A stretch of 64,000 nt of DNA from Litorivicinus sp. (GTDB taxonomy: Bacteria > Pseudomonadota > Gammaproteobacteria > Pseudomonadales > Litorivicinaceae), in NCBI GenBank assembly GCA_018401755.1, contig JAGYKJ010000006.1:248001-312000 (forward strand), given 5' to 3'. This document shows positions 1 to 64,000 of the stretch, in pieces; position 1 is the first letter of the stretch, and every line of letters begins with the position of its first letter. The notes below the pieces were generated by a model that worked only from the letters and a program-made list of their open reading frames with translations, did not search any database and was not told the DNA's origin. The position numbers were made by a program, and so were the translations under genes.

Positions 1-24
1 CTCCCGATGGGCGCATGGGCAGCA

Positions 25-927
25 TTACTGCGGCGGCTGTGATTCACTGGCTTCAGTCTCAAGGTAACGTGTCTGCCGACTGAGATCAGGGTTCGTTTTA
101 AAGCGTTTATGCATCCACATATATTGCGTGGGTGCACCACGAATTGCTGTTTCGATGGTGGCATTTAAGAGAGTCGCGTCGGCCACTAAATCATCGCTGG
201 GATAGCCATCTGGGAAGCTTGAAAAATGTGCTTCATAGACATCAGCAACTCGTCGAAGCGACAGAAAAACCGGGCGAGCGTTGGTCAGTGACAAGAGACG
301 CGAGGGTGTCGTTACGGTGCACGCGAGGTGCCCAAAGAAGGGTGCAAAGACAGATCCTTTCGGGCCCATATCCTGATCGGGTCCAAACCAAACAACCTTG
401 CCCCCTTTGAGTGCTTTGAGGGTTTCTCGCATCGCGCGAACATCGATAAGATCCGCATAACGTTGGCGTCCTTGACAGACCGCTTGATCAAATGTTGGGT
501 TGTCATTGGGGCGGTAAGTGACCACGAATCGTCCGACGGCTTGGTGGATGATTGGCGCCACTAAATCCAACATACTGTAATGCGGACACAGCAGTAAGAT
601 GCCCTGCCCTTCAGCCCGCGCAGTGACATGCTCAAGACCAGAAAAGCGCACTTCAGGGAGCACAGTCTCCATTGGCCGATACCACGCCCAGGCGGTCTCG
701 ATCAGGCCGATGCCATTGTCAATAAAGCACGCTCGGGTAATTGCATCGATCTCAGATTGACTCTTCTCGGGAAAACACAGCGTGATATTCGTCCGCGTCA
801 CCTGCCGACGAGAATGCGCGAGACGTAGCAGCAATCGTCCTAGCGTCCGCCCCACAGCGCGTCCTACAGGGCGAGGCAAGCAAGCCATGAGACGCAGAAA
901 CAATAAGCCTATGGGAACGAACGACAT
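25..927 (-). CDS. lpxL: Lipid A biosynthesis acyltransferase, LpxL/HtrB family
   Basis: Inner-membrane acyltransferase expected to add a secondary acyl chain from acyl-ACP to a Kdo-lipid A precursor. The 300-residue protein has the usual family length. It shows a hydrophobic N-terminus, an H-x4-D catalytic motif (HYSMLD, residues 116-121) and the downstream GPDQD motif (about 182-186) typical of the LpxL/LpxM family. It is divergent to hldE, with about 70 bp between the starts, in a neighbourhood of LPS genes (hldE, gmhA, waaA), which supports a lipid A role. Which member (LpxL, LpxM or LpxP) it corresponds to cannot be decided from sequence alone. Only 24 bases lie beyond its stop and they hold nothing recognisable. 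Confidence 0.85.
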   Translation of the reverse strand: MSFVPIGLLFLRLMACLPRPVGRAVGRTLGRLLLRLAHSRRQVTRTNITLCFPEKSQSEIDAITRACFIDNGIGLIETAWAWYRPMETVLPEVRFSGLEHVTARAEGQGILLLCPHYSMLDLVAPIIHQAVGRFVVTYRPNDNPTFDQAVCQGRQRYADLIDVRAMRETLKALKGGKVVWFGPDQDMGPKGSVFAPFFGHLACTVTTPSRLLSLTNARPVFLSLRRVADVYEAHFSSFPDGYPSDDLVADATLLNATIETAIRGAPTQYMWMHKRFKTNPDLSRQTRYLETEASESQPPQ

Positions 928-998
928 GGTGTTGTGTTGGTGGTCCTGTCAGTGACTCGCTACTATAGCAAGGATCCGTTTAATCAGAGAGGCATCCG

Positions 999-2420
999 GT
1001 GACCGCACTTTTTCAAACGACCCGTATTGTCGTCGTCGGCGATGTCATGCTCGATCGGTATTGGCACGGTCGTGCTGCGCGCATTTCCCCAGAGGCGCCA
1101 GTTCCCGTGGTCTCGGTTGAAATGGATGAGGTGCGTCCTGGCGGGGCAGCGAATGTTGCACTTAACCTGGCTGCGCTCGATGTGCCAGTGACCTTGTTAG
1201 GGTTAATCGGTGACGATGAAGCAGCCGGGCGCCTTCGGCATGCATTGCAAATTCATGATGTGCAGCATCACTTGGTGGTGACGGCAGCCCCCACCATTAC
1301 CAAGTTACGGGTCATGAGCCAGTCCCATCAAATGATTCGGTTGGATTTTGAATCACCCTTTGATGCAGCTGATGCCACTGCTTTGGCTGAGTCTGCAGAC
1401 GAGGTATTGTCATCTGCCAGCGTGCTGGTTTTGAGCGATTATGGAAAAGGCAGCTTGGATGCTCCGCGATGGATTGAAGCAGCGCGTGAGCGGGGAATTC
1501 CTGTGGTGGTGGATCCCAAGGGCCGTGATTACTTGCGGTATCGTGGAGCGACTTGTTTAACGCCCAATTTAGGTGAATTTGAAGCCGTTGTCGGAGTGGT
1601 CCACTCCGACCAGGAGCTGCTCACCAAGGCGGTGCAATTGATTCAGACGCTCAATCTGAACAGCCTCCTAATTACGCGTTCAGAGCAAGGCATGATTCTG
1701 GTGCGTGCGGATGGGAGCAGTACGCAATGGGCTGCGACTGCGCGAGAAGTGGCTGATGTGACTGGAGCGGGTGATACGGTCATTGCGACCTTTGCTGCCG
1801 CATTAGGGCACGGATACGCGGATGACGACGCGGCGCGGTGGGCCAATCTGGCAGCGGGTCTTGTCGTGTCGAAGCTGGGAACGGCAACTGTCTCTGCGCG
1901 AGAGCTGAGGGCTGCAGAGGGTGTTAAGAATGGGGTTTTGGAGTCTGAAGAGGCGCTTCGAAGTTATGTTGCCGAGGCACGCGCTGCGGGCCATCGAATT
2001 GTGATGACCAACGGCTGCTTTGATATTTTACATGCTGGACATGTCGCCTATCTGCGCGAGGCGGCTTCTTTAGGGGATCGCTTGTTGGTGGCTTTAAATG
2101 CCGATGCCTCGGTGTCGCGCCTCAAGGGTCCGGAGCGCCCGCTCAACTCGTTGCGACGACGCATGGAAGTCTTGGCGGGCCTCAATGCAGTGGATGCTGT
2201 GATTGGATTTGAGGACGATACGCCCGAGCATCTCATCGATGTGGTTCGACCCGACGTCTTAGTGAAGGGTGGTGATTACAAGTCGATTGAAGAGGTTGTC
2301 GGCTTTTCGCAAGTACAGGCATATGGCGGCGTGGTGAAGGTTTTGGGTGAGGTGGAAAATCTATCGACTACGCGTCTTATTTCGAAAATCCGAGCCCCTC
2401 AGGACTCATCGACCAGCTGA
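999..2420 (+). CDS. hldE: Bifunctional heptose-7-phosphate kinase / heptose-1-phosphate adenylyltransferase
   Basis: Cytoplasmic enzyme of ADP-heptose synthesis for the LPS inner core. It phosphorylates D-glycero-D-manno-heptose 7-phosphate at C1 and later adenylylates the product. The N-terminal ribokinase-like domain (about 1-315) has the GAGDT signature near residue 254. The C-terminal nucleotidyltransferase domain (about 340-473) has TNGCFDILHAGH, with its HxGH motif near 345-348. The length (473) matches full-length HldE. The start is a GTG with an AGAGAGG ribosome-binding site 6 nt upstream. It converges on gmhA and the two genes overlap by about 22 bp at their 3' ends. GmhA supplies the preceding step of the same pathway. 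Confidence 0.96.
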   Translation: MTALFQTTRIVVVGDVMLDRYWHGRAARISPEAPVPVVSVEMDEVRPGGAANVALNLAALDVPVTLLGLIGDDEAAGRLRHALQIHDVQHHLVVTAAPTITKLRVMSQSHQMIRLDFESPFDAADATALAESADEVLSSASVLVLSDYGKGSLDAPRWIEAARERGIPVVVDPKGRDYLRYRGATCLTPNLGEFEAVVGVVHSDQELLTKAVQLIQTLNLNSLLITRSEQGMILVRADGSSTQWAATAREVADVTGAGDTVIATFAAALGHGYADDDAARWANLAAGLVVSKLGTATVSARELRAAEGVKNGVLESEEALRSYVAEARAAGHRIVMTNGCFDILHAGHVAYLREAASLGDRLLVALNADASVSRLKGPERPLNSLRRRMEVLAGLNAVDAVIGFEDDTPEHLIDVVRPDVLVKGGDYKSIEEVVGFSQVQAYGGVVKVLGEVENLSTTRLISKIRAPQDSSTS

Positions 2421-2971
2421 CACAACAGATGCATCATCAGGATATGACATTCCTGAATCCGTGCTGTTCGCGTCGATGGCGCTGCAAGCACTGTGTCAGC
2501 AAGCGCGTGCATTTGCCCCGCTTTGGCACCCACCAATGCGACCGTATGTAGCCCTTTAGAACGGGCGACTTCCATCGCACGCACAATATTCGCGGAATTG
2601 CCGGAGGTTGAGATCCCGATAAAGATGTCCCCTGCTTGGCCAAGCCCGGAGACCTGCCGCGCAAAGACATGCTCGAACCCATAGTCGTTGCCAATTGCGG
2701 TCAGTGCTGAGGTATCTGTCGTCAGTGCAATTGCTGCCAGTGCATCCCGCTCAATCTCAAATCGACCCACGAACTCTGCGGCAATGTGTTGCGCATCGGC
2801 TGCAGAGCCGCCATTTCCTGCGAGCAGTACCTTACGGCCCGTGGCCAGCTGTTGCTGGATCCGGGTCGCCAATTGCTCAAGAGCATCCAAGGTGTTGCTG
2901 TCATCCAGTAACCGTTGTTTGGTCGCAAGACTTTCTTGGATGGTTGACTCAATTAAGGCGCGTCGGGTCAC
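2399..2971 (-). CDS. gmhA: Phosphoheptose isomerase (SIS domain)
   Basis: Converts sedoheptulose 7-phosphate to D-glycero-D-manno-heptose 7-phosphate, the substrate of the HldE kinase. This SIS-domain protein carries GNGGSAADAQH, the sugar-phosphate loop ISTSGNS and a long helical N-terminus. I place the start at the GTG (2969-2971) whose last bases overlap the stop of the upstream aldo/keto reductase as GTGA, giving 190 residues. An upstream in-frame start would run further into that gene. DiaA is a close SIS paralogue that acts in replication initiation, but the adjacent hldE argues for the heptose isomerase. Confidence 0.88.
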   Translation of the reverse strand: MTRRALIESTIQESLATKQRLLDDSNTLDALEQLATRIQQQLATGRKVLLAGNGGSAADAQHIAAEFVGRFEIERDALAAIALTTDTSALTAIGNDYGFEHVFARQVSGLGQAGDIFIGISTSGNSANIVRAMEVARSKGLHTVALVGAKAGQMHALADTVLAAPSTRTARIQECHILMMHLLCQLVDES

Positions 2972-3771
2972 TGAGGTTCTCCCTGAAACAGTAGGCTGCA
3001 ATTATGCCGCAAATGGTCGGGGTTCAGGGTGCCAATCACGGCAGAGGAGATTCTGGTGTCTTCTAACAGGGTCGCAAGACGGACTGCCGGATCTTCATGT
3101 GCCGCAAGATGACCGCTTCCAAGCGCTTTTTTGATTAATAGACCTGCGCCAGCCTCGACAGCCTCAGACACAAGGGCTGCTTCATCAGTAAGATCTGGGT
3201 TGAGGGTAATCATCAAGACATCCGCGCCCTCTGCGAGCGCTCGTCGACCACCCTGTAGGGTTTTTCCTGACAGTCCAACCGCCTGAATGAGCCCTTCGGA
3301 CTTGCACGCAAGCAGGGTGCTGAGTGCGCCTGCATCAAGCACCTGATCATCATGGCCATCCGAGTGCAGTAGGACCACGTCGAGCTGGGTGCGATTTAAT
3401 CGTTTTAAACTGGTTTCAATACTTTGCCGTAGTCCGTATTCAGAAAAGTCATATCGGCTTTGCTGTGCAGGATCATAGTGCTCGCCTGCTTTGGTCACGA
3501 TCTGAAATGTAGATGCGCAGTGAGGCAGTAGCGCCCCGAGTCGTGCTTCAGATAACCCATATGCGGGCGCTGTATCCAGATAGTTAATCCCAAGTGATCC
3601 GGCAACCTCGAGCAGATTTAAGATCGCTTCGTCCGAGGGAAGCTCGAAGTCTTGGGGATATTTCACGTCCGTATTCCGGCCCAGTTTAACGGTGCCAAGG
3701 CCGAGCACGGACAGCTGTAAACCAGAACGGCCGAGGGGTCGGATTGGCAATGTTCTGGAGTTTAGTGCCAT
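2968..3771 (-). CDS. Aldo/keto reductase family protein
   Basis: Predicted NAD(P)H-dependent oxidoreductase with a TIM-barrel fold. The family's catalytic tetrad can be followed: Asp and Tyr in YLDTAPAYG, Lys in IVTKAG and His in LLHSDG. The ATG at 3771 is preferred (267 residues) because the protein then opens directly with the first strand (PLGRSGLQLSVLGLGTVKLG). This start overlaps the end of the upstream FAD oxidoreductase by 10 bp, and the gene's own stop overlaps the gmhA start, so the three genes look like one operon. The substrate is unknown. Confidence 0.82.
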   Translation of the reverse strand: MALNSRTLPIRPLGRSGLQLSVLGLGTVKLGRNTDVKYPQDFELPSDEAILNLLEVAGSLGINYLDTAPAYGLSEARLGALLPHCASTFQIVTKAGEHYDPAQQSRYDFSEYGLRQSIETSLKRLNRTQLDVVLLHSDGHDDQVLDAGALSTLLACKSEGLIQAVGLSGKTLQGGRRALAEGADVLMITLNPDLTDEAALVSEAVEAGAGLLIKKALGSGHLAAHEDPAVRLATLLEDTRISSAVIGTLNPDHLRHNCSLLFQGEPQ

Positions 3772-4886
3772 GGGTATTGGCCGATACCGGGTGTGGACCA
3801 TGCTGGTCGCTGTGTGGCTGTCTCCTGGCCTTGAAATATCGCAAGCACATCGTCAGCAAGTGCTGGCGCAAGGGCTAACTTGGTTGGCCATGCAACGATC
3901 AGCCCTTTTCGCGGAAAGACCGCTGCCGTGTCTGGGCGGTGACCCTGCCCGGTTGCGGGCTCGGCGCGGGTGACCCGAATCACGGACAGATCGATAATAT
4001 CGAATTGACGCCACCCTATACTGGTTTGAAGTGCCTCAATGCCCTGTGTGATTTGCGCATCATCACTGAGGTTGACCCCATCTTCAGCCAACTGCCCTCC
4101 GAGGTAGAGCGTTTGATGGGCTGCTGCGTGATGAGTTGACACAGTCAGTTTCGGCTTACTTCCAAATCCGATGTGGTGACCAAAAATCGGAATGGTGGGG
4201 TGGACCAGTCGTGCGGCCACCATTGCTAACGGACGTCGTTGCATCCGGATGTCTTGGTGTGGAGAATCCGCTAAGAGGGCCTCAGTCCCTTCGCCTGCGG
4301 TTAAAATCACCGTATCTCCATCTAAGCGACCACCATCGGTCTCGACTCCAATGACCCGATCGCCCTGCCATACAAGGGATTGCACCTGTGCTTGAAAAAT
4401 ACACCCATGCAACTGCTCGGACATGACCGATAGGCAACTCGCCACATCAATGACTGGCTCATTGAGGCGATAGAGCATTCCGCGGAAGCCAGCGTCACCA
4501 AACCCAGGCTCATCATCTGGATGAATTCGCTGCATCCGTGAGGCCATTGCTTTGGAGGCAAAAAACCCAACTAATTGGCTTTTCAGGGAGTCTGTGGACC
4601 ACAGCAATTGGTCTGAACGGTGGAGTTGTACTCCGGCGAGATTGACTGATCCTCGACCTGCCAAGGCATCGAGCCATCGGCTGGGCATTGCCCCAATTAC
4701 AGTGGCTGCTTGGCTCAATACGCCGTCAAGAGCGTATTTGGTACCACCATGGATCATTCCCTGGCTCGCGAGAGTCTGCGCTTGACCCAGCGCGCCTTGC
4801 TCGAGAACGCAGCATGCAATTCCCCGCGACTGACACTCCAGTGCCAGCCATAAGCCTGCAATTCCACCACCGACGATGATTTTCAT
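3762..4886 (-). CDS. FAD-dependent oxidoreductase, DAO/glycerol-3-phosphate dehydrogenase-like
   Basis: The 374-residue protein starts with a Rossmann dinucleotide fold (IIVGGGIAGLWLALECQSRG, residues 3-22), followed by the DAO-type segment ASQGMIHGGTKYAL. This architecture is shared by amino-acid oxidases and glycerol-3-phosphate dehydrogenases. There is no signal peptide or membrane segment, so it is probably cytoplasmic. It heads the minus-strand operon with the aldo/keto reductase and gmhA. It is divergent to waaA with only 23 bp between the two start codons, so promoter elements of one gene must lie inside the other. The substrate is unknown. Confidence 0.75.
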   Translation of the reverse strand: MKIIVGGGIAGLWLALECQSRGIACCVLEQGALGQAQTLASQGMIHGGTKYALDGVLSQAATVIGAMPSRWLDALAGRGSVNLAGVQLHRSDQLLWSTDSLKSQLVGFFASKAMASRMQRIHPDDEPGFGDAGFRGMLYRLNEPVIDVASCLSVMSEQLHGCIFQAQVQSLVWQGDRVIGVETDGGRLDGDTVILTAGEGTEALLADSPHQDIRMQRRPLAMVAARLVHPTIPIFGHHIGFGSKPKLTVSTHHAAAHQTLYLGGQLAEDGVNLSDDAQITQGIEALQTSIGWRQFDIIDLSVIRVTRAEPATGQGHRPDTAAVFPRKGLIVAWPTKLALAPALADDVLAIFQGQETATQRPAWSTPGIGQYPWH

Positions 4887-4909
4887 GCGGGCATGCTAGC
4901 ATCACACTT

Positions 4910-6166
4910 ATGTTCAGACATCTGTATTCATTGGTCCATGTCTTGGCTCTGCCCATACTGGCCTGGCAATTGGTTCGTAAATATCGCCGCGAAGGACATT
5001 CAGCGGAGATCACTGCGCGTCTGGTGGGGCAACCTCCTCAAGTTGCCCCTGGTGGACTGTGGATTCATGCCTGTAGTCTGGGAGAAGCGCAGGTTGCGAT
5101 GACGTTGGCACAGGCAATGACTGAGCTTTCTCCGGCGCGCGCAATCTGGTTTACAAGCACGACACCCGCCGGACTTAATCGCTTAAGGGATGGCACGTCT
5201 GGAAATTCGTTTGCCATCTTTCCCTGGGATCTTCCTTGGGTTTGGGATACGTGGTTAAGCGCCACCCAGCCCGTGGCCTGTCTCCTGATTGAAACCGAGT
5301 TGTGGCCAAATCTGATGGCTGCTTGCCGTCGACGAGGGATTCCTGTGCTGCTCGCCAACGGTCGCGTCAGCACGCGCTCGATGCGGGGGTACCAGCGTTG
5401 GTCATGGCTCAGTCGCCCCATGTGGGAAGGATTGTCCTTGGCCTTAATGCAAGGATCTTCCGATCGTGATCATGCCATATTGCTGGGAGCATCCCCGCAG
5501 TCAGCAACGGTCTGTGGATCGATCAAGTTGGATCAGGTACCACCGGATGCGGATCCGACGTTGGTGTCCCGTTTGCAGCAGTGGGCGAGTGATCGGCCGG
5601 TGCTAGCCTTGATCAGCTCCCATCCCACGGAGGAGGTGGAAATTCTTGCAGCCCTCGGCGACTCCCGTGATCAATGGGCAGTCGTGATTGTCCCTCGACA
5701 CCCAATTCGGTCTGCTGAATTAGCAGTGCAACTGATGCCGCCGGTGGTGCGCCTGTCTGATCCGCAATTACCACCTGATGCGATTGTGATTGTGGATCGG
5801 TTTGGTGCGATTGGGTCGGTATTAGCTCTCACAACAGTTGCGCTGCTTGGCGGCACCTGGATTCCGCATGGTGGACAAAATCCGATTGAGATTGCGCGTT
5901 GGCGCCGACCGATGATTGCCGGGATGCATGTTTTTAATTTTTCAGAGATTTGTGCAGGGTTGGCGGAGGCTGGAGGGTTGGTTCAAAGTCGCTATGATCA
6001 GCTTGCAGATGACCTCGCGCGAGTCTATCCGGAGGCAGCCAGTCGCGGCCAAGCGGCCTACGACTGGGTCGATCAGCAGTCTGGTGCGACCCAGCGCCAG
6101 GCCACGGCTATTGATCAATATCTTCTGCAGCGAGACGCGCACGCGCACGAAGGATCGCCGCTTTGA
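4910..6166 (+). CDS. waaA: 3-deoxy-D-manno-octulosonic acid (Kdo) transferase
   Basis: Adds Kdo from CMP-Kdo to lipid IVA at the inner face of the inner membrane. The 418-residue protein matches the usual length. It has an N-terminal hydrophobic anchor (about 1-20), the acceptor-domain pattern around [16 protein letters not shown], and the C-terminal GT30 motifs [14 protein letters not shown] and [12 protein letters not shown]. Whether it is mono- or bifunctional cannot be told from sequence. Its last 59 bp overlap the 3' end of convergent argH, an unusually long coding overlap. The neighbouring hldE and gmhA belong to the same LPS-core pathway. Confidence 0.93.
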
Positions 6167-7514
6167 CTTGATTGGGGGCCGTACCCCCATAGTGATCCCG
6201 GCTCGCCATCGAGCCCTCAACTGTCAGCACATTGTAGACATCGGCGTCGATTATGGCGCTAAAGCCTTGCAGGGTTGTTAAGGACATTGCAGCCAAGTCC
6301 GTCTGTGTTGCCACGCCCTGTGCCACGGCCCGCCCCACAATTTCATGGGCATCGCGGAATGCAATGCCCTTGCGGACAAGATAGTCAGCAAGATCGGTTG
6401 CAGTGGAGAATCCATTAATTGCAGCGTCTTTCAGCACAGATCGATTGACAGTAATTGCGGGCACCATATCGGCAAATGCACGGAGCGAATGAAAGAGCGT
6501 TTCCGCGGTATCAAAGATCGGCTCTTTGTCTTCTTGGTTGTCTTTGTTATAGGCGAGCGGCTGGCCCTTCATCAGGGTTAAAAGACTGATGAGATGACCA
6601 AACACCCGCCCCGATTTGCCGCGCACGAGCTCAGGTACGTCAGGATTTTTTTTCTGCGGCATGATGCTTGAGCCGGTGCAGAATCGATCGGGAAGATCCA
6701 CAAATTGCCATGCTGTGGAATTCCAGTTCACTAACTCTTCAGAAAATCGCGATAGGTGCATCATCGCGATACTCGCAACCGAAGTGAATTCAATCGCGAA
6801 ATCGCGATCAGACACCGAGTCCAAGCTATTTTCGGTGGGCTTTCGAAATCCCAGTAACGAGGCGCTCAAATGCCGATCGATTGGATAACTGGTCCCGGCG
6901 AGTGCGGCCGATCCAAGGGGACACTCGTTCAACCGTGTTTGACACTGAGTGAGGCGCTCTTGATCGCGATGGAGCATCTCATTCCAGGCCAGCATGTGGT
7001 GTCCAAAGCTAATGGGCTGCGCGGCTTGTAAATGCGTAAAACCAGGCATGACGGTGTCGAACTCTCGCTCGGCCAGATCGATCAGGCCGGCTTGCAGCCT
7101 TGTCAGCTCGGCGCGGATCACGTCAATGGTCGCCCGCAACCATAACCGAATATCTGTGGCGACCTGGTCGTTACGAGACCGACCCGTGTGAAGCTTTTTG
7201 CCAGTGTCACCGATGAGTTCAATCAGGCGGGCCTCAATGTTCATGTGCACATCTTCGCGTGCGACTGACCAGATGAGAGCACCTGACTCGATCTCCGCTG
7301 CAATCTGGTCGAGACCATTGAGAATGGCGTCCCGCTCGGTCGTTGTGAGTACCCCTTGTGCGGCTAGCATCGTTGCGTGGGCCTTGGAGCCCTGAATATC
7401 TTGCGCTGCTAAACGTTGGTCAAACGATACAGATGCAGTAAAGGCTTGAACAAAGGCATCAGTGGATTCGGAAAAGCGACCGCCCCAGAGTGCTTTGGAT
7501 GCATTTTGACTCAT
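6108..7514 (-). CDS. argH: Argininosuccinate lyase
   Basis: Cleaves argininosuccinate to arginine and fumarate, the last step of arginine synthesis. It has the fumarase/aspartase superfamily signature [15 protein letters not shown] at about residues 278-292, the N-terminal LWGGRFSE motif and [13 protein letters not shown]. The length of 468 residues is normal. It stands alone on the minus strand, divergent to hemC with about 50 bp between starts, so both promoters are in that gap. The C-terminal 59 bp are shared with waaA on the other strand. Confidence 0.96.
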
Positions 7515-7566
7515 ACAGACTCCTCAACAGGCCTTCAGTATACTGGGGAAAACGAAGGACCGTACT

Positions 7567-8505
7567 ATGCAGAAAACGTTGACGATCGCCACGCGTAAAA
7601 GCCCACTCGCGTTGTGGCAGGCCTATCACGTGCGTGACGCGCTCGAGCAAATATACCCAGGCCTTAATGTGCAGCTTCTGGAGATGTCGACAGAGGGTGA
7701 CGAACGTCTTGATGTCTCTCTCACCAAAATTGGAGGCAAGGGGGTCTTCGTCAAAGCCTTGGAGCACGCGCTATTTGATGGGCGCGCTGATCTTGCCGTG
7801 CACTCTCTAAAGGATGTTCCGATGGCACTTCCGGATGGACTGGAGCTGGCGTGTTATCTCGCGCGCGAAACACCGTCTGATGCCATGGTATGTCGATCTG
7901 ACCTCGTGCCTTGGTCATCGATGGCATCTGTTCCCCAGGGTGCGCGGATTGGCACCTCGAGCTTGCGTCGCGTTGCCCAGCTGATGGCCATTCGTCCAGA
8001 TCTTCACATTACTCCGGTTCGGGGCAACCTCGGCACGCGACTTGCGAAGTTGGATGCGAACGCATTCGATGCGCTCATGCTGGCGACAGCTGGGTTAAAG
8101 CGCTTGGATCTGGCCCACCGAATCGCTTTTGAAACGCGACCGGAGGATGTCCTTCCAGCCTGTGGCCAAGGCATCCTGGGTATCGAAATTCGCTCTGAGG
8201 ATGCAGCCGTACGTCAGATTCTGGCACCGCTAGCTGATCAAGAGGCGACACCAGTCGCGCGTTGTGAGCGTGCACTCAATCGATTTCTCAACGGTGGCTG
8301 TCAAGTCCCGATTGCGGCCTATGCAATTCGTGAGGGGAGTCAACTGTGGTTACGTGCGCTGGTTGGATCAGCAGATTGTTCGCAGGTGATTCGCGCAGAA
8401 GCGCGCGGTTTGGTCGCAGCGCCAGAGGATTTAGGCGTATTAGTAGGTCAAGATTTGGAGCGCCAAGGCGCACGTGAACTCTTAGCAGGGGTTGGTCACA
8501 GTTGA
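7567..8505 (+). CDS. hemC: Porphobilinogen deaminase (hydroxymethylbilane synthase)
   Basis: Polymerises four porphobilinogens into hydroxymethylbilane. Recognised from its N-terminus (IATRKSPLALWQA), the substrate-binding segment GTSSLRR, and Cys245 in NGGCQVP, the residue that carries the dipyrromethane cofactor. It has 312 residues, as in E. coli. It opens a tightly coupled plus-strand operon hemC-hemD-hemX-hemY: the hemD start codon overlaps the hemC stop, and the later pairs overlap by 4 to 8 bp. Confidence 0.97.
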   Translation: MQKTLTIATRKSPLALWQAYHVRDALEQIYPGLNVQLLEMSTEGDERLDVSLTKIGGKGVFVKALEHALFDGRADLAVHSLKDVPMALPDGLELACYLARETPSDAMVCRSDLVPWSSMASVPQGARIGTSSLRRVAQLMAIRPDLHITPVRGNLGTRLAKLDANAFDALMLATAGLKRLDLAHRIAFETRPEDVLPACGQGILGIEIRSEDAAVRQILAPLADQEATPVARCERALNRFLNGGCQVPIAAYAIREGSQLWLRALVGSADCSQVIRAEARGLVAAPEDLGVLVGQDLERQGARELLAGVGHS

Positions 8506-9227
8506 AGCCGCGCGTTCTTTTGAACCGAGTTGACCGCCAAGTGATCGCGTCTGTGACTGCGTTTCAAGCGGCTGGATTTGATGCGTATGGATTACCCTGC
8601 GAGTCCATCAAACCCCTCGCGCTGGATCCCCCTGCCGCACAGTGGATTGCTGATTTGGATCAGTTCACACACGTTATATTGACGAGTCCGACGGCGGCAG
8701 ATTGCTTTGATGAGGTGGTGACCGATCGCTGGGTTCAATGGCCCATGGGGGTGCGCCTGTGGGCAGTCGGTCCAGGGACGGCGGCAGCCTATCGAGGTGA
8801 TGGCCCCACGCCGCAGTGTCCGGATCAGGGAGTCGGTGCTCAGGCCTTGATCTCCACTTTGGTGACGGTTTGCCTGCCGTCCGAACGTATTTTAGTCGCG
8901 ACTGGTGTTGATGGTGGGCATGCGTTTGAGGTATTGCCCAATGTGCAGCGTATGGTGTTATTCACCCGGACTCCAACGTGTCCCGAATGGCCACACCCCA
9001 TGACCTGGGGCGCGGATGATGTGCTGGTGCATGGCTCTGAGCAGTTACTGATTCAATGTGTTCGTTGCTTCGCGCAATTGATTCCTCGCTTCTGGCAAAT
9101 GCGACATGTGGTGACCAACGCGCGCGCGGTTTCCCATTTGCCGACAGGAACCCGTTATTATTTGATCGAAGCGCCGACGCCAGAAGCGGTTCGACGTGCG
9201 TTAGCGGAGGAAGCAGACGATGTCTAA
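8502..9227 (+). CDS. hemD: Uroporphyrinogen-III synthase
   Basis: Cyclises hydroxymethylbilane with inversion of ring D. HemD is poorly conserved, so the call rests on position (between hemC and hemX), length (241 residues) and weak family hallmarks: the N-terminal PRVLLNRV strand, ILTSPTAADCF (matching the usual TSxNAV region) and WAVGPGTAAA (the usual AVG.GTA). The start is a TTG at 8502 overlapping the hemC TGA as TTGA. No better start is available near that point, which suggests re-initiation after hemC translation. Confidence 0.88.
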   Translation: MKPRVLLNRVDRQVIASVTAFQAAGFDAYGLPCESIKPLALDPPAAQWIADLDQFTHVILTSPTAADCFDEVVTDRWVQWPMGVRLWAVGPGTAAAYRGDGPTPQCPDQGVGAQALISTLVTVCLPSERILVATGVDGGHAFEVLPNVQRMVLFTRTPTCPEWPHPMTWGADDVLVHGSEQLLIQCVRCFAQLIPRFWQMRHVVTNARAVSHLPTGTRYYLIEAPTPEAVRRALAEEADDV

Positions 9228-10404
9228 ATCACAGCAGCCGGAGTCAGAATCGCAGTCGGGTGTGTCTGAACAGCCAACGGATCACGCTGTCACTTCCGAT
9301 GCAGTCACCGAAGATGTTGTCGCCGTGGACTCAGCGGCTCAGGAGTCGCTGCCGAAAGACGATCCAGAGACTGAGGCGCGCATTGTTGAGGAGGCCAGTC
9401 ATCGCGCCAATTGGCTTGCGATAGCGATTGGTGTGATTGCGCTAGCCTCGACCGTCACACTTGGTTGGTTTGGATTCCTCGAGTGGAAGCGACTGAATGT
9501 GACCATTGCCGCGCTTGAGTCGTCTCAATCAACGGTACGGGGACTGTCGACCCAGATTGCTCAGTTGACGCCTCGTGTTGAAGCGGTTGAGCCACGTTTT
9601 GTGGACTCTGAGCGCCGAGTGATGGCCGCGCAAGAGGCGGCGAATGCTGTACTAGAGCGAGTTGAGGTGCTGGCGGAACGGTTACAGGCTAGCCAAGTTG
9701 ATACCCGCGAAACCTATTTGCTGGCCGAGGCAGAGTATCTGTTAAAGCTGGCCCAGCAGCGGGTTCTAATTGAGCGAAGCCCGTCGAATGCGCTGACCTT
9801 GATGCAGACAGCGGATGCATTAGTGGCGGAGCTCGCGGATCCTAGGTTGCAGTCGGTACGTGAGGCATTGGCCCTCGACATGCAAGCCTTGGTCGGGGTT
9901 CCTGAGCTTGACGTATTGGGTGTGCAGGCGAAAGTCAGCGCGATGACGGCACGTCTGGATGACCTCACACTTCCGGTGCGTCGCCTTTCTGCACCAGTCG
10001 TCGAGCTACCCGACGAAGTACAACCTCTCATGGATCGAGTATCCCAATACATCACGATCCATCGTCTTGATGCCCCGATTACGCCGCTAGTGACTGCTGC
10101 CGATGCGGGGCGAGCTCGGGAAGTGTTGCGTCTTCAGTTGGAGCAACTGAAACTTGCGATCCTGCGGGAGGAGGCTGCACTCTTTGAATCGACCCGGCGG
10201 GCGGCGTTATCGACCTTATCGCACTATTTTGATGCCAATACTGGAGCGGGGGCAGCGATCGAGGCTGGCTTGGTTGCGCTTGCCGATGTGCCGGTGACAC
10301 GCACGATTCCGGAGGCTAGTGAGGCGCTCGTGAGTTTGAAGTCGTATCGCCAGCAACTCCTGAATCGAATGGCCGCCGCGCGCGCTGTGGAGCGTACTAA
10401 ATGA
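9220..10404 (+). CDS. hemX: HemX family membrane protein
   Basis: A single-pass inner-membrane protein with a Ser/Glu/Asp-rich cytoplasmic N-terminus (about 1-60), one transmembrane helix (about 63-85, ANWLAIAIGVIALAS) and a long coiled-coil-rich periplasmic part. Members are often named uroporphyrinogen-III methyltransferase, but this sequence shows no methyltransferase motifs. It follows hemD with an 8-bp overlap and precedes hemY with a 4-bp overlap, the standard gammaproteobacterial order. Its role in haem synthesis is inferred from synteny only. Confidence 0.9.
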   Translation: MSKSQQPESESQSGVSEQPTDHAVTSDAVTEDVVAVDSAAQESLPKDDPETEARIVEEASHRANWLAIAIGVIALASTVTLGWFGFLEWKRLNVTIAALESSQSTVRGLSTQIAQLTPRVEAVEPRFVDSERRVMAAQEAANAVLERVEVLAERLQASQVDTRETYLLAEAEYLLKLAQQRVLIERSPSNALTLMQTADALVAELADPRLQSVREALALDMQALVGVPELDVLGVQAKVSAMTARLDDLTLPVRRLSAPVVELPDEVQPLMDRVSQYITIHRLDAPITPLVTAADAGRAREVLRLQLEQLKLAILREEAALFESTRRAALSTLSHYFDANTGAGAAIEAGLVALADVPVTRTIPEASEALVSLKSYRQQLLNRMAAARAVERTK

Positions 10405-11231
10405 CACGCTGGATGCGCCTTTTCCTGCGTCTTCTGGTATTTGCGGCACTGACCGCGGGCGGTATTTGGCTCGGGCAACAGGTCATGACAGACCCCGGTT
10501 ACGTGTTGTTTGCGCTCGGCGGATATGCCATCGAGATGTCATTCTGGATCTTTCTGATTTGTCTGATTGTCGTGATTGTGTCGTTTTGGATAGTGAGTGG
10601 TCTTCTGTGGCGGACCGGCCAATTACCTGTTGTGTTATGGCGGGCATTTGGGTCTGTGCGTCGCGATCGCGCAGATCGGCGTGTAGCTGAAGGGGCGTTA
10701 TGGTTGCAGCGAGGGGAGCCTGATCGTGCACTGCAACTCTTGACCAAAGACAGTGTGAACGACAGTGTCCCGGCGGTGCATTGGATTTTGGCAGCGATCG
10801 CATCCGCCCAGTTGGAGGACACCGTTGCCGCAGATCAGTATTTATCTCGAGCCCAATCACTGATGCGCGATGTTCCGAAGCCCTTGCTTGTGGCGCCCCT
10901 TCCGACACGGTTTAACGAACTGACGCGGGCGTTGAATAAACAATGGAATGAGGACTGGGTGCTCTTAGCCTGCCGACTAGACTGTGAGGACCCTTTGGCG
11001 CGCTTGCGGGATCTGCAGCGCTTTGAAAAGCGGCACTCGGCGAGTCCAATGCTGGCACTCGTCCAGGCTAAATTAGCCCGCTGGGCTGGTTTAGAAGCTG
11101 AAGCCACACATTATCGATCCCGTGCTCAGAAGCTGGCACCTGACGACCCAAGAATTTTGTTGGAGGCGGTGGAGGCTGCACTCGGGCCGCATCCTGCATT
11201 GCAGGAATTGGCCGCCGTCTTAGATGCTTAG
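10401..11231 (+). CDS. hemY: HemY-like tetratricopeptide membrane protein
   Basis: Last gene of the hemCDXY block. It has two N-terminal membrane segments (about 7-27 and 40-70) with the HemY_N-type linker [17 protein letters not shown], followed by a helical TPR-like region. At 276 residues it is much shorter than E. coli HemY (about 398), so the C-terminal TPR region is reduced. There is no frameshift sign: the sequence ends cleanly and overlaps the rho stop by 4 bp on the opposite strand. The function is unassigned; a protoporphyrin-related role is inferred from context. Confidence 0.83.
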
Positions 11232-12487
11232 CGTTTTTTCATGGATTGGAAGAATTCATCGTTGGTCTTGGTGGTTTTAATCCGATCAACCAAGAACTCG
11301 ATGGCTTGAAGATCTTCCATCGAGTCGAGTAGCTTTCGGAGGATCCACATCCGCTGCAACTCTTCTTCGGTGGTTAGGAGATCTTCGCGACGCGTTCCAG
11401 ACTTTCGAATATTGATGGCCGGGAAAATCCGCTTCTCGGCCGCGCGACGCTCGAGATTCAATTCACTATTTCCAGTTCCCTTGAATTCTTCGAAGATCAC
11501 TTCATCCATCTTCGACCCAGTATCAACCAGGGCGGTGGCGATAATTGTGAGAGATCCACCCTCTTCGATATTTCGTGCTGCGCCGAAGAAGCGCTTTGGA
11601 CGCTCCAAAGCGTTGGCATCAACACCACCGGTTAAGACCTTGCCTGATGACGGCTGGACGGTGTTGTAAGCGCGCGCCAAACGGGTAATGGAATCCAACA
11701 AAATAATGACATCCCGCTTATGTTCGGTCAGGCGCTTTGCCTTTTCGAGCACCATTTCGGCGACTTGGACGTGACGTGTGGGTGGCTCGTCAAACGTCGA
11801 GGCCACTACTTCGCCACGCACCGTGCGTTGCATCTCAGTGACTTCTTCAGGGCGTTCATCGATCAACAAGACGATCAGGTAGGCGTCAGGATTATTGCGG
11901 GTGATGCTGTTGGCAATATTTTGCAACATCAACGTTTTCCCCGCTTTCGGCGGTGACACAATTAATCCCCGTTGACCTTTTCCAAGCGGACAGACCAGAT
12001 CGATGATTCGTGCGGTGAGATCTTCAGTGGAGCCATTCCCGATTTCCATGATCATGCGTTCTTGCGGGAAGAGCGGTGTCAGGTTCTCAAAGAGGATCTT
12101 ATTCTTAGCATTTTCTGGGCGGTCAAAATTGATCTCATCCACCTTCAATAATGCGAAATATCGCTCACCATCCTTCGGTGGCCGAATCTTTCCAGCGATC
12201 GAGTCTCCCTTTCGGAGGTTGAATCGGCGGATTTGACTTGGGGACACGTAAATGTCGTCCGGCCCGGCCAAATAACTCGAGTCTGCGGAGCGAAGGAATC
12301 CGAATCCATCCGAGAGGATTTCGAGGACACCGTCACCGTAAATGTCTTCACCGCTTTTCGCGTGTGCTTTCAAGATGGAGAAAATAACGTCTTGCTTTCG
12401 GCTTCGCGCTAAATTTTCGAGGTTCATGCTCTCGGTAATTTCGAGGAGCTGCGGCATGGTTTTTTGTTTGAGTTCTGTCAGGTTCAT
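11228..12487 (-). CDS. rho: Transcription termination factor Rho
   Basis: Hexameric RNA-dependent ATPase that terminates transcription. The ATG at 12487 ([14 protein letters not shown]) gives 419 residues, the same as E. coli. The N-terminal Rho_N helix bundle, a cold-shock-like RNA-binding domain (about 50-125) and the RecA-like ATPase domain with P-loop [11 protein letters not shown] are all visible, as is [13 protein letters not shown]. It lies downstream of trxA on the same strand, the classic gammaproteobacterial trxA-rho order, separated by a 127-bp leader that contains a perfect 10-bp hairpin. Confidence 0.98.
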
Positions 12488-12569
12488 GGGATCTCTGACC
12501 CACACAAGGCTGTGGCCGGCGGGGTTTTACTGGGTTGGATAAGACACAAATGGAAGGTTGCGGCGATAT

Positions 12570-12603
12570 GCCACCCAGAGAGAGTAGGGTCTTTCTGGGT
12601 GGC
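12570..12603 (-). terminator. 10-bp hairpin between trxA and rho
   Basis: GCCACCCAGA (12570-12579) and TCTGGGTGGC (12594-12603) form a perfect 10-bp stem with a 14-base loop. In minus-strand transcripts it lies between the trxA stop and the rho start. No run of U follows it in that direction, so it is either an incomplete terminator or attenuator, or a structure in the rho leader. Rho genes are commonly autoregulated in their leaders, so a regulatory role is possible but inferred. Confidence 0.5.
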
Positions 12604-12614
12604 CGTCTAGTGTT

Positions 12615-12941
12615 TTAGATGTTTGAGTCCAAAAATGCTTGCAATTGGCTCTTTGATAACGCGCCCACCTTTGTCGCTTCGGGTTCGCCATTTTTAAACA
12701 GGATCAATGTTGGGATTCCACGAATATTGAATTTCTCCGTCGTTTCACGGTGATCATCCACGTTCAGCTTGGCAATCTTGAGTTTCCCTTCGTAGTCCGC
12801 TGCTAACTCTTCCAGAACAGGGGCGATTGTCTTGCAAGGGCCGCACCATTCTGCCCAAAAATCCACGAGGACAGGCACATTGGCTTGACCCACCTCGATC
12901 TCGAAGTTGTCATTGGTTAACGCGGTGATCCGGTCACTCAT
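12615..12941 (-). CDS. trxA: Thioredoxin 1
   Basis: Small cytoplasmic disulfide reductase of 108 residues with the WCGPC active site (about residues 32-36), the buried Asp in [10 protein letters not shown] and the cis-Pro segment GIPTLILF. The ATG at 12941 is chosen because an AAGGAGCC ribosome-binding site lies just upstream and the protein then matches E. coli thioredoxin in length. It lies between hemB and rho, all on the minus strand, but with 31 bp and 127 bp gaps rather than tight coupling. Confidence 0.97.
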
Positions 12942-12972
12942 TGAAGAGGCTCCTTGTCGATATAAATGGTCG

Positions 12973-13992
<1,020 letters not shown>

Positions 13993-14048
13993 TCAGTCCT
14001 TGGCGAGTCATCTCGTGTCATGATTGTCATGCGGAATGAAGCATAACA

Positions 14049-14768
14049 TTGCCTTCCCTGTGGAGCATGATCGTGAAAAAAATCGTTGGTCTTGGATTGA
14101 TATGCCTCATGGCGGTGCTTGGATGGGTTGCGACTGAGGCGGTCTCTCTGGAGGTGCTCGCTGCCAATTATAGCGACTTAAAACTCACCATTGACCAATC
14201 CAAACCCCTGGCACTGCTGGTATTTGGAGTCCTGTACTGCCTTTGTGTGGCTTTATCCTTGCCGATTGCAACCTTGTTGACGCTGGGTGGGGCGGCGATC
14301 TTTGGTTGGATTGGGGTGATCCCTATTTGGCTGGGAGCAACCGGTGGCGCTGTGATTGTGTTTGTCGCTGTGCGGTTCTTTTTTGCACAGTGGGCGCAGC
14401 GCACACTGGATCAATCGTTACGGCGATTTCGGGGTGCATTTCTGGCGCATCCATTTCGGTGGGCACTGAGTATGCGACTGATTCCCGTCGTGCCATTTTG
14501 GGTTGCCAATGCCTTACCTGCGTTGTTGGGGATGCGGCTGGGGAGTTTTGTTTTGTCCACTGGGCTGGGGATTTTGCCGGGGACTTTGATTTACGTGAGT
14601 GTGGGTGTGGGCTTTGATGCCTTTTTCAGTCAAGGTGGTGTGCCGAGTTTAGAGACTTTGTCGTCACCGAAGGTGTGGGGGCCACTGCTGGCCCTCGGTG
14701 GCCTTATTGGTATGTCGACTTTCTTTGGCCAACGTAAAGAGCGTGAAGTGCATGACAAGACGATTTGA
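14049..14768 (+). CDS. TVP38/TMEM64 (SNARE-associated/DedA-like) membrane protein
   Basis: A 232-239-residue multi-spanning inner-membrane protein with about six hydrophobic segments and the family's central motif: a G-rich re-entrant stretch (LTLGGAAIFGWIGV) and an R-x3-RLIPVVPFWVANALPALLG segment. Starts: TTG at 14049, ATG at 14067 or GTG at 14073. The GGAG at about 14061-14064 best fits the GTG. It overlaps the next gene by 17 bp. TVP38 proteins and mercuric-reductase-like flavoproteins are often adjacent or fused, as here. The biochemical role is unknown; relatives act in lipid scrambling or undecaprenyl phosphate transport. Confidence 0.8.
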   Translation: MPSLWSMIVKKIVGLGLICLMAVLGWVATEAVSLEVLAANYSDLKLTIDQSKPLALLVFGVLYCLCVALSLPIATLLTLGGAAIFGWIGVIPIWLGATGGAVIVFVAVRFFFAQWAQRTLDQSLRRFRGAFLAHPFRWALSMRLIPVVPFWVANALPALLGMRLGSFVLSTGLGILPGTLIYVSVGVGFDAFFSQGGVPSLETLSSPKVWGPLLALGGLIGMSTFFGQRKEREVHDKTI

Positions 14769-16146
14769 TCTCTGCGTAATCGGTGGGGGAAGTGGTGGTC
14801 TTTCGGTTGCCGCGGGTGCCGCACAAATGGGCGCATCGGTTGTGTTGTTTGAAGGGCATCGGATGGGTGGTGATTGTTTAAATTCCGGGTGTGTCCCATC
14901 CAAAGCATTGTTGGCGATTGCCAAAGGCTCGGTGCGCCCAGTGATGGATCCAGTGGTCGAGTATGCGCGTGCGAAGGCGCGCGTTCGAGAAGTTGTCGAC
15001 AGCATTGCTCCACATGACTCGGTGGAGCGATTTGAAGCGCTAGGGGTCACCGTGATTCAGCAGCGCGCTCAGTTTTTGGATGCAAAAACTGTCACGGGGG
15101 GTGATCACACCGTTCGCGCTCGACGAATTGTCATTGCAACTGGGTCCCGCCCAAGAATTCCAACGATCCCAGGTCTCGATCGAGTCCCCTACTGGACCAG
15201 CGATACGCTGTTTCAAGAGGATCAGTTTCCAGCGTCACTGATTATCTTGGGCGGCGGCGCGATTGGTTTGGAAATGGCGCAAGCCCATCGATTACTCGGA
15301 TCCGAGGTCACCGTGATTGAATCGGTTGCACTCCTGCCTCGGGACGAGCCAGTGCTTGTGGCGGAGTTACAGGCGCTTCTTGAAGCCAGCGGAATTCAGT
15401 TCTTTGTAGGGACGGCAGTAACGCATGTCACTGAAACAGATGATCGGCAGGTGTGTGTGCAGTTGGAGAATGGTCGAACTGTGACAGCGGATCGTTTACT
15501 GATTGCCACCGGACGCGAGCCGAATATCGATGATTTGGGCTTAGACAGGGCGGGAGTTGATACAACTGCGCGCGGTGTCACCACGGATGACCGATTGCGA
15601 ACGAGTCAACGGCATATTTTTGCGATTGGTGATGTCGCTGGCCGTCAGACACTGACACATGTGGCTGGGGCCCATGCTAGCGTGGTTGTGAAGCAGGCAT
15701 TGTTTGGGTGGCCAGCAAAGATCGATCGTCAGACTGTTCCTTGGGTGACCTACACAGATCCGGAGCTCGCCCATGTTGGTCTGTCGGCATCTGAGCGTGA
15801 CGCACGCATTCCACTGTCACAACAACGCGTCATCGAGATTCCATTTTCCGACATCGATCGGGCGCGGTGTGAAGGACGGACCGACGGCCGGATCCGCTTG
15901 ATCACCGATGCGAAGGCCCGAATCCTCAGTGTGGACCTGTTGGGCCAACATGCCGGTGAGTTGATCCTTCCATGGGTCATGGCGATTGATCAGGGCCTTC
16001 GTTTGACGCAAATTGCGTCCACGATTGTCCCCTATCCGACCCGTTCGGAAATTACCAAGCGCGTGGCTGGAGCCTATTTCACGCCGCGTCTATTTTCTTC
16101 CCGTACTCGGGCTATTGTCCGTTGGATTCAGCGATGGATCCCATAG
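14752..16146 (+). CDS. Pyridine nucleotide-disulfide oxidoreductase, class I (MerA/Lpd-like)
   Basis: FAD-dependent NAD(P)H oxidoreductase of 464 residues. It has the FAD Rossmann motif GGGSGGLSVAAGAAQMG, the redox-active disulfide in GGDCLNSGCVPSK, a second NAD(P) Rossmann motif (ILGGGAIGLEMAQ) and the ATG..D FAD motif (FAIGDVAG). The C-terminal interface reads VPYPTRSE, without the His usually found one residue before this Pro in lipoamide dehydrogenases, and there are no vicinal C-terminal cysteines as in true MerA. It is therefore probably neither enzyme. The ATG at 14752 lies inside the end of the TVP38 gene, so the pair is translationally coupled. Confidence 0.85.
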   Translation: MTRRFDLCVIGGGSGGLSVAAGAAQMGASVVLFEGHRMGGDCLNSGCVPSKALLAIAKGSVRPVMDPVVEYARAKARVREVVDSIAPHDSVERFEALGVTVIQQRAQFLDAKTVTGGDHTVRARRIVIATGSRPRIPTIPGLDRVPYWTSDTLFQEDQFPASLIILGGGAIGLEMAQAHRLLGSEVTVIESVALLPRDEPVLVAELQALLEASGIQFFVGTAVTHVTETDDRQVCVQLENGRTVTADRLLIATGREPNIDDLGLDRAGVDTTARGVTTDDRLRTSQRHIFAIGDVAGRQTLTHVAGAHASVVVKQALFGWPAKIDRQTVPWVTYTDPELAHVGLSASERDARIPLSQQRVIEIPFSDIDRARCEGRTDGRIRLITDAKARILSVDLLGQHAGELILPWVMAIDQGLRLTQIASTIVPYPTRSEITKRVAGAYFTPRLFSSRTRAIVRWIQRWIP

Positions 16147-16245
16147 GTCCTCGGTTCGTTTTGAAAATGGATCAACCTGCCCCGATAGTTGCATCACACG
16201 CGAGGTCGCTTTTGTGATGGTTTGTAGGCGCTCTGGAGGGATGTC

Positions 16246-17427
16246 ATGAGGCTCCTAATTGCATTGTTAATGACATTGGTCGCTCCGTTGGCGAGTGCTG
16301 ATCGCTGGTCTCAGACGTTGCTGGAGGCACGAGGCCAGACGGTCTACTTCAATGCGTGGGGTGGCTCTGAGGTAATTAATCAATACATCGCTCGCGTGGG
16401 TCAGACGCTTGCGTCGGAGTACCAAATTCAATTGGTTCACGTGAAGGTCGATGATATTGCCGCGGTGATTGCTCGCCTTGATACCGAGCGGCGCGCACGA
16501 GCATCCCAGGGGTCGACCGATCTTTTGTGGGTCAATGGTGAAAATTTTGCGCGACTCAAGCAGGAGGGCTTATTGGGCGAGCCCTTTGTCGATGCGTTGC
16601 CTAATGCGCAGTTTTTGGATCCAAACGATGTCACATTGTTCAACGATTTTTCCATTCCAACCGATGGACTTGAAGCGCCCTGGGGTCGAGCCCGTCTGGT
16701 ATTTTTGCACGATACCTCGGTACTCCCCGCCCCGCCAACGAGTCTCGAGGAGATGCTGTCCTTTGCGCTCGAAAATCCCGGTCGCGTGAGCTACCCGAAG
16801 CCTCCAAATTTTCATGGAACAACGTTTCTAAAACACGTGTTACTCAAAACAGCCCCGAATCCCGACGTATTAGCGGCGCCAGTGACTCCCACGGCTTTTG
16901 CCGAACAAACTGCATCGTTATGGAATTTCTTGGATCGATTGCATCCCGTTGCGTGGCGTCAGGGTCGGCAGTTTCCTGATTCTGCGGAGGGCATGATGCA
17001 GCTATTGGCCGATGGTGAACTGGCGATCGCATTGAGTTTTAACCCCAATGATGCGGCGAACCAGATTGCCGTGGGTCGTCTGCCAGAGACCGTTCGAACC
17101 CACATCCATCAGGGCGGTACCCTTGGGAATACACATTTTCTCGCCATTCCCTTGAATGCCCGTGCCCGCGCAGCAGCCTTGGTGACGATCAATGCATTGT
17201 TGTCACCACGTTGGCAAGCCGATAAGGCGAATCCTGAGGTTTGGGGTGATCCTACTGTGCTGGATATGAGGCGCCTAGACAGTGATGCTCGTGCGATCTT
17301 TGCAGCGTTGCCCATTTCTCCCGCAGTGCTGCGTGCAGACCAATTGGGACCAGCCCTGCCTGAGCCACACGCCTCGTGGACGGAGCCACTCGAGGCCACT
17401 TGGCGGGCACGGTACCTCACCCAATGA
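16246..17427 (+). CDS. ynjB: ABC transporter substrate-binding protein, YnjB-like
   Basis: Periplasmic binding protein of 393 residues with a signal peptide (MRLLIALLMTLVAPLASA). The mature protein begins with the family's WGGSEVINQYI motif. It is the first gene of a coupled set: its stop overlaps the start of the permease (ATGA), which overlaps the ATPase, which overlaps a CDP-alcohol phosphotransferase. This order corresponds to E. coli ynjB-C-D and ynjF. The ligand is not known; YnjB-like proteins fall near thiamine/iron-type binding proteins. Confidence 0.85.
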   Translation: MRLLIALLMTLVAPLASADRWSQTLLEARGQTVYFNAWGGSEVINQYIARVGQTLASEYQIQLVHVKVDDIAAVIARLDTERRARASQGSTDLLWVNGENFARLKQEGLLGEPFVDALPNAQFLDPNDVTLFNDFSIPTDGLEAPWGRARLVFLHDTSVLPAPPTSLEEMLSFALENPGRVSYPKPPNFHGTTFLKHVLLKTAPNPDVLAAPVTPTAFAEQTASLWNFLDRLHPVAWRQGRQFPDSAEGMMQLLADGELAIALSFNPNDAANQIAVGRLPETVRTHIHQGGTLGNTHFLAIPLNARARAAALVTINALLSPRWQADKANPEVWGDPTVLDMRRLDSDARAIFAALPISPAVLRADQLGPALPEPHASWTEPLEATWRARYLTQ

Positions 17428-19022
17428 GACATCCGATTGCCTGGGTCATCCTGGTGGCCTTGGTTGCCGGGTGTGCCGGGTTGATTTGGGAGCTCCAAGA
17501 GATGGAAGTTGTGCGTCGCGCTTGGGCTGTCTTGCTGGCTGAGCCGGCCATGGGTTCGGTGTGGATCCTCTCCATTTGGGTGGCGGTTGCCAGTACCTGT
17601 TTGAGTGTCATTGCCGCGCGTACGTTGGCCGCCTGGCTGTGGCGTCGCCCAAATCGCGAATGGATCTCAATACTGCTTGCGGTGCCACATGGGGCCGTTG
17701 CACTTGGATTACTGTGGCTCATGGCTCCCAGTGGACTGCTCATGCGTTGGCTGGCGATTCCTCTGGATGTGTTGAGCCCCCCCGATTGGGCATTTCCTCA
17801 GGATACTTGGGGGATTGGCTTGATTCTCGCTTTGACTGTGAAAGAAACGCTGTTTTTAACGGTCATGGCCTTTGCAGTCCTGGCACGCCTACCATTCCAA
17901 AGCCAAGCCCTGCATGCCGCCAGTTTGGGTTGGTCAGCCGATCGTTTTTTTCTTCAATCGTTGTGGCCGCAAATTCTGCCGAGACTCTCGGCTCCGATTC
18001 TGGTTGTGTTGGCCTTTGGGCTGACGAATCTCGAATTGACGGTGATCATGTCACCGGACATTCCAGGAATGATTGGTCCACGCCTCTATGCTCTTTTTAC
18101 TGACGCCGATCCAATCCGACGGGCCGCGGGCGCGTTGGGTTCTCTCCTACTGTTTCTTGTGACCTTGGTCCTGTCAGGGTTATGTCTTGGCATGCTTCAG
18201 GGATTCGCGCAGACACAGCGCCGACGACTGGAACATCGCGCGCCATCGATGGGGTGGTTTCGTGGACTTAAGGCGATGTTATGTTTTGGTGGGTTGATCT
18301 GGATCCTGATCGGTGTGGTGCTCGCCTTATGGGCCGTGGCTGGATCATGGTCATTTCAAATGGCATTGCCGGTGTTTGACTGGGATCGATTACCCCAGCG
18401 GATGTTACGCATGCAAGCCGCGACGCTCGATACACTCCGCGTCGGAGTTATGACCGCGATCTGTGCAGTCGTCGGCGCAATATGGGTCTTGGAAGGCATG
18501 GCGCGGCGCCACGAATCGACGCCATCGTTATTTTGGTGGGGCCTACTTTGGATGCCTGCACTTCCACTGTCGGCGGGACTGCTCTCCGTCTGGCTGATTT
18601 TGGGTGGACAGCCCGGTTTCTGGGCTGTCTTATTCGCGCATTGGTTGATTGCATGCCCCTACGCCTTGATCGTCCTTGCTGGGCCTTGGTTAGCCCGTCC
18701 AGTCTGGGAGCGACAGGTACTGCAAATGTCTGGAATCAATGATTGGACGGCATTGCGGCGTGTTTGGATTCCAAAACACCGGTCTGCCATATTGTTGGCC
18801 TTTGCCGTTGCTTTTTCAGTCAGTTGTGCACTCTATACTCAGACATTGATGCTGGGAGGTGGGCGCGTTGAAACGTTGGCCACGGAGTTGGTCGTGACCA
18901 TGCAGTCGGATCGCCGTTTGGCGGCTCTCGCCGGATTTGCCAATACTTTGTTGCCTGCCGCACTGTTTGGATGTGCTGTGTGGTTCGGTCATCGGCGGAG
19001 GTGGAATGCTCGTCTGTCGTAA
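17424..19022 (+). CDS. ynjC: ABC transporter permease, YnjC-like (fused two-domain)
   Basis: A 532-residue inner-membrane permease with two copies of the BPD_transp_1 domain, each with about six membrane helices, separated by a cytoplasmic linker near residues 255-275. The EAA-type loops are recognisable (AASLGWSADRFFLQSLWPQ in the first half, LQMSGINDWTALRRVWIPK in the second). The start at 17424 (ATG) overlaps the ynjB stop as ATGA, and the hydrophobic helix follows at once. It partners the ATPase encoded next. Confidence 0.86.
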   Translation: MRHPIAWVILVALVAGCAGLIWELQEMEVVRRAWAVLLAEPAMGSVWILSIWVAVASTCLSVIAARTLAAWLWRRPNREWISILLAVPHGAVALGLLWLMAPSGLLMRWLAIPLDVLSPPDWAFPQDTWGIGLILALTVKETLFLTVMAFAVLARLPFQSQALHAASLGWSADRFFLQSLWPQILPRLSAPILVVLAFGLTNLELTVIMSPDIPGMIGPRLYALFTDADPIRRAAGALGSLLLFLVTLVLSGLCLGMLQGFAQTQRRRLEHRAPSMGWFRGLKAMLCFGGLIWILIGVVLALWAVAGSWSFQMALPVFDWDRLPQRMLRMQAATLDTLRVGVMTAICAVVGAIWVLEGMARRHESTPSLFWWGLLWMPALPLSAGLLSVWLILGGQPGFWAVLFAHWLIACPYALIVLAGPWLARPVWERQVLQMSGINDWTALRRVWIPKHRSAILLAFAVAFSVSCALYTQTLMLGGGRVETLATELVVTMQSDRRLAALAGFANTLLPAALFGCAVWFGHRRRWNARLS

Positions 19023-19641
19023 TCTGAGCGTTGAGCGCGATGGGAGACTGTTATTTCAGCCATTTTCGATACAGGTGGCGGCCGGCCAGGTATTGACACT
19101 CGAAGGCCCCTCGGGACTTGGCAAGTCTACTTTACTGGGGGCTCTGGTCGGACCGTTGCCGGGGATCTCCTTGTCTGGTGATGTCCATCTGCACGGGCTG
19201 ACTTGGTCGAGTGTGCCTGTCCAGCCAGGGCGGGCTCAGATGGTCTTTCAAGAGCCGAGCTTGTTCCCGCATTTATCCATTGGCGCGAATGTTGCGCTCG
19301 GATTAGAGGGGTTATCCCGCGACGCGAAGAGCCGACGCGTGACAGAGTTGTTTCGCATGCTTGGCCTTAACTACCGGCTTGATCATCCCGCAAGCGCGTT
19401 GTCTCGTGGCGAAGCAATGCGGGTTCAAATTGCGCGAGCGTTGGCGCCTGAACCAGAGGTCTTACTCCTGGATGAGGCATTCAGTGCTCTGGATCCGAGT
19501 CGCCGATGCGCTGTGCGTGACCTGGTCTTTCAGTGGGTCGAGCAAACCGGATCGATTTGTATTCAGGTGACGCATGCAGGCGAAGATCGCCCGATCGGAG
19601 GAGTTCATCAATGTTTGATGCCCGTATCAGCAGCTGGCTAA
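19006..19641 (+). CDS. ynjD: ABC transporter ATP-binding protein, YnjD-like
   Basis: A 211-residue ATPase with Walker A GPSGLGKSTLL, Walker B LLLDEAFSALD and a signature motif reading LSRGEAMRVQIARAL, where the usual LSGGQ has Arg and Glu. The ATG at 19006 is preceded by a CGGAGGTGG ribosome-binding site and overlaps the permease gene by 17 bp. It energises the YnjBC importer. The divergent signature is worth noting, but similar variants occur in YnjD proteins. Confidence 0.85.
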   Translation: MLVCRNLSVERDGRLLFQPFSIQVAAGQVLTLEGPSGLGKSTLLGALVGPLPGISLSGDVHLHGLTWSSVPVQPGRAQMVFQEPSLFPHLSIGANVALGLEGLSRDAKSRRVTELFRMLGLNYRLDHPASALSRGEAMRVQIARALAPEPEVLLLDEAFSALDPSRRCAVRDLVFQWVEQTGSICIQVTHAGEDRPIGGVHQCLMPVSAAG

Positions 19642-20243
19642 AAACACCCCTATCACGGGTTGGGGCAAGCCTTGTTACCCGAGGATGGTCTGCGGATCAG
19701 ATGACTTGGCTGGGTGCCGGTTTCGGCGCATTGGCGGTGATTGCAGTCAGTTTGGACGCCACCTTGGTTGGCTTAATGTTGTTTCTCTTGAATCGACTAT
19801 GTGATGGGTTAGATGGTGCGATAGCACGATGCGGTCAACCCAGTGACGCAGGAGCATTCCTCGATATCGTGATTGATTTCTGGGTCTATGCGGGAATGGT
19901 CGTGGGCTTTGCGATTCGAGACCCGTCTGACAGTTTAGCGGCGACAATCTTACTCTTTAGCTTTATCGGTACGGCGTCGAGCTTCCTCGCCTTTGCAGTG
20001 TTTGCCAAGTCTCAGGGGCTGACTAATCTGCGCATGCAACAGAAGTCGATGTACTACTTGGAAGGGCTGACAGAAGGGTTTGAGACCACCTGTGTATTCG
20101 CCGTGATGTGTCTTTTCCCGGCCTACTTTTCGGTGATGGCCTATGGATTTGCAGTCCTTTGCGTCTTGACTGCGCTTGGCCGAATTTATGAAGGCCGTCG
20201 ACGCCTGCATGGCAATTCACCGGTCGATCCTGATACCCTTTGA
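19611..20243 (+). CDS. ynjF: CDP-alcohol phosphatidyltransferase family protein, YnjF-like
   Basis: Integral membrane enzyme of 210 residues that transfers a phosphatidyl group from CDP-diacylglycerol to an alcohol. The family motif D-G-x2-A-R-x8-G-x3-D-x3-D is present in DGLDGAIARCGQPSDAGAF and the residues after it (about 66-90). Hydrophobic helices follow. The ATG at 19611 has a strong GGAGGAG ribosome-binding site and overlaps the ATPase gene by 31 bp. Linkage to the ynjBCD importer, as in E. coli, suggests the importer and the lipid enzyme share a pathway. The acceptor alcohol is unknown. Confidence 0.85.
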   Translation: MFDARISSWLKTPLSRVGASLVTRGWSADQMTWLGAGFGALAVIAVSLDATLVGLMLFLLNRLCDGLDGAIARCGQPSDAGAFLDIVIDFWVYAGMVVGFAIRDPSDSLAATILLFSFIGTASSFLAFAVFAKSQGLTNLRMQQKSMYYLEGLTEGFETTCVFAVMCLFPAYFSVMAYGFAVLCVLTALGRIYEGRRRLHGNSPVDPDTL

Positions 20244-20265
20244 ACTCAATGTTACGGAGCCCACT

Positions 20266-20949
20266 ATGAAATCCTTATCAGTCGCGTTGCTGGCCGCGGT
20301 TCTTGCCACACCGGTCGTCGCTCAGACGCCCACATCGGACCTGGAAAAACTGAGTTACAGCCTCGGGATCATTTTGGGTGAGCGCATTCAAAATGACTTT
20401 GGCGATCTAGATCCAGCCTTTGTCATGCAGGGATTGACTGACTCAGCCGATCCGAGCCAGTGGAAGATGGATCGCCCAGCGATCAATGCGTCTGTTCAAG
20501 CTGCGCAGACACAGGTTCAACAACAACAGGAGGCGCAGATGCAAGCCATGGCGGATGCAAACTTGAAAGCAGGCGAGGCGTATTTGGCCGACAACGCAAA
20601 GGCTGAGGGTGTCAAAACGACGGCATCAGGCTTGCAATACAAAGTGCTGGCGGAGGGGTCAGGAACCAAGCCATCGCTCACCGATCGCGTCTCGGTTCAT
20701 TATGAAGGCAGGCTCATCAGTGGTGAGGTATTCGACAGCTCGATTGCGCGTGGAGAGCCTGTGACCTTCCCATTAAATGGCGTGATTCCAGGGTGGTCCG
20801 AAGGGGTGCAGTTAATGGCTCCAGGCGCGAAATACCAGTTCACGATCCCGTCGACACTTGCCTATGGTCCCGGCGGGACTGGTCCAATTCCACCGAACAG
20901 CGTGTTGGTTTTTGACGTTGAGTTACTCGAGGTCAACCCAGCCAACTAA
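20266..20949 (+). CDS. FKBP-type peptidyl-prolyl cis-trans isomerase, periplasmic (FkpA/Mip-like)
   Basis: Prolyl isomerase/chaperone with a signal peptide (first 20 residues, ending ATPVVAQ), an N-terminal dimerisation domain with a Gln/Ala-rich long helix (residues about 65-110) and a C-terminal FKBP domain with VSVHYEG, FDSS, VIPGWSEG and PSTLAYG. It has 227 residues. The ATG at 20266 is chosen for the signal peptide; upstream in-frame codons belong to the end of ynjF. It converges on gshA, whose stop is 6 bp away. Confidence 0.93.
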   Translation: MKSLSVALLAAVLATPVVAQTPTSDLEKLSYSLGIILGERIQNDFGDLDPAFVMQGLTDSADPSQWKMDRPAINASVQAAQTQVQQQQEAQMQAMADANLKAGEAYLADNAKAEGVKTTASGLQYKVLAEGSGTKPSLTDRVSVHYEGRLISGEVFDSSIARGEPVTFPLNGVIPGWSEGVQLMAPGAKYQFTIPSTLAYGPGGTGPIPPNSVLVFDVELLEVNPAN

Positions 20950-20955
20950 TCCAAT

Positions 20956-22527
20956 TTAGGGTTGGTTGATATACGCCAGAACATAGTCTTCGAAAGAGCC
21001 GTGATCGGATGCCACGATCGCGGCTTCTTCCGTCCAACTCCTTTGACTCAGGGTTGTCAGCTCGGCACGACGTGCGTTCGGGAGGCCCTGCCCACGTCGA
21101 TGTGATTGATGGTGCTGGCCAAGCTCAAGGCCGAAATTCAGGTGTCCTTGGTGCATCACCCCCTGATAGACCTCCTCAGCAAGTAATGGGCACGCGCCCG
21201 AGAGCCGCACTCGCGCATCCTCGAGTGCGTCGCGATGATGCGTGACAGCCTGTGCATCATCCAAGCAACTTGCGAGCGCGTCGAGGTCGTGAAGCCAAGC
21301 AAGCGCTGCGTCTTTAAACGATCGGCCATCTGGAAGGGTTTGTTGCATCTCCCGCCCACGCCACGCAGCCCGGGCATTCAGACTGTCAACAGCGCGACAT
21401 TCATTGTCTGACATCTCTCGATGATTGGAGAGTGCAGCGGCGCTCATTAATAACGTAATCAAGGCGGCCTCAGTATCGGAGATACCATTACGGGCAAAGG
21501 GGTTTAAGTCGATGGCTCGCACTTCGAGATATTGAACCCCTCGATTGATCAGCGCTCGGACTGGACGTTCACCGGAATCCTGCACACGTTTGGGACGGAT
21601 GCTCGAGTAGTACTCGTTCTCAATCTGTAAAATCGCTGTATTGAGTTGCTTAAAGCCCTCGTGATCGACCAGGCCGATCCCTTCGTACGGTGGCCAAGGT
21701 TGCGAGACTGCCTGGCGCAGTGTCTCGCAGTAGGTCTCTAAGTGATTAAAGCAAATATTGATCGATGCTTGTGCTGCGCTTTGATAACCGAGATCACTCA
21801 TCCGCAGGGAGGTTGCGACCGGTGCAAATCGCGTATCGCCGCGGATTTTAAACCGATCCAATGCCAGTAAACGAAATGAATCATGCATGGTCGGACTGGC
21901 GCCGGTGAGTAATAGCATCAGCCACTGAATGCGTCGGAAATTCCGGATCGTGTGGAAGTAACCGAGATCACGCTGTTGGCGAGGATCTGCGGCGGCCAGT
22001 TCTGGCCTGATCTGACCAAGACGTGTCCATAACGCATCTGGGAACGAGACATTGAAGTGCAATCCCGCGATCGTCTGCATCTGCCGGCCGTACCGGTATC
22101 CTAAGCCTCGCCGATAGACCGTTTTCAGGCGGCCGGTATGACTCTCTCCGTAGCATGCCAGCGGGATATCGTGATCATCGTCAGGGAGCTGGCAAGGCAT
22201 GGAAAGAGGCCAGATATATTCGTCGCCCAGGATCTCATCCGCAAAGATTTGTAACTGATCGATTTCATGCAGTGCAGCGAAAGGGGTTGGATGAATTCCT
22301 GTGACGAACTCAAGCAGTGATTCTGAATAATCCGTTGTAATTCTTGGGTGGGTCAGTTTGGAACCAAGTGCTCTTGGATGTGGGCTTTGTGCGAGCATCC
22401 CACGCGCATCGACACGTAGCCCCTCTTTTTCGATTCCAAAACGAAAACCACGAAACAGCTCAAGACACTCAGGATCGTCAAGTAACTGGCGCGCGGAGGC
22501 ATCAAACGCAGGGAGTTGGAATGTCAC
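20956..22527 (-). CDS. gshA: Glutamate-cysteine ligase
   Basis: First step of glutathione synthesis: joins L-glutamate and L-cysteine. About 523 residues, the length of the gammaproteobacterial type-1 enzyme. Recognisable segments are FGIEKEGLRV, TTDYSESLLEFVT, GLHFNVSFPD and YLEVRAIDLNPF. The GTG at 22525-22527 overlaps the stop of the pckA-like gene as GTGA and has GGAG upstream. An alternative GTG lies at 22551. It is the last gene of a minus-strand operon starting at the S9 peptidase. Confidence 0.95.
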   Translation of the reverse strand: MTFQLPAFDASARQLLDDPECLELFRGFRFGIEKEGLRVDARGMLAQSPHPRALGSKLTHPRITTDYSESLLEFVTGIHPTPFAALHEIDQLQIFADEILGDEYIWPLSMPCQLPDDDHDIPLACYGESHTGRLKTVYRRGLGYRYGRQMQTIAGLHFNVSFPDALWTRLGQIRPELAAADPRQQRDLGYFHTIRNFRRIQWLMLLLTGASPTMHDSFRLLALDRFKIRGDTRFAPVATSLRMSDLGYQSAAQASINICFNHLETYCETLRQAVSQPWPPYEGIGLVDHEGFKQLNTAILQIENEYYSSIRPKRVQDSGERPVRALINRGVQYLEVRAIDLNPFARNGISDTEAALITLLMSAAALSNHREMSDNECRAVDSLNARAAWRGREMQQTLPDGRSFKDAALAWLHDLDALASCLDDAQAVTHHRDALEDARVRLSGACPLLAEEVYQGVMHQGHLNFGLELGQHHQSHRRGQGLPNARRAELTTLSQRSWTEEAAIVASDHGSFEDYVLAYINQP

Positions 22528-24041
22528 GAGAGCTCCAGAGCAGCGAGCCACCGAACTGGGTCGGACGTTGATTGTAATTCGGTCAAAATAGTCTGTTTGA
22601 GCGTATCAAGCTGTCTCTCATACCCACTCGGGTCAGCCCACCGTTCTTGGGGATGCCAGGGCCCAGCTGTTTCAGAATGGCCTTGCGGAATACTCAATCC
22701 GAATGCACCCAGCGGCTGCCAATCCATGCAGTGATAAAGTGCAGTTAAACATGCACTTTCTTCTGAACTCGAGAGCGGCTCGCCGAGCCCACAAATGCCG
22801 CCATGCCAACCGGCGTTGATTAAGTAGCAACGGGTTTGGTGCGACTCTAAGAGGTCCTCAAGTAAGTAAATGTATTCGTCCAGACTGCGGGGCAGCAGGG
22901 TATCCATAAATCCTGGCGTACAACGGATATCACAGGCGGCTTGGCGATGCTCAAGTGGCCCATAGTGATTCCCATACCCTAAAACATACCAAGCCAACGC
23001 CTGCTCTTTAGTGAGCCGAGCAAGCGGCGGAAGTACCCCTAAGGGGTCTGTCGCCAGTATGACCAGTTGACTGGGTCCTCGGGTATCTGACTCTGCTGTC
23101 GCCTGTAATTTCGAGAGTGGAAGCACCAAATGTACTGGTAGAGGCCGCTCAGAATCACTCGGTTCTGTGATCACAGGATGTCGATCAGGTCCGAGAGTCA
23201 GCTCTTCAGCCAAGGTGCCGAAGGTAAGCGCGTCATCAAGGGAGATCGGCAAGCTCGCATCGAGGTGCAATCTGCAGCCATCTGCAAGGCGATGCAGACC
23301 ATCTTCTGACCAAGACAGCCCACGTTCACCGATGAGCTGTCCGCAACGCATTGCCCAGGTTGTCTTTTGAGTGCCAGCGGGTCCTAGAAATAACGTGATT
23401 TGGCCATCCCCGAGTGACGCGGCGCCGTGTAACGGTAAAGCCCCTTTTTCAGGGAGTAATAAACCAAGCACCGTCAGCAGCGTCCGACGCATCTCGCCCG
23501 TGGTGAGATCGCCAGCCATCAGCACGCGCCGCTTCCCGACGTGCATCATAATGAGGCCAGAATGCCCATCAGCGACATCCGGCATCGCGTGTTTGAGCGC
23601 CGACATGGGGGCCCAAATGAGCTTCCAGAGTGGTTTTTCACGTGGATTGAATGCGGCGTCGTCAGGAATGTGACACAGATGGTGGCACGCGAGCGCATGC
23701 CAGGCTTTTAGCGTGGTAATTTCGAGTGGAACGGCTTTATCTGGATGCACACCCATGTGCGCATACAGTCGATATCTGGGATGCTCGGCGATTTGATCCT
23801 TCACAGATTCCCACAGGGTCTTGAATGCTTTGCTATCCAGCAAATCAAAGGTGGCATCTGCCCGCAACACATCGGTCACCGAGGGCTCATTGACAAAGAA
23901 TCGCTGAACATCGTCAGTACGGGTCGTTTGAACCGCCAGTGCGCCACGACGTGAGAGCTGCCCCTCACCCAAACGGACGCTGTGCTCGATTAATTCAGCG
24001 ATGGAGAGATCGTCGTATCGACTCGATCCGTCGTTATTCAT
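22524..24041 (-). CDS. Degenerate PEP carboxykinase (ATP)-like protein
   Basis: A 505-residue protein that aligns throughout with ATP-dependent PEP carboxykinase and sits just after hslO, where E. coli has pckA. The landmarks are altered. The P-loop GLSGTGKTT reads GPAGTQKTT, the GEMKK metal/substrate segment reads GEMRR, and the metal-binding GDDEHGW region is not recognisable (SWSEDGLHR). The adenine-pocket region that ends in R-M-K-x-x-x-T-R in true enzymes reads LGEPLSSSEESAC. The histidine in the LH-G-A-A segment and the P-loop Lys are kept. I see no stop or frameshift, so it is a conserved reading frame. It may have lost the canonical reaction or changed substrate. Confidence 0.7.
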   Translation of the reverse strand: MNNDGSSRYDDLSIAELIEHSVRLGEGQLSRRGALAVQTTRTDDVQRFFVNEPSVTDVLRADATFDLLDSKAFKTLWESVKDQIAEHPRYRLYAHMGVHPDKAVPLEITTLKAWHALACHHLCHIPDDAAFNPREKPLWKLIWAPMSALKHAMPDVADGHSGLIMMHVGKRRVLMAGDLTTGEMRRTLLTVLGLLLPEKGALPLHGAASLGDGQITLFLGPAGTQKTTWAMRCGQLIGERGLSWSEDGLHRLADGCRLHLDASLPISLDDALTFGTLAEELTLGPDRHPVITEPSDSERPLPVHLVLPLSKLQATAESDTRGPSQLVILATDPLGVLPPLARLTKEQALAWYVLGYGNHYGPLEHRQAACDIRCTPGFMDTLLPRSLDEYIYLLEDLLESHQTRCYLINAGWHGGICGLGEPLSSSEESACLTALYHCMDWQPLGAFGLSIPQGHSETAGPWHPQERWADPSGYERQLDTLKQTILTELQSTSDPVRWLAALELS

Positions 24042-24928
24042 TGTAAGGTGTCAGGCCCCGGTGGCTGATCAGACAGCAACCATTCTATGTCAGCTTGATC
24101 ATATTGGTAGACCTGACCACAAAAATGACAATCCACAGTGACCGTTGACTGGGACGCGAACAGGGATTCGACATCTGATTTTCCAAGCGATCGCAGGGCT
24201 CTGGCAGATCGGTCCCGGCTACAGGAGCAACCAAATTGAACTGGCCAGGGGTCGAGTCGGCGGATCGTTTGGCCGTGGAATAGCCGATAGGCCAATGGCG
24301 GTCCGGCGAGCGTTTTTAGCTCATCGGGGCCTACCGTATCAGCGAGAATGTGTAAGGTGTCCCAGGTATCTTCCTGCCTATTCGAATGAGCTTCTCGCGG
24401 AAGCCGCTGTAGCAACAGACCGCCAGCCTGTTGAGTATCTGCTGCTAAATAAATCCGGGTATCCAATTGCTCTGAGCTGGCGAAATAGTGATTCAGGCAG
24501 TCTGCCAGTGAGGATCCATCGAGTGGAACAATGCCTTGGTAGCGTTCCCCGTGTTCAGGGTCCGCGGTCACCGCCAAATACCCAGCTCCCACGAGATCTT
24601 GGAAGGAGAGGCTGTCATCCAGGGTACTCCATTGCGCGGTGGCTCTGACTTGACCCTCGGAATTACAATCAGCAACCAGGAGCGAGACAGGACCGTCACC
24701 CTTGAGCTGAATGATCATTTCACCTTTGAACTTCAGCATATCAGCAAGCAGACAGGCTGCTGCAGCCAGTTCACCGCAGAGTGAGAAGACCGGTGTGGGC
24801 ATGGCTTGATGATCCAACATCGCACTGAGAGCCTGGGTGAGACGAACGGTCGCGACACGGGCATCGTCTGCCTCGTCCAGTAAAAAGCGACGGACGCAGT
24901 TTTGGTCAGCAATAGGATCAATCGGCAT
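24038..24928 (-). CDS. hslO: 33 kDa redox-regulated chaperone Hsp33
   Basis: Holdase chaperone switched on by oxidation. The zinc-binding redox switch is complete: Cys234 and Cys236 (CSC) and Cys267 and Cys270 (CHFC), at the C-terminus as expected. It has 296 residues. It is in a minus-strand operon between hslR (11-bp overlap) and the PckA-like gene (ATGA overlap), the same neighbours as in E. coli. Confidence 0.95.
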   Translation of the reverse strand: MPIDPIADQNCVRRFLLDEADDARVATVRLTQALSAMLDHQAMPTPVFSLCGELAAAACLLADMLKFKGEMIIQLKGDGPVSLLVADCNSEGQVRATAQWSTLDDSLSFQDLVGAGYLAVTADPEHGERYQGIVPLDGSSLADCLNHYFASSEQLDTRIYLAADTQQAGGLLLQRLPREAHSNRQEDTWDTLHILADTVGPDELKTLAGPPLAYRLFHGQTIRRLDPWPVQFGCSCSRDRSARALRSLGKSDVESLFASQSTVTVDCHFCGQVYQYDQADIEWLLSDQPPGPDTLQ

Positions 24929-25307
24929 GGGGTAACTCTTTGAGGCGGCTCATTTGACGACGTTCTCGCTTGTTAGGACGATGATCCGCGGGAACAAACC
25001 CTGCGCGTGCAGCACGCATTGCATCAGTCATTTGCTCTCTTTTCGCACGGGACGCTTCGGTCTCAGCATACAATTGCTGTGCTTCTTGCGCGGGTCGACG
25101 GTCTTCTCGGACACCTTGTACCACAACAGTGATTTCTTCGCTGTGGCGGGAGATGACGATTTCCATTCCCTCCGTCACGTCTTTCGCGGGTTTGGCCTTG
25201 ACGCCACCTATCCGAATTTTTCCACCGTCGATGGCATCTCTTGCCAGTCCACGTGTTTTAAAAAATCGTGCAGCCCATAGCCACTTATCGAGACGTACAC
25301 CTGACAT
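24918..25307 (-). CDS. hslR: Ribosome-associated heat-shock protein Hsp15 (S4 domain)
   Basis: RNA-binding protein that rescues stalled 50S subunits carrying nascent chains. The S4 domain begins at once (VRLDKWLWAARFFKTRGLA, about residues 3-22) and is followed by a basic C-terminal tail (NKRERRQMSRLKEL). It has 129 residues, close to E. coli Hsp15 (133). The start codon overlaps the stop of the upstream HAD gene as TAATG, which favours coupled translation. Confidence 0.94.
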   Translation of the reverse strand: MSGVRLDKWLWAARFFKTRGLARDAIDGGKIRIGGVKAKPAKDVTEGMEIVISRHSEEITVVVQGVREDRRPAQEAQQLYAETEASRAKREQMTDAMRAARAGFVPADHRPNKRERRQMSRLKELPHAD

Positions 25308-25984
25308 TACGGAAACTGCGCTCGAAGCCCTGGAAGCAAGTCATCGAAATCGATAATCCCGTGCTTCCACAGGGTGCGTGGTGGTTCCGCGAGGTTTGGC
25401 TGACGGATCTCGATGATGTGATGCACACCGGCCCGCTCTGCGGCGTCTAAGACCCTGGGGGAGTCGTCAATAAACACGGCAGTTTTTGGATCGACATGCT
25501 CAGCCTCAAACAGTTGCCTCCAAAAGTCGGGATGTTCCTTGGCGAATCCATAATCATGGCTTGAGACGATTCCATTCACCCACTTTGTTAATGGAATGAC
25601 ACTGAGCTTGAGATCAATCACATCGCGATGGGCATTGGTTGCAATCAGTGTCCTGAGTGGGGTGGGCTTGAGCGCGTCGAGGAAGGCCTCGGCGTGCGGC
25701 CGAAACCGAATCAAATGCGCGAGTTGTGCTTTTGCGGCAAGCAGGTCAATGCCGAAGAATTCCGCCCAGTAATCGGTGCAATACCAAGTCAGTGCCCCTT
25801 CATGTTGAGCGAGTTCTTGTGCAAATCGCGCCTTGATGGATGCTTCTGATTCGCCGGTGGCTTCGGCCACGATCCGATGTACGGTGCTTAACCAGAATGT
25901 CGCGTCGTAATGAAGGTCAAGGAGGGTCCCATCCATATCCAATAGGACATGATGCAGAGTGTTCCAGGGCAGATTAGAGGGCAT
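25307..25984 (-). CDS. yrfG: HAD-superfamily hydrolase, YrfG-like
   Basis: A 225-residue phosphatase-like protein with HAD motif I LLDMDGTLLD, a motif II-like LIATNAH, and motif IV/III residues in VFIDDSPRVLDAA. The position directly before hslR-hslO matches E. coli yrfG, a purine-nucleotide phosphatase-type HAD, but the substrate here is inferred from synteny. The ATG at 25984 is preferred (MPSNLPWNTLHHVLLDMDG). It overlaps the end of the S9 peptidase gene by 11 bp. Confidence 0.87.
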   Translation of the reverse strand: MPSNLPWNTLHHVLLDMDGTLLDLHYDATFWLSTVHRIVAEATGESEASIKARFAQELAQHEGALTWYCTDYWAEFFGIDLLAAKAQLAHLIRFRPHAEAFLDALKPTPLRTLIATNAHRDVIDLKLSVIPLTKWVNGIVSSHDYGFAKEHPDFWRQLFEAEHVDPKTAVFIDDSPRVLDAAERAGVHHIIEIRQPNLAEPPRTLWKHGIIDFDDLLPGLRAQFP

Positions 25985-28034
25985 GGCGTGGGGTTTCCGG
26001 CAGCTCGAGGACTTGGCGCATAAACTGATAAATCCGAGCGGTGTCATCCAGTCCAGCATAGCGGCCCGATGGCCCGCCATGTCCGGCGCTCATCTCGGTA
26101 TAGAGAAGAAATGGGCCGCCTTGGCCGAGTCGTTTTAATCGTGCGATCCATTTCGCAGGCTCCCAATAGGTCACCCGCGGATCCGAGAGTCCTGCAGTTG
26201 CGAGAATCGGCGGGTAGCGTCGTGATTGCACAGCCAGTGTGGGGGTGTAGTGACTTAAGCGTCGTCGAGCGTTCTCAGAATCCAAAGGATTCCCCCACTC
26301 GGGCCATTCTGGAGGGGTCAGTGGGAGCGAGGGATCACTCATGGTTGCCAGTACATCGACAAAGGGAACGTCAGCGACTACGCCTGCGAACAATTCGGGA
26401 CGACGCATGACGGCGGTTCCTACGAGCATCCCGCCCGCACTGCCGCCATGCAGGACGAGACGGCCCGCTCGCCCAATACCCATGCGCAGAAGTGCTTCTG
26501 CCGAAGCGATTAGGTCATTGAAACTATTGTCTTTATCTACCCCACGGCCCTGCTCATACCACGCGTATCCACCTTCCATCCCACCGCGGACATGGGCGGT
26601 CACATGCAGAACCCCGCGCACCAGCAGGCTCCGACGAAAGGCGCTGAATCCCGGGGTCAGGCTCATCCCATAGGCACCATATCCGGTGAGCACAATGGGG
26701 GTCTCTGGGCCGAGCGGGGTGTTGACATGAGCGACCAACGTGAGTGGAATTTGAGTGCCATCAGACGAGACCGCATAACGACGTTCCACTCGATAATGGG
26801 TTTCGTGGTGCCCGTTGGGCGGATCAGTCCGCTTACGCAAGGTTCTCTCACCTGTTCGCAAGTCGATATCCAGTACTTCGGTCGGTTGACGAGGTGTTGA
26901 GAGTCTAAGACGAATCATTGTGCGATCGAACCCTGGGACCGAATCAAGATGTGCGTCATGGATATCCGTGGCCAGCGGCAGGGTCCCACTGAGCGTCAAG
27001 TTGCCTTCACTTAGCTGGGCAATCCAGTACTGAGGGATGCCTTCACGGGTGATCTCGAGTATCCAATGGGCTTTCAAGATTTCGAAATCAGAGAAGAGGG
27101 TTCCAGGTTCTGGAGTCCATAGGCATTGCCAAGTCTCTGGATGTCCCGGGACTTCCCTGTCCGGATAGGGACAGCAAAACAGCTGAAAGTCTTTGTGGCC
27201 CCAATTGGCTTTAATCACCAGGGCATGACCACTGTCTTCGATATCGTATTCCAACCCCTCAATCCACGCGGTGACTGGCCAGGGTTGGCGTCGTGAGAGA
27301 TCTGCAGGAAGTAAATAGCTTTGCGTTGTCTGATGATCATGAATATCAATTGTCAGGAATTGCTCAGAACTGGTTTTTCCGAGCCCAATAAATCGACCCG
27401 GATCATCAAGGGTGAGCAGACAGTGATCTTCGGACTGTGGAGTTCCCAGGGTGTGGCACCAAACGCTTGATGGTCTTTGGTTTGCGTCGAGCCGGGTGTA
27501 CACGATGGCACTTGAATCAGTGCTCCACTCGAAATCACCCCGTAGGTCTTCAAGTGGTTCTTCAAGTGCGTCTTCGGTACCTGCCTGCAAAATCGTCAGT
27601 GTGTACCGCTCGGCACCATGCCGATCTTCCGTGATGGCAAATAGCCGATGATTTGGACTTTGCTCTGCATTGGCTAGATCGTAATACGGATGACCGTCCG
27701 CACGGCGATCACCGCAGAGCAGGACCTCAACGGCGTCATCTGTCTTGGGTTGGCGAACCACATCAGGATGCTCTGCGCCAGCTTGATAGCGCTGCCAATA
27801 GAAATAGGGGCCATCTTCGATGGGGACCGAATCATCGCGATCACGAATACAGGCCTTCAGCTCCTGTAACAGATCTGCGCGCGCGGACTGACCGCCCAGT
27901 GCGGCCTCGGTCAGCACATTTTCTGCTGCGAGGTGGTCACGGATTGTAATTGGAAGTGTCTCCGGGTCGGCCAACACGGATTGCCAGTTCTCGGCTCGTA
28001 GCCAGTCTTCGGAAGATGTCATCGCGTCACTCAT
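25974..28034 (-). CDS. ptrB: S9 family serine peptidase (oligopeptidase B/prolyl oligopeptidase)
   Basis: Cytosolic serine peptidase of 686 residues with an N-terminal beta-propeller (about 70-410) and a C-terminal alpha/beta-hydrolase domain. The catalytic Ser lies in HGGSAGGML (near residue 531), the Asp in GLSDPRVTYWEP and the His in AGHGGPSGR. The motif GGMEGGYAWYEQGR is typical of oligopeptidase B (trypsin-like specificity after Lys/Arg). There is no signal peptide. It is the first gene of the minus-strand operon that continues through yrfG, hslR, hslO, the PckA-like gene and gshA. Confidence 0.9.
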   Translation of the reverse strand: MSDAMTSSEDWLRAENWQSVLADPETLPITIRDHLAAENVLTEAALGGQSARADLLQELKACIRDRDDSVPIEDGPYFYWQRYQAGAEHPDVVRQPKTDDAVEVLLCGDRRADGHPYYDLANAEQSPNHRLFAITEDRHGAERYTLTILQAGTEDALEEPLEDLRGDFEWSTDSSAIVYTRLDANQRPSSVWCHTLGTPQSEDHCLLTLDDPGRFIGLGKTSSEQFLTIDIHDHQTTQSYLLPADLSRRQPWPVTAWIEGLEYDIEDSGHALVIKANWGHKDFQLFCCPYPDREVPGHPETWQCLWTPEPGTLFSDFEILKAHWILEITREGIPQYWIAQLSEGNLTLSGTLPLATDIHDAHLDSVPGFDRTMIRLRLSTPRQPTEVLDIDLRTGERTLRKRTDPPNGHHETHYRVERRYAVSSDGTQIPLTLVAHVNTPLGPETPIVLTGYGAYGMSLTPGFSAFRRSLLVRGVLHVTAHVRGGMEGGYAWYEQGRGVDKDNSFNDLIASAEALLRMGIGRAGRLVLHGGSAGGMLVGTAVMRRPELFAGVVADVPFVDVLATMSDPSLPLTPPEWPEWGNPLDSENARRRLSHYTPTLAVQSRRYPPILATAGLSDPRVTYWEPAKWIARLKRLGQGGPFLLYTEMSAGHGGPSGRYAGLDDTARIYQFMRQVLELPETPRHAL

Positions 28035-28076
28035 GAACGCTAGTGTACTCTGCGGCCACGGAAGGTGTGAGTCGCT

Positions 28077-28988
28077 ATGGCAATTTCTGATTGGATTCGG
28101 TTAATCGTATTGTCGGTGTTGTGGGGCGGCTCGTTTTTCTTCGTTGAGATTTTGCTCACTGAATTACCGCCTTTGACCGCTGTTCTTGGGCGCTTGAGCT
28201 TTGGTGGCGCGGGGCTTTTGCTTGCACTGGTGATATTGCGGCAGCCATTTTGGCCGTTACTGCAGCAATGGCGGGCATTTGCAGTGCTTGGTCTGGTGAA
28301 TACCGCAATTCCGTTTAGCTTGATCACCTTCGGCCAGACCCTCATCACTGGTTCACTGGCGAGTATTATTAATGCGATGACGCCCATCATGACCGTGGTC
28401 TTTGCGCATGTGCTGACCACCGATGAGCGCCTGACACCGGGCAAATTGTTGGGCGTCAGTGCTGGCTTTGCGGGCGTTGTCGTGTTGATTGGCCCAGACG
28501 TTTTATTTGGTGATGCGTCAGTATGGGGCCAATTAGCAGGTCTGACTGCGACGGCCTGTTATGCGTTGGGAACGATCTACGCAAAACGACTTAAGGACAA
28601 TCCTGTGAGTCTGAATGCGGCTGGACAAGTGTGTTTCTCGGTGCTGTGGCTGATTCCGGTCGTACTGATCGTAGATCGACCTTGGACTCAGCCAATGCCG
28701 AGCCTGCCTGTCTGGGCAGCTTGGCTCGCACTCGGATTTCTATCGACCACGTTGGCGCTGTTCTTGTTTTTCAAGGTATTGAAGGGTGCCGGTGCATCGA
28801 ACGCGGCCTTAGTGACCTTTATGGTGCCTGTCTCTGCGTCGATTCTGGGGTATCTATTTTTAGACGAGCGACTTGGCCCGAACGATTTACTTGCGTATGC
28901 ACTGATCGTCTCTGGGTTACTGGTGATTGATGGTCGGTTATTGAAGGTGCTTTGCAAGCGTCTTCGAACAGCGCATACTGCGACTTAA
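28077..28988 (+). CDS. DMT-superfamily transporter (EamA domains)
   Basis: A 303-residue integral membrane protein with ten predicted helices in two EamA repeats (about 5-135 and 150-285), each ending with the repeat-typical segment ([21 protein letters not shown] and [20 protein letters not shown]). It is divergent to the S9 peptidase, with 42 bp between starts. The substrate is unknown; relatives export amino acids or metabolites. Confidence 0.85.
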
Positions 28989-29008
28989 GTCTTATAGGAA
29001 GGGCGCTT

Positions 29009-30076
29009 ATGCGACACTTCGGTTTGCTGTGCGTTTGTTTGATCGTCTCGTTACATGTTGGTGCCACGACGCGCGTCGCGACCTTTGCTGGTGGATGTTT
29101 TTGGTGCCTCGAACCCCCTTTTGAATCGATGAACGGGGTTTCCTCAGTGATTTCTGGCTACATGGGAGGCCCTGAGGAGAACCCGACCTATGAGCAGGTT
29201 GCTTCAGGGCGGACCGGGCATCTTGAAGTCGTTCAAGTGACCTATGACCCGACCGTGGTCTCCTATGAAGCATTGCTCGAAACTTTTTGGCGGCAAGTTG
29301 ATCCAACCGACCCCGATGGACAATTTGTGGATCGCGGCCCCCATTATCGCACGGCGATTTTTGCACACGACGATGTGCAACTCATGTCTGCAATGGTGTC
29401 GAAGCAACTACTGAACGCATCGGGTATTTTCGACCGCCCAATTGTGACAGAGGTGCGTGCTGCGGAACGATTTTATCCCGCTGAGGACTATCACCAGGAC
29501 TATTACAAAGTGTCCGCCTATCGCTATAAGTTCTATCGGTTTCGGTCGGGTCGTGATCAGTTTTTGAGCGCCACTTGGCAGGATTGGGAGGGCTATCAGA
29601 TTTTCGCCAAGCGTCCGGTAATGCCTGAGGAAAGTCCTTATCGAAAACCATCTCTGGTGGAGATTCGGAGCAAGTTGACGCCGCTTCAATTTGAAGTGAC
29701 CCAAAACGATGCAACCGAGCGTGCCTATGACAACCCGTATTGGAATCACAAAGAGCAAGGAATATACGTCGATGTTGTCTCCGGCGAGCCGCTATTTAGC
29801 TCAACGCATAAATATGATTCTGGAACCGGCTGGCCCTCCTTTTGGTTGCCAATCGATCCGCATTTTATCGTCGAGAAGGAAGATCGGACGCTCTGGATGC
29901 TCCGAACTGAAGTGCGATCGCGCTATGGAGATTCTCATTTAGGGCATATCTTTGCTGATGGCCCAGCACCGACTGGGTTGCGGTATTGCATCAACTCCGC
30001 ATCGCTTGAATTTATTCCGAAAGATGCATTGAGCGCTCGCGGATATGAGAGATATCTCACGTTATTCGGTGACTAA
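29009..30076 (+). CDS. msrAB: Bifunctional methionine sulfoxide reductase A/B, exported
   Basis: Repairs both S- and R-methionine sulfoxides in periplasmic proteins. A signal peptide ([20 protein letters not shown]) precedes an MsrA domain with catalytic GCFWC (about residues 28-32) and then an MsrB domain with GTGWPSFW and the catalytic Cys in [11 protein letters not shown]. The MsrB part lacks the two CxxC zinc motifs, as in Neisseria-type fusions. The ATG at 29009 follows AGGAAGG. A dedicated thioredoxin-like reductant is not encoded beside it. Its neighbour tpx is another peroxide/oxidation defence gene. Confidence 0.94.
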
Positions 30077-30146
30077 TTAAAGATTGAAACTTTTCCTGCG
30101 GGGCCCATGATGGGCTCATGACATTCCATCGAAGAGAGGGCATACC

Positions 30147-30647
30147 ATGGCTGTTACCATTTCCCATCGCGGGACCGACATCGAAGTTGACGGCGGCTTA
30201 CCTGCTGTCGGTCAACCTGCGCCTGCATTTACCCTAACAGGATCTGATTTATCTGATATCACGTTGGATCAGTTTTCCGGGTCCACTCTAATTTTGAATA
30301 TCTTCCCATCCATTGATACGCCAACCTGTGCAAAAAGTACGCGTCGGTTTAATGAAGAGTTAGCCGCGCTTGAGAACGTTCACGTGGTTTGTGTGAGTGC
30401 AGATCTTCCGTTTGCACAAGCACGGTTCTGCGGTGCAGAGGGTTTGGAGCGAGTCAAGACGGGTTCGACGTTTCGGTCGAGCTTCGCAGACGATTACGGT
30501 GTGTCCATTCTGACCGGCAAGTTAGCTGCCTTAACGACCCGCGCGGTAGTTGTGATTGATGGAAATGGCCATGTGACACATACCGAATTGGTGCCTGAAA
30601 TTGGTCAAGAACCCGACTATGCAGCGGCACTTGCTGCGGTCGCTTAA
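30147..30647 (+). CDS. tpx: Thiol peroxidase
   Basis: Atypical 2-Cys peroxiredoxin of 166 residues that reduces lipid hydroperoxides using thioredoxin. The peroxidatic Cys is in SIDTPTCAKSTRRFN and the resolving Cys in QARFCGAEGLERV, the usual Tpx pair. A good ribosome-binding site (AGAGAGGG) lies upstream. It converges on the ModE-like regulator with a 4-bp overlap of stops. Confidence 0.95.
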   Translation: MAVTISHRGTDIEVDGGLPAVGQPAPAFTLTGSDLSDITLDQFSGSTLILNIFPSIDTPTCAKSTRRFNEELAALENVHVVCVSADLPFAQARFCGAEGLERVKTGSTFRSSFADDYGVSILTGKLAALTTRAVVVIDGNGHVTHTELVPEIGQEPDYAAALAAVA

Positions 30648-30994
30648 ACGCTTGTTTTGAGTGAGCGTGCGAGGGCGTCGCGCATTGTCTGCGTGGCGTC
30701 ATTCGCAACGTCTTCGAGTTGATGATAGAGGCGAATTAATTCGCGGCCGGACTCCGTCACGATTGACCCCCCACCATCATGCCCCCCTGTTTGTGTCTCG
30801 ATCACAGGATCCGCCATGGCCTCGTTTAATTCGTGAACCAGATTCCAAGCGCGGCGATAGGACATGCCAATCGATTTCGCCGCCTTCGACAGGGAGTGTT
30901 CTCGATCGATTGCTTCGAGTAATGCGACCTTTCCTGGACCCAAAAGCGTCGCGTTGTCGTTCAAGATCAGTTTTAACTTTAATCGTGGTTGCAT
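30644..30994 (-). CDS. ModE-type winged-helix regulator (N-terminal domain only)
   Basis: A 116-residue DNA-binding protein matching the N-terminal winged helix of the molybdate regulator ModE: LGPGKVALLEAIDREHSLSKAAKSIGMSYRRAWNLV. There are no C-terminal TOBE/MopI molybdate-binding repeats, so it cannot bind molybdate in the known way. The ATG at 30994 (MQPRLKLK) gives the best fit. It lies about 8 kb from a molybdenum hydroxylase cluster and is a candidate regulator of it, but that link is inference. The gene order suggests monocistronic transcription. Confidence 0.8.
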   Translation of the reverse strand: MQPRLKLKLILNDNATLLGPGKVALLEAIDREHSLSKAAKSIGMSYRRAWNLVHELNEAMADPVIETQTGGHDGGGSIVTESGRELIRLYHQLEDVANDATQTMRDALARSLKTSV

Positions 30995-31034
30995 AAGCGC
31001 CTCGCGTTTGGAGTCTACTGCACCCAAGGTGCGC

Positions 31035-31382
31035 TCAACAATCACGCTCGCCCACGTTACGCTCGATAGAACGAGGGTTCAGGCGAAGACATCGCCCGAG
31101 AGTGGCGGCATTTTCGGTGACGAACATTCGGTAGGGATCACTTTTGACTTCGACTTCGAGGCTACGTCCCGTGGGTTGATCAAACTCAAGATAGACACCG
31201 CCCAACACCCGCAAGCTACAGGTGTTCATCTGCGACGCACTGACACTAATCCCAAACTCTTTTAGAATCGAGAGCGCATCCTGGCAAAATGGCTGCGTGG
31301 GGTCGTTTTTGGTAAAGTCACGTGCGTCGACATTCAGATGCGTGAGCGCCAAGACTGTGCAGAGGATTGTTTGCTTTAACAT
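31035..31382 (-). CDS. Hypothetical exported protein with three cysteines
   Basis: I do not recognise this family. A signal peptide of about 20 residues (MLKQTILCTVLALTHLNVDA) leads to a 95-residue mature protein with three Cys (in PFCQDAL, NTCSLRV and GRCLRLN) plus a C-terminal Cys-stop, so two disulfides are possible. It is probably periplasmic. It lies between a small membrane protein gene and the ModE-like gene on the same strand. Confidence 0.5.
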   Translation of the reverse strand: MLKQTILCTVLALTHLNVDARDFTKNDPTQPFCQDALSILKEFGISVSASQMNTCSLRVLGGVYLEFDQPTGRSLEVEVKSDPYRMFVTENAATLGRCLRLNPRSIERNVGERDC

Positions 31383-31419
31383 GTGGTGATGCTACCAAGC
31401 CATATTCGCGTCTGCCAGT

Positions 31420-31560
31420 TCATGGCGATTTTGCCGGTCGATCCGACTGCGCCAAGTGAACCACTTTCCAGATACCCCAACCCATTGCCCCGACCATCGC
31501 TAGGATAATCAGCAGGCTGGGCCAGAGGGTTTGAAAGGTTTCGTGATCGATCTGCCACAT
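31420..31560 (-). CDS. Small single-pass membrane protein (46 aa)
   Basis: Short gene. The ATG at 31560 has GGAGAG about 6 nt upstream. The product begins MWQIDHETFQTLWPS, has one hydrophobic helix (LLIILAMVGAMGWGIW, about residues 16-31) and a short tail ending RPAKSP. The strong ribosome-binding site and the clean membrane helix flanked by charged residues support a real gene. Function unknown. It precedes a hypothetical exported protein on the same strand. Confidence 0.5.
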   Translation of the reverse strand: MWQIDHETFQTLWPSLLIILAMVGAMGWGIWKVVHLAQSDRPAKSP

Positions 31561-31656
31561 GATGCACTCTCCGGTGAATTCTTCATGATCACAATACGCC
31601 CTCTGATCGCACGCATAGTCGGCCGTTTCACTCAGTGCTTGATTGAGATCAGCTCC

Positions 31657-33558
31657 TCACTCACTTCGGCTATCCAATTCGACATAACGATCAAAAGCAA
31701 TGTTGAGCTCGGTCTGCAGAGACTGATGACGCGCAGTCTCTGAGGCGACGATGACTTGATCTCGCGTGAAAAAATTGGGGTCGATCATGGCTGCTTCGAG
31801 TGTCGCAATCTCCGCTTCGAGTTGGTCGATGGTTTGACTTAAGGACTTCAGTTCACGCTGCTCATGAAAAGATAGCTTCGCTTTCCTGACAGGACCTTTG
31901 TCCTGAGCGTGATCGAGAGGGCGTTCCGCTGTGGCCGACTTTTTCGTCGGCTCGGGTGCTGGTGAGGGTCGCTGCCGAACCCAATCGGTGTAGCCACCCA
32001 CATATTCACGTAAGGTGTTGTCCGTATCGAAAGACCAAATGCTGGTCACTACTTCATCAATAAAGTCGCGATCGTGACTGATCAGGATCAGGGTCCCTGG
32101 ATAGGCAAGGAGCGTGTCCCGGAGAATATCGAGTGTTTCGAGATCTAAGTCGTTGGTTGGCTCATCCATGACCAATAAATTGGCGGGCCTCAGGAACAAT
32201 CGTGCCAGTAGTAACCGATTACGTTCTCCACCCGATAGCATCCGAGCGGGTCCTCGGGCGCGTTCGGGGGAGAAGAGGAAGTCTTGAAGATAGCCCAACA
32301 CATGTTTTCGACCCCCACCGATATCGACGAAATCGGAACCATGTTCTAGGTTGTCAATCACGCTCTTGTCGTTATCGATGTGTTCTCGTAATTGATCGAA
32401 AAATGCGATGTCGAGATTGGTGCCCTGTCGAACCTGTCCCTCCGTGGGTTGAAGCGTTCCTAAGAGTGCGCGAATGAGCGTACTTTTCCCCACCCCATTG
32501 GGGCCAATGACGCCGATACGATCGCCCCGTAGGACAGTGGTACTAAAGCCTGTAAAGAGCGTGCGACCGCCTAATGTCATCCCAAGATTGGTAGTTTCTA
32601 GGACAAGGCGACCTGATTTGGCAGCAAGTGCTAAGGTCATTTCTGCTGTTTGTTGACGCTCTCGGCGTGCTGCACGCTCCCGCCTGAGCTGCTCCAGCGC
32701 TCGAACACGTCCTTCGTTACGGGTTCGGCGGGCTTTGACGCCTTGTCGAATCCAGACCTCTTCTTGGGCAAGCTTTTTATCGAAGACCTGATTTTCTGCT
32801 GCTTCGGCGGCAAGGTCTGCATCCCTTCGCTCAAGATAGACACGATAGCTGGCGTGATAACTAAACAAGCGCCCACGATCGAGTTCAACAATCCGCGTTG
32901 CGAGTGCATCCAGAAATCGGCGATCGTGAGTAATAAAGACGACCGCGCCAGGAAATTGACGAATCTCGGATTCGAGCCATTCAATGGTAGGAATATCGAG
33001 GTGGTTGGTTGGCTCATCGAGGCACAGAATATTCGGTTCGCGAACCAGGGCTCTGGCGAGCAGTACGCGCCGCTTCATGCCTCCTGAAAGGGTATCGAAG
33101 GATGCATCAGGATCAAGTGCGAATCGCGTTAAAATCTGTGCCACGGTTTGCTCGACACGCCATGCGTTGCCATCTTCCATGGCATGTTGAGCGTGCTCCA
33201 GTGCATCCATATTTGCATCTGAGGGGTCCTGGCTCAGTTGTGCCAGCGCCTGATGATAGTTTGCAAGAATCGGTGTTAACGCCCCTAGACCAGCGGCCAC
33301 GACTTCAAAGATCGTTCCTGCCACACCGTGTGGGACATCTTGCTCTAGGCGTGCGATTGTAATGTGGCTCGGTTGATTACGAGAACCCCCGTCTGGGGTG
33401 ATTTCCTCGGCGATGATTTTCATTAAGGTCGACTTGCCAGCACCATTTCGACCGAGTAGTCCGATGCGCTCACCTGGCTCGACAACTAGGTCAATCCCAT
33501 CAAGAATCGCAGGCCCGCCAAAACTGACCTCAATTCCTTTGAGGGTGAGAAGTGCCAT
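31657..33558 (-). CDS. uup: ABC-F family ATPase, Uup-like
   Basis: Soluble tandem ATPase of 633 residues, without membrane domains, that acts on the ribosome or translation. Both nucleotide-binding halves are complete: Walker A GRNGAGKSTLMK and GPNGVGKSTLIR, signatures LSGGMKRR and LSGGERNR, Walker B LCLDEPTNHLD and LVMDEPTNDLD. A C-terminal coiled coil (about 555-630) is typical of Uup. The ATG at 33558 overlaps the trmL stop (TGATG). Confidence 0.93.
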   Translation of the reverse strand: MALLTLKGIEVSFGGPAILDGIDLVVEPGERIGLLGRNGAGKSTLMKIIAEEITPDGGSRNQPSHITIARLEQDVPHGVAGTIFEVVAAGLGALTPILANYHQALAQLSQDPSDANMDALEHAQHAMEDGNAWRVEQTVAQILTRFALDPDASFDTLSGGMKRRVLLARALVREPNILCLDEPTNHLDIPTIEWLESEIRQFPGAVVFITHDRRFLDALATRIVELDRGRLFSYHASYRVYLERRDADLAAEAAENQVFDKKLAQEEVWIRQGVKARRTRNEGRVRALEQLRRERAARRERQQTAEMTLALAAKSGRLVLETTNLGMTLGGRTLFTGFSTTVLRGDRIGVIGPNGVGKSTLIRALLGTLQPTEGQVRQGTNLDIAFFDQLREHIDNDKSVIDNLEHGSDFVDIGGGRKHVLGYLQDFLFSPERARGPARMLSGGERNRLLLARLFLRPANLLVMDEPTNDLDLETLDILRDTLLAYPGTLILISHDRDFIDEVVTSIWSFDTDNTLREYVGGYTDWVRQRPSPAPEPTKKSATAERPLDHAQDKGPVRKAKLSFHEQRELKSLSQTIDQLEAEIATLEAAMIDPNFFTRDQVIVASETARHQSLQTELNIAFDRYVELDSRSE

Positions 33559-34019
33559 CAGTGGCCTCCTTGAAAGTGCATTTGACGCCATGCCTCATAC
33601 AGCACAATCGCGACTGCATTTGAGAGATTGAGACTTCGGGTATTCGCAGTCATTGGAATTCGAATGAGCGCATCCACGTTGGGGGATGTGCGCAGTATGT
33701 CCGGCAAGCCGCGTGTCTCGGGGCCAAACAGCAAGATGTCGTCTGGTTCAAATTGAAAGTCAGCATGATGTTGCGCCCCCTTTGTCGACACACCAATGCA
33801 GCGACCGGAGACTGATTCACGAAATGCACCCCAATTTGAATGTACTTTGAGCCGTGCGAGGTCGTGATAGTCAAGCCCTGAGCGTTTCACTGCTTTTTCG
33901 TCCAGTGAAAACCCCAGCGGTTCGATGAGATGCAGGTCCGATCCTGTATTGGCACACAGCCGAATAATATTTCCGGTATTGGGGGGGATTTCAGGTTCAA
34001 ACAGACACACGGCGAGCAT
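33558..34019 (-). CDS. trmL: tRNA (cytidine/uridine-34 2'-O)-methyltransferase
   Basis: SPOUT-fold methyltransferase modifying the wobble base of tRNA-Leu isoacceptors. The three SPOUT motifs are present: [30 protein letters not shown] and [18 protein letters not shown]. The ATG at 34019 gives 153 residues, the usual size (E. coli 157). It is co-transcribed with uup, since its stop overlaps the uup start. Confidence 0.95.
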
Positions 34020-34151
34020 GGCGGCACGATACGCGGCTTCCAGTGGAAAAGAAAGAGAACTCAATTCGTGCCATTGGTGACTGAATCCTCTGCCAAAAAA
34101 AGGGTTTTGATTCCACGTTTGAGTGGCATATTAGAGTCAGGAGGATTACCT

Positions 34152-35057
34152 ATGCATCAGCACCCGATCAGCGATCACATTATCCCCCGGACATCGGATC
34201 TTGGTCAGATGCAGGTTAAGCGTGCGCTCCCCTCTGTGGGCAAACGTGCGGTTGGACCCTTCGTATTCTGGGACCAGATGGGTCCGGGCGAGCTGCTGAC
34301 CGATCAGGGTATTGATGTGCGTCCGCATCCGCATATTGGATTAGCCACCTTGACCTACTTATTCGAGGGTCAAATAGAACATCGAGACAGTTTGGGTATC
34401 CGGCAATTGATTACGCCAGGAGCCATCAATTTGATGACCGCGGGTTCGGGGATCGTACATTCCGAGCGATCCGATGCGGCATCCAGAGCGAGTGTGAGCC
34501 CATTATTTGGCTTACAGAGTTGGTTGGCGCTCCCGCAATCCCATGAAGAGTGCTCCCCTGACTTTTTGCATGTACCTGAGGCAGCACTGCCGCTCTTTGA
34601 TGAGAACGGTATGCAAGGCCGAGTCGTGTTAGGCAGATTCCAAGGTTTGAGTGCACCCACGCCGTTTCCAATGGATGCCTTATATCTTGATGTCACGCTC
34701 GATGCGGGTGCCGTGATGGAGTTTCCGCCCGCGTGGGAGGAGAGGGCCCTCTACGCATTGCGCGGTGAGATTGAGGTTGACGGAGTGACTTACCCCAAAG
34801 AGACGCTCTTGGTGTTACACCCCCAACAGCCGGTGCGGCTTAAGGCAGTAGCGGGTCCGGTCCATGTCATCTTATTCGGTGGCGAGCCACTGGATGGGCC
34901 ACGCTATCTTTGGTGGAATTTTGTGGCCAGTGACCGAGAGCGCCTTGAGGTGGCAAAGATAGATTGGCTCGAGGGTCGCTTTCCGATCGTACCTGGCGAG
35001 ACCGAATTCATCCCATTACCCGACGCCTCAGTGGATCGTCAGACAACTGACATTTGA
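34152..35057 (+). CDS. Pirin family protein
   Basis: A 301-residue bicupin. The N-terminal cupin shows GPFVFWDQMGPGE, the metal-ligand histidines in RPHPHIGLATLTYLFEG, and GSGIVHSER. The ATG at 34152 follows an AGGAGG ribosome-binding site. Pirins bind iron and some have quercetinase activity; the role here is unknown. It is followed 33 bp later by a PHP phosphoesterase on the same strand. Confidence 0.92.
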   Translation: MHQHPISDHIIPRTSDLGQMQVKRALPSVGKRAVGPFVFWDQMGPGELLTDQGIDVRPHPHIGLATLTYLFEGQIEHRDSLGIRQLITPGAINLMTAGSGIVHSERSDAASRASVSPLFGLQSWLALPQSHEECSPDFLHVPEAALPLFDENGMQGRVVLGRFQGLSAPTPFPMDALYLDVTLDAGAVMEFPPAWEERALYALRGEIEVDGVTYPKETLLVLHPQQPVRLKAVAGPVHVILFGGEPLDGPRYLWWNFVASDRERLEVAKIDWLEGRFPIVPGETEFIPLPDASVDRQTTDI

Positions 35058-35090
35058 CCGCGTTACACTGGCTGCGTAGAGAGGGAGTTT

Positions 35091-35861
35091 ATGCAGCAAT
35101 TTACGGACACACATGCCCACACCGTGGCCAGTACCCACGCCTTCAGCACGGTCGATGAATATTTTCGAGAGGCCAGCGCGAAAGGATTACATCTGTTTAG
35201 CATTACAGATCATGGGCCGGAGATGCCTGACTCTCCGCATCCCTGGCATTTCGGTAACATGCGAGTCCTGCCACGTGTCAAAGATGGTGTCGCCTTGTTA
35301 CGGGGAATTGAGGCGAATATTGTGCCTGATGAGCGGATTGTGGACGCCAATGAGACACTGATGTCGTTTATGGATTTTGCCATTGCAAGCTTTCATGAGC
35401 CGGTGTTTCCACCCAGTGATCGCCTGACGCACACAAAAGCAATGATTGCGGCGATTGAGTCTGGACGGATTCAAATCATCGGCCATCCTGGTAACCCCAA
35501 CTATCCGATCGAGATCGATGCAGTGGTCCAAGCTTGCGTGGCCCATGGGGTCGCGATTGAAATCAATAACAGCTCCTTCCATGTTTCACGTCATGGGAGT
35601 GAGCCGCACTGCATGGCAATTCTTGAGGCGGCAGCACGTGAGGGTGCGCAGGTCGCTGCTGCCAGTGATGCGCATGTTGCCTATGCGGTCGGAGATGTCT
35701 CGACGTCGCTGCAGAAAATAATGGCCGCGAGGATTGAGCCTGAAGCTGTTGTGACCTTGACGGCGAGAAGTCTGTTGGATTTTTTGGCCCGCCACGGTCG
35801 GCCTGTGGCGACGGAGTTGGCGGCTTGGTTGCATGATCTCGAGAAAAAAATGGGGGCCTAA
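35091..35861 (+). CDS. PHP-domain metal-dependent phosphatase, YcdX-like
   Basis: A 256-residue phosphoesterase with the PHP metal motifs: FTDTHAHT at the N-terminus, TDHGPEM, IEANI, GHPGNPNYP and SDAHVAYAVG. E. coli YcdX is a trinuclear-zinc alkaline phosphatase-like member of this family. AGAGAGGG lies upstream of the ATG. The stop codon sits inside a GC-rich hairpin (35851-35868). Confidence 0.92.
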   Translation: MQQFTDTHAHTVASTHAFSTVDEYFREASAKGLHLFSITDHGPEMPDSPHPWHFGNMRVLPRVKDGVALLRGIEANIVPDERIVDANETLMSFMDFAIASFHEPVFPPSDRLTHTKAMIAAIESGRIQIIGHPGNPNYPIEIDAVVQACVAHGVAIEINNSSFHVSRHGSEPHCMAILEAAAREGAQVAAASDAHVAYAVGDVSTSLQKIMAARIEPEAVVTLTARSLLDFLARHGRPVATELAAWLHDLEKKMGA

Positions 35862-35868
35862 GCCCCCA
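35851..35868 (+). terminator. GC-rich hairpin at the end of the PHP gene
   Basis: TGGGGGC (35851-35857), loop CTAA, GCCCCCA (35862-35868): a perfect 7-bp stem that contains the stop codon. There is no T-run after it, so it would be a weak intrinsic terminator or an mRNA 3'-end stabiliser. Confidence 0.5.
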
Positions 35869-36066
35869 CCTGCAGGTGCAGTCAATCATTGATGGCTGGC
35901 GCCATCAGGGCAATGTTCCATTAGGATGCGTGAGTGCGCAGCTGCCTACCTTGATATCCATCAAGGGGATAATTGCTTTATCGGCTTTTACGAACCGCTG
36001 GCCGTGCCTTGAAAATTGCATGAGAATCTCAACAAATCTCCGAATAAACATAATGATGAGATGTCT

Positions 36067-37413
36067 ATGGTTGATCGATTTGTCTGTTTAAGCCTTTCAT
36101 TTTTGGCGGCTCTCTTGGTTGGCTTCACCCAGCCTGCCGCGGCGTTTGAAAAATTCACTGCGCATGGAGGCCCGATCAAGGGTCTTGCGACGAGTGTGGA
36201 TGGTCGGCAGTTGGTGAGCACTAGTTTTGATTACACCGCTGTGCTGTGGTCGTTACCTGATATGGCGGAGAAGGTGCAGCTCGTTGGTCATGATGCTGCC
36301 GTGAACACTGCTGCCTTCTCGCCAGATGGCCGATGGCTTGCAACGGGGGGAGATGATAATCAGATTTTGTTATGGTCATTGACTGACATTCGGGCGGGGC
36401 GTCCTCCAGTGCCGCAAAAGTTGGTAGGGCATACAGCGAAAGTGGTTCATCTTGCTTTCTCCCCAGACAGTCAGCTGCTTGCGTCGAGTAGTTGGGATCG
36501 ATCGACCGGACTGTGGTCGGTCGCTACAGGGCGATCAGTTGGCTATTTGCGCGAGCACTTGTCCCCTGTCAACGCAAGTGTGTTTGCAGATTCTGGGAGG
36601 CAGATTTTTACAGCCGGTGGTGACGGACACATTCGCGTATGGGATGTCTCTCGGCAAAAATATCTGCGGAGTGTTGTCCGAAACGGATTTGGCATCAATG
36701 TCATGGCAATCGACGAAGCGCTTGATGTCCTTGCCTTTGGGTCAGCAGATGGACGGATGCGTAGCGAGTCCTTAAGTGGTAACGGGCCAGCCATTGATTA
36801 CGTAATAGATGGTGCACCCGTCCTATCCATAGCGATCGATCGGGCGGCAGAACGCATTGCATTTGGCGATTCAGAAGGTCGGATCTTAGTTGCAGATGCC
36901 AGCATCGGTGAGGTCGATCGAGATTTTCGTGCTGTCAAAGGGCCTGTCTTTAGTCTTCAATTTGCGGAACAGGCATCGCAGATTGTATTGGCAGGTCTCG
37001 ATGATTGGGTGACGCGAATCACCTTTGAAACCTTTACCCCACCCGATTGGATGGCGATCGACGGTGCGCGTCGATTTCATCCGGATGCAGAACTTGATAA
37101 TGGCGCCAGTCAATTTGCGCGCAAATGCAGTGTCTGTCATTCCTTAGATCAGAGTCAGAAGCGTCGCGCTGGACCGACGCTATTTGGCGTTTTTGGCAGA
37201 AAAGCGGGCACCTTACCAGGCTATCCCTATTCTGAAGCCTTGCTTACCCTGGATTTGGTCTGGTCTGAGCACACCATCGATGCACTTTTCCGTGATGGGC
37301 CTGATGTCGTCACACCGGGATCGAAAATGCCGGTACAGCGAATCAAGCAGCAGAAGGATCGAGAGGATCTTATTCGGTTCCTGAGGTCCGTGACCATGGC
37401 TCGCACGGAGTGA
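36067..37413 (+). CDS. Exported WD40 beta-propeller fused to cytochrome c
   Basis: A 448-residue protein with a signal peptide (about 1-26, ending QPAAA), then seven WD40-type repeats (about 35-335; for example SPDGRWLATGGDDNQILLW), enough for a complete seven-bladed propeller. It ends in a class I cytochrome c domain with a CSVCH haem-binding motif and a likely Met ligand in GSKMPVQ. By signal and haem motif it is periplasmic. The stop overlaps the start of a trypsin-like protease (GTGA), so the two are coupled. The electron partner and the ligand of the propeller are unknown. An alternative start at 36061 adds two residues. Confidence 0.82.
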   Translation: MVDRFVCLSLSFLAALLVGFTQPAAAFEKFTAHGGPIKGLATSVDGRQLVSTSFDYTAVLWSLPDMAEKVQLVGHDAAVNTAAFSPDGRWLATGGDDNQILLWSLTDIRAGRPPVPQKLVGHTAKVVHLAFSPDSQLLASSSWDRSTGLWSVATGRSVGYLREHLSPVNASVFADSGRQIFTAGGDGHIRVWDVSRQKYLRSVVRNGFGINVMAIDEALDVLAFGSADGRMRSESLSGNGPAIDYVIDGAPVLSIAIDRAAERIAFGDSEGRILVADASIGEVDRDFRAVKGPVFSLQFAEQASQIVLAGLDDWVTRITFETFTPPDWMAIDGARRFHPDAELDNGASQFARKCSVCHSLDQSQKRRAGPTLFGVFGRKAGTLPGYPYSEALLTLDLVWSEHTIDALFRDGPDVVTPGSKMPVQRIKQQKDREDLIRFLRSVTMARTE

Positions 37414-38138
37414 TCCGGCAGCTCTGTGTTGTTTTGTGCCTCATTAGCGCTCGCGATCCTGCCGTTGCTGATCATGGGCCGGAAACTTGGGATCGCGCTC
37501 ACCAATCGGTTGTTTCTGTGTTGCCAACATGGCCTGGGTTTCCAAGGCCTGGGTTGGGTGCGCCTCCGGGCGTGGCGCCTGAGGGCAGCGGGTTCTTTTG
37601 GTCGCCAACAGATGCCCCATCCACCTGGGTGCTTACCGCTGCGCATGTGGTGGATCGCGCCAGTAAGATTGAGGTACGTCTGCCGAATGGTCGGATTGTT
37701 TCAGCAACACTTCTGGCCAGTGATTTGCAAACAGATATTGCATTACTAGGCCTGCCCGTTGAGGGGCCAAGTCTGCAGTGGAATGATGCGCGGCCTATGG
37801 TCGGTACCCACGTCTGTGCGCTCGGTAACGCCTTTGGTCTAGGCATCAGCCTGACCTGTGGAGTTGTGTCGCAGTCGCAAGTACAGAATATTGGATTTAA
37901 TGCCATTGAAGACTTTATTCAGACAGATGCGCCAGTCAATCCAGGTGCGTCTGGCGGGGTATTGGTGGCGGCTGATGGGCAACTTGTCGGTATGCTGTCC
38001 GCGATCTTTACAAAGGAGTCTGATGCGAATACCGGAGTGAATTTCGCAATCTCCACGGAGTTACTGATCTCAGTGGCGAGACGACTTCTGACTGAACGCT
38101 CATCTCAAGACACAAAGACTCCTCTCCCTAAATTTTAG
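37410..38138 (+). CDS. Trypsin-like serine protease (S1C), exported, without PDZ
   Basis: A 242-residue protease with a signal peptide (MIRQLCVVLCLISARDPAVA). The catalytic triad is visible: His in LTAAHVVD, Asp in LQTDIALLGL and Ser in NPGASGGVLV. It ends shortly after the protease fold and so lacks the PDZ domains of DegP/DegQ. The GTG start overlaps the stop of the WD40-cytochrome gene. A shared function, such as processing or quality control of the haem protein, is inference. Confidence 0.85.
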   Translation: MIRQLCVVLCLISARDPAVADHGPETWDRAHQSVVSVLPTWPGFPRPGLGAPPGVAPEGSGFFWSPTDAPSTWVLTAAHVVDRASKIEVRLPNGRIVSATLLASDLQTDIALLGLPVEGPSLQWNDARPMVGTHVCALGNAFGLGISLTCGVVSQSQVQNIGFNAIEDFIQTDAPVNPGASGGVLVAADGQLVGMLSAIFTKESDANTGVNFAISTELLISVARRLLTERSSQDTKTPLPKF

Positions 38139-38211
38139 TGCGCACATCTTGCGTTAGTGCACTGAGTGCGTATACTCAGGTGCAAATCACAACAAAAATG
38201 GGGTTTTAGAC

Positions 38212-38364
38212 ATGATTTCAGTGGCAATTGGGCGTTCAATGTTGAAGAGCTACGAGAGCATTGCAGATCGGGAGGTACGTATTGAACGTGCGAATCGAGT
38301 GGAAAAGCCTGTGACAAAGCCAGTCATGAGTCGAATTCGTGAACTCCTGAGTGGATCCAAATAA
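38212..38364 (+). CDS. Possible small basic protein (50 aa)
   Basis: Candidate short gene: ATG at 38212, product beginning MISVAIGRSMLKSYESIADR and rich in Arg, Lys and Glu, probably helical and soluble. The upstream GGGG is a poor ribosome-binding site. It lies alone between the protease gene and two convergent hypothetical genes. I do not recognise it. Retained because the composition is protein-like and the space is otherwise empty. Confidence 0.3.
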   Translation: MISVAIGRSMLKSYESIADREVRIERANRVEKPVTKPVMSRIRELLSGSK

Positions 38365-38370
38365 TAGCCC

Positions 38371-38727
38371 TTAGTGCCCGCATTCGTCATTTGCGAATGA
38401 TTGAATGCGGCTAATTTCATCCCGAAAGTCTGAGCGCGTTGCGGTACATTCCTGCGCTGTCTCAGCTTTTGGCCAGTCAAGTTTATCCAATTTGCTCTCG
38501 CTGTTCGGACATCCACAATAGCGAAAGTCCTGTTTGATTTCCTCAACCCACTCGAGTAACTCGACACGCTGTGTCGCGCACAGGCTTGGTTCTTCAGCAG
38601 CCGCGATACGGGAGAGAATGATCGTCATCCAACCTAAGCCTTGAGAGCAGTGCCGGTCGCCTTGCGCGAAGGGGCTATGGCTCACGATTGTCCCGGTAAG
38701 CAGGATCATGATGAACAAATGTCGCAT
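38371..38727 (-). CDS. Hypothetical exported cysteine-rich protein
   Basis: Not recognised. A 118-residue protein with a signal peptide (MRHLFIMILLTGTIVSHSPFAQG) and a mature part with six cysteines (RHCSQ, SLCATQ, RYCGC, QECTA, DECGH), so disulfide-bonded and probably periplasmic. Its start overlaps the stop of the gene before it (TAATG), so the two hypothetical exported proteins form a pair. Confidence 0.55.
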   Translation of the reverse strand: MRHLFIMILLTGTIVSHSPFAQGDRHCSQGLGWMTIILSRIAAAEEPSLCATQRVELLEWVEEIKQDFRYCGCPNSESKLDKLDWPKAETAQECTATRSDFRDEISRIQSFANDECGH

Positions 38728-39035
38728 TAAATGACTTCACTTTTTAACGTGTAGCAATCAGGGATCGTGCGTCCTGTGATCGGATCGTCTCCCGATGCAC
38801 CAGCGATACAGAATTGGAAATTCTTTGGTTGCTGTGCGCAGACTTCGGCGTGTCGAATCCAAAAGGTCGCACTGTTTGGACCCTCAATTCGAAGATGTCC
38901 ATCATGGCATATTGCAACATAACCAAACGGGATCTCCCGCAGATTCTGTAACTCAGCCTCAAGGGAGCTTGTCCCGTGGACTTGAAATGCAAATGTGCCA
39001 CAGGCCAAAAAAATTAGACTTTTGTCGAATCTCAT
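38727..39035 (-). CDS. Hypothetical exported protein
   Basis: Not recognised. 102 residues with a likely signal peptide (MRFDKSLIFLACGTFAFQVHG), then a small mature protein with four cysteines (AICHDG, EVCAQQ, QFCIAG, PDCYTL). It is translationally coupled to the next Cys-rich protein. It is divergent to the molybdenum hydroxylase genes, sharing a 172-bp intergenic region that holds two inverted repeats. Confidence 0.5.
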   Translation of the reverse strand: MRFDKSLIFLACGTFAFQVHGTSSLEAELQNLREIPFGYVAICHDGHLRIEGPNSATFWIRHAEVCAQQPKNFQFCIAGASGDDPITGRTIPDCYTLKSEVI

Positions 39036-39066
39036 TCGATGCCCTGCCTCTGAACCTAACAGACCT

Positions 39067-39084
39067 AGGATGCCAACTCATCCT
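39067..39084. promoter_or_regulatory. Inverted repeat upstream of the molybdenum hydroxylase operon
   Basis: AGGATG (39067-39072) and CATCCT (39079-39084) form a perfect 6-bp inverted repeat with a 6-nt spacer, about 125 bp before the first structural gene. A candidate operator; the binding protein is unknown. Confidence 0.35.
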
Positions 39085-39096
39085 GCGAACTGGATC

Positions 39097-39117
39097 ATAC
39101 CAAATTGATATTGGTAT
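39097..39117. promoter_or_regulatory. Perfect inverted repeat (candidate operator)
   Basis: ATACCAA (39097-39103) and TTGGTAT (39111-39117) are exact reverse complements separated by 7 AT-rich bases. The site is 90 bp upstream of the hydroxylase operon and also precedes the divergent exported-protein pair, so it could control both. Confidence 0.4.
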
Positions 39118-39207
39118 CAGTATGTGAAGAGAGCATGGTAAACGCTCACTGCCGTGCAATGAATGGCTTTAGCAAGCGGCAGGTAATGACCAAGGAGGAT
39201 AACAATA

Positions 39208-39927
39208 ATGTCTTGGGAAGTACGAAACGCCACCAGCGGTGGCGTCGGGATGATGCTCCCGCCAGATCCTGCAGATGATTATTCAACAGAACCAGCCACT
39301 CGCGAGATTGCTGGAAATATTTTAGGTGAGCCAGAGTCTTGGCGGTTACCGGAAATGTCACGTCGCGCGTTTTTGCGGGGAGTCGTGTGTTCAGGGGTTG
39401 TCATCGCATCCAGCGGCTATTTGTTTTCCAGTTCTAAAGCGCAGGCAAGTCCGCGTCATGCTGAAAAACTGATCACCCTCAATATCAACGGTAAAGTCCA
39501 TCGACTTGACGTCGCACCAAATGAAACATTGGCGCACACGATTCGCTATAAGTTGGGGATGACTGGCACCAAAGTTGGGTGTAACCGGGCCGAGTGTGGT
39601 GCCTGTACCGTCATCATCGACGGACAGACAGAGTACTCGTGCTCAACCTTGACGATGCGAGTTCAGAACAAGCAGATCCGAACGATAGAGGGAATCGCGA
39701 GTGCAACGGGGGGGCTGCATCCGGTCCAACAAGGCTTCATTGATGAACTTGGACCGCAATGTGGGTTCTGTACCCCAGGCCAGGTGATGTCTGCAGTTGC
39801 TCTGCTTGAAAAGAATCCCAATCCGACCGTGGACGAGGTGCGCTATGCACTGTCCGGGAACCTTTGTCGTTGTGGTGCGTATGACCACTATCTCAAAGGT
39901 GTGATGCGCGCAGTAGGGAGAGTTTAG
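39208..39927 (+). CDS. Molybdenum hydroxylase 2Fe-2S subunit, Tat-exported (PaoA-like)
   Basis: Small subunit of a xanthine-oxidase-family enzyme. After a 50-residue N-terminal stretch comes a twin-arginine motif MSRRAFLRG (Arg52-Arg53) and a hydrophobic region ending SKAQA. The plant-type ferredoxin cluster follows (CNRAECGAC plus a further Cys in YSCS), then the second cluster (QCGFCTPG and CRCG). E. coli PaoA has the same design. The start at 39208 is supported by a strong AAGGAGG; an internal ATG at 39355 would begin at the Tat motif. The whole complex is expected to be folded in the cytoplasm and exported. Confidence 0.9.
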   Translation: MSWEVRNATSGGVGMMLPPDPADDYSTEPATREIAGNILGEPESWRLPEMSRRAFLRGVVCSGVVIASSGYLFSSSKAQASPRHAEKLITLNINGKVHRLDVAPNETLAHTIRYKLGMTGTKVGCNRAECGACTVIIDGQTEYSCSTLTMRVQNKQIRTIEGIASATGGLHPVQQGFIDELGPQCGFCTPGQVMSAVALLEKNPNPTVDEVRYALSGNLCRCGAYDHYLKGVMRAVGRV

Positions 39928-39929
39928 TC

Positions 39930-42350
39930 ATGGCCTATAAAATTTTAGGAAAAGATCACACGCCGCCAGATATCGAGGCGAAAGTAACCGGGCGTGCGCG
40001 GTACGCTGAAGACTTCCGCGCAGATGGCATGGTCTTCTTGAAACTGCTGTCGTCACCAATGCCGCATGCGCGCGTGGTGAACATCGATATTTCGAAGGCA
40101 AAAAAAGTGCCTGGATTTATCGCAGTTCTTGAAGCGTCTGAGTTGAAGGCCAGCAAGGGCGGTGCATCCCACGAGATTCTGTCAAATACGCCCGTTTATG
40201 TTGGCCAACCGATTCTCGCAGTTGCGGCGGAAACAGAGCAGGCCGCATCGGATGCCGTGGAGGCTATTGAACTCGATCTTGAGCCGCTGCCCTTTGTAAT
40301 CGATCCCCTTGACAGCCTGAAGCCGGGTGGTCCCAATGCAATTGTTGGCGGAAATGTTGCCAATAGACGTGGTGTCGATTTTCAGGAGATTAAGTGGTCA
40401 GGCAAGGATTTTGCACTTGCTGGTGATGATCGGCTGCCCATGGGGAAAACTCCAATCGATTGGCAGTTCGGCGACCTTGAGGCAAAGTTCAAAGAGAGTG
40501 CATTGATTCTCGAAGAAAGTTTCGTGTCGTCTGCACATGCGCACCACGCACTGGAGCCTCGCTCCGCTGCGGCTTACTGGGAAAACGGTAAGGCCCACGT
40601 GTGGGGATCGACTCAGTCATCGTCATTTGCTGTCCCAAGTCTTGCAGGTTACCTCGGCATGAAGCCGCAAGATGTGGTGTTAATTTCTGAGTTCTGTGGT
40701 GGCGGATTTGGTGGAAAAGGGTACTCCTATCCGTTGATGGCGATTCCAGCCTTGATGTCGAAGAAACTGGGTGGCCGACCGGTCATGATGCGGGCTAGCC
40801 GTGCAGAGGAATACTATAATGGTTCGGCACGAGCTGGGTTCCAAGGTTGGGTAAAAGTTGGCTTTGGCTCGGATGGTCGCGTCAAGGCGATGGATGCGTT
40901 CATCGTTCAGGATAACGGCTCAACCGGTGGTTTCTGGGACTTCCAGAACTTTGGTGATGCAAGTACGGTGGTCTTTCAGCCAGAGGCCATGCGCTACCGA
41001 GGCATTCCTGTGTTGACCAATACACCGCCAAAAGGACCGCAACGTGGGCCTGGTGAAAATCAGACCGCGAATATTTTAGAACCTCTGATGACGAAGGCCG
41101 CGCTGAAGTTAGGTCTGGATCCCTTGCAATTACGCATGGTCAATTCCCCTGGCGGTGGTGGAGAGGGCGCCAAAATTGGTGCTAAGCAAACGCCTTTGAC
41201 AAGCGCTTACTTGAAAGATGCGCTCGTACAGGGTGCGAAATTATTCAACTATGACGAGCGACGCAAAAACGGGCCGCAACGTATCGGCACTAAGATTCGT
41301 GCTGTCGGTATTGGCCAATGTTATCACTCGGCTGGTGCCAAGGGCTTTGACGGTCTCGTGCGTATCACAACGGATGGAATACTTCATATTCACACTGGGG
41401 TCGGTAACCTTGGAACGTATTCTTACATGGATACTTCAAAAGTTGCCGCAGAGATCTTGGGGTATGACTGGGATCGCTGTGTAATCGAGCGGGGTGGATC
41501 ACCGTCTAATATGCCTTGGAACCTTGGGCAGTTTGGGTCGAATACATCATTTACGATGACGCGAACTAACTATGTTGCGGCAATTGCAGCGAAGGATCTG
41601 CTCCTGGATATCGCGTCTCAGTCCCTTGGCGGCTCACCAGACGACTATCAGTTGGAAAACGAGTTTGTTGTCGCGAAAGCTGGTGGGAAGTCGATCTCGT
41701 TTGCCGACTGTGCAAAACGAGCGATCGACCTGGGTGGCAAATACGATGGGCACACCCTCGATGAGGATCTCAACCCAATGACGAAGGCGTCTGCAACCGC
41801 TGTTGCTGGCACCGGTCTAGTGGCGGCTACCAAAGATAAACTACCTCTTGTTGGAACCGTCGCGGGGCTCGCCGCCGCCTTTATCGAAATCGAGCTTGAT
41901 ACAGAGACTGGTCGCGTTGAAGTCATGGATTATCTTGGGATTCCAGATGTGGGTACGGTGTTGCACCCCAAAGGTCTTGCTGCCCAAGTTCGCAGTGCAG
42001 CTGTGATGGGATTCGGTGCCGCCGGAACTGAGCGGTTGGTTTACGATCCAGAATATGGTCGCCCAGGGGTACGTGGTTTATACCAAGCCAAGCCGCCAAG
42101 CTACCTAGATGTTCCGGCGAGTATAGGTGCGTCCTACGTGGAAGGAGCCATCGATCCCCATAACCCAGTTGGGGCTAAAGGCATGGGTGAACCTGTGATG
42201 GGCGCCGCTTCGGCTGCTTATTTAGACGCGATTACCGTCGCACTCGATGGCCATGTCTTCAACCGAGTTCCGGTTGTTGCGGACATGATTATTAACCACT
42301 TGAATAATCAGCCGCAGAGTAATAAGCCGCTGCAAGTGAACTGTCAGTAA
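39930..42350 (+). CDS. Molybdenum hydroxylase large (molybdopterin-binding) subunit
   Basis: An 806-residue catalytic subunit of the xanthine dehydrogenase/aldehyde oxidase family. It has the N-terminal a/b hammerhead domain (about 15-130), the cofactor-binding motif EFCGGGFGGKG, the active-site Arg region PQRGPGENQT and the catalytic Glu in GAKGMGEPVMGAAS near the C-terminus. There is no signal peptide, so export would ride on the Tat signal of the small subunit. It lies 2 bp after the 2Fe-2S gene and 11 bp before the FAD subunit. The substrate is probably an aldehyde, inferred from similarity of the subunit set to PaoABC. Confidence 0.92.
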   Translation: MAYKILGKDHTPPDIEAKVTGRARYAEDFRADGMVFLKLLSSPMPHARVVNIDISKAKKVPGFIAVLEASELKASKGGASHEILSNTPVYVGQPILAVAAETEQAASDAVEAIELDLEPLPFVIDPLDSLKPGGPNAIVGGNVANRRGVDFQEIKWSGKDFALAGDDRLPMGKTPIDWQFGDLEAKFKESALILEESFVSSAHAHHALEPRSAAAYWENGKAHVWGSTQSSSFAVPSLAGYLGMKPQDVVLISEFCGGGFGGKGYSYPLMAIPALMSKKLGGRPVMMRASRAEEYYNGSARAGFQGWVKVGFGSDGRVKAMDAFIVQDNGSTGGFWDFQNFGDASTVVFQPEAMRYRGIPVLTNTPPKGPQRGPGENQTANILEPLMTKAALKLGLDPLQLRMVNSPGGGGEGAKIGAKQTPLTSAYLKDALVQGAKLFNYDERRKNGPQRIGTKIRAVGIGQCYHSAGAKGFDGLVRITTDGILHIHTGVGNLGTYSYMDTSKVAAEILGYDWDRCVIERGGSPSNMPWNLGQFGSNTSFTMTRTNYVAAIAAKDLLLDIASQSLGGSPDDYQLENEFVVAKAGGKSISFADCAKRAIDLGGKYDGHTLDEDLNPMTKASATAVAGTGLVAATKDKLPLVGTVAGLAAAFIEIELDTETGRVEVMDYLGIPDVGTVLHPKGLAAQVRSAAVMGFGAAGTERLVYDPEYGRPGVRGLYQAKPPSYLDVPASIGASYVEGAIDPHNPVGAKGMGEPVMGAASAAYLDAITVALDGHVFNRVPVVADMIINHLNNQPQSNKPLQVNCQ

Positions 42351-42361
42351 GGAGAATAAAA

Positions 42362-43363
42362 ATGACAGACATGATGCATGCATTTGAATTGGTTCAGCCA
42401 CAAACGCTTGATGAAGCATCCGATTTGCTGAAAAAGCATAAAGGTGACGCATGGGTAATTGCCGGCGGATATGACAGCTTAGATTGGTTCAAGGATCGCG
42501 TGATGCGTCCGGAAATGGTCGTAGATATTACTCAGATCAGCGAGTTGTATGGGATTTCAGATCAAGGGGATCATCTTGCAATTGGTGCAATGACAACCTT
42601 GACTGAGATTGCTGAGAGTGCGTTGATTCGAGAGGCGTTTCCAGCGCTTGCCACTGCCGCAAGCCGGATCGCGAGTCCGCAAATTCGTAATGTAGGAACG
42701 ATTGGCGGAAACATCTGTCAGGACACTCGATGCTCCTACTACCGAGATGGCTTTCCGTGTTATCGCGCTGGCGGGAATACCTGCTACGCGAATACACCAA
42801 CGGCCATGAATCGTGAACACACATTGTTTGAGGCGAAGCGATGTGTCGCGGTGACTCCTTCGGACGCAGCGCCGGTATTATCGGTGCTGGACGCTGAGAT
42901 GGTGATTTCTCGGGCTGGAAAATTACGGACCGTCAAGGCGGCAGATTTCTTTGTCGGGCCGGAAATTGATATCGAGCGAATGACTGCGGTCGAACGTGAC
43001 AAAGGTGATTTGTTGGTGCAAATCAAGATTCCAAAAACATGGGCGGGATCGAAGCAGTATTTCGAGAAAGCTGCCGATCGACAGGCTTGGGATTTCGCCC
43101 TCGTCAATGTCGCCATGGCCGCAAAGGTTGCACCTGATGGGACAATCGAGAAGCTTCAAATTGCTTGTGGTGCGGTGCAATGTACGCCACGACGCCTCAG
43201 CAACGTCGAGGATCTTGTCGTTGGTGAAAAGCCCTCGGAGGATTTGGGCGTATTGATTGAACGCGTTGCCTCGCAAGGTGCGAAACCTTTGAACTACAAT
43301 CACTTTAAAATCCCGCTCTTGGGTAAATTAGCCCGTCGAGCGGTTAGATCGCTGTCGGCCTAG
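42362..43363 (+). CDS. Molybdenum hydroxylase FAD subunit with extra Fe-S cluster motif (PaoB-like)
   Basis: A 333-residue FAD_binding_5/CO-dehydrogenase flavoprotein C-terminal protein. It has the FAD motif TIGGNICQD and an inserted cysteine set (CQDTRC...FPCYRAGGNTCYA, about residues 118-144) that in PaoB and HcrB binds an additional [4Fe-4S] cluster. This insert separates it from ordinary xanthine dehydrogenases. GGAG lies before the ATG. Gene order here is FeS-Mo-FAD, not FeS-FAD-Mo as in E. coli paoABC. Confidence 0.9.
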   Translation: MTDMMHAFELVQPQTLDEASDLLKKHKGDAWVIAGGYDSLDWFKDRVMRPEMVVDITQISELYGISDQGDHLAIGAMTTLTEIAESALIREAFPALATAASRIASPQIRNVGTIGGNICQDTRCSYYRDGFPCYRAGGNTCYANTPTAMNREHTLFEAKRCVAVTPSDAAPVLSVLDAEMVISRAGKLRTVKAADFFVGPEIDIERMTAVERDKGDLLVQIKIPKTWAGSKQYFEKAADRQAWDFALVNVAMAAKVAPDGTIEKLQIACGAVQCTPRRLSNVEDLVVGEKPSEDLGVLIERVASQGAKPLNYNHFKIPLLGKLARRAVRSLSA

Positions 43364-43374
43364 CAGGGGGTGAT

Positions 43375-43536
43375 ATGGAGTTTCTCCGCTATCAAAAGTC
43401 TGTTTGGGGGGAGAAACTTCTGATCGGCGTGTCATGGGATTTCTTATGGGTCCCATTCGCCGCAGCGGCTTGTGTGATTGCGGTGCATTTGATGCTAAGA
43501 ACCCGGCAACGCCGGGTTCGACGCATAAATCACTGA
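43375..43536 (+). CDS. Small membrane protein within the hydroxylase operon (53 aa)
   Basis: Short gene between the FAD subunit and the cytochrome b. The ATG at 43375 has AGGGGGTG just upstream. The product starts MEFLRYQKSVWGEK, has one transmembrane helix (about 22-40, DFLWVPFAAAACVIAVHLML) and a very basic tail (RTRQRRVRRINH), which by the positive-inside rule would stay in the cytoplasm. It is placed 11 bp after the FAD gene stop and 45 bp before cytochrome b. It could be an anchor or assembly factor for the exported enzyme. No family recognised. Confidence 0.6.
   Translation: MEFLRYQKSVWGEKLLIGVSWDFLWVPFAAAACVIAVHLMLRTRQRRVRRINH
43500..43518 (+). repeat. 8-bp hairpin near the end of the small membrane protein gene
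   Basis: AACCCGGC (43500-43507), loop AAC, GCCGGGTT (43511-43518). Perfect 8-bp stem, not followed by T residues and lying inside coding sequence. It may attenuate or stabilise the operon mRNA before the cytochrome b gene. Confidence 0.45.
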
Positions 43537-43581
43537 GGCTTAAGACAGCCTCTGACTTGATTAATAGAATAAGGAGTCTAC

Positions 43582-44175
43582 ATGTCGGCGTCTGAGATTG
43601 GTGCCCCACGTCACCAAACGGCGGAGCGTCTATTTCATTGGCTTATGGCGGTTGCGATCCTGGTGTGCGTGTTCACCGCCTTTCTCCCCATTGTTGGCGT
43701 TGATTTTGAGTGGGTGGATATCCACTGGATTGCAGGCTTTGTGCTCACGGCCTCGATCGTATTTCATTTGTGGCGTGTGTTTATGGTGCTAGGTCTCTCC
43801 GACATGGCGCTTCATCGACAGGATCTCACCGACTTAAAGGGGATCTCAGATCCTGCTTTCGAGCCCATTCCTGGACGGAAGTATGATCTCGGCCAAAAGC
43901 TTTATCACTGGGGGATTGCCGTCGTCGTTTTGGCGACTGTGGTGTCCGGTATTTTAATGACACTAAAGTTGGACACGCCAATGTGGGATCGAGATCCTGG
44001 ATTATTTTCAGGGCAGGCGTGGGGGTTAATTTACGCAGGGCACGGGCTTGCAGCACTTGCTTTGATTTTTATGTTTTTACTGCATCTGTATTTTTCATTA
44101 CTACCCGAGCATCGAGATTTACTGCGTGCAATGATTCGTAGCAAGTATGTATCGATGGATAAGCGCCATTCTTGA
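43582..44175 (+). CDS. Membrane di-haem cytochrome b (b561/formate dehydrogenase gamma-like)
   Basis: A 197-residue integral membrane protein with four to five helices and several histidines suited to haem ligation: ERLFHWLM, VDIHWIAGF, FHLWRV, KLYHWGIAV, GHGLAAL and LHLYFSLL. The pattern fits the cytochrome b561/Ni-Fe hydrogenase b-type subunit group that passes electrons between a periplasmic or cytoplasmic oxidoreductase and the quinone pool. Its place within the hydroxylase operon suggests it receives electrons from the exported enzyme, unlike E. coli PaoABC, whose cluster has no such subunit. AAGGAG precedes the ATG. Confidence 0.82.
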   Translation: MSASEIGAPRHQTAERLFHWLMAVAILVCVFTAFLPIVGVDFEWVDIHWIAGFVLTASIVFHLWRVFMVLGLSDMALHRQDLTDLKGISDPAFEPIPGRKYDLGQKLYHWGIAVVVLATVVSGILMTLKLDTPMWDRDPGLFSGQAWGLIYAGHGLAALALIFMFLLHLYFSLLPEHRDLLRAMIRSKYVSMDKRHS

Positions 44176-44184
44176 GGAGCAACC

Positions 44185-44562
44185 ATGGCTGACCACGCAA
44201 CACTAAATACCGCAATTGAGCAGATTGAAGAGGCGTATGAGTACATGTTGGCCTACGCGGCGCAAGGCAGAAGCCAAGAGGGTGCAGGCCCAGGTGGTGC
44301 GAATATTCGAGATTATCTGAGTCGATTTATTCAAAGTGCCGAAATACTTGCTACCTGGTACGAGGCTGATGCCGATCTTCCATCAATATTGGCCTTAGAA
44401 ATGGCGAAAACAGCGCGCGTCATTAGTGCAGTTTTGCAAACGGTATTGGCTTCCAACAATATCTCGTCAGACAAGATTGATAACACCAATGCGCTCATCA
44501 TGATGCGGGACTTCCTCACAGCAATGTTCTTCGCCGACAAGGTACTGATGTCTCGAGATTAA
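44185..44562 (+). CDS. Conserved-context hypothetical protein (125 aa)
   Basis: Not recognised. A soluble, mostly helical protein of 125 residues with no signal peptide and no cysteine (begins MADHATLNTAIEQIEEAYEY). A short Gly-rich loop is present (EGAGPGGAN). GAGGAG precedes the ATG. It lies 9 bp after the cytochrome b gene and 6 bp before xdhC, so it is part of the operon. A role in cofactor insertion or in assembly of the hydroxylase is plausible from position only. Confidence 0.7.
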   Translation: MADHATLNTAIEQIEEAYEYMLAYAAQGRSQEGAGPGGANIRDYLSRFIQSAEILATWYEADADLPSILALEMAKTARVISAVLQTVLASNNISSDKIDNTNALIMMRDFLTAMFFADKVLMSRD

Positions 44563-44568
44563 CTCGCG

Positions 44569-45543
44569 ATGATTCATCGAGATGTTGAGATCTACCGTGC
44601 GATTTTAGACTGGCAAAGTCAGGGGATCGATACCGCCGTTGCAACTGTTCTCTCAACTTGGGGGTCAGCTCCGCGTGCAGTGGGCTCGATTCTTGCGGTT
44701 AATTCTGACGGTAGTTTTGTTGGCTCGGTTTCGGGTGGCTGCGTCGAATCCGCTGTCGTGCGTCAATCAATTGAGGCAATGCGATTAGGCCGTAGCAGAG
44801 AGGTTTCATTCGGAGTCACTGATGACGAAGCGTTTGACGTAGGCCTCGCGTGTGGAGGTACGATCCGCGTTTTAATTGAGCCATTAAGCCCGTCTGACCG
44901 CTTTGCAGAAGAGTGTGCGCATGCACTTGAGACCCGTCGGCTGAGCGTCTTGGTGCGGTTGCTCGGTCGTGATTCGCACGGTGACATGGAGATTTCACGA
45001 CGATGGACAGACGCAGCGGACTTTGAGCCATACAAAGGCTCCCGCTTGGATGGCGATATGCATTTCATCCAGCCGTTTTTGCCCAGGCCACGTATTTTTA
45101 TCGTCGGCGGTGTGCATATTGCTCAAGCCCTCGTGAACTTCGCGGAGATTCTCGATTTCGAGCCGATTATTGTTGATCCCAGAGAGGCTTGGGCTAACCC
45201 ACAACGTTTCCCAAATGTGAGGATCATCGCAGCATGGCCCGATGAGGCGTTTCACGATAAGACGCTCGATCGCGGATCAGCGGTCGTTGCATTGACACAC
45301 GATGCAAAATTCGACGACCCCGCTTTAATTTGTGCGCTGCAAAGTGATGCGTTTTATGTTGGAGCCCTCGGTGGACGACACACGAATCAAAAACGAAGTG
45401 GACGATTTCGTGAGCTGGGTATGGCCGATGAGCTGATTCAGCGGCTACATGCGCCCATCGGTTTGAACATCGGAGCGGCTAATCCGCAGGAAATCGCACT
45501 CGCGATTATGGCGGAAATTGTTGCGCGCTGGCGCAATAAATAA
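44569..45543 (+). CDS. XdhC/PaoD-type molybdenum cofactor maturation protein
   Basis: A 324-residue chaperone family that binds and modifies the molybdenum cofactor and delivers it to xanthine-oxidase-family enzymes. The N-terminal XdhC_CoxI domain shows STWGSAPRAVGS and GSVSGGCVES; a Rossmann-like C-terminal domain shows IVGGVHIAQAL and YVGALGGRHTNQK. E. coli PaoD is the equivalent in paoABCD. The stop overlaps the next start (TAATG). Confidence 0.92.
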   Translation: MIHRDVEIYRAILDWQSQGIDTAVATVLSTWGSAPRAVGSILAVNSDGSFVGSVSGGCVESAVVRQSIEAMRLGRSREVSFGVTDDEAFDVGLACGGTIRVLIEPLSPSDRFAEECAHALETRRLSVLVRLLGRDSHGDMEISRRWTDAADFEPYKGSRLDGDMHFIQPFLPRPRIFIVGGVHIAQALVNFAEILDFEPIIVDPREAWANPQRFPNVRIIAAWPDEAFHDKTLDRGSAVVALTHDAKFDDPALICALQSDAFYVGALGGRHTNQKRSGRFRELGMADELIQRLHAPIGLNIGAANPQEIALAIMAEIVARWRNK

Positions 45544-47153
45544 TGTTTTTCGGCCGACTGCAGGTAATGGAAGCGGTTGGTTTTTCACTTGCCCACGGCA
45601 TCTCGATCGGAGAGTGCGCGTTTCGTAAAGGCCATCGACTGAGCGCAGATGATTGTCTGGCTCTGCAACAAGCTGGATGTCGAGTCGTCACAGTCACTCG
45701 TTTGGATGCGGACGAAGTGAATGAGCAAGTCGCAGCAACCCAACTTGCAGAACTGATCACCGCAGATACCCTCGCGATTGAGATTGCAATTGGTGGGCGA
45801 GTGAACTTGAAGGCACAAGATGCCGGATTGTTTTGGTGTGATGCGAACAAAGTGTTAGAACTTAACCGCATTCACGAAGCACTCACACTTGCCGTGCTCC
45901 GCCCATGGACTCGCGTCGAAAAAGGTCAGCTTGTCGCGACCTTGAAAATTATTCCGTTCGCGGTGCCGCACAGGGTAGTGCAGCGGGCAAAACAAATCAT
46001 TGCTGACACTGAGTTATCGATACGGACATGGAAGACATGTGACTCTCCTGTGTTGATTCAAACCACCCTGCCAAAATTAAAAACAAAGGTCTATGAGAAA
46101 ACGGCCACCGTGCAGCGGGCGCGGTTGGCCTCTCTTGGGGTGGCTTCGTTGACGGAAGTTCGAGTACCGCACGACCAAGCGTCACTCACAGCCTGTCTCA
46201 GTCAGACCATCAATCAAGGGGCGACCCTCATTCTCATTCAAGGTGCATCCGCCATCTGTGACCGTCAGGATGTGATCCCTGCAGCGATTGAAGCAAGTGG
46301 CGGTGTCATTATCCACATGGGATTGCCGGTGGATCCAGGTAATTTACTGCTGCTCGGAGAGATCGGTAAAGTCACGGTGATTGGATTACCTGGATGCGCG
46401 CGTTCACCAGCCCTAAATGGATTTGACTGGGTATTGGAACGTGTGATGGCTGGGATTAAGATCGATTCAGCTACCCTGACTGAAATGGCGATAGGTGGTG
46501 TGTTGAAGGATAGTCCTGCTCGTGGTCTCTCTCGAGTGGAGGATACACGCAGAGGGCCTTGGCGTTTTGCAGTGGTTTTGCTTGCGGCCGGTCTGTCGAC
46601 TCGCATGGGGGAAAATAAGTTACTGCTTCCATGGACGAACGAGGCCACTATTATTGAGACAAGCGCGATCCCGACAACCCAGATCCAAGCGATGCAGCAC
46701 ATTGCAGTGGTGAGTCGAGATGCATCACGAGTGTCTGATGCGCTCGTCAATTTGGGATATTTAACTGTTGAGAACCCAGCCCCTGAAGCCGGTATGGCAT
46801 CCTCGATTCGCATTGCGCTTCAGTGCGTTCATGATGATGTTGATGCCATTATTGTGTGCTTGGGCGATATGCCTTTTATCAAGGCAAACATCATCGCCCA
46901 ATTGATGGAATCGTTTGACCCAACAGATGGGCGAGCTCTTTGTTTTGTGCGCCATCGCGGCCAACGGGGAAATCCAGTGGTGGTGGGTCGTCGTTTCTTT
47001 GGGGAGCTCGCCGAATTATCTGGTGACATTGGAGCTCGGGTGATTCTTGATCGCTATCCACACCTCGTGCACCCGGTCGATGTCGACGACGATAGTGTCT
47101 TGGTCGATATTGATGATCACGAGGCATATCACAGGTACCGAGTCGCTCCTTAA
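45543..47153 (+). CDS. Fused molybdopterin-binding / MocA-like nucleotidyltransferase
   Basis: A 536-residue protein of two parts. Residues about 1-335 form a MoeA/MoaB-like molybdopterin-binding region (ILIQGASAICDRQDVIP and LPVDPGNLLLLGEIG). Residues about 345-536 form a MobA/MocA-like NTP-transferase with LAAGLSTRMGENKLLLP. Standalone MocA makes molybdopterin cytosine dinucleotide, the cofactor form used by PaoABC-type enzymes. The fusion would let one protein bind and cytidylylate the cofactor before hand-over to XdhC. It overlaps the convergent SufU-like gene by 4 bp. Confidence 0.87.
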   Translation: MFFGRLQVMEAVGFSLAHGISIGECAFRKGHRLSADDCLALQQAGCRVVTVTRLDADEVNEQVAATQLAELITADTLAIEIAIGGRVNLKAQDAGLFWCDANKVLELNRIHEALTLAVLRPWTRVEKGQLVATLKIIPFAVPHRVVQRAKQIIADTELSIRTWKTCDSPVLIQTTLPKLKTKVYEKTATVQRARLASLGVASLTEVRVPHDQASLTACLSQTINQGATLILIQGASAICDRQDVIPAAIEASGGVIIHMGLPVDPGNLLLLGEIGKVTVIGLPGCARSPALNGFDWVLERVMAGIKIDSATLTEMAIGGVLKDSPARGLSRVEDTRRGPWRFAVVLLAAGLSTRMGENKLLLPWTNEATIIETSAIPTTQIQAMQHIAVVSRDASRVSDALVNLGYLTVENPAPEAGMASSIRIALQCVHDDVDAIIVCLGDMPFIKANIIAQLMESFDPTDGRALCFVRHRGQRGNPVVVGRRFFGELAELSGDIGARVILDRYPHLVHPVDVDDDSVLVDIDDHEAYHRYRVAP

Positions 47154-47605
47154 TCCTCGGTTGTTGTTGTCGATTGACCCTTCAGCGCATGATGTAACGT
47201 ATGCCAAGCGAGAGTGACACATTTGACGCGCATTGGATTAATCCGAATCTCTGCCAATGGCTCGATTTCTGTCCAAATAGTAGCCAATGAAGCGTCAAGG
47301 GCCTGACTTGAATGATCCAAAATTGTGGCATGAAGTCTCTCGTAGAGATGAATTGCATCGGTGGTAGATAGGCCTTTGATGGATTCAGTCAGAATCGAGG
47401 CCGATGCTTGCGAGATGCCACATCCATGACCTAAAAATGTAATCTCCTCGATGAGATCGTTTGATACCGTCAATGCCAGTTGGATTTCATCCCCACATAA
47501 CGGGTTTTTTCCGCGGCAGAAGTGTGTCGAAGACTCGCTAGCGCGCCGATTTCTGGGGCGCGCGCTGTGATCAGCAATTAACTCCTTGAGGCTTTCAAGG
47601 TCCAT
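47150..47605 (-). CDS. SufU/IscU-like iron-sulfur cluster scaffold
   Basis: A 151-residue NifU-N/SufU-fold protein. The three conserved ligand cysteines are present: Cys37 in NPLCGDE (with Asp39), Cys62 in GHGCGISQASASI, and Cys129 in RVKCVTLAWH. The GHGC-x-ISxAS spacing and the insertion before the third Cys are SufU-like rather than IscU-like. No other suf or isc genes are nearby. Convergent with the molybdenum maturation genes, it may serve the two to three Fe-S clusters of the hydroxylase; this is inference. Confidence 0.85.
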   Translation of the reverse strand: MDLESLKELIADHSARPRNRRASESSTHFCRGKNPLCGDEIQLALTVSNDLIEEITFLGHGCGISQASASILTESIKGLSTTDAIHLYERLHATILDHSSQALDASLATIWTEIEPLAEIRINPMRVKCVTLAWHTLHHALKGQSTTTTED

Positions 47606-47697
47606 AAGATTGACACCCTCTTGTTATCCCTGAAGTATGTCATCAGAGTGCTTAAACTGAAATCATAGGTATGCCTGTACAGGGAAGTCGAATCTCG

Positions 47698-48060
47698 ATG
47701 AATGTATTGCTCCGAGTTGTTGCGATTTTTAGTGTCTGCGTTCTATCTCCGAACACATCGAGCGCGCTTGGAGCCGAACAAATCGCTGAGGCGTTTGGAT
47801 ATTCCATCTCACCACTGATCAGCCAACAACAGCGGACCGAACTCTCTCCTGATTTTTCTGGACGTTTTAAAGTGCTCAATGATCTGCGTGTTGACGCTCT
47901 TTCTTCATATATCGGTGCTCACCCCTTGGAACTCGAAGCCATTCATGGGTATCTCCAGCAGCTTGTGAACGAGGCATTGCTAGATCCGGAGATTGCTTTA
48001 GAGGCCTTGGATCTCGGGATTCGTCAGTTTTCGATGCGTCCTCCGCGCATCTCGCCCTAA
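47698..48060 (+). CDS. Hypothetical exported protein
   Basis: Not recognised. With the ATG at 47698 the product has a signal peptide (MNVLLRVVAIFSVCVLSPNTSSA) and a 97-residue helical mature domain without cysteines. An upstream ATG at 47671 would hide the signal behind nine extra residues. The stop overlaps the ATG of the glycosyltransferase (TAATG), so the two are co-translated. Confidence 0.55.
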   Translation: MNVLLRVVAIFSVCVLSPNTSSALGAEQIAEAFGYSISPLISQQQRTELSPDFSGRFKVLNDLRVDALSSYIGAHPLELEAIHGYLQQLVNEALLDPEIALEALDLGIRQFSMRPPRISP

Positions 48061-49112
48061 TGCGTGAGCCATACACAGTCACCCATATTGTTCGTCGATT
48101 TGGACCTGTCGGAGGCATGGAAAACTTTGTCTGGCGGTTAGTGCATCAGCTGCTTGAAAACGGAGTACGTTGTTGGGTCATTTGTGAAACCGCTGATCCC
48201 AGTGCAGATCCAAGAATTCAGATCGTGACCGTTGAGCCGGCGATTCCAAGGCCGCGATGGCGAGCGATGCGGCATTTTCAGCAGCGTGTGGAAACTGTCC
48301 TTGATGCTCGGCGTGAGCAGTTTGGCATTGTGCATAGTCACGAACGCTGCCTCTCCCATCAGGTGACGACATTTCATGGCCCACCGATGGGTCACTTACG
48401 ACATGCGCCCTGGTACCGTCGTTGGTCACGGCGAGTCCGTGCATGGCTAGATATGGAGATCGAAGAGCTTGTCGCCCGGCACGTGCAGGTTGTCTGTCCA
48501 GTGTCTGGTGGGATTCGTTCGTCCTTAGAAGCGTTGTATCCCGCACTTCAGGATCGGTCCGTTGTGGTGACTTGGCCAGGCGTTGACCAACCTATGTATC
48601 GGCGGTGTGAGCGAAAAAAACGGCTTCTGTTTGTTGGAAAGGAGTGGAAACGCAAGGGACTCGATCGGGCAGTTGAGATTATTCAAGCGCTCAGGGCAAC
48701 AGACTCTGGGTATACGCTCACGGTCATGGGAGTGGATCCTACCGAAGTGCCATCACGATGGCGTCGCCTCGATGGCGTGATATGGGTGGGATGGAAGCCA
48801 TCCGTCCCCTATGCGGATTACGATATTTTGTTGCATCCAGCCCGACAGGAGCCGTTTGGGATGGTCGTTCTCGAGGCCCGCGCAGCGGGATTGGGGTGCG
48901 TGATCAGCGATACAGTTGGCGCAAGTGAGTGTGATTTGCAGGATATTTCGATTTTAGCCGGTGATGCTGCAATGAGTGAGTGGGTTCGTGCCACCCAAGC
49001 GTTAATCGATCAGCCGATTTCTTATCAAGTCTCTCAATCCTGGGATGACGTCGCAACCCAATATATCCAACAGGTCTATGCGTTAGTTCAAGTCAATATC
49101 ACTGACACGTGA
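48060..49112 (+). CDS. Glycosyltransferase family 4 (GT-B)
   Basis: A 350-residue cytoplasmic glycosyltransferase. The N-terminal domain opens HIVRRFGPVGGMENFVWRL, with the GGxE-type loop of GT4. The C-terminal domain has LLFVGKEWKRKGLDRAVEI and the E-x7-E motif in ARQEPFGMVVLEARAAG. It probably acts on LPS core or another envelope glycan. Donor and acceptor are unknown. Confidence 0.88.
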   Translation: MREPYTVTHIVRRFGPVGGMENFVWRLVHQLLENGVRCWVICETADPSADPRIQIVTVEPAIPRPRWRAMRHFQQRVETVLDARREQFGIVHSHERCLSHQVTTFHGPPMGHLRHAPWYRRWSRRVRAWLDMEIEELVARHVQVVCPVSGGIRSSLEALYPALQDRSVVVTWPGVDQPMYRRCERKKRLLFVGKEWKRKGLDRAVEIIQALRATDSGYTLTVMGVDPTEVPSRWRRLDGVIWVGWKPSVPYADYDILLHPARQEPFGMVVLEARAAGLGCVISDTVGASECDLQDISILAGDAAMSEWVRATQALIDQPISYQVSQSWDDVATQYIQQVYALVQVNITDT

Positions 49113-49117
49113 ATGCA

Positions 49118-49453
49118 TTACTGGCATTGACAGGGATCCTTGATCTCATGCTGTTGAATGACTGAATGAGGGAGCACCTCCTCTATCCAAAACTGACCGA
49201 GGCTTTGTGAATTCCGCGTCATGATGGTTTGAGGGGTGGCATCTATGGAATGCAAAGGCCCTTCAAGCACTGCACTGAGATCGGGCCGCATCCCACTTGA
49301 CCACTGCATTAAGACAACGTGTTCATGGGTCCTGACGATGAAATGCTCGCAGGTCTCAAAATGACCAACCACGATGCCAGATATTGCTGAGCTTGCTGCA
49401 TATCCCCAGCTTGCTTGGAAAAGACACACGAAACCAGCAATAATTCTTAACAT
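49118..49453 (-). CDS. Hypothetical exported protein
   Basis: Not recognised. The ATG at 49453 gives a signal peptide (MLRIIAGFVCLFQASWGYAAS) and a 90-residue mature protein with few cysteines (ETCEH and a C-terminal DPCQCQ). It is convergent with the glycosyltransferase gene (5 bp apart). Confidence 0.45.
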   Translation of the reverse strand: MLRIIAGFVCLFQASWGYAASSAISGIVVGHFETCEHFIVRTHEHVVLMQWSSGMRPDLSAVLEGPLHSIDATPQTIMTRNSQSLGQFWIEEVLPHSVIQQHEIKDPCQCQ

Positions 49454-49730
49454 TGATAGTCCCCTAATGTCTACTGACGAGCATAGTGGGCTACACAAGC
49501 CCTACGGCATGATCATCTATCTGCTAACGCCTTATTGTTTGCGCTGGTTGACCAAGTTAATCACCACGTGTGAGTGATCGTTACTTTGCACGTCGGATGT
49601 TACAGACAGGAGACGTTTGCCGTGTGTTTCTCGGAAATTCCGGAAACCTTCAGGGCGTTTTAAAAACAGCCCCTGAATAGAGCCTTACTCCTTGATCTCT
49701 TTAATGCACTGCTGATTTTTGGCGCAGGCA
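49454..49730. other. Non-coding stretch before an accessory segment
   Basis: About 280 bp without a convincing gene. It has lower GC and scattered short inverted repeats (for example CGGAAATTCCGG). It marks the change from the core-like genes to the accessory block at 49.7-54 kb. No RNA gene is recognisable. Confidence 0.4.
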
Positions 49731-49748
49731 GTACCTACCCCTAGGTAC
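49731..49748. promoter_or_regulatory. GTACCTA-CCCC-TAGGTAC palindrome
   Basis: Perfect 7-bp inverted repeat (49731-49737 and 49742-49748) around CCCC, 46 bp before the ORF at 49794. The form resembles sites of LuxR/FixJ-type response regulators, and such a regulator is encoded at 52.6-53.2 kb. The 9-mer CTACCCCTA inside it recurs at 51017-51025. Confidence 0.4.
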
Positions 49749-49793
49749 ATCTAGTAAAACTGCGCCTCGCTCCTCTAAATTTGGAATTTATCG

Positions 49794-50165
49794 ATGAGCA
49801 TATGGATCATTGCTATGCACTCTCGATTCGGTGGAGAACCGAGCAGCTTAAGAGGCTTCACAGTCCGCATGGCAGCGATATTAGCGGGTGGAGCGATTCA
49901 GCTATCGACGCTAAGTGCCTATTGGCCTGCGTGGTCCCACTGCGTGATTCTAATCCCTTGGATCTTGCGATTTTTTGAACACCACCTCAATTTACGTTGG
50001 TTCCAGCCAAATCTCCCACCTGATGATACTGAATCAGTTGCCCTCGGTAAAAAAGTCAGGAGAAGTTTTGGGGGGCGTCAGGTCAGCCCTCTGTCACTGT
50101 CATTTTGTTATGTGTTCGGAGTCGCTACAGGAACGGTCATCCGATTCCTCATGATTGATAGTTAA
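49794..50165 (+). CDS. Possible hypothetical membrane protein
   Basis: A 123-residue frame with two to three hydrophobic stretches (MAAILAGGAIQLSTL, WSHCVILIPWILRFF, SLSFCYVFGVATGTV). A weak GGAA precedes the ATG. Not recognised. Support comes from the upstream palindrome and from the next gene pair, which also contains a small membrane protein. Confidence 0.35.
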   Translation: MSIWIIAMHSRFGGEPSSLRGFTVRMAAILAGGAIQLSTLSAYWPAWSHCVILIPWILRFFEHHLNLRWFQPNLPPDDTESVALGKKVRRSFGGRQVSPLSLSFCYVFGVATGTVIRFLMIDS

Positions 50166-50188
50166 TGTAGAAAATTTGGAGTGTAACG

Positions 50189-50542
50189 ATTCGATTATCT
50201 AACGCCATTGCAGTTTTGGGATCAATGAAAGCAGTGGCGGAAGCGCTGGAGTTGAGCCCCTCTACAGTCGGAGACTGGAAGAAAAGAGATGGCCAGATAC
50301 CCGAGCGTTATGTCGGGCAACTAAAAGCGCTGATCGAGAACCGAAAGCCTATCGTGGATCAAAAAATGAGTTTTGATCAAGCGCTAGCGCACTTCGGGAC
50401 ATTGCAAGCCATTGCACGCGCAGCAGGAGTGCATCCCAAAACGGCCTATTACTGGAAAGACTCCGGAACCATCCCCGCAAACTCAGCCTCCAAAATCAGA
50501 GATCTTGTTTCCCTTTCTCGCCATGTCACAAGATCTGTTTGA
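50189..50542 (+). CDS. Tandem Cro/YdaS-like helix-turn-helix protein, likely non-canonical ATT start
   Basis: DNA-binding protein with two copies of a Cro/YdaS-like HTH. Copy one is AIAVLGSMKAVAEALELSPS followed by TVGDWKKRDGQIPERY; copy two is ALAHFGTLQAIARAAGVHPK followed by TAYYWKDSGTIPANSA. Aligning the copies shows that copy one needs the residues IRLSNAIAVLG encoded upstream of the first ATG (50225) and TTG (50216). There is no ATG, GTG or TTG further upstream before a stop, but an ATT at 50189 lies 7 nt after a GGAG (50178-50181). ATT is a rare but known start (infC). The 3' end overlaps the next gene by 20 bp. Confidence 0.6.
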   Translation: MRLSNAIAVLGSMKAVAEALELSPSTVGDWKKRDGQIPERYVGQLKALIENRKPIVDQKMSFDQALAHFGTLQAIARAAGVHPKTAYYWKDSGTIPANSASKIRDLVSLSRHVTRSV

Positions 50543-50900
50543 AAAAAGCCCCAATCGATTTCCCTGGCGCTACTTCATTTCAGGTGGTGGCGTTGGGCTC
50601 ATCACGGCATTTGTCGCTCATGAGTTTCAACTTCCTCACTTTTTGGTGCCAGGTATCGTCAGCTTATCCTCAGTTTCTTTGTTGCTGGACCACTATGAAT
50701 GGTACATCGTGTTTCCTCGACACAACTCCTGTCTTCATGAAGATGAAGCCTTATTTTCAAACGCAGCTCAATCCGGTCTGAACCAATCACCACCATTCTC
50801 GTTGATTCCCGTCATCGCTTTCGCAGTCGGAGGTCTATTCATTGGGGTTGCGTCTCTGTTCGCTCTTGATACCTACTTTACATTTCTTGGAAATTCATAG
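50523..50900 (+). CDS. Small membrane protein partnered with the HTH regulator
   Basis: A 125-residue protein beginning MSQDLFEKSPNRFPWRYF with three hydrophobic segments (about 17-32, 36-55 and 99-121). The ATG at 50523 lies inside the end of the HTH gene, so the two are translationally coupled. Not recognised. The DNA-binding/membrane-protein pairing could be a phage- or plasmid-derived regulatory module. Confidence 0.5.
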   Translation: MSQDLFEKSPNRFPWRYFISGGGVGLITAFVAHEFQLPHFLVPGIVSLSSVSLLLDHYEWYIVFPRHNSCLHEDEALFSNAAQSGLNQSPPFSLIPVIAFAVGGLFIGVASLFALDTYFTFLGNS

Positions 50901-51173
50901 GCTGAAAAACAGTTTCGACCAGGCATGCTGCCCCGCTATTAGCTGATGCTTTGATCCGAATACAGGATGACACGTCCTTTAGCGATTCCTAAGTTTCTAC
51001 ATAATGGACACAATCCCTACCCCTAATTCAAAATCAACATGCACCTCCGAGACCTCGTCGCGACTGCATTGAGCGCAACATCGACCAGATGCCAAGCCAA
51101 CTGGTGCATGAATTAGAGCGACATATTGCCCCAATCAAGTGAAATCTAATTTTCCAGGAACCCGTGGATATCT
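50901..51173. other. Non-coding region with a CTACCCCTA box and a coding relic
   Basis: About 270 bp with no gene. It holds a second CTACCCCTA (51017-51025). A short open stretch ending at 51142 encodes RDCIERNIDQMPSQLVHELE and a few more residues before a stop, which looks like the tail of a lost gene but has no start. No terminator with a T-run is evident for the genes on either side. Confidence 0.35.
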
Positions 51174-52634
51174 TTATCCGATGAGCGGCAGCTTGAGTGA
51201 TAGACGTAACCCCTTTAGTGGACTCTCTGCTAGAGACAGGTCCCCTCCTAGGCGTTGCATGATGGTATTGGCGATTGAAAGCCCGAGCCCTGTTCCACTT
51301 TGTTTATTGGTGTAAAACGGCAATAAGCAGCGTGCGCGGTCCGCTTCCGGGATGCCCGGGCCATTATCATCGACCCAAATTTCTATTTCCTGTTCCCTGA
51401 CAATTCCACCAATCACGACTCTCCCATTTGGACAATTAGATTGATCGATCGCCTCTATCGCATTAAAGAGCGTGTTGAATAACACTTGCTCTAATAAGCC
51501 GACTTCAATGATTTGCACATCACCGCCGGGAATCGGCATAAACTCTAACTCAGTACGCTTGATCTCGGCGACTCGAGCGACCATTTTTCTCACATCAAAA
51601 ATCAACGCATTGAGGGTTGTCTTGGGACGCAAAACAGCGCGTTTTGTAACCAGCTGGCGGATTGAAGACACCGTCGCCTCAAGGCGTCGGGTTTCAGCTG
51701 TGATCTCAGCAATCAGCTCCTCCCTCTCATCAGAGGTTTGATTTGATCGAGTCATCAACTTTTTCAAATAATCAAGATTCAATCGCATCGTCGAAAGCGG
51801 CTGATTGATTTCATGAACCAATGCACTGGCAAAAGATTCAACTTGCATTGACCGCGACATGCGGGCCAAGTGCGTTAACACTTCATCGCGTTCAACGATC
51901 GTTTGCTCAAGCTTCTGCGTCAAGGTTGTGAGACGATCGACAGACTTTTCTGCCGCCTCCCGATTTCGCATCTCGAAACCAATCCGATACTCCTGCTCTT
52001 TTAAAACGAGGTTTAAATATCCAACAGAGAGGGCAATCGCGCTGGTTATCGCCAACAACATCGGGAGTGACGAGATCAGGTCAAGCGACCCTTCAAGTAC
52101 AGACAAGTTCTGAGTGACTACGACAAGGATATTGCCTGCAATCGAGAGGAGAAGCAGAACAAAACCCACCTGTAATGCAAATACGGCTTCAAACGGTCTA
52201 TCGAGCGTATTGATCAACACCATTGAGTACACAACGGTCACTACCCAGTTAATGTGTATGAACAGAATACGCTCTTGTGCCCGACCCGTTTCATGAAGAA
52301 ACCAAAATATCGCAACGCAAATAGACCACCAAACCGCATAGCGAAAGAAATGAATCTTTGAGTGAGACAAGGATTCAAGCGCCATGCATTTCATCAACAT
52401 GGCTGCCAAAAATGTTTGACCGACGACGTGATAGCCAAGCCAGTCCGGTAAAATCGGTCTCAGTGAAGTCAGCACCATCGAAGTACCGAAAACGATTTGT
52501 GATGAGGACCAAAAAATCAGATTGCTCTCGGTTGGTTTGAGCGTAAAACCGATATAGAGCGGAATGCCCCCGAGCCCTACCAGTAGCCATCCATAGGTCA
52601 GTAATAGCGTTTGTACGTCAAAATACACAGTCAC
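51174..52634 (-). CDS. Membrane sensor histidine kinase
   Basis: A 486-residue sensor with about seven N-terminal membrane helices (residues 8-210), a short coiled-coil linker (about 210-262), a HisKA dimerisation domain with phospho-accepting His274 in LVHEINQPLS, and a HATPase domain with NAIEAID (N-box), DDNGPGI (G1) and GTGLGLSI (G2). The HEINQPL form of the H-box is that of the FixL/DctB group. Its start overlaps the stop of the response regulator gene (ATGA), so the two form one transcript. The signal sensed is unknown. Confidence 0.92.
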   Translation of the reverse strand: MTVYFDVQTLLLTYGWLLVGLGGIPLYIGFTLKPTESNLIFWSSSQIVFGTSMVLTSLRPILPDWLGYHVVGQTFLAAMLMKCMALESLSHSKIHFFRYAVWWSICVAIFWFLHETGRAQERILFIHINWVVTVVYSMVLINTLDRPFEAVFALQVGFVLLLLSIAGNILVVVTQNLSVLEGSLDLISSLPMLLAITSAIALSVGYLNLVLKEQEYRIGFEMRNREAAEKSVDRLTTLTQKLEQTIVERDEVLTHLARMSRSMQVESFASALVHEINQPLSTMRLNLDYLKKLMTRSNQTSDEREELIAEITAETRRLEATVSSIRQLVTKRAVLRPKTTLNALIFDVRKMVARVAEIKRTELEFMPIPGGDVQIIEVGLLEQVLFNTLFNAIEAIDQSNCPNGRVVIGGIVREQEIEIWVDDNGPGIPEADRARCLLPFYTNKQSGTGLGLSIANTIMQRLGGDLSLAESPLKGLRLSLKLPLIG

Positions 52635-53239
52635 ACTGAATCCAAAGAGTCCACGTAGCGGACCAAATCGGCAACATGACGAAAGCCAAGCTTGTGCATG
52701 GCATTGCCGCGATGCATTTTGACGGTTCGTAAACTCAATCCGAGGACGTCTGCAATCTGTTTATTCAATAAACCACTTGTCACCATTCTGATCACCTCGT
52801 GTTCTCGCGTGGTCAGTTCAGTCGAGTGATCGATCTCTTCAGGCGCCTCAATGCCAGTTTTAGGCTGTTCAAATACAGCGGCCACAGTCGCTAGTAATTC
52901 CTCTAAATCGAACGGCTTCAGTAAAAAATCCCAGGCACCATTTTTCCATGCGGTATTGACCTCGGTCGCATCAACAGCGCCGCTCATAAAAATACATCGC
53001 CAGCTAGGGCAACGAATTATCAACTCTCTTTGCAAGCTAATCCCTGATGCACCTGGGAGATCCACATCAATGAGCACGCAGGAAAGTGACTCCGGAGTTG
53101 CGCCGGACGCTATCGCATGAAGAAGCAATTCCCCTGTCCCAAATGCGTCAACGTGATATCCCTCAGATCGCAGAACCCGAACGACCGCTTGCTGCAGCGA
53201 GGGGTCATCTTCAACAACAAAAATAGCCCTGGCCATCAA
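52631..53239 (-). CDS. LuxR/FixJ-type response regulator
   Basis: A 202-residue two-domain regulator. The receiver has the acidic pocket Glu10-Asp11-Asp12, the phosphorylation site Asp58 in VLIDVDLPG, and Lys in LLKPFDLEEL. The C-terminal HTH is LTTREHEVIRMVTSGLLNKQ followed by IADVLGLSLRTVKMHRGNAM. It is the first gene of the two-component operon. A second ATG at 53236 is possible. Likely targets include sites like the palindrome at 49731, by inference. Confidence 0.92.
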   Translation of the reverse strand: MMARAIFVVEDDPSLQQAVVRVLRSEGYHVDAFGTGELLLHAIASGATPESLSCVLIDVDLPGASGISLQRELIIRCPSWRCIFMSGAVDATEVNTAWKNGAWDFLLKPFDLEELLATVAAVFEQPKTGIEAPEEIDHSTELTTREHEVIRMVTSGLLNKQIADVLGLSLRTVKMHRGNAMHKLGFRHVADLVRYVDSLDSV

Positions 53240-53732
53240 TTACATGCTCCCAATAGCAAACTTAGTCTTGGACTCATTCATCGAGAAATCCCACTTGATG
53301 ACAAACGACGATCTGCCCTCTCCAAATAGCATTCATCACACATTGGATCTGTTTGCGCGGCAGGTATCTCAGCGCTGCAATGTTAGTTTTCAAAAATGAC
53401 ATCGCATGATCCCTGCCAAAAGTAACCAAAATCGCTGATTCCGGCATCCAATTTGGAGCTCGGACGTCTCCACCAAAGGACTCGAGCAGAGACAAGACAT
53501 GTGCGCAAGTTCGACTGAACCGCTCAACCGAATCTGGAAGATGTGATTCCATTCGCCAGCGACGCAATCTCGCCATGGAGTACTCATTTGAATTGCGAGA
53601 ACCTTGATATGAAGCCAGACCATGTAACGAGGCTACTCCCCAATTTCCTGATAGCGATAACGCTAGCAGGCGGGACACTAATCCGCAAAGAACAGATGTA
53701 CCGTTAAATAGCGCATCCTTGTTGCAGACTGA
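53240..53732. other. Region with doubtful coding content
   Basis: About 490 bp upstream of the response regulator. A minus-strand open frame (53274-53738, 154 codons) is present, but it has a weak start, an uneven composition and no recognisable domain, so I do not call it a gene. The stretch is AT-richer than its surroundings and adjoins a decayed antitoxin gene, which suggests degraded mobile DNA. Confidence 0.3.
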
Positions 53733-53963
53733 GTCCAAAAAATAAGTTCATGGGATGACTTAGAAGAAGAATATTCTGCTTTAGCAGCTTTGTTAGAAGC
53801 TCGAAAGGCTTCGGGGCTAACGCAAGACGACGTGGCTGCGAAAATGGGTACGACCAAAAGTACGATTTCACGCTTAGAGTCATCGTTCAGGACAGAGAAG
53901 CACTCTCCTATTTCGATGGGGACAGCGACCGGATCGATCTGGCAGATAACCCGTTTCTACTAA
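53733..53963 (+). pseudogene. Truncated XRE-family antitoxin-like gene
   Basis: The frame encodes WDDLEEEYSALAALLEARKA, then SGLTQDDVAAKMGTTKSTIS and RLESS, a clear XRE helix-turn-helix of the HigA-like antitoxin type. A stop (53730-53732) precedes it and no start codon with a ribosome-binding site is available. After RLESS the normal GGRHSPS-like continuation is scrambled (FRTEKHSPIS), a sign of small indels. Another frame over 53891-53989 gives a short protein-like tail. No toxin gene is present beside it. Confidence 0.65.
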
Positions 53964-54181
53964 AAGTGTTACCCATGTCTCGAGACTGAACATTTTTTGG
54001 TATGTCCTTCGTCAAGCAATTTGATGGCAGGACTAGCTAATAAAAATTTCGCCGAAGTTTCGGGTTGTCGCTCGAGGAAACTCGGAGAATCCCTGAGTTA
54101 TGGTCTTGTCACAGAACGGTCATGTCCCTTTGTTAGGATGCAAAGTACGTATATTAAACGCACGTTTAAGGAACCAAAGTC

Positions 54182-55066
54182 ATGAAATCTTTCACGCGTC
54201 ATGTTGTATCTGCCGCTGTTGCGGCATTATTTTTCACGGGTGCCGCTTCCGCCCAATCAGTCTCTGAAACCTGCCCTTCGCCTCTCCGTATGGCTGATAC
54301 GGGCATTGAGGGAATGGGTGACTTGACCGAGGCATTCGGTCCCTTCGCCGAAACCTTCAAAGAGTTGACGGGAGTTGAACTTAAACTTTATTCGCTCTCA
54401 AATCGCACTGCAGCGGGTACCGCATTGCAGTTTAATGAGGTGGAATTTGTTTTCGCGGGGCCATCTGAGTTCGTCTTATTTCAGCAGCTTGCCGAAATGG
54501 ATATTTTGTTTTCAATCGTACGCCCGCATTACGGGTCAAGTTTTGTAGTCAAGGCGAATAGCGATATTAAGACGCTGGCAGATCTGAAGGGTAAGCGCGT
54601 TGCGTTGAAAGATGTGGGCTCAACGTCGGGACACATCTTTCCGATGATGCTAATGGCTCAAGCTGGTCTTGACCCAGAGCGGGACACTCAAATTATCATG
54701 GCAGGTGATGCACGCATTCAGGTATTGATCAACGACGATGTTGATGCCATGGGTGGAGGGAATAAGGATTGGGATGCTGTGCGTAAGCAGGATCCGAACA
54801 CTGAATACCGTCTTTTGGCACAGACCGACACCTTGCCAGGCGACCCGGTTGTGATGCGCGCGACTTTGCCGCAGAGTTGTCGGGACGCGCTGCGTTCCAC
54901 GCTGGCAAAGCATTCGGATGTTTTATGGAACAGTCTGACTTCGACTGAGCGCAATGCTGATAAGTTCATCGAACGCGATGCATACATGTCCTTTGAAACT
55001 GATCCAGCAATTTATGACGTTGTTCGCATGGCGTACGAGGTTGCGGGTATCGCGTTAGACGATTGA
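54182..55066 (+). CDS. phnD: Phosphonate/phosphite-type ABC transporter binding protein
   Basis: A 294-residue periplasmic PhnD-family protein with a signal peptide (about 1-24, ending TGAASA). Characteristic segments are KTLADLKGKRVALKDVGSTS (ligand-loop STSG) and NDDVDAMGGGNKDW. AAGGAACC precedes the ATG. The ATPase and permease follow after 93 bp. No phosphonate-degradation genes are near, so the ligand may be phosphonate, phosphite or another phosphate analogue. Confidence 0.88.
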   Translation: MKSFTRHVVSAAVAALFFTGAASAQSVSETCPSPLRMADTGIEGMGDLTEAFGPFAETFKELTGVELKLYSLSNRTAAGTALQFNEVEFVFAGPSEFVLFQQLAEMDILFSIVRPHYGSSFVVKANSDIKTLADLKGKRVALKDVGSTSGHIFPMMLMAQAGLDPERDTQIIMAGDARIQVLINDDVDAMGGGNKDWDAVRKQDPNTEYRLLAQTDTLPGDPVVMRATLPQSCRDALRSTLAKHSDVLWNSLTSTERNADKFIERDAYMSFETDPAIYDVVRMAYEVAGIALDD

Positions 55067-55159
55067 CATTGGCTAACTGATGGTTACGAGCGGCCGACTC
55101 CTAGTGGGTTGGTCACTCCCCCCTCCTGTTGAATTCCAAATCTGTTTAAGGAATCTTAG

Positions 55160-55945
55160 ATGACCGCTGCGATTGCATGTTCGGATCTGTGCGTCAGTTA
55201 CGGTCAGTTGCAGGTTTTGCGTGGCGTCTCCTTTAATATTCCGGTTGGTCAAGGTGTGGTTTTGCTCGGCGCCAATGGCTCTGGTAAGTCAACATTGCTG
55301 AGAAGTTTGAATGGGCTGGAGAAATTGCAGTCTGGGCGAGTTTTGATTCACGGCGATAGCCTCTCTGAAGCCTCGAGAGGTGAATTGCGTCGAATTCGGC
55401 GTGGGATGGGTTACGTATTTCAGCAATTCAATCTCGTACCCCAGTTAAGTGCCTTTCAAAATGTTCTTCTCGGTGCAATGGGGCGGCATCGTCTTGGTCT
55501 ATTATCTTGCCTTGGAGTTTTTGCATCCAAGGAGGAACGCACGCGAGCTATGCACTGCCTGGATCGTGTGGGAATGGCTGATCGCGCAGAGCACCGCCCT
55601 TCTGAACTGTCTGGCGGCCAACAGCAGCGTGTCGCGATTGCCCGAATGCTCATGCAAGCGCCCAAGATCGTTATAGCGGATGAGCCTATTGCAAGCCTCG
55701 ATCCAAGGGCTGGGCCGGATGTGCTAGACCTATTGTGGAAAATCGTGCGAGAAGAAAATCTGAGTATGCTGCTTACGCTACATCAGATTAAACTCGCGAC
55801 CGAGTATGCAGACCGCATTATCGGTCTGAGCGCGGGACGAATTGTCATCGATGTCCCTATTGCGGATGCCGATCCGGAACAGCTGAACGCACTGTATAAA
55901 GGAATGTCCAGCCCTGATACCGAGACAGGGCAGGGGCTTTTATGA
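55160..55945 (+). CDS. phnC: Phosphonate-type ABC transporter ATPase
   Basis: A 261-residue ATP-binding subunit with Walker A GANGSGKSTLL, Q-loop FQQFNLVPQLSAF, signature LSGGQQQRVAIA and Walker B IVIADEPIASLDP, followed by the H-loop in LTLHQIK. It matches PhnC. The start of the permease overlaps its stop (ATGA). It is the energy subunit for the PhnD-PhnE importer. Confidence 0.92.
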   Translation: MTAAIACSDLCVSYGQLQVLRGVSFNIPVGQGVVLLGANGSGKSTLLRSLNGLEKLQSGRVLIHGDSLSEASRGELRRIRRGMGYVFQQFNLVPQLSAFQNVLLGAMGRHRLGLLSCLGVFASKEERTRAMHCLDRVGMADRAEHRPSELSGGQQQRVAIARMLMQAPKIVIADEPIASLDPRAGPDVLDLLWKIVREENLSMLLTLHQIKLATEYADRIIGLSAGRIVIDVPIADADPEQLNALYKGMSSPDTETGQGLL

Positions 55946-56733
55946 GCAATGGTTCTCGAGTTCCACCGCGATTCCGGACACCCTCCGCCTTTACCTGGGT
56001 ATTGCTTGTCGGGTTTGCTGCATTTTTTATTCAAGGACTCATTGCATCAGAAATCTCCCTAGACCGGCTCGTCCGGGGTGCCAGTAACTTCGTGCGCTTC
56101 GTTGGTCAGGCTGTGCCCCCAAATTTTACGCGAGCAGAGGGGATCGCCGATGCGATGTTGGAAACGCTTAACATTGCTATCGTGGGAGTGACCTTTGGAT
56201 GCATCTTGTCCGTCCCGCTGGCATTGCTGGCGGCTCGCAATACCACACCAAATACTCTGACGCAGCTCGTCGCACGGTTTGTCATCTCTGTCTCGCGGAC
56301 TATTCCTGATTTAATCTGGGCCTTGATTTTCGTTGTGACCGTCGGGCTTGGGCCGCTTGCAGGCATTCTTGCCATCATTATGGATACGATTGGTTTCGCT
56401 GCGCGCTTTTACTCCGAACGTTTTGAAGAGGTCCAAAAAGGCCCCTCTGAGGCGTTAACATCAACCGGAGCTAGTCGGCTCTCTGTCATTTTTGGGGCCA
56501 TTCTCCCGGAGAGTTTTGCATCGATGACCGCAACATCGCTCTTTAGCGTAGAGAAAGCAATACGCTCTGCTGTGACACTTGGGTTAGTGGGTGCGGGTGG
56601 GATCGGTGTAGAGCTTTCTACCGCCATGCGTCTGTTTCGATACGATCAGGCCGCTGCAATCATCTTAGTTATCCTGATTGTTGTGATCGTTTTTGAGCAG
56701 ATATCGTCAAGCATTCGGAAGCGAATCATTTAG
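55942..56733 (+). CDS. phnE: Phosphonate-type ABC transporter permease
   Basis: A 263-residue inner-membrane permease with about six helices and the PhnE-type coupling region, which contains SEALTSTGASRLSVIFGAIL. The N-terminal region has one helix before the permease domain (about 70-255). It is coupled to phnC by ATGA. It is the last gene before the tRNA-fragment array starts 33 bp further on. Confidence 0.92.
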   Translation: MSNGSRVPPRFRTPSAFTWVLLVGFAAFFIQGLIASEISLDRLVRGASNFVRFVGQAVPPNFTRAEGIADAMLETLNIAIVGVTFGCILSVPLALLAARNTTPNTLTQLVARFVISVSRTIPDLIWALIFVVTVGLGPLAGILAIIMDTIGFAARFYSERFEEVQKGPSEALTSTGASRLSVIFGAILPESFASMTATSLFSVEKAIRSAVTLGLVGAGGIGVELSTAMRLFRYDQAAAIILVILIVVIVFEQISSSIRKRII

Positions 56734-56765
56734 TCCGGAGTTTGGCAGTTTTCGGTTATAAGTAT

Positions 56766-56880
56766 TGGGGGCCAGAGAGGGAATCGCGGACACGAGGATT
56801 TTCAATGCCGTGTTGAAAAATATCCCACATAAATACAGTGGCTTGTAAACATAAAAAGTCAATGTGCTACAGAGTATGCT
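56766..56880 (-). repeat. tRNA-Phe 3'-fragment repeat, copy A (internally deleted)
   Basis: Core 56766-56805 plus tail to 56880. Compared with other copies it lacks about 7 bp in the T-arm (AACCCCC missing) and the CCA end is changed, so it is the most decayed copy. Its tail matches copy D (ACATAAATACA, GCTTGTAAA) and ends TGTGCTACAGAGTATGCT. Confidence 0.8.
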
Positions 56881-57002
56881 AAGCGTTCACACTAGGATTG
56901 GGTGTTTGCATCGCTCTCGAAACGGTCCGTGAAAATAGACAAGACCCCTTTCAGTGCCATCCATGAAGGCATCATCAATATGCGGCAGACGATGCAATCG
57001 CA

Positions 57003-57032
57003 TTGACCCTGACAAGGCAATCGCATTACCAT
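57003..57032 (+). promoter_or_regulatory. Putative prlF-yhaV promoter with direct-repeat operator
   Basis: TTGACC (57003-57008) and TACCAT (57027-57032) are 18 bp apart, giving a sigma-70-like promoter. The 10-mer CAATCGCATT occurs at 56995-57004 and 57018-57027, 23 bp apart, overlapping both boxes. This is a fitting operator for autorepression by the antitoxin. Confidence 0.45.
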
Positions 57033-57065
57033 CCTGGCATTAGACATCCAGCATAGGAGCACGTC

Positions 57066-57395
57066 ATGTCCGCGACCCTTGAAGTCGAATCCACGCTGAC
57101 CGATCGTTACCAGACCACCGTGCCAGAAACGGTTCGCCGTGCTTTGCGGCTGCGTAAGCGCGACAAGATCCATTACGTCATCCGCCCCAGCGGTGAAGTG
57201 GTACTGACACGCGCCAGTGATGCAGAGGATGACGACCCGGTGTTGGGGCAGTTCCTAGGCTTCCTAGCGCAAGACATCGCCACCCACCCTGATAGCCTGC
57301 AATCCGTGAGCAGCAGCTTGGTCCAACGCGTTCAGTCGCTGGTCAGTGAGGTGAGTGTGGACCTTGATGCGCCGTTGTCGGAAACCGATGAGTGA
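57066..57395 (+). CDS. prlF: Type II antitoxin PrlF (AbrB-like)
   Basis: A 109-residue antitoxin with an N-terminal swapped-hairpin AbrB domain (STLTDRYQTTVPETVRRALR, then LRKRDKIHYVI, about residues 9-40) and an acidic C-terminal helix expected to wrap the toxin. An AGGAG lies before the ATG. The stop overlaps the yhaV start as GTGA, the standard arrangement. PrlF-YhaV represses its own promoter, and a direct repeat lies across the predicted promoter upstream. Confidence 0.9.
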   Translation: MSATLEVESTLTDRYQTTVPETVRRALRLRKRDKIHYVIRPSGEVVLTRASDAEDDDPVLGQFLGFLAQDIATHPDSLQSVSSSLVQRVQSLVSEVSVDLDAPLSETDE

Positions 57396-57898
57396 AGGTC
57401 GCCAAGCCTGACCCTCTGGTCATACATGGCTGGACGGTGTTTGCGCATCCGTTGTTCATGAAGCAAGTCGAAGCCCTGGTGGAGCAAGTCGAGGTACTTA
57501 AGGCAAAGGAGCCGACTGGCTACATCAAGAAAAATGCGACCAAGCGACTGGCCGCTATTGCCCGTCTGGCTTTTGATGTCATCCCTCAGGACCCTGTCCG
57601 CGCTGAATACCGACAGGGGGGCACGCTGGGTGACGACCGGAAACACTGGTTTCGTGCAAAATTTTTTCAGCAGTACCGTTTGTTCTTTCGGTACCACGCT
57701 GCGGCTCAAATGATCGTCTACGTCTGGGTTAATGATGAGGACACAAAGCGAGCCTACGAAAGCAGCGATGATGCGTATCGCGTCTTTCGCAAAATGCTCG
57801 AGAGCGGCCATCCGCCTGACGATTGGAGTCAGCTGCTAAGCCAAGCTGAACTTGAGGGGCATCGGCTTAACCAGGTATTCAGCACTCTCGGCGAATAA
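57392..57898 (+). CDS. yhaV: Type II toxin YhaV (ribonuclease)
   Basis: A 168-residue RelE-superfamily ribosome-dependent ribonuclease partner of PrlF. YhaV-typical stretches are INGW-like IHGWTVFAHPLF, the charged centre YRQGGTLGDDRKHWFRAKFF, and QYRLFFRYHAAAQMIVYVWVN. The GTG start overlaps the prlF stop. It appears intact, so the module is potentially active. Confidence 0.9.
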   Translation: MKVAKPDPLVIHGWTVFAHPLFMKQVEALVEQVEVLKAKEPTGYIKKNATKRLAAIARLAFDVIPQDPVRAEYRQGGTLGDDRKHWFRAKFFQQYRLFFRYHAAAQMIVYVWVNDEDTKRAYESSDDAYRVFRKMLESGHPPDDWSQLLSQAELEGHRLNQVFSTLGE

Positions 57899-57904
57899 GG
57901 TCAA

Positions 57905-58076
57905 TTGCGCAAGGTAGTGGACGCTCGTAGCAGTCTAGAAGACCTTGCGTTGCAGTCTAATTAATCGAGGGAAACCCTAGATCACACCCTCCCTGCTAAA
58001 AGAAATCCGACATTAAAGACGCTTAACGCTTTATTCAAAGCGATGTCTGGAGATGCATGTAATGCCGCAAGGCTGA
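57905..58076 (+). pseudogene. Decayed 3' half of a higA antitoxin gene
   Basis: DNA-level match to the last about 170 bp of the intact higA at 59828-60001 (same LRKVV.ARSSL..ALQSN opening, same GAGATGCATGTAA near the end, same GGCTGA stop and the same few bases before the next repeat). A deletion brings an in-frame stop near 57960 and others follow. It abuts repeat copy B exactly as intact higA abuts copy D, so a higA-plus-repeat block was duplicated. Confidence 0.8.
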
Positions 58077-58083
58077 GAAGGGA

Positions 58084-58203
58084 TGGTGGCCAGAGAGGGA
58101 ATCGAACCCCCGACACGAGGATTTTCAATAGCGTTTTGCAAAATTTCCTGAACATTTTCAACTGGTTGAAAAAATAAAAAGTCGGTGTGCTACAGAGTGC
58201 GCT
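58084..58203 (-). repeat. tRNA-Phe 3'-fragment repeat, copy B
   Basis: The core at 58084-58128 read on the minus strand is the anticodon loop TTGAAAA, anticodon arm, variable loop, T-arm GGGGG-TTCGATT-CCCTC and acceptor strand ending CCA: positions 32-76 of tRNA-Phe(GAA). The 5' half of the tRNA does not follow. The AT-rich tail resembles copy C (GCAAAATTTC) and ends GTGTGCTACAGAGTGCGCT. Confidence 0.88.
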
Positions 58204-58269
58204 TCAGCGCCAAGGCCAGAAGCTGGCATACCTCAGGCGGGTTGATTATGGTACATTCGTATTGCTCTG

Positions 58270-58554
58270 CTAGTCTTCATGCCCGTGACGAACACGAATG
58301 ATAAAGACCGTCCCATTTTCTTCGACTCTGTAAATGACCAGATGTGATCCAATAGGGTGGATGCGAACTGGAGGCAAGATCTCAAAACGCTCATGAGCCG
58401 CCAAAGGGTTCTCCGCCAAGAAACGGAAACACTGCCCCAACTGTTCGTGGTAGCGTTCAGCCTGACTTAGGCCGAATTGCTCAATACCAGTTTGGAAGAT
58501 GCCGATGATATCCTCTTCCGCCTTTCGGCTGAGAACGTAACTCATTGGGGTCAC
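58270..58554 (-). CDS. parE: Type II toxin ParE
   Basis: A 94-residue (91 from the ATG at 58545) RelE/ParE-fold toxin that by family acts on DNA gyrase. ParE hallmarks are LSRKAEEDIIGIFQTGIEQF, ERYHEQL and the C-terminal HLVIYRVEENGTVFIIRVRH. The GTG at 58554 overlaps the parD stop as GTGA, matching the parD-parE order. It appears intact. Confidence 0.92.
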   Translation of the reverse strand: MTPMSYVLSRKAEEDIIGIFQTGIEQFGLSQAERYHEQLGQCFRFLAENPLAAHERFEILPPVRIHPIGSHLVIYRVEENGTVFIIRVRHGHED

Positions 58555-58793
58555 TTGGTTGGGGACTGCTTCTGAGCCGCTACGCGCAGCATATCCATCG
58601 TTCTGGTGCCTGCACCACTTTCAATGCCCTCGGTGACGAGCGCTTGCATGTTTGCAATCTTCACGGCCTTATCCTGATCACGGCGGATTAGATCGCGCAT
58701 ATAATCACTTGAGTTACTGTAACGACCAGACTGGGCTTGTTGTTCAACCCACTGCTTCATTGCATTTGGCAACGAGATATTCATTGTAGCCAT
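58551..58793 (-). CDS. parD: Type II antitoxin ParD (ribbon-helix-helix)
   Basis: An 80-residue antitoxin: N-terminal ribbon-helix-helix (MATMNISLPNAMKQWVEQQA) followed by GRYSNSSDYMRDLIRRD and a toxin-binding helix. The ATG at 58793 is chosen because an in-frame upstream extension has no domain support and GAAGGA lies just before. It is upstream of and coupled to parE. An imperfect palindrome lies just upstream. Confidence 0.92.
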   Translation of the reverse strand: MATMNISLPNAMKQWVEQQAQSGRYSNSSDYMRDLIRRDQDKAVKIANMQALVTEGIESGAGTRTMDMLRVAAQKQSPTK

Positions 58794-58804
58794 AACGCAT
58801 CCTT

Positions 58805-58843
58805 CCGTATTGGAAACATGACAAACTTTGCCAATAAATACGG
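58805..58843. promoter_or_regulatory. Inverted repeat upstream of parD (candidate autorepressor site)
   Basis: CCGTATT (58805-58811) and AATACGG (58837-58843) are exact reverse complements with an inner TTGG/CCAA pair. The position immediately before parD is where ParD-ParE complexes normally bind. Confidence 0.4.
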
Positions 58844-59156
58844 GTGTTTTCAAGCTGAACGCTTTTTCAGTCGGATTGATCAAGGTGCTTTGCCCGTGGC
58901 GGCGAATTGGTATTTGTGAGAATCAACGATCACCGGATCGCCACCTTGTTAGTGAGCGGTGTGATTCCATAGCAATTTCGAGCAACTGAACTCACGATCA
59001 TATACGGGAACCCAGCGACTCGAAGTCCATGGAAACCCTCTGTCCCGTTTTAGGAGGTAATGGGTAGTGCTCGCGTTACCCGAGTGCTTTACCCTGTATT
59101 AACGGACACTCCTGTGTGACCGATGTGAGACATGAACATTAAAGGCTATTTGAATG

Positions 59157-59274
59157 TGGTGGCCAGAGAGGGAATCGAACCCCCGACACGAGGATTTTCA
59201 ACGGCGTGTTGCAAAATTTCTGATTACTTTTCAGTTGGTAAAGTTCCCAAAATTCGAGTGTGCTACAGAATGTG
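59157..59274 (-). repeat. tRNA-Phe 3'-fragment repeat, copy C
   Basis: The 45-bp core (59157-59201) is identical to copies B and D. The tail is closest to copy B at first, then diverges (TTTCAGTTGGTAAAGTTCC), and ends GTGTGCTACAGAATGTG. It follows a 360-bp stretch (58794-59156) without a gene apart from the parD operator. Confidence 0.88.
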
Positions 59275-59348
59275 TTACGCGCTCATTTTTGAACTAGCCT
59301 TGTTTTTCCCAGTTTGATGAGCGCGATGCTCGACGGACTTAGATGCTG

Positions 59349-59376
59349 TTGACAGTGTTAGCTTAAAAGCTACACT
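59349..59376 (+). promoter_or_regulatory. Consensus promoter for higBA with embedded palindrome, apparently leaderless
   Basis: TTGACA (59349-59354), a 16-bp spacer and TACACT (59371-59376). TAGCTT-AA-AAGCTA (59359-59372) is a perfect 6-bp palindrome lying in the spacer and the -10 box. Six bases after the -10 is the higB ATG (59383), so transcription should start at or next to the initiation codon. Confidence 0.6.
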
Positions 59377-59382
59377 CTGCGC

Positions 59383-59706
59383 ATGTGGATTATTCGTCAT
59401 TACCTCAATGCTCAAGGTGCTGATCTCTTCCAAGAATGGTTAGATGGGCTATCAGATCGAAGGGCGCGCGCACGTATCGCCGCTAGGTTGCTGAGAATCG
59501 AATTAGGTAATTTGGGTGAGTGTAAGTCTGTGGGTGATGGCGTGCATGAACTGCGAATCGATTATGGACCTGGCTATCGGGTTTATTTCGCAGTGATCAA
59601 TAAGCAGGCTGTACTACTGTGTTGTGGAGGTACTAAAAAGTCCCAACGATCTGCCATTCAGCTTGCTAGGCGCCTATGGCAAGAATGGCAACAGAGGAAA
59701 TCATGA
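59383..59706 (+). CDS. higB: RelE/HigB-family toxin
   Basis: A 107-residue phage-Gp49/HigB-like toxin: FQEWLDGLSDRRARARIAAR, LGNLGECKSVGDGVHELRID, GPGYRVYFAV and LLCCGGTKKSQRSAI. The family cleaves mRNA on the ribosome. The ATG lies six bases after a good -10 box, and there is no ribosome-binding site, so a leaderless message is likely. The antitoxin gene follows after one base, in toxin-first order typical of higBA. Confidence 0.9.
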   Translation: MWIIRHYLNAQGADLFQEWLDGLSDRRARARIAARLLRIELGNLGECKSVGDGVHELRIDYGPGYRVYFAVINKQAVLLCCGGTKKSQRSAIQLARRLWQEWQQRKS

Positions 59707-59707
59707 A

Positions 59708-60001
59708 ATGCGAGAAATGACCGAACATGATCAATGGCTGAAAGAGCAATTGCAGGATGCTGATTTTGCGGCTGAATATCTTAACGCTGCGCAAGAAGAT
59801 GACGATCCTCAAGTGTATCTACTTGCACTTCGTAAGGTGGTCGAAGCTCGAAGTAGTCTGAAGGATGTCGCGTTGCAATCTAATTTATCGAGGGAAACTT
59901 TGTATCGGACGCTCTCTGCAAAGGGAAATCCAACACTAAAGACGTTAAACGCTGTATTTAAAGCGACTGGTTTGGAGATGCATGTAACGCCGCGAGGCTG
60001 A
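59708..60001 (+). CDS. higA: HigA-family antitoxin (addiction module antidote)
   Basis: A 97-residue XRE-type antitoxin with helix-turn-helix SLKDVALQSNLSRETLYRTL, then SAKGNPTLKTLNAVFKATGL, the usual HigA antidote ending. The ATG at 59708 has AGAGGAAA 7 nt upstream; a second ATG at 59717 is possible. It ends 7 bp before repeat copy D. A decayed copy of its 3' half is present at 57905-58076. Confidence 0.9.
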   Translation: MREMTEHDQWLKEQLQDADFAAEYLNAAQEDDDPQVYLLALRKVVEARSSLKDVALQSNLSRETLYRTLSAKGNPTLKTLNAVFKATGLEMHVTPRG

Positions 60002-60008
60002 GAGAGGG

Positions 60009-60126
60009 TGGTGGCCAGAGAGGGAATCGAACCCCCGACACGAGGATTTTCAATGGCGTGTTACAAAATACCTACATAAATACAATAGCTTGTAAAAATA
60101 AAATGTCGGTGTGCTACAGAGTGTGC
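60009..60126 (-). repeat. tRNA-Phe 3'-fragment repeat, copy D
   Basis: The 45-bp core (60009-60053) is identical to copies B and C. The tail closely matches copy A (TACATAAATACAATAGCTTGT) and ends GTGTGCTACAGAGTGTGC. It begins 7 bp after the higA stop. Confidence 0.9.
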
Positions 60127-60773
60127 CCAGACATTTCGCCCAAACGGTCAAGTTACCTCGGTTTCAAACCATTTCTGGAAGGGATATGAACTGCTCGAGT
60201 TTGCAAAACGCTCAAATAATATTCGAGTCATTCGGAAGAGCAATGATCACCGGACTTCTAAATTACAAAGATAATTTGGTGTTCAATCATAATCCCCAAG
60301 TGAAAATCAGAATTTATCCAAGATACAAAGCCGCTTTATCCAAACTCCATCGCATTGGCACGCCACCGATCACACTGACTTGTGAAATACTACGCTGCCA
60401 GTATCGATCGGCGAATATCCCGTAGCTCTGGGCCTTAACTTCTGCGCAGTTGGTGGCAGAGGTCAGCAACCAGTTCTGCGTTGTCAGCTGCAATTCGGCC
60501 ATCATATAGTCAGGCTGCCTAAGTCGCCGAGGTTGCATACATCTCTGACGTCAAGACGGTCCCCCCTTGCGTCGCCTCGGCGACCCTACGTTCAGCGGGT
60601 CTGGACGATTCTGTCGAATTGTACGTTTCGCGGAACTTAGCACGCAGTAAAATATTGCTTACCGTATGTTTTCAAACACCGGTCGCCCTTTTTATTTCCT
60701 GAAATTGCTTTTTGCCCGCCAATAGGATTAGATTTCAGGTAGCGCAATAGGCCGCTTTCTAGAGGATAGAGCA
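60127..60773. other. Long non-coding stretch
   Basis: About 650 bp between repeat D and the amidase gene. Short open frames exist on both strands (for example 60314-60538 on the minus strand) but have no good start, ribosome-binding site or domain. The sequence may hold the promoter of the amidase gene and decayed element DNA. No RNA gene recognised. Confidence 0.4.
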
Positions 60774-62030
60774 ATGAAAAAAATAATAATTGCAGCATTG
60801 CTAGGAGCCCTTTCAGCTCCAGCATTTGCGGACACGACAGATCAAAAGTGGATGACGATTGTTGAGTTAAAGAAGCAGGGTATGCACTGCGCTGACGATC
60901 CGAATTGTTTCAATCGATATCACCCAGAAATATCCGAAAAGGCCACTGCGAATGTGGACGATATGATCGTCTACCATACTCGAGATGCGCTCGATACAGA
61001 GTTTACCCTTGAGTCGATCCCGGCTGATTTGGCAACGGTCGATTTGGGACTTGTGCATCCCATGACAGGACCAGTCCATATTAATGGCGCCAAACGCGGC
61101 GATGCGATTGAAGTGGAAGTTGTCGATATCGTGCCTGATCAATATGGGTACACGGTTATCGCGCCTGGGTTTGGGTTCTTGCGGGACATCTTTACTGAAC
61201 CCTACATCGTAAACTGGCGTTTGACGCGAACGGGAGCAGTTTCGCCACAGATGCCTGGAATTACAGTTCCCTACGAAGCGTTTCCGGGCTCGATCGGTGT
61301 CATGCCAGGCATGCCAGAAGTCCAGAAAATCAAGGCCCGAGAAGCGGATCTTGCTGGCGCTGGTGGCGCAGTATTGGGCCCATCTGGCGCTGGCGCATTG
61401 CCCGCCGATTTGTGTGGTGAGGGTGCAAGAGCGGAAAAAGACTGTTTGAGGACCATCCCACCACGTGAGAACGGCGGCAATATGGATGTGCAGCAAATGC
61501 AGATCGGGACCCGCATTTTGTTCCCGTGCTTTATCGATGGCTGTGGCGTATTTATCGGGGATGTACACTATGCCCAAGGCGATGGTGAAGTCGGCGGCAC
61601 CGCAATTGAAATGGGTTCAGTGACCACGATTCGTGTTCGGAAGATTCACCCTGGCAAGGGCGCCTCACTGGATATGCCGGCGACCCTTGGAAATGATCAG
61701 ATCATTGATATGGAGCCAACGCGTTATTATCAGACGGTAGGTATCCCGTTGAAGGGTAAGGGGGAAATTCCACCGACGCACCAGTATCTCAGTGGCGCGG
61801 CAATTGCCAATCTTGAGAATCTCAACGAGGATCTCACGCTGGCGGCTCGCCATGCACTACTGCAGATGATTGACTATTTGGTTGAGGAACAGGGCCTCAC
61901 CAAAGAGCAGGCGTATGTGTTGAGCTCAGTGGCTGTCGATTTACGTGTCGGCCAGGTTGTCGATGTTCCAAACTATATCGTGACGGCAGTATTGAATTTG
62001 GATGTATTCGACAAGTATCGTCATTATTAG
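60774..62030 (+). CDS. Exported acetamidase/formamidase family protein
   Basis: A 418-residue member of the FmdA/AmdA amidase family with a signal peptide (MKKIIIAALLGALSAPAFA), which is unusual because classical members are cytoplasmic. Family segments include PVHINGAKRGDAIEVEVVDI, GVMPGMPEV, NGGNMDVQQMQIGTRILFPC and GDVHYAQGDGEVGGTAIE. AGAGGA precedes the ATG. The substrate is a short amide by family. It is the largest gene in the array and is followed by a hairpin. Confidence 0.88.
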   Translation: MKKIIIAALLGALSAPAFADTTDQKWMTIVELKKQGMHCADDPNCFNRYHPEISEKATANVDDMIVYHTRDALDTEFTLESIPADLATVDLGLVHPMTGPVHINGAKRGDAIEVEVVDIVPDQYGYTVIAPGFGFLRDIFTEPYIVNWRLTRTGAVSPQMPGITVPYEAFPGSIGVMPGMPEVQKIKAREADLAGAGGAVLGPSGAGALPADLCGEGARAEKDCLRTIPPRENGGNMDVQQMQIGTRILFPCFIDGCGVFIGDVHYAQGDGEVGGTAIEMGSVTTIRVRKIHPGKGASLDMPATLGNDQIIDMEPTRYYQTVGIPLKGKGEIPPTHQYLSGAAIANLENLNEDLTLAARHALLQMIDYLVEEQGLTKEQAYVLSSVAVDLRVGQVVDVPNYIVTAVLNLDVFDKYRHY

Positions 62031-62037
62031 AACAAAC

Positions 62038-62055
62038 AGGGGGCTCGCGCCCCCT
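62038..62055 (+). terminator. GC-rich hairpin after the amidase gene
   Basis: AGGGGGC (62038-62044), loop TCGC, GCCCCCT (62049-62055), 7 bp after the amidase stop. The stem is perfect but no T-run follows. Its shape matches the hairpin after the PHP gene at 35851, so it may be this genome's usual terminator style. Confidence 0.5.
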
Positions 62056-62066
62056 CGGATGAGATT

Positions 62067-62612
62067 GTGGAAAGACGTATATTTTTGAGTGGCCTCTTGT
62101 TAGCGCCGATGGCGTTTGGACACTCCCCTTGGGGCCAATATACGGTGTATCGACAAAAACATCTGTTGATTATGAGTTCGAAATCAGACCCTGAGTCGTA
62201 TCCTTACTCGGAGCAACTGGTGGAGGCGATTAATCGAGAGGAGCCGAGTGCGCGCGCGAGGCCGGCACGCGCGCGTGACTTACAACGTTGCTATGATTTG
62301 TTCGTAACCAATCAATTAGAGTTTATGTTACTGCCCCAGATTGCAACCGAAGAGATGCGATATGGGCGCGGTGCATTTGATGGGCGTGTGCCGTTGTCGA
62401 TGAAAACCATGTATGCATTTGGTGACCTGATCCTCAGTGTGCATACAGCGGTTCCGGCCAACGTTGTTCGTATCGTGACCTACTCCATCCTAGAGCAAAT
62501 CGATGCGCTTCCAGGTGCACGAAATCCTAGCGAGATGTTAGGGTCTCCTCACATGCACATCGAAGCCCTCACTGCGATCACTACCTTTCTCGCAGATCGT
62601 CCTACTGTATGA
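62067..62612 (+). CDS. Short TAXI/TRAP binding-protein-like exported protein
   Basis: A 181-residue protein with a twin-arginine-like N-terminus (ERRIFLSGLLLAPMAFG). The C-terminal third (VPANVVRIVTYSILEQIDAL plus GSPHMHIEALTAI) resembles the end of TAXI-family TRAP solute-binding proteins, but the total length is about half of theirs. It could be a truncated or specialised member; no TRAP membrane genes are nearby. The GTG start at 62067 lacks a clear ribosome-binding site. Its stop overlaps the next start (ATGA). Confidence 0.5.
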   Translation: MERRIFLSGLLLAPMAFGHSPWGQYTVYRQKHLLIMSSKSDPESYPYSEQLVEAINREEPSARARPARARDLQRCYDLFVTNQLEFMLLPQIATEEMRYGRGAFDGRVPLSMKTMYAFGDLILSVHTAVPANVVRIVTYSILEQIDALPGARNPSEMLGSPHMHIEALTAITTFLADRPTV

Positions 62613-63181
62613 CGGTCCCTAAGCGTCAAATACCAGTGTGGATCTTTTGCGCCACGATTTGCGTGAATTCTGATCATGTATTGGGGTCATCGTCTGTGGT
62701 TGATCCGCCACTATGCCAGAACAATCTGGGTGAAATGGTTTCGTTTGAGAGTCGGTCGTCCCAACAGGGCCGTTTCGCTGCTGGCATGGCGAATCGCGCC
62801 GCCGATGGGACACCCTTTGTGCTTCGCATGAACTATCAGGCAGCAAGTCCCGCATTTCAGAAGTTCATCGATCGCCATGAATGCGCGCACCATCAGACTG
62901 GCGATGTGGATCGCCCACATCCGCCACGCAACAGTCCAGCGCATCTGATGAATGAGAGCATTGCGGATTGCGTTGCGATTCTTCGGCTTCGCGAGGAGTG
63001 GGGTGGTGATCAATCAGAGTATCCCGAGGTTCTTACTGGACTCCGTGCTGCGATGACTACCGTTGGATTTCCAGAGGTCAGTTCGGACAGTCGGGTGCAG
63101 AATATGGAAAACTGCTATCTGAATTATGGGTCGGCTGAGGCATTCGTTGACGGCGTGTTGTCTGAGCGTGGGTTGCGATAG
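62609..63181 (+). CDS. Putative exported zinc metallopeptidase (HExxH)
   Basis: A 190-residue protein with a hydrophobic N-terminus (VWIFCATICV) and a core carrying HECAHHQTGD (HExxH, near residues 89-93) followed about 28 residues later by NESIADCVAI, the Glu-containing third-ligand segment of gluzincins. Five cysteines suggest disulfides. The start overlaps the stop of the TAXI-like gene. The family is not recognised, so substrate and activity are open. Confidence 0.6.
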   Translation: MTVPKRQIPVWIFCATICVNSDHVLGSSSVVDPPLCQNNLGEMVSFESRSSQQGRFAAGMANRAADGTPFVLRMNYQAASPAFQKFIDRHECAHHQTGDVDRPHPPRNSPAHLMNESIADCVAILRLREEWGGDQSEYPEVLTGLRAAMTTVGFPEVSSDSRVQNMENCYLNYGSAEAFVDGVLSERGLR

Positions 63182-63233
63182 TCAAAGCCCCTAGATCACT
63201 GCGCCCGCGCCGGGACCATAATAAACTGAGTAT

Positions 63234-63440
63234 CTATTGTTCGCGTTCCCATCCATTCAAAGGAAATCTATCCCAAATACATTGGCACAAAGACTTTATC
63301 TGCTGTTGCGAGGGATTGGATTTCTCTCCGAGAATAAATTCTGGCAGTGGCTGTGGACAACGGATCGACATTGGTTCGGCCCAGCTTGAGCTGCAAATTG
63401 AGACTAATATGAGTGGACTAAGTATTTGAAGAATCTTCAT
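63234..63440 (-). CDS. Possible small exported protein
   Basis: A 68-residue product with a signal peptide (MKILQILSPLILVSICSSSWA) and a short mature part with three cysteines (IRCPQP, SLCQCIW). GAGG lies before the ATG at 63440. Not recognised. It is the only minus-strand gene in this part of the array. Confidence 0.4.
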   Translation of the reverse strand: MKILQILSPLILVSICSSSWAEPMSIRCPQPLPEFILGEKSNPSQQQIKSLCQCIWDRFPLNGWEREQ

Positions 63441-63457
63441 CGGGAGCCTCAGCATCT

Positions 63458-63586
63458 GTTTTTGAAGTTGCAGGACAGATTTGGCTGTTCACTTTGTATT
63501 CCAAGGGCGAGGTATCTGATTTGACTCAATCAGATAAAAAATTGCTCAAGCAACGGCTCAAAAACGAAATAGGGAGTAGGCAATGA
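63458..63586 (+). pseudogene. 3' remnant of a RelE/HigB-type toxin gene
   Basis: The frame encodes VAGQIWLFTLYSKGEVSDLT followed by QSDKKLLKQRLKNEIGSRQ and a stop, the characteristic C-terminus of RelE-type toxins paired with NadS-like antitoxins. The 5' two-thirds of the gene is missing. Its stop overlaps the antitoxin ATG (ATGA), the normal order for such pairs. Confidence 0.75.
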
Positions 63587-63900
63587 AAAAGCGCGAATTG
63601 TTTGCAGAGTTGCAGGAAGGGCTCGATGCTCTGAGTGACTCGCGAACAGGGAAACAAACACTCCGTACTCATATTGTTGAGGATTATGTTGCGCCTATGG
63701 TGACAGCCGAGGAGCTTGTGAGCCTGCGTAATCGCTTGAACCTTTCTCGTCCGGTATTCGCGAATTATTTACGAACCAACCCGCGAACTCTTGAAAGTTG
63801 GGAGCAGGGCCGTACAAAGCCAAACGCGCAAGCAGCACTGCTAATCAGGCTTGTAGAAAGCTACCCCGACACAGTCGCACGACTCGCGTCTGTTTCATAA
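63583..63900 (+). CDS. NadS/HigA-type antitoxin (helix-turn-helix)
   Basis: A 105-residue antitoxin with an acidic helical N-terminus (ELFAELQEGLDALSDSR) and a C-terminal XRE HTH: LRNRLNLSRPVFANYLRTNP, then RTLESWEQGRTKPNAQAALL. GGGAG precedes the ATG. Only a remnant of its cognate toxin precedes it, so it now stands alone. It ends 11 bp before repeat copy E. Confidence 0.88.
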   Translation: MKKRELFAELQEGLDALSDSRTGKQTLRTHIVEDYVAPMVTAEELVSLRNRLNLSRPVFANYLRTNPRTLESWEQGRTKPNAQAALLIRLVESYPDTVARLASVS

Positions 63901-63911
63901 ATAAAAGGAGA

Positions 63912-63949
63912 TGGTGGCCAGAGAGGGAATCGAACCCCCGACACGAGGA
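63912..63949 (-). repeat. tRNA-Phe 3'-fragment repeat, copy E (short)
   Basis: Thirty-eight bp identical to the CCA-proximal part of the other copies, ending within the anticodon stem. The following bases (CTTAGATCAAATC) differ from all other copies and are not the 5' half of tRNA-Phe. It is either a separate integration boundary or a truncated copy. The window ends 51 bp further on. Confidence 0.8.
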
Positions 63950-64000
63950 CTTAGATCAAATCTACTGCATCCCTCCGCAGCATGCGCTTCCAAACATCGG

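Follow-up and report, generated by a model that had tools for sequence, protein, structure and literature searches.

The closest described counterparts of the array reported here are cis-mobilizable elements (CIMEs) and tandem accretion, additive flexible genomic islands and tycheposons, integron arrays, dif modules and anticodon-centred islands. CIMEs and the ssrA islands of Dehalococcoides consist of tandem units placed between repeats of the target RNA gene, some of them without integration genes; in the published accounts, as far as they bear on this point, the integrase-less Dehalococcoides units are called islands, comprise 15 units with 38 rdhA and other genes, and have their movement attributed to functions encoded elsewhere (PMC3146451, PMC5704250). 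In additive islands and tycheposons, a tRNA gene serves as the target for variable cargo (PMC4119200, PMC10872708), and tycheposons, as given in PMC10872708, measure 4–200 kb, those described there carrying a tyrosine recombinase. Integron arrays and superintegrons, as usually described, line up small promiscuous cassettes among which toxin–antitoxin pairs are common, and the small dif (pdif) modules of Acinetobacter are described as being moved by XerC/XerD, a recombinase that they do not encode themselves. The anticodon-centred tyrosine-integrase islands of Islander have their crossover in the anticodon loop and leave a displaced 3′ tRNA fragment; by the definition given there, Islander needs an integrase gene and accepts tandems only with one per member (PMC4383910). 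The arrays at tRNA-Phe genes reported here share the crossover position and the displaced fragment and fall outside that definition, because each tandem member must have its own integrase. We recognised no earlier description of arrays of this kind in the open-access literature.

In the window, the whole 64-kb stretch of Litorivicinus sp. DNA that we analysed, four copies (A–D) of the 3′ half of tRNA-Phe, reaching to the anticodon loop, are each followed by a tail of ~80 bp and then by cargo. Specifically, the fragment of copy A (56766–56805, a reverse complement with a 5-bp deletion) leads into a tail at 56806–56884 with its end box, TGTGCTACAGAGTATGCT, at 56863, while the fragment of copy B (58084–58128), which lies within 47 bp that match the native gene region exactly, leads into a tail at 58129–58205 with the box at 58186. 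The fragments of copy C (59157–59201) and copy D (60009–60053) match the native gene exactly over 45 and 46 bp, and their tails occupy 59202–59278 and 60054–60130, with boxes at 59259 and 60110. These four box positions are exactly the four matches of TGTGCTACAGA on the plus strand of the window, each beginning 66–67 bp after a start of GGATTTTCAA (56796, 58119, 59192 and 60044), and the tail box is present in the window solely at the four tRNA fragments. All four copies with a near-identical end box named in the preliminary description are therefore present.

The array extends beyond the region covered by that description. A core-only copy at 63912–63949 diverges at the anticodon loop and has no tail, C5:322274 is a tail of the array whose core is lost, and C5:323128 and C5:323929 are two further copies with core and tail. 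The anchor is a real tRNA-Phe(GAA) gene, intact at C5:325036–325111, 13 kb past the window; the full array spans 20 kb, in single units of 0.85–1.3 kb. A tail-profile search of the whole genome returned seven tails, all within this one array, and no tail outside it at E ≤ 0.001; the outcome that would have counted against the proposal, a repeat dispersed away from tRNA fragments, was not seen in this genome at that threshold. Chance or artefact as the source of the tails is ruled out by the profile search, shuffles, class-wide sampling and exact box counts. A weak partial match to the tail box, 29 bp long with an E value of 0.12, lies at C6:310142.

The units in the region of copies A–D, 0.85–1.3 kb each, carry toxin–antitoxin pairs of three kinds: a PrlF-family antitoxin (57066–57395, plus strand) with a YhaV-family toxin (57392–57898, plus), a ParE-family toxin (58270–58554, minus) with a ParD-family antitoxin (58551–58883, minus), and a RelE/ParE-family toxin of the HI1419 type (59383–59706, plus) with an addiction-module antidote of the HI1420 type (59624–60001, plus). 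The unit after copy D holds an acetamidase/formamidase-family cargo gene (60774–62030, plus). Further on, a helix-turn-helix antitoxin-like gene (63583–63900, plus), MqsA/NadS-like although below curated cut-offs, sits in a block of 479 bp sharing 95.4% identity with C5:322689–323167. No PF00589 integrase gene was found in the window's array (E ≤ 1e-5). The preliminary description was right to see mobile units here and overlooked that they are toxin–antitoxin cassettes without an integrase; since they lack one, any recombinase using the arm would have to act in trans.

Alignment of the tails gives a more graded picture than the two families first proposed. Ungapped over 72 bases, A–B, A–C and B–C agree at 50, 42 and 45 positions, compared with a maximum of 36 in 5000 shuffles; the corresponding values for A–D, B–D and C–D (26, 28 and 28 of 72) are low because D has a 1-bp deletion. 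With gaps allowed, the AT-rich parts of A and D are 84% alike, as had been proposed, but those of B and C, which had also been paired, are only 55% alike: the tail of B has more in common with D (73%) and with the copy from genome G002 (82%), and that of C with E and T, two copies of the same genome (80% each). Among the tails compared the AT-rich part is 45–86% alike, in three or four types of graded similarity. Moreover, one and the same cargo unit is joined to an A/D-like tail in G013 but to a B-like one in G002. Tail type is thus no lineage marker, and the idea of two interleaved lineages does not hold.

The tail resembles, in sequence, one arm of a phage-type attP, with a crossover, an IHF-like site and TGTGCTA repeats 12 bp apart. 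For motif counts we used 68 of the 72 profile matches, leaving out the four weakest; 64 of these tails are near-full. TGTGCTA, with one mismatch allowed, occurs in 62 of the 64, at least twice in 39 and fewer than two times in 25, and 38 of the 44 intervals between copies have the 12-bp spacing, in keeping with putative arm-type direct repeats on the element side. Direct repeats spaced like arm sites, which the preliminary description had proposed looking for, are thus present at a preferred spacing. The IHF consensus is matched perfectly in 32 of the 64 tails and with one mismatch in 23 (0.34% and 7% in shuffles), making the IHF-like site strong in family f44; among ten Litoricola tails it is weak, with one perfect match, one with a single mismatch and eight with two or three. 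Conservation among the matches to profile R2 arises partly by construction, because R2 contains tails from family f44. The core CGACACGAGG, which lies outside the tail profile, is found within two mismatches at 44 of 68 tails, against 0.7% in shuffles, and the other 24 lack a good one upstream. Two arms are usual in phage attP sites; inspection by eye of the window copies revealed no second arm across the core. The tails have no conserved hairpin, as none of four predicted pairs shows a compensatory change.

These features set the locus apart from each of its counterparts. Unlike the Dehalococcoides islands as described, the tRNA-Phe arrays have 28 of 52 tabulated spacings below 2.5 kb and a recognisable arm common to bacterial families. 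The window's array has the form of a CIME, keeping attL and attR and lacking integration and transfer genes, the latter as judged from the list of open reading frames. It departs from a tycheposon, in which a recombinase lies beside the tRNA gene in an element of 4–200 kb, in having no PF00589 gene and single units of 0.85–1.3 kb; additive islands and tycheposons, for their part, have no attachment arm in their description (PMC4119200, PMC10872708). Cargo lies between the tRNA gene and a displaced fragment of like orientation, as at a tyrosine-integrase tRNA attachment site; the integrase that an element with such a site would encode was not found in the window's array by PF00589. From integrons the array differs in its tails without an attC-like fold, in having no PF00589 gene and in its tRNA gene as anchor, and dif modules, described from plasmids and chromosomes, are flanked by Xer sites, in contrast to a tRNA-Phe anticodon-loop site with an arm.

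The tail recurs at tRNA-Phe in other genomes, in line with the earlier proposal that it belongs to the mobile unit and fits a recombinase arm. In family f44, tail matches are found in 38 of 119 genomes at E ≤ 1e-4 (36 at 1e-5), with up to 22 copies, compared with none of 368 other genomes sampled from the class (E ≤ 1e-5). In six genomes (G379, G394, G397, G419, G427 and G480) the tails read towards tRNA-Phe(GAA), located with ARAGORN, in the same relative orientation as in the window. G427, whose tRNA-Phe array has no PF00589 match (E ≤ 1e-5), has a second tail pair ~1.15 Mb from tRNA-Phe, also with tRNA-Phe-like fragments. The cargo varies: in G013 a 9-kb unit containing transporter genes and an acetamidase-like gene has a tail at its 3′ end, and in f44 varied enzymes accompany the tail. 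In this second bacterial family, judged by sequence, ends of this kind are attached to other gene cassettes.

Cassettes shared between genomes have edges at the core or the tail. The units of G013 and G002, two species whose alignable flanking pieces are 65–71% identical on both sides, are 99.5% identical over 1384 bp, starting at the first base after the tRNA; two further pieces, of 334 bp at 100% and of 6878 bp at 99.35%, take the match to the point where the fragment reaches the tRNA 3′ end. G464 and G484 have 4546 bp in common at 98.7% identity, ending in the core, and the next 200 bp show 26% ungapped agreement; the other edge of this block in G484 is not at a tail or core. A block shared by G394 and G464 (96.5% over 8757 bp) begins with the first tail base in each genome, with identity down to 86.9% in the first 500 columns. 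In the two near-identical shared cassettes that we examined, the differences are concentrated in that half of the tail nearer the core, which is not explained by site-specific recombination alone. We saw no circular form, no excision and, within a species, no empty site.

We propose, with a probability of about 0.78, that the tail is the element-borne arm of a tyrosine-recombinase site at the tRNA-Phe anticodon loop and that the units are minimal cassettes moved in trans. One end of such a cassette would comprise the crossover TTTTCAA, a recombinase-side segment, an IHF-like bend site and TGTGCTA-like arm sites 12 bp apart; cargo genes, one or more, would occupy the middle, and at the far end a copied tRNA-Phe 3′ half would make the tRNA whole again upon insertion. 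A recombinase supplied in trans would bind these sites, potentially with the help of IHF, and insert circular cassettes either at the tRNA itself or into a copy already present, with the result that cassettes would stack in one orientation, while toxin–antitoxin cargo would keep a cassette in place by addiction. A bolder version, which we hold only tentatively, is an integron-like system in a tRNA gene, in which one-armed cassettes of one or a few genes would be inserted and shuffled in trans in at least two families with a small tyrosine recombinase as driver. Trans movement would suggest how gene gain at tRNA hotspots could work with units of ~1 kb that lack their own recombinase, and a route by which stand-alone toxin–antitoxin pairs may spread in a streamlined marine bacterium. 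The tail profile offers a means of finding such arrays, which island finders demanding an integrase per unit miss, and with a site defined, an array anchored and a candidate recombinase at hand, the movement of integrase-less islands becomes testable.

The most serious competitor, possible but clearly less probable, sees in the array decayed ordinary islands or satellites (cis-mobilizable elements), stacked on one another, that lost their integrases and retained their ends and an addictive gene pair, as the authors of the Dehalococcoides work, in their account, explain 15 ssrA islands without integration modules (PMC3146451). Elsewhere in the genus, a DUF6538 integrase does occur close to tRNA-Phe, as intact copies (G001, G010) or partial matches; it sits among TGTCTAC repeats in G001 and G010, however, and beside the G010 gene only the tRNA 3′ end is repeated, not the anticodon loop. 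We set this integrase aside as the cognate enzyme, given these repeats and its seeming use of the tRNA 3′ end in G010. Decay is also hard to reconcile with the recurrence of tailed units of 0.64–1.3 kb, with genes that in places stop a few bases short of the core, and with similar tails on different cargo, as expected of a purpose-built small cassette. Homologous recombination between repeated tRNA fragments or tails, the tail being merely common DNA, would fit both the differing tail halves of otherwise near-identical cassettes and the 479-bp piece present twice in the array; we nevertheless judge it unlikely, as the repeats are short (a core of ~45 bp and an 80-bp tail with a variable AT-rich part), conservation falls on the positions of a recombinase site, with its preferred spacing, and cassettes end at the tail or the tRNA 3′ end, beyond which the sequence is unrelated or far more diverged.

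The AT-richness of the tail and its place upstream of several plus-strand pairs could instead point to a promoter or regulatory leader common to toxin–antitoxin operons. ParDE and an NYN-domain gene are on the opposite strand, however, with the tail at their 3′ ends, and the 9-kb unit of G013 and the enzyme cargo of f44 fit a leader no better; cargo on both strands rules out a common promoter, and we regard any reading of this kind as very improbable. An integron cassette array with attC sites would likewise bring small gene cassettes, toxin–antitoxin pairs included, into one array, as described for Alteromonas integrons (PMC4119200), but the tails lack the conserved fold of an attC site, the site includes half of tRNA-Phe and the array has no PF00589 gene, which leaves this explanation with next to no probability.

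No cognate recombinase was found in the genome of the window or in its family; the only non-Xer-like integrase of that genome adjoins tRNA-Ser, 'Xer-like' being inferred from length and presence in nearly all genomes. In G478, the gene of a 192-aa tyrosine recombinase, a candidate driver without a counterpart found in the window's family, ends 7 bp from a tail. Small PF00589 recombinases of about 192–199 aa, with little beyond the catalytic domain, lie near tails in G478, G389 and G484, in the last about midway between two tails, 5.2 kb from each. This recombinase has 17 matches in 15 genomes; two of the matches (G478 and G484) share a contig with a listed tail no more than 6 kb away, and one of 12 loci inspected (L261) has a tail within its flanks. 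Tails occur in 8 of the 15 genomes with the small recombinase, compared with 38 of 119 overall, a co-occurrence that is suggestive only.

A search for a parent element carrying this tail found none in viral contigs (three exact patterns), phage records (two queries) or plasmid records (one query); among the phage and plasmid matches listed, it was in essence the tRNA core that aligned, and coverage of the query stayed below 80% in every record. Viral contigs contain two loci, both weak, related to the small recombinase. The bare arm pattern occurs in 33 viral stretches, about as many as chance could give by a rough estimate from the size of the collection, and we used as evidence only the two (L120 and L138) that have an integrase-like open reading frame close to the pattern, as identified with three query proteins. 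In one viral contig, TAGCACAC repeats spaced 12 bp apart flank a tRNA 3′ half on both sides, beside an integrase-like gene.

The window spans C5:248001–312000 of genome G000 (2.19 Mb), whose genus (G000–G021) is here called Litoricola. In it, the 3′ half of tRNA-Phe is present as four reverse-oriented copies (A–D, at 56766, 58084, 59157 and 60009), and every copy leads into an AT-rich tail with TGTGCTACAGA at its end. ARAGORN finds no tRNA gene in the window, and places an intact tRNA-Phe(GAA) gene on the same contig at C5:325036–325111. Between copies A–D and this gene are a core-only copy (C5:311913) and a tail that has lost its core (C5:322274), and two full copies (C5:323128 and C5:323929) precede the gene. 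All array copies share one direction, towards the tRNA-Phe gene. The preliminary description had taken the tail for an element-borne attachment arm, and this main idea is borne out. The system is larger than was supposed there, namely a tRNA-Phe cassette array of integrase-less units with a common attachment arm. The mechanism as a whole, as read from sequence, is probably correct (probability roughly 0.8); no excision was seen. The general kind, tandem integrase-less units at an RNA gene, is already known. What sets this array apart is how small its units are, their toxin-antitoxin cargo, the conservation of the arm and its spread in a second family; no description of such arrays was found in the literature searched.

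The leftmost cargo encodes PrlF/YhaV, followed by ParE/ParD (minus strand) and by a toxin of the RelE/ParE family together with an HI1420-type antidote. Beyond copy D are an acetamidase/formamidase gene and two genes that have no Pfam match, with an antitoxin-like gene next, ahead of the core-only copy. The following ~10 kb contain PQQ-type and transport genes, named from ORF lists alone. Further on, the antitoxin-like gene recurs beside a broken-looking frame that has no Pfam match; after it come a toxin of the Gp49 family together with an HTH protein and, adjoining the tRNA-Phe gene, an NYN-domain gene (minus strand). The array contains no match to PF00589, the tyrosine recombinase/integrase family; the three matches in the genome (E ≤ 1e-5) are all elsewhere, and the single one that is not Xer-like lies beside tRNA-Ser. 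The antitoxin-like gene lies in a 479-bp piece of which the array has two copies, 95.4% identical (L001 11474–11952 and L002 4689–5167 of the fetched stretches); one of them has no tail and diverges at the anticodon loop. Window positions 33564–35846 carry relatives of the TrmL-like and PHP-like genes that border the tRNA-Phe region in other Litoricola genomes, so the variable region of this genome may begin at ~36 kb in the window and reach as far as the tRNA-Phe gene.

The fragment equals native tRNA-Phe as far as the anticodon loop TTTTCAA and diverges beyond it, which puts the probable crossover in the loop. The anticodon loop is one of three subsites according to Islander (PMC4383910). 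Among 14 tails of three families (f1, f44 and f37), the invariant columns are two loop positions, C39, A40, T46 and A57, together with all seven positions of TGTGCTA and two positions 3′ of it. A TGTGC-like second unit lies 12 bp further along the tail. The IHF consensus is WATCAANNNNTTR, and the middle block of the tail, a putative site, fits it well in f44 and poorly in Litoricola. The tail has no conserved secondary structure. In a test outside the tail profile R2, on 68 of 72 tail hits with the four weakest left out, the core CGACACGAGG upstream of the profile is found with ≤ 2 mismatches at 44 tails versus 0.7% in shuffles, and with 3–7 mismatches at the remaining 24. The 37-nt tRNA half is retained (≤ 8 mismatches) at 13 of the 68, suggesting that in f44 a stretch of ~26 bp spanning T loop to anticodon loop would be sufficient.

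The exact crossover-side pattern is present in one record of the GTDB contig set, from which records close to the window's genome may be omitted, and in no viral contig; of the 25 genomes in the window's family, 5 have it when two mismatches are allowed, the window's own counted. Profile R1 was run on 390 genomes of the order and detects tails in 6, three of them Litoricola. Its matches in genus g64 of f44 (G379 and G394) are at tRNA-Phe(GAA), and that in G389 is on a fragment read by eye as tRNA-Leu(CAA). Profile R2, which includes f44 tails, detects tails in 38 of 119 f44 genomes (E ≤ 1e-4) and, at E ≤ 1e-5, in none of 368 further genomes drawn from the class. By R2, G451 has 22 tail copies, G484 has 16, and G427 and G464 have 10 apiece. 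In the contigs tabulated, the 52 tail-to-tail intervals have a median of 2.28 kb (range 0.64–32.7 kb; 28 below 2.5 kb), some of which would shrink if weak unlisted tails were counted. The single-contig genome G427 has eight tails 4.7–38 kb away from tRNA-Phe; its ten PF00589 matches all lie outside that stretch. A second pair of G427 tails, with tRNA-Phe-like fragments, lies ~1.15 Mb from the tRNA-Phe gene (G427:C1:4513227–4528190, L189), with no tRNA gene detected by ARAGORN in the 20 kb read. In G397, a tail is just 63 bp from the tRNA-Phe gene (L225 9446–9668), so this unit is too small to have room for a gene. G006 has full-length tRNA-Phe-like matches at two sites separated by 3.8 kb (L080 2673–2747 and 6538–6612), the second with 89% identity to the query.

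Near-identical cassettes are shared between genomes. Specifically, G013 and G002 share a unit between tRNA-Phe and a tailed fragment, with transporter genes and an acetamidase-like gene (named from ORFs). It begins at the first base 3′ of the tRNA with 1384 bp at 99.5% identity and continues with 334 bp at 100% and 6878 bp at 99.35% (with a length difference separating the latter two, and with a contig gap in G002), and ends at the tRNA 3′ end of the fragment; outside the unit, alignable pieces on both sides are 65–71% identical. G464 and G484 share 4546 bp at 98.7% identity. One edge of this block is in the core, and the 200 bp beyond it agree at 26% without gaps; the opposite edge is ~160 bp from a core in G464 and at no core or tail in G484. 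G394 and G464 share 8757 bp at 96.5% identity (86.9% in the first 500 columns, then 94–99%). In both genomes the start of the block is the tail's first base, with 30% ungapped agreement in the preceding 200 bp, and its end is close to the next tRNA half.

In the two near-identical cassettes examined (G013/G002 and G464/G484), changes are concentrated between loop and arm box. In G013/G002, the 6878-bp block has 45 mismatches, 15 of them within 47 bp of tail (L015 10447–10493 versus L014); in G464/G484, there are 59, including 9 in the first 82 bp, comprising core and proximal tail, and none in the arm box (L203 versus L193). The cassettes with a differing crossover-proximal tail half are otherwise 98.7–99.4% identical. 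The G013 tail is similar to A and D (77–82%), and the G002 tail to B (82%). Together, the clustered changes and differing likeness make it seem that arrays have exchanged tail halves, with homologous recombination as a possible route. The clustering does not fit the cassette model in a simple way.

A tyrosine recombinase gene of G478 (192 aa) stops 7 bp short of a tail joined to a tRNA-Phe 3′ half; a relative lies 0.8 kb from the tail in G389, and another about halfway between two tails in the G484 array. The 3′ end of the gene is towards the tail in G478 and G389, and towards the tail at L193:8477 in G484. In the two proteins tested, the PF00589 match takes in almost the full length, and none of three tested reaches an NCBIfam cut-off. 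Such genes are present at E ≤ 1e-25 in 15 of 119 f44 genomes; tails occur in 8 of these 15. Of the 25 genomes in the window's family, 21 yield nothing but longer Xer-like frames at 27–32% identity, and 4 have no match. The small recombinase, near tails in f44 and not found in the window's family, is thus a candidate driver for f44. The viral contig L138 (4976–5204) has an integrase-like gene and a tRNA-Pro 3′ half (tRNA named by reading), the half being flanked on each side by TAGCACAC repeats at 12-bp spacing. It looks like a two-armed attP of similar style, which suggests, by analogy, that repeats of the tail-arm type could flank an integrase core. An intact DUF6538-type integrase lies near tRNA-Phe amid TGTCTAC repeats in G001 and G010 (L078 2836–3969 and L090 1813–2985), and several other Litoricola genomes have partial matches near tRNA-Phe. 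Related integrases elsewhere are near Leu, Arg, Thr and Ser tRNAs, with the TGTCTAC repeat at several.
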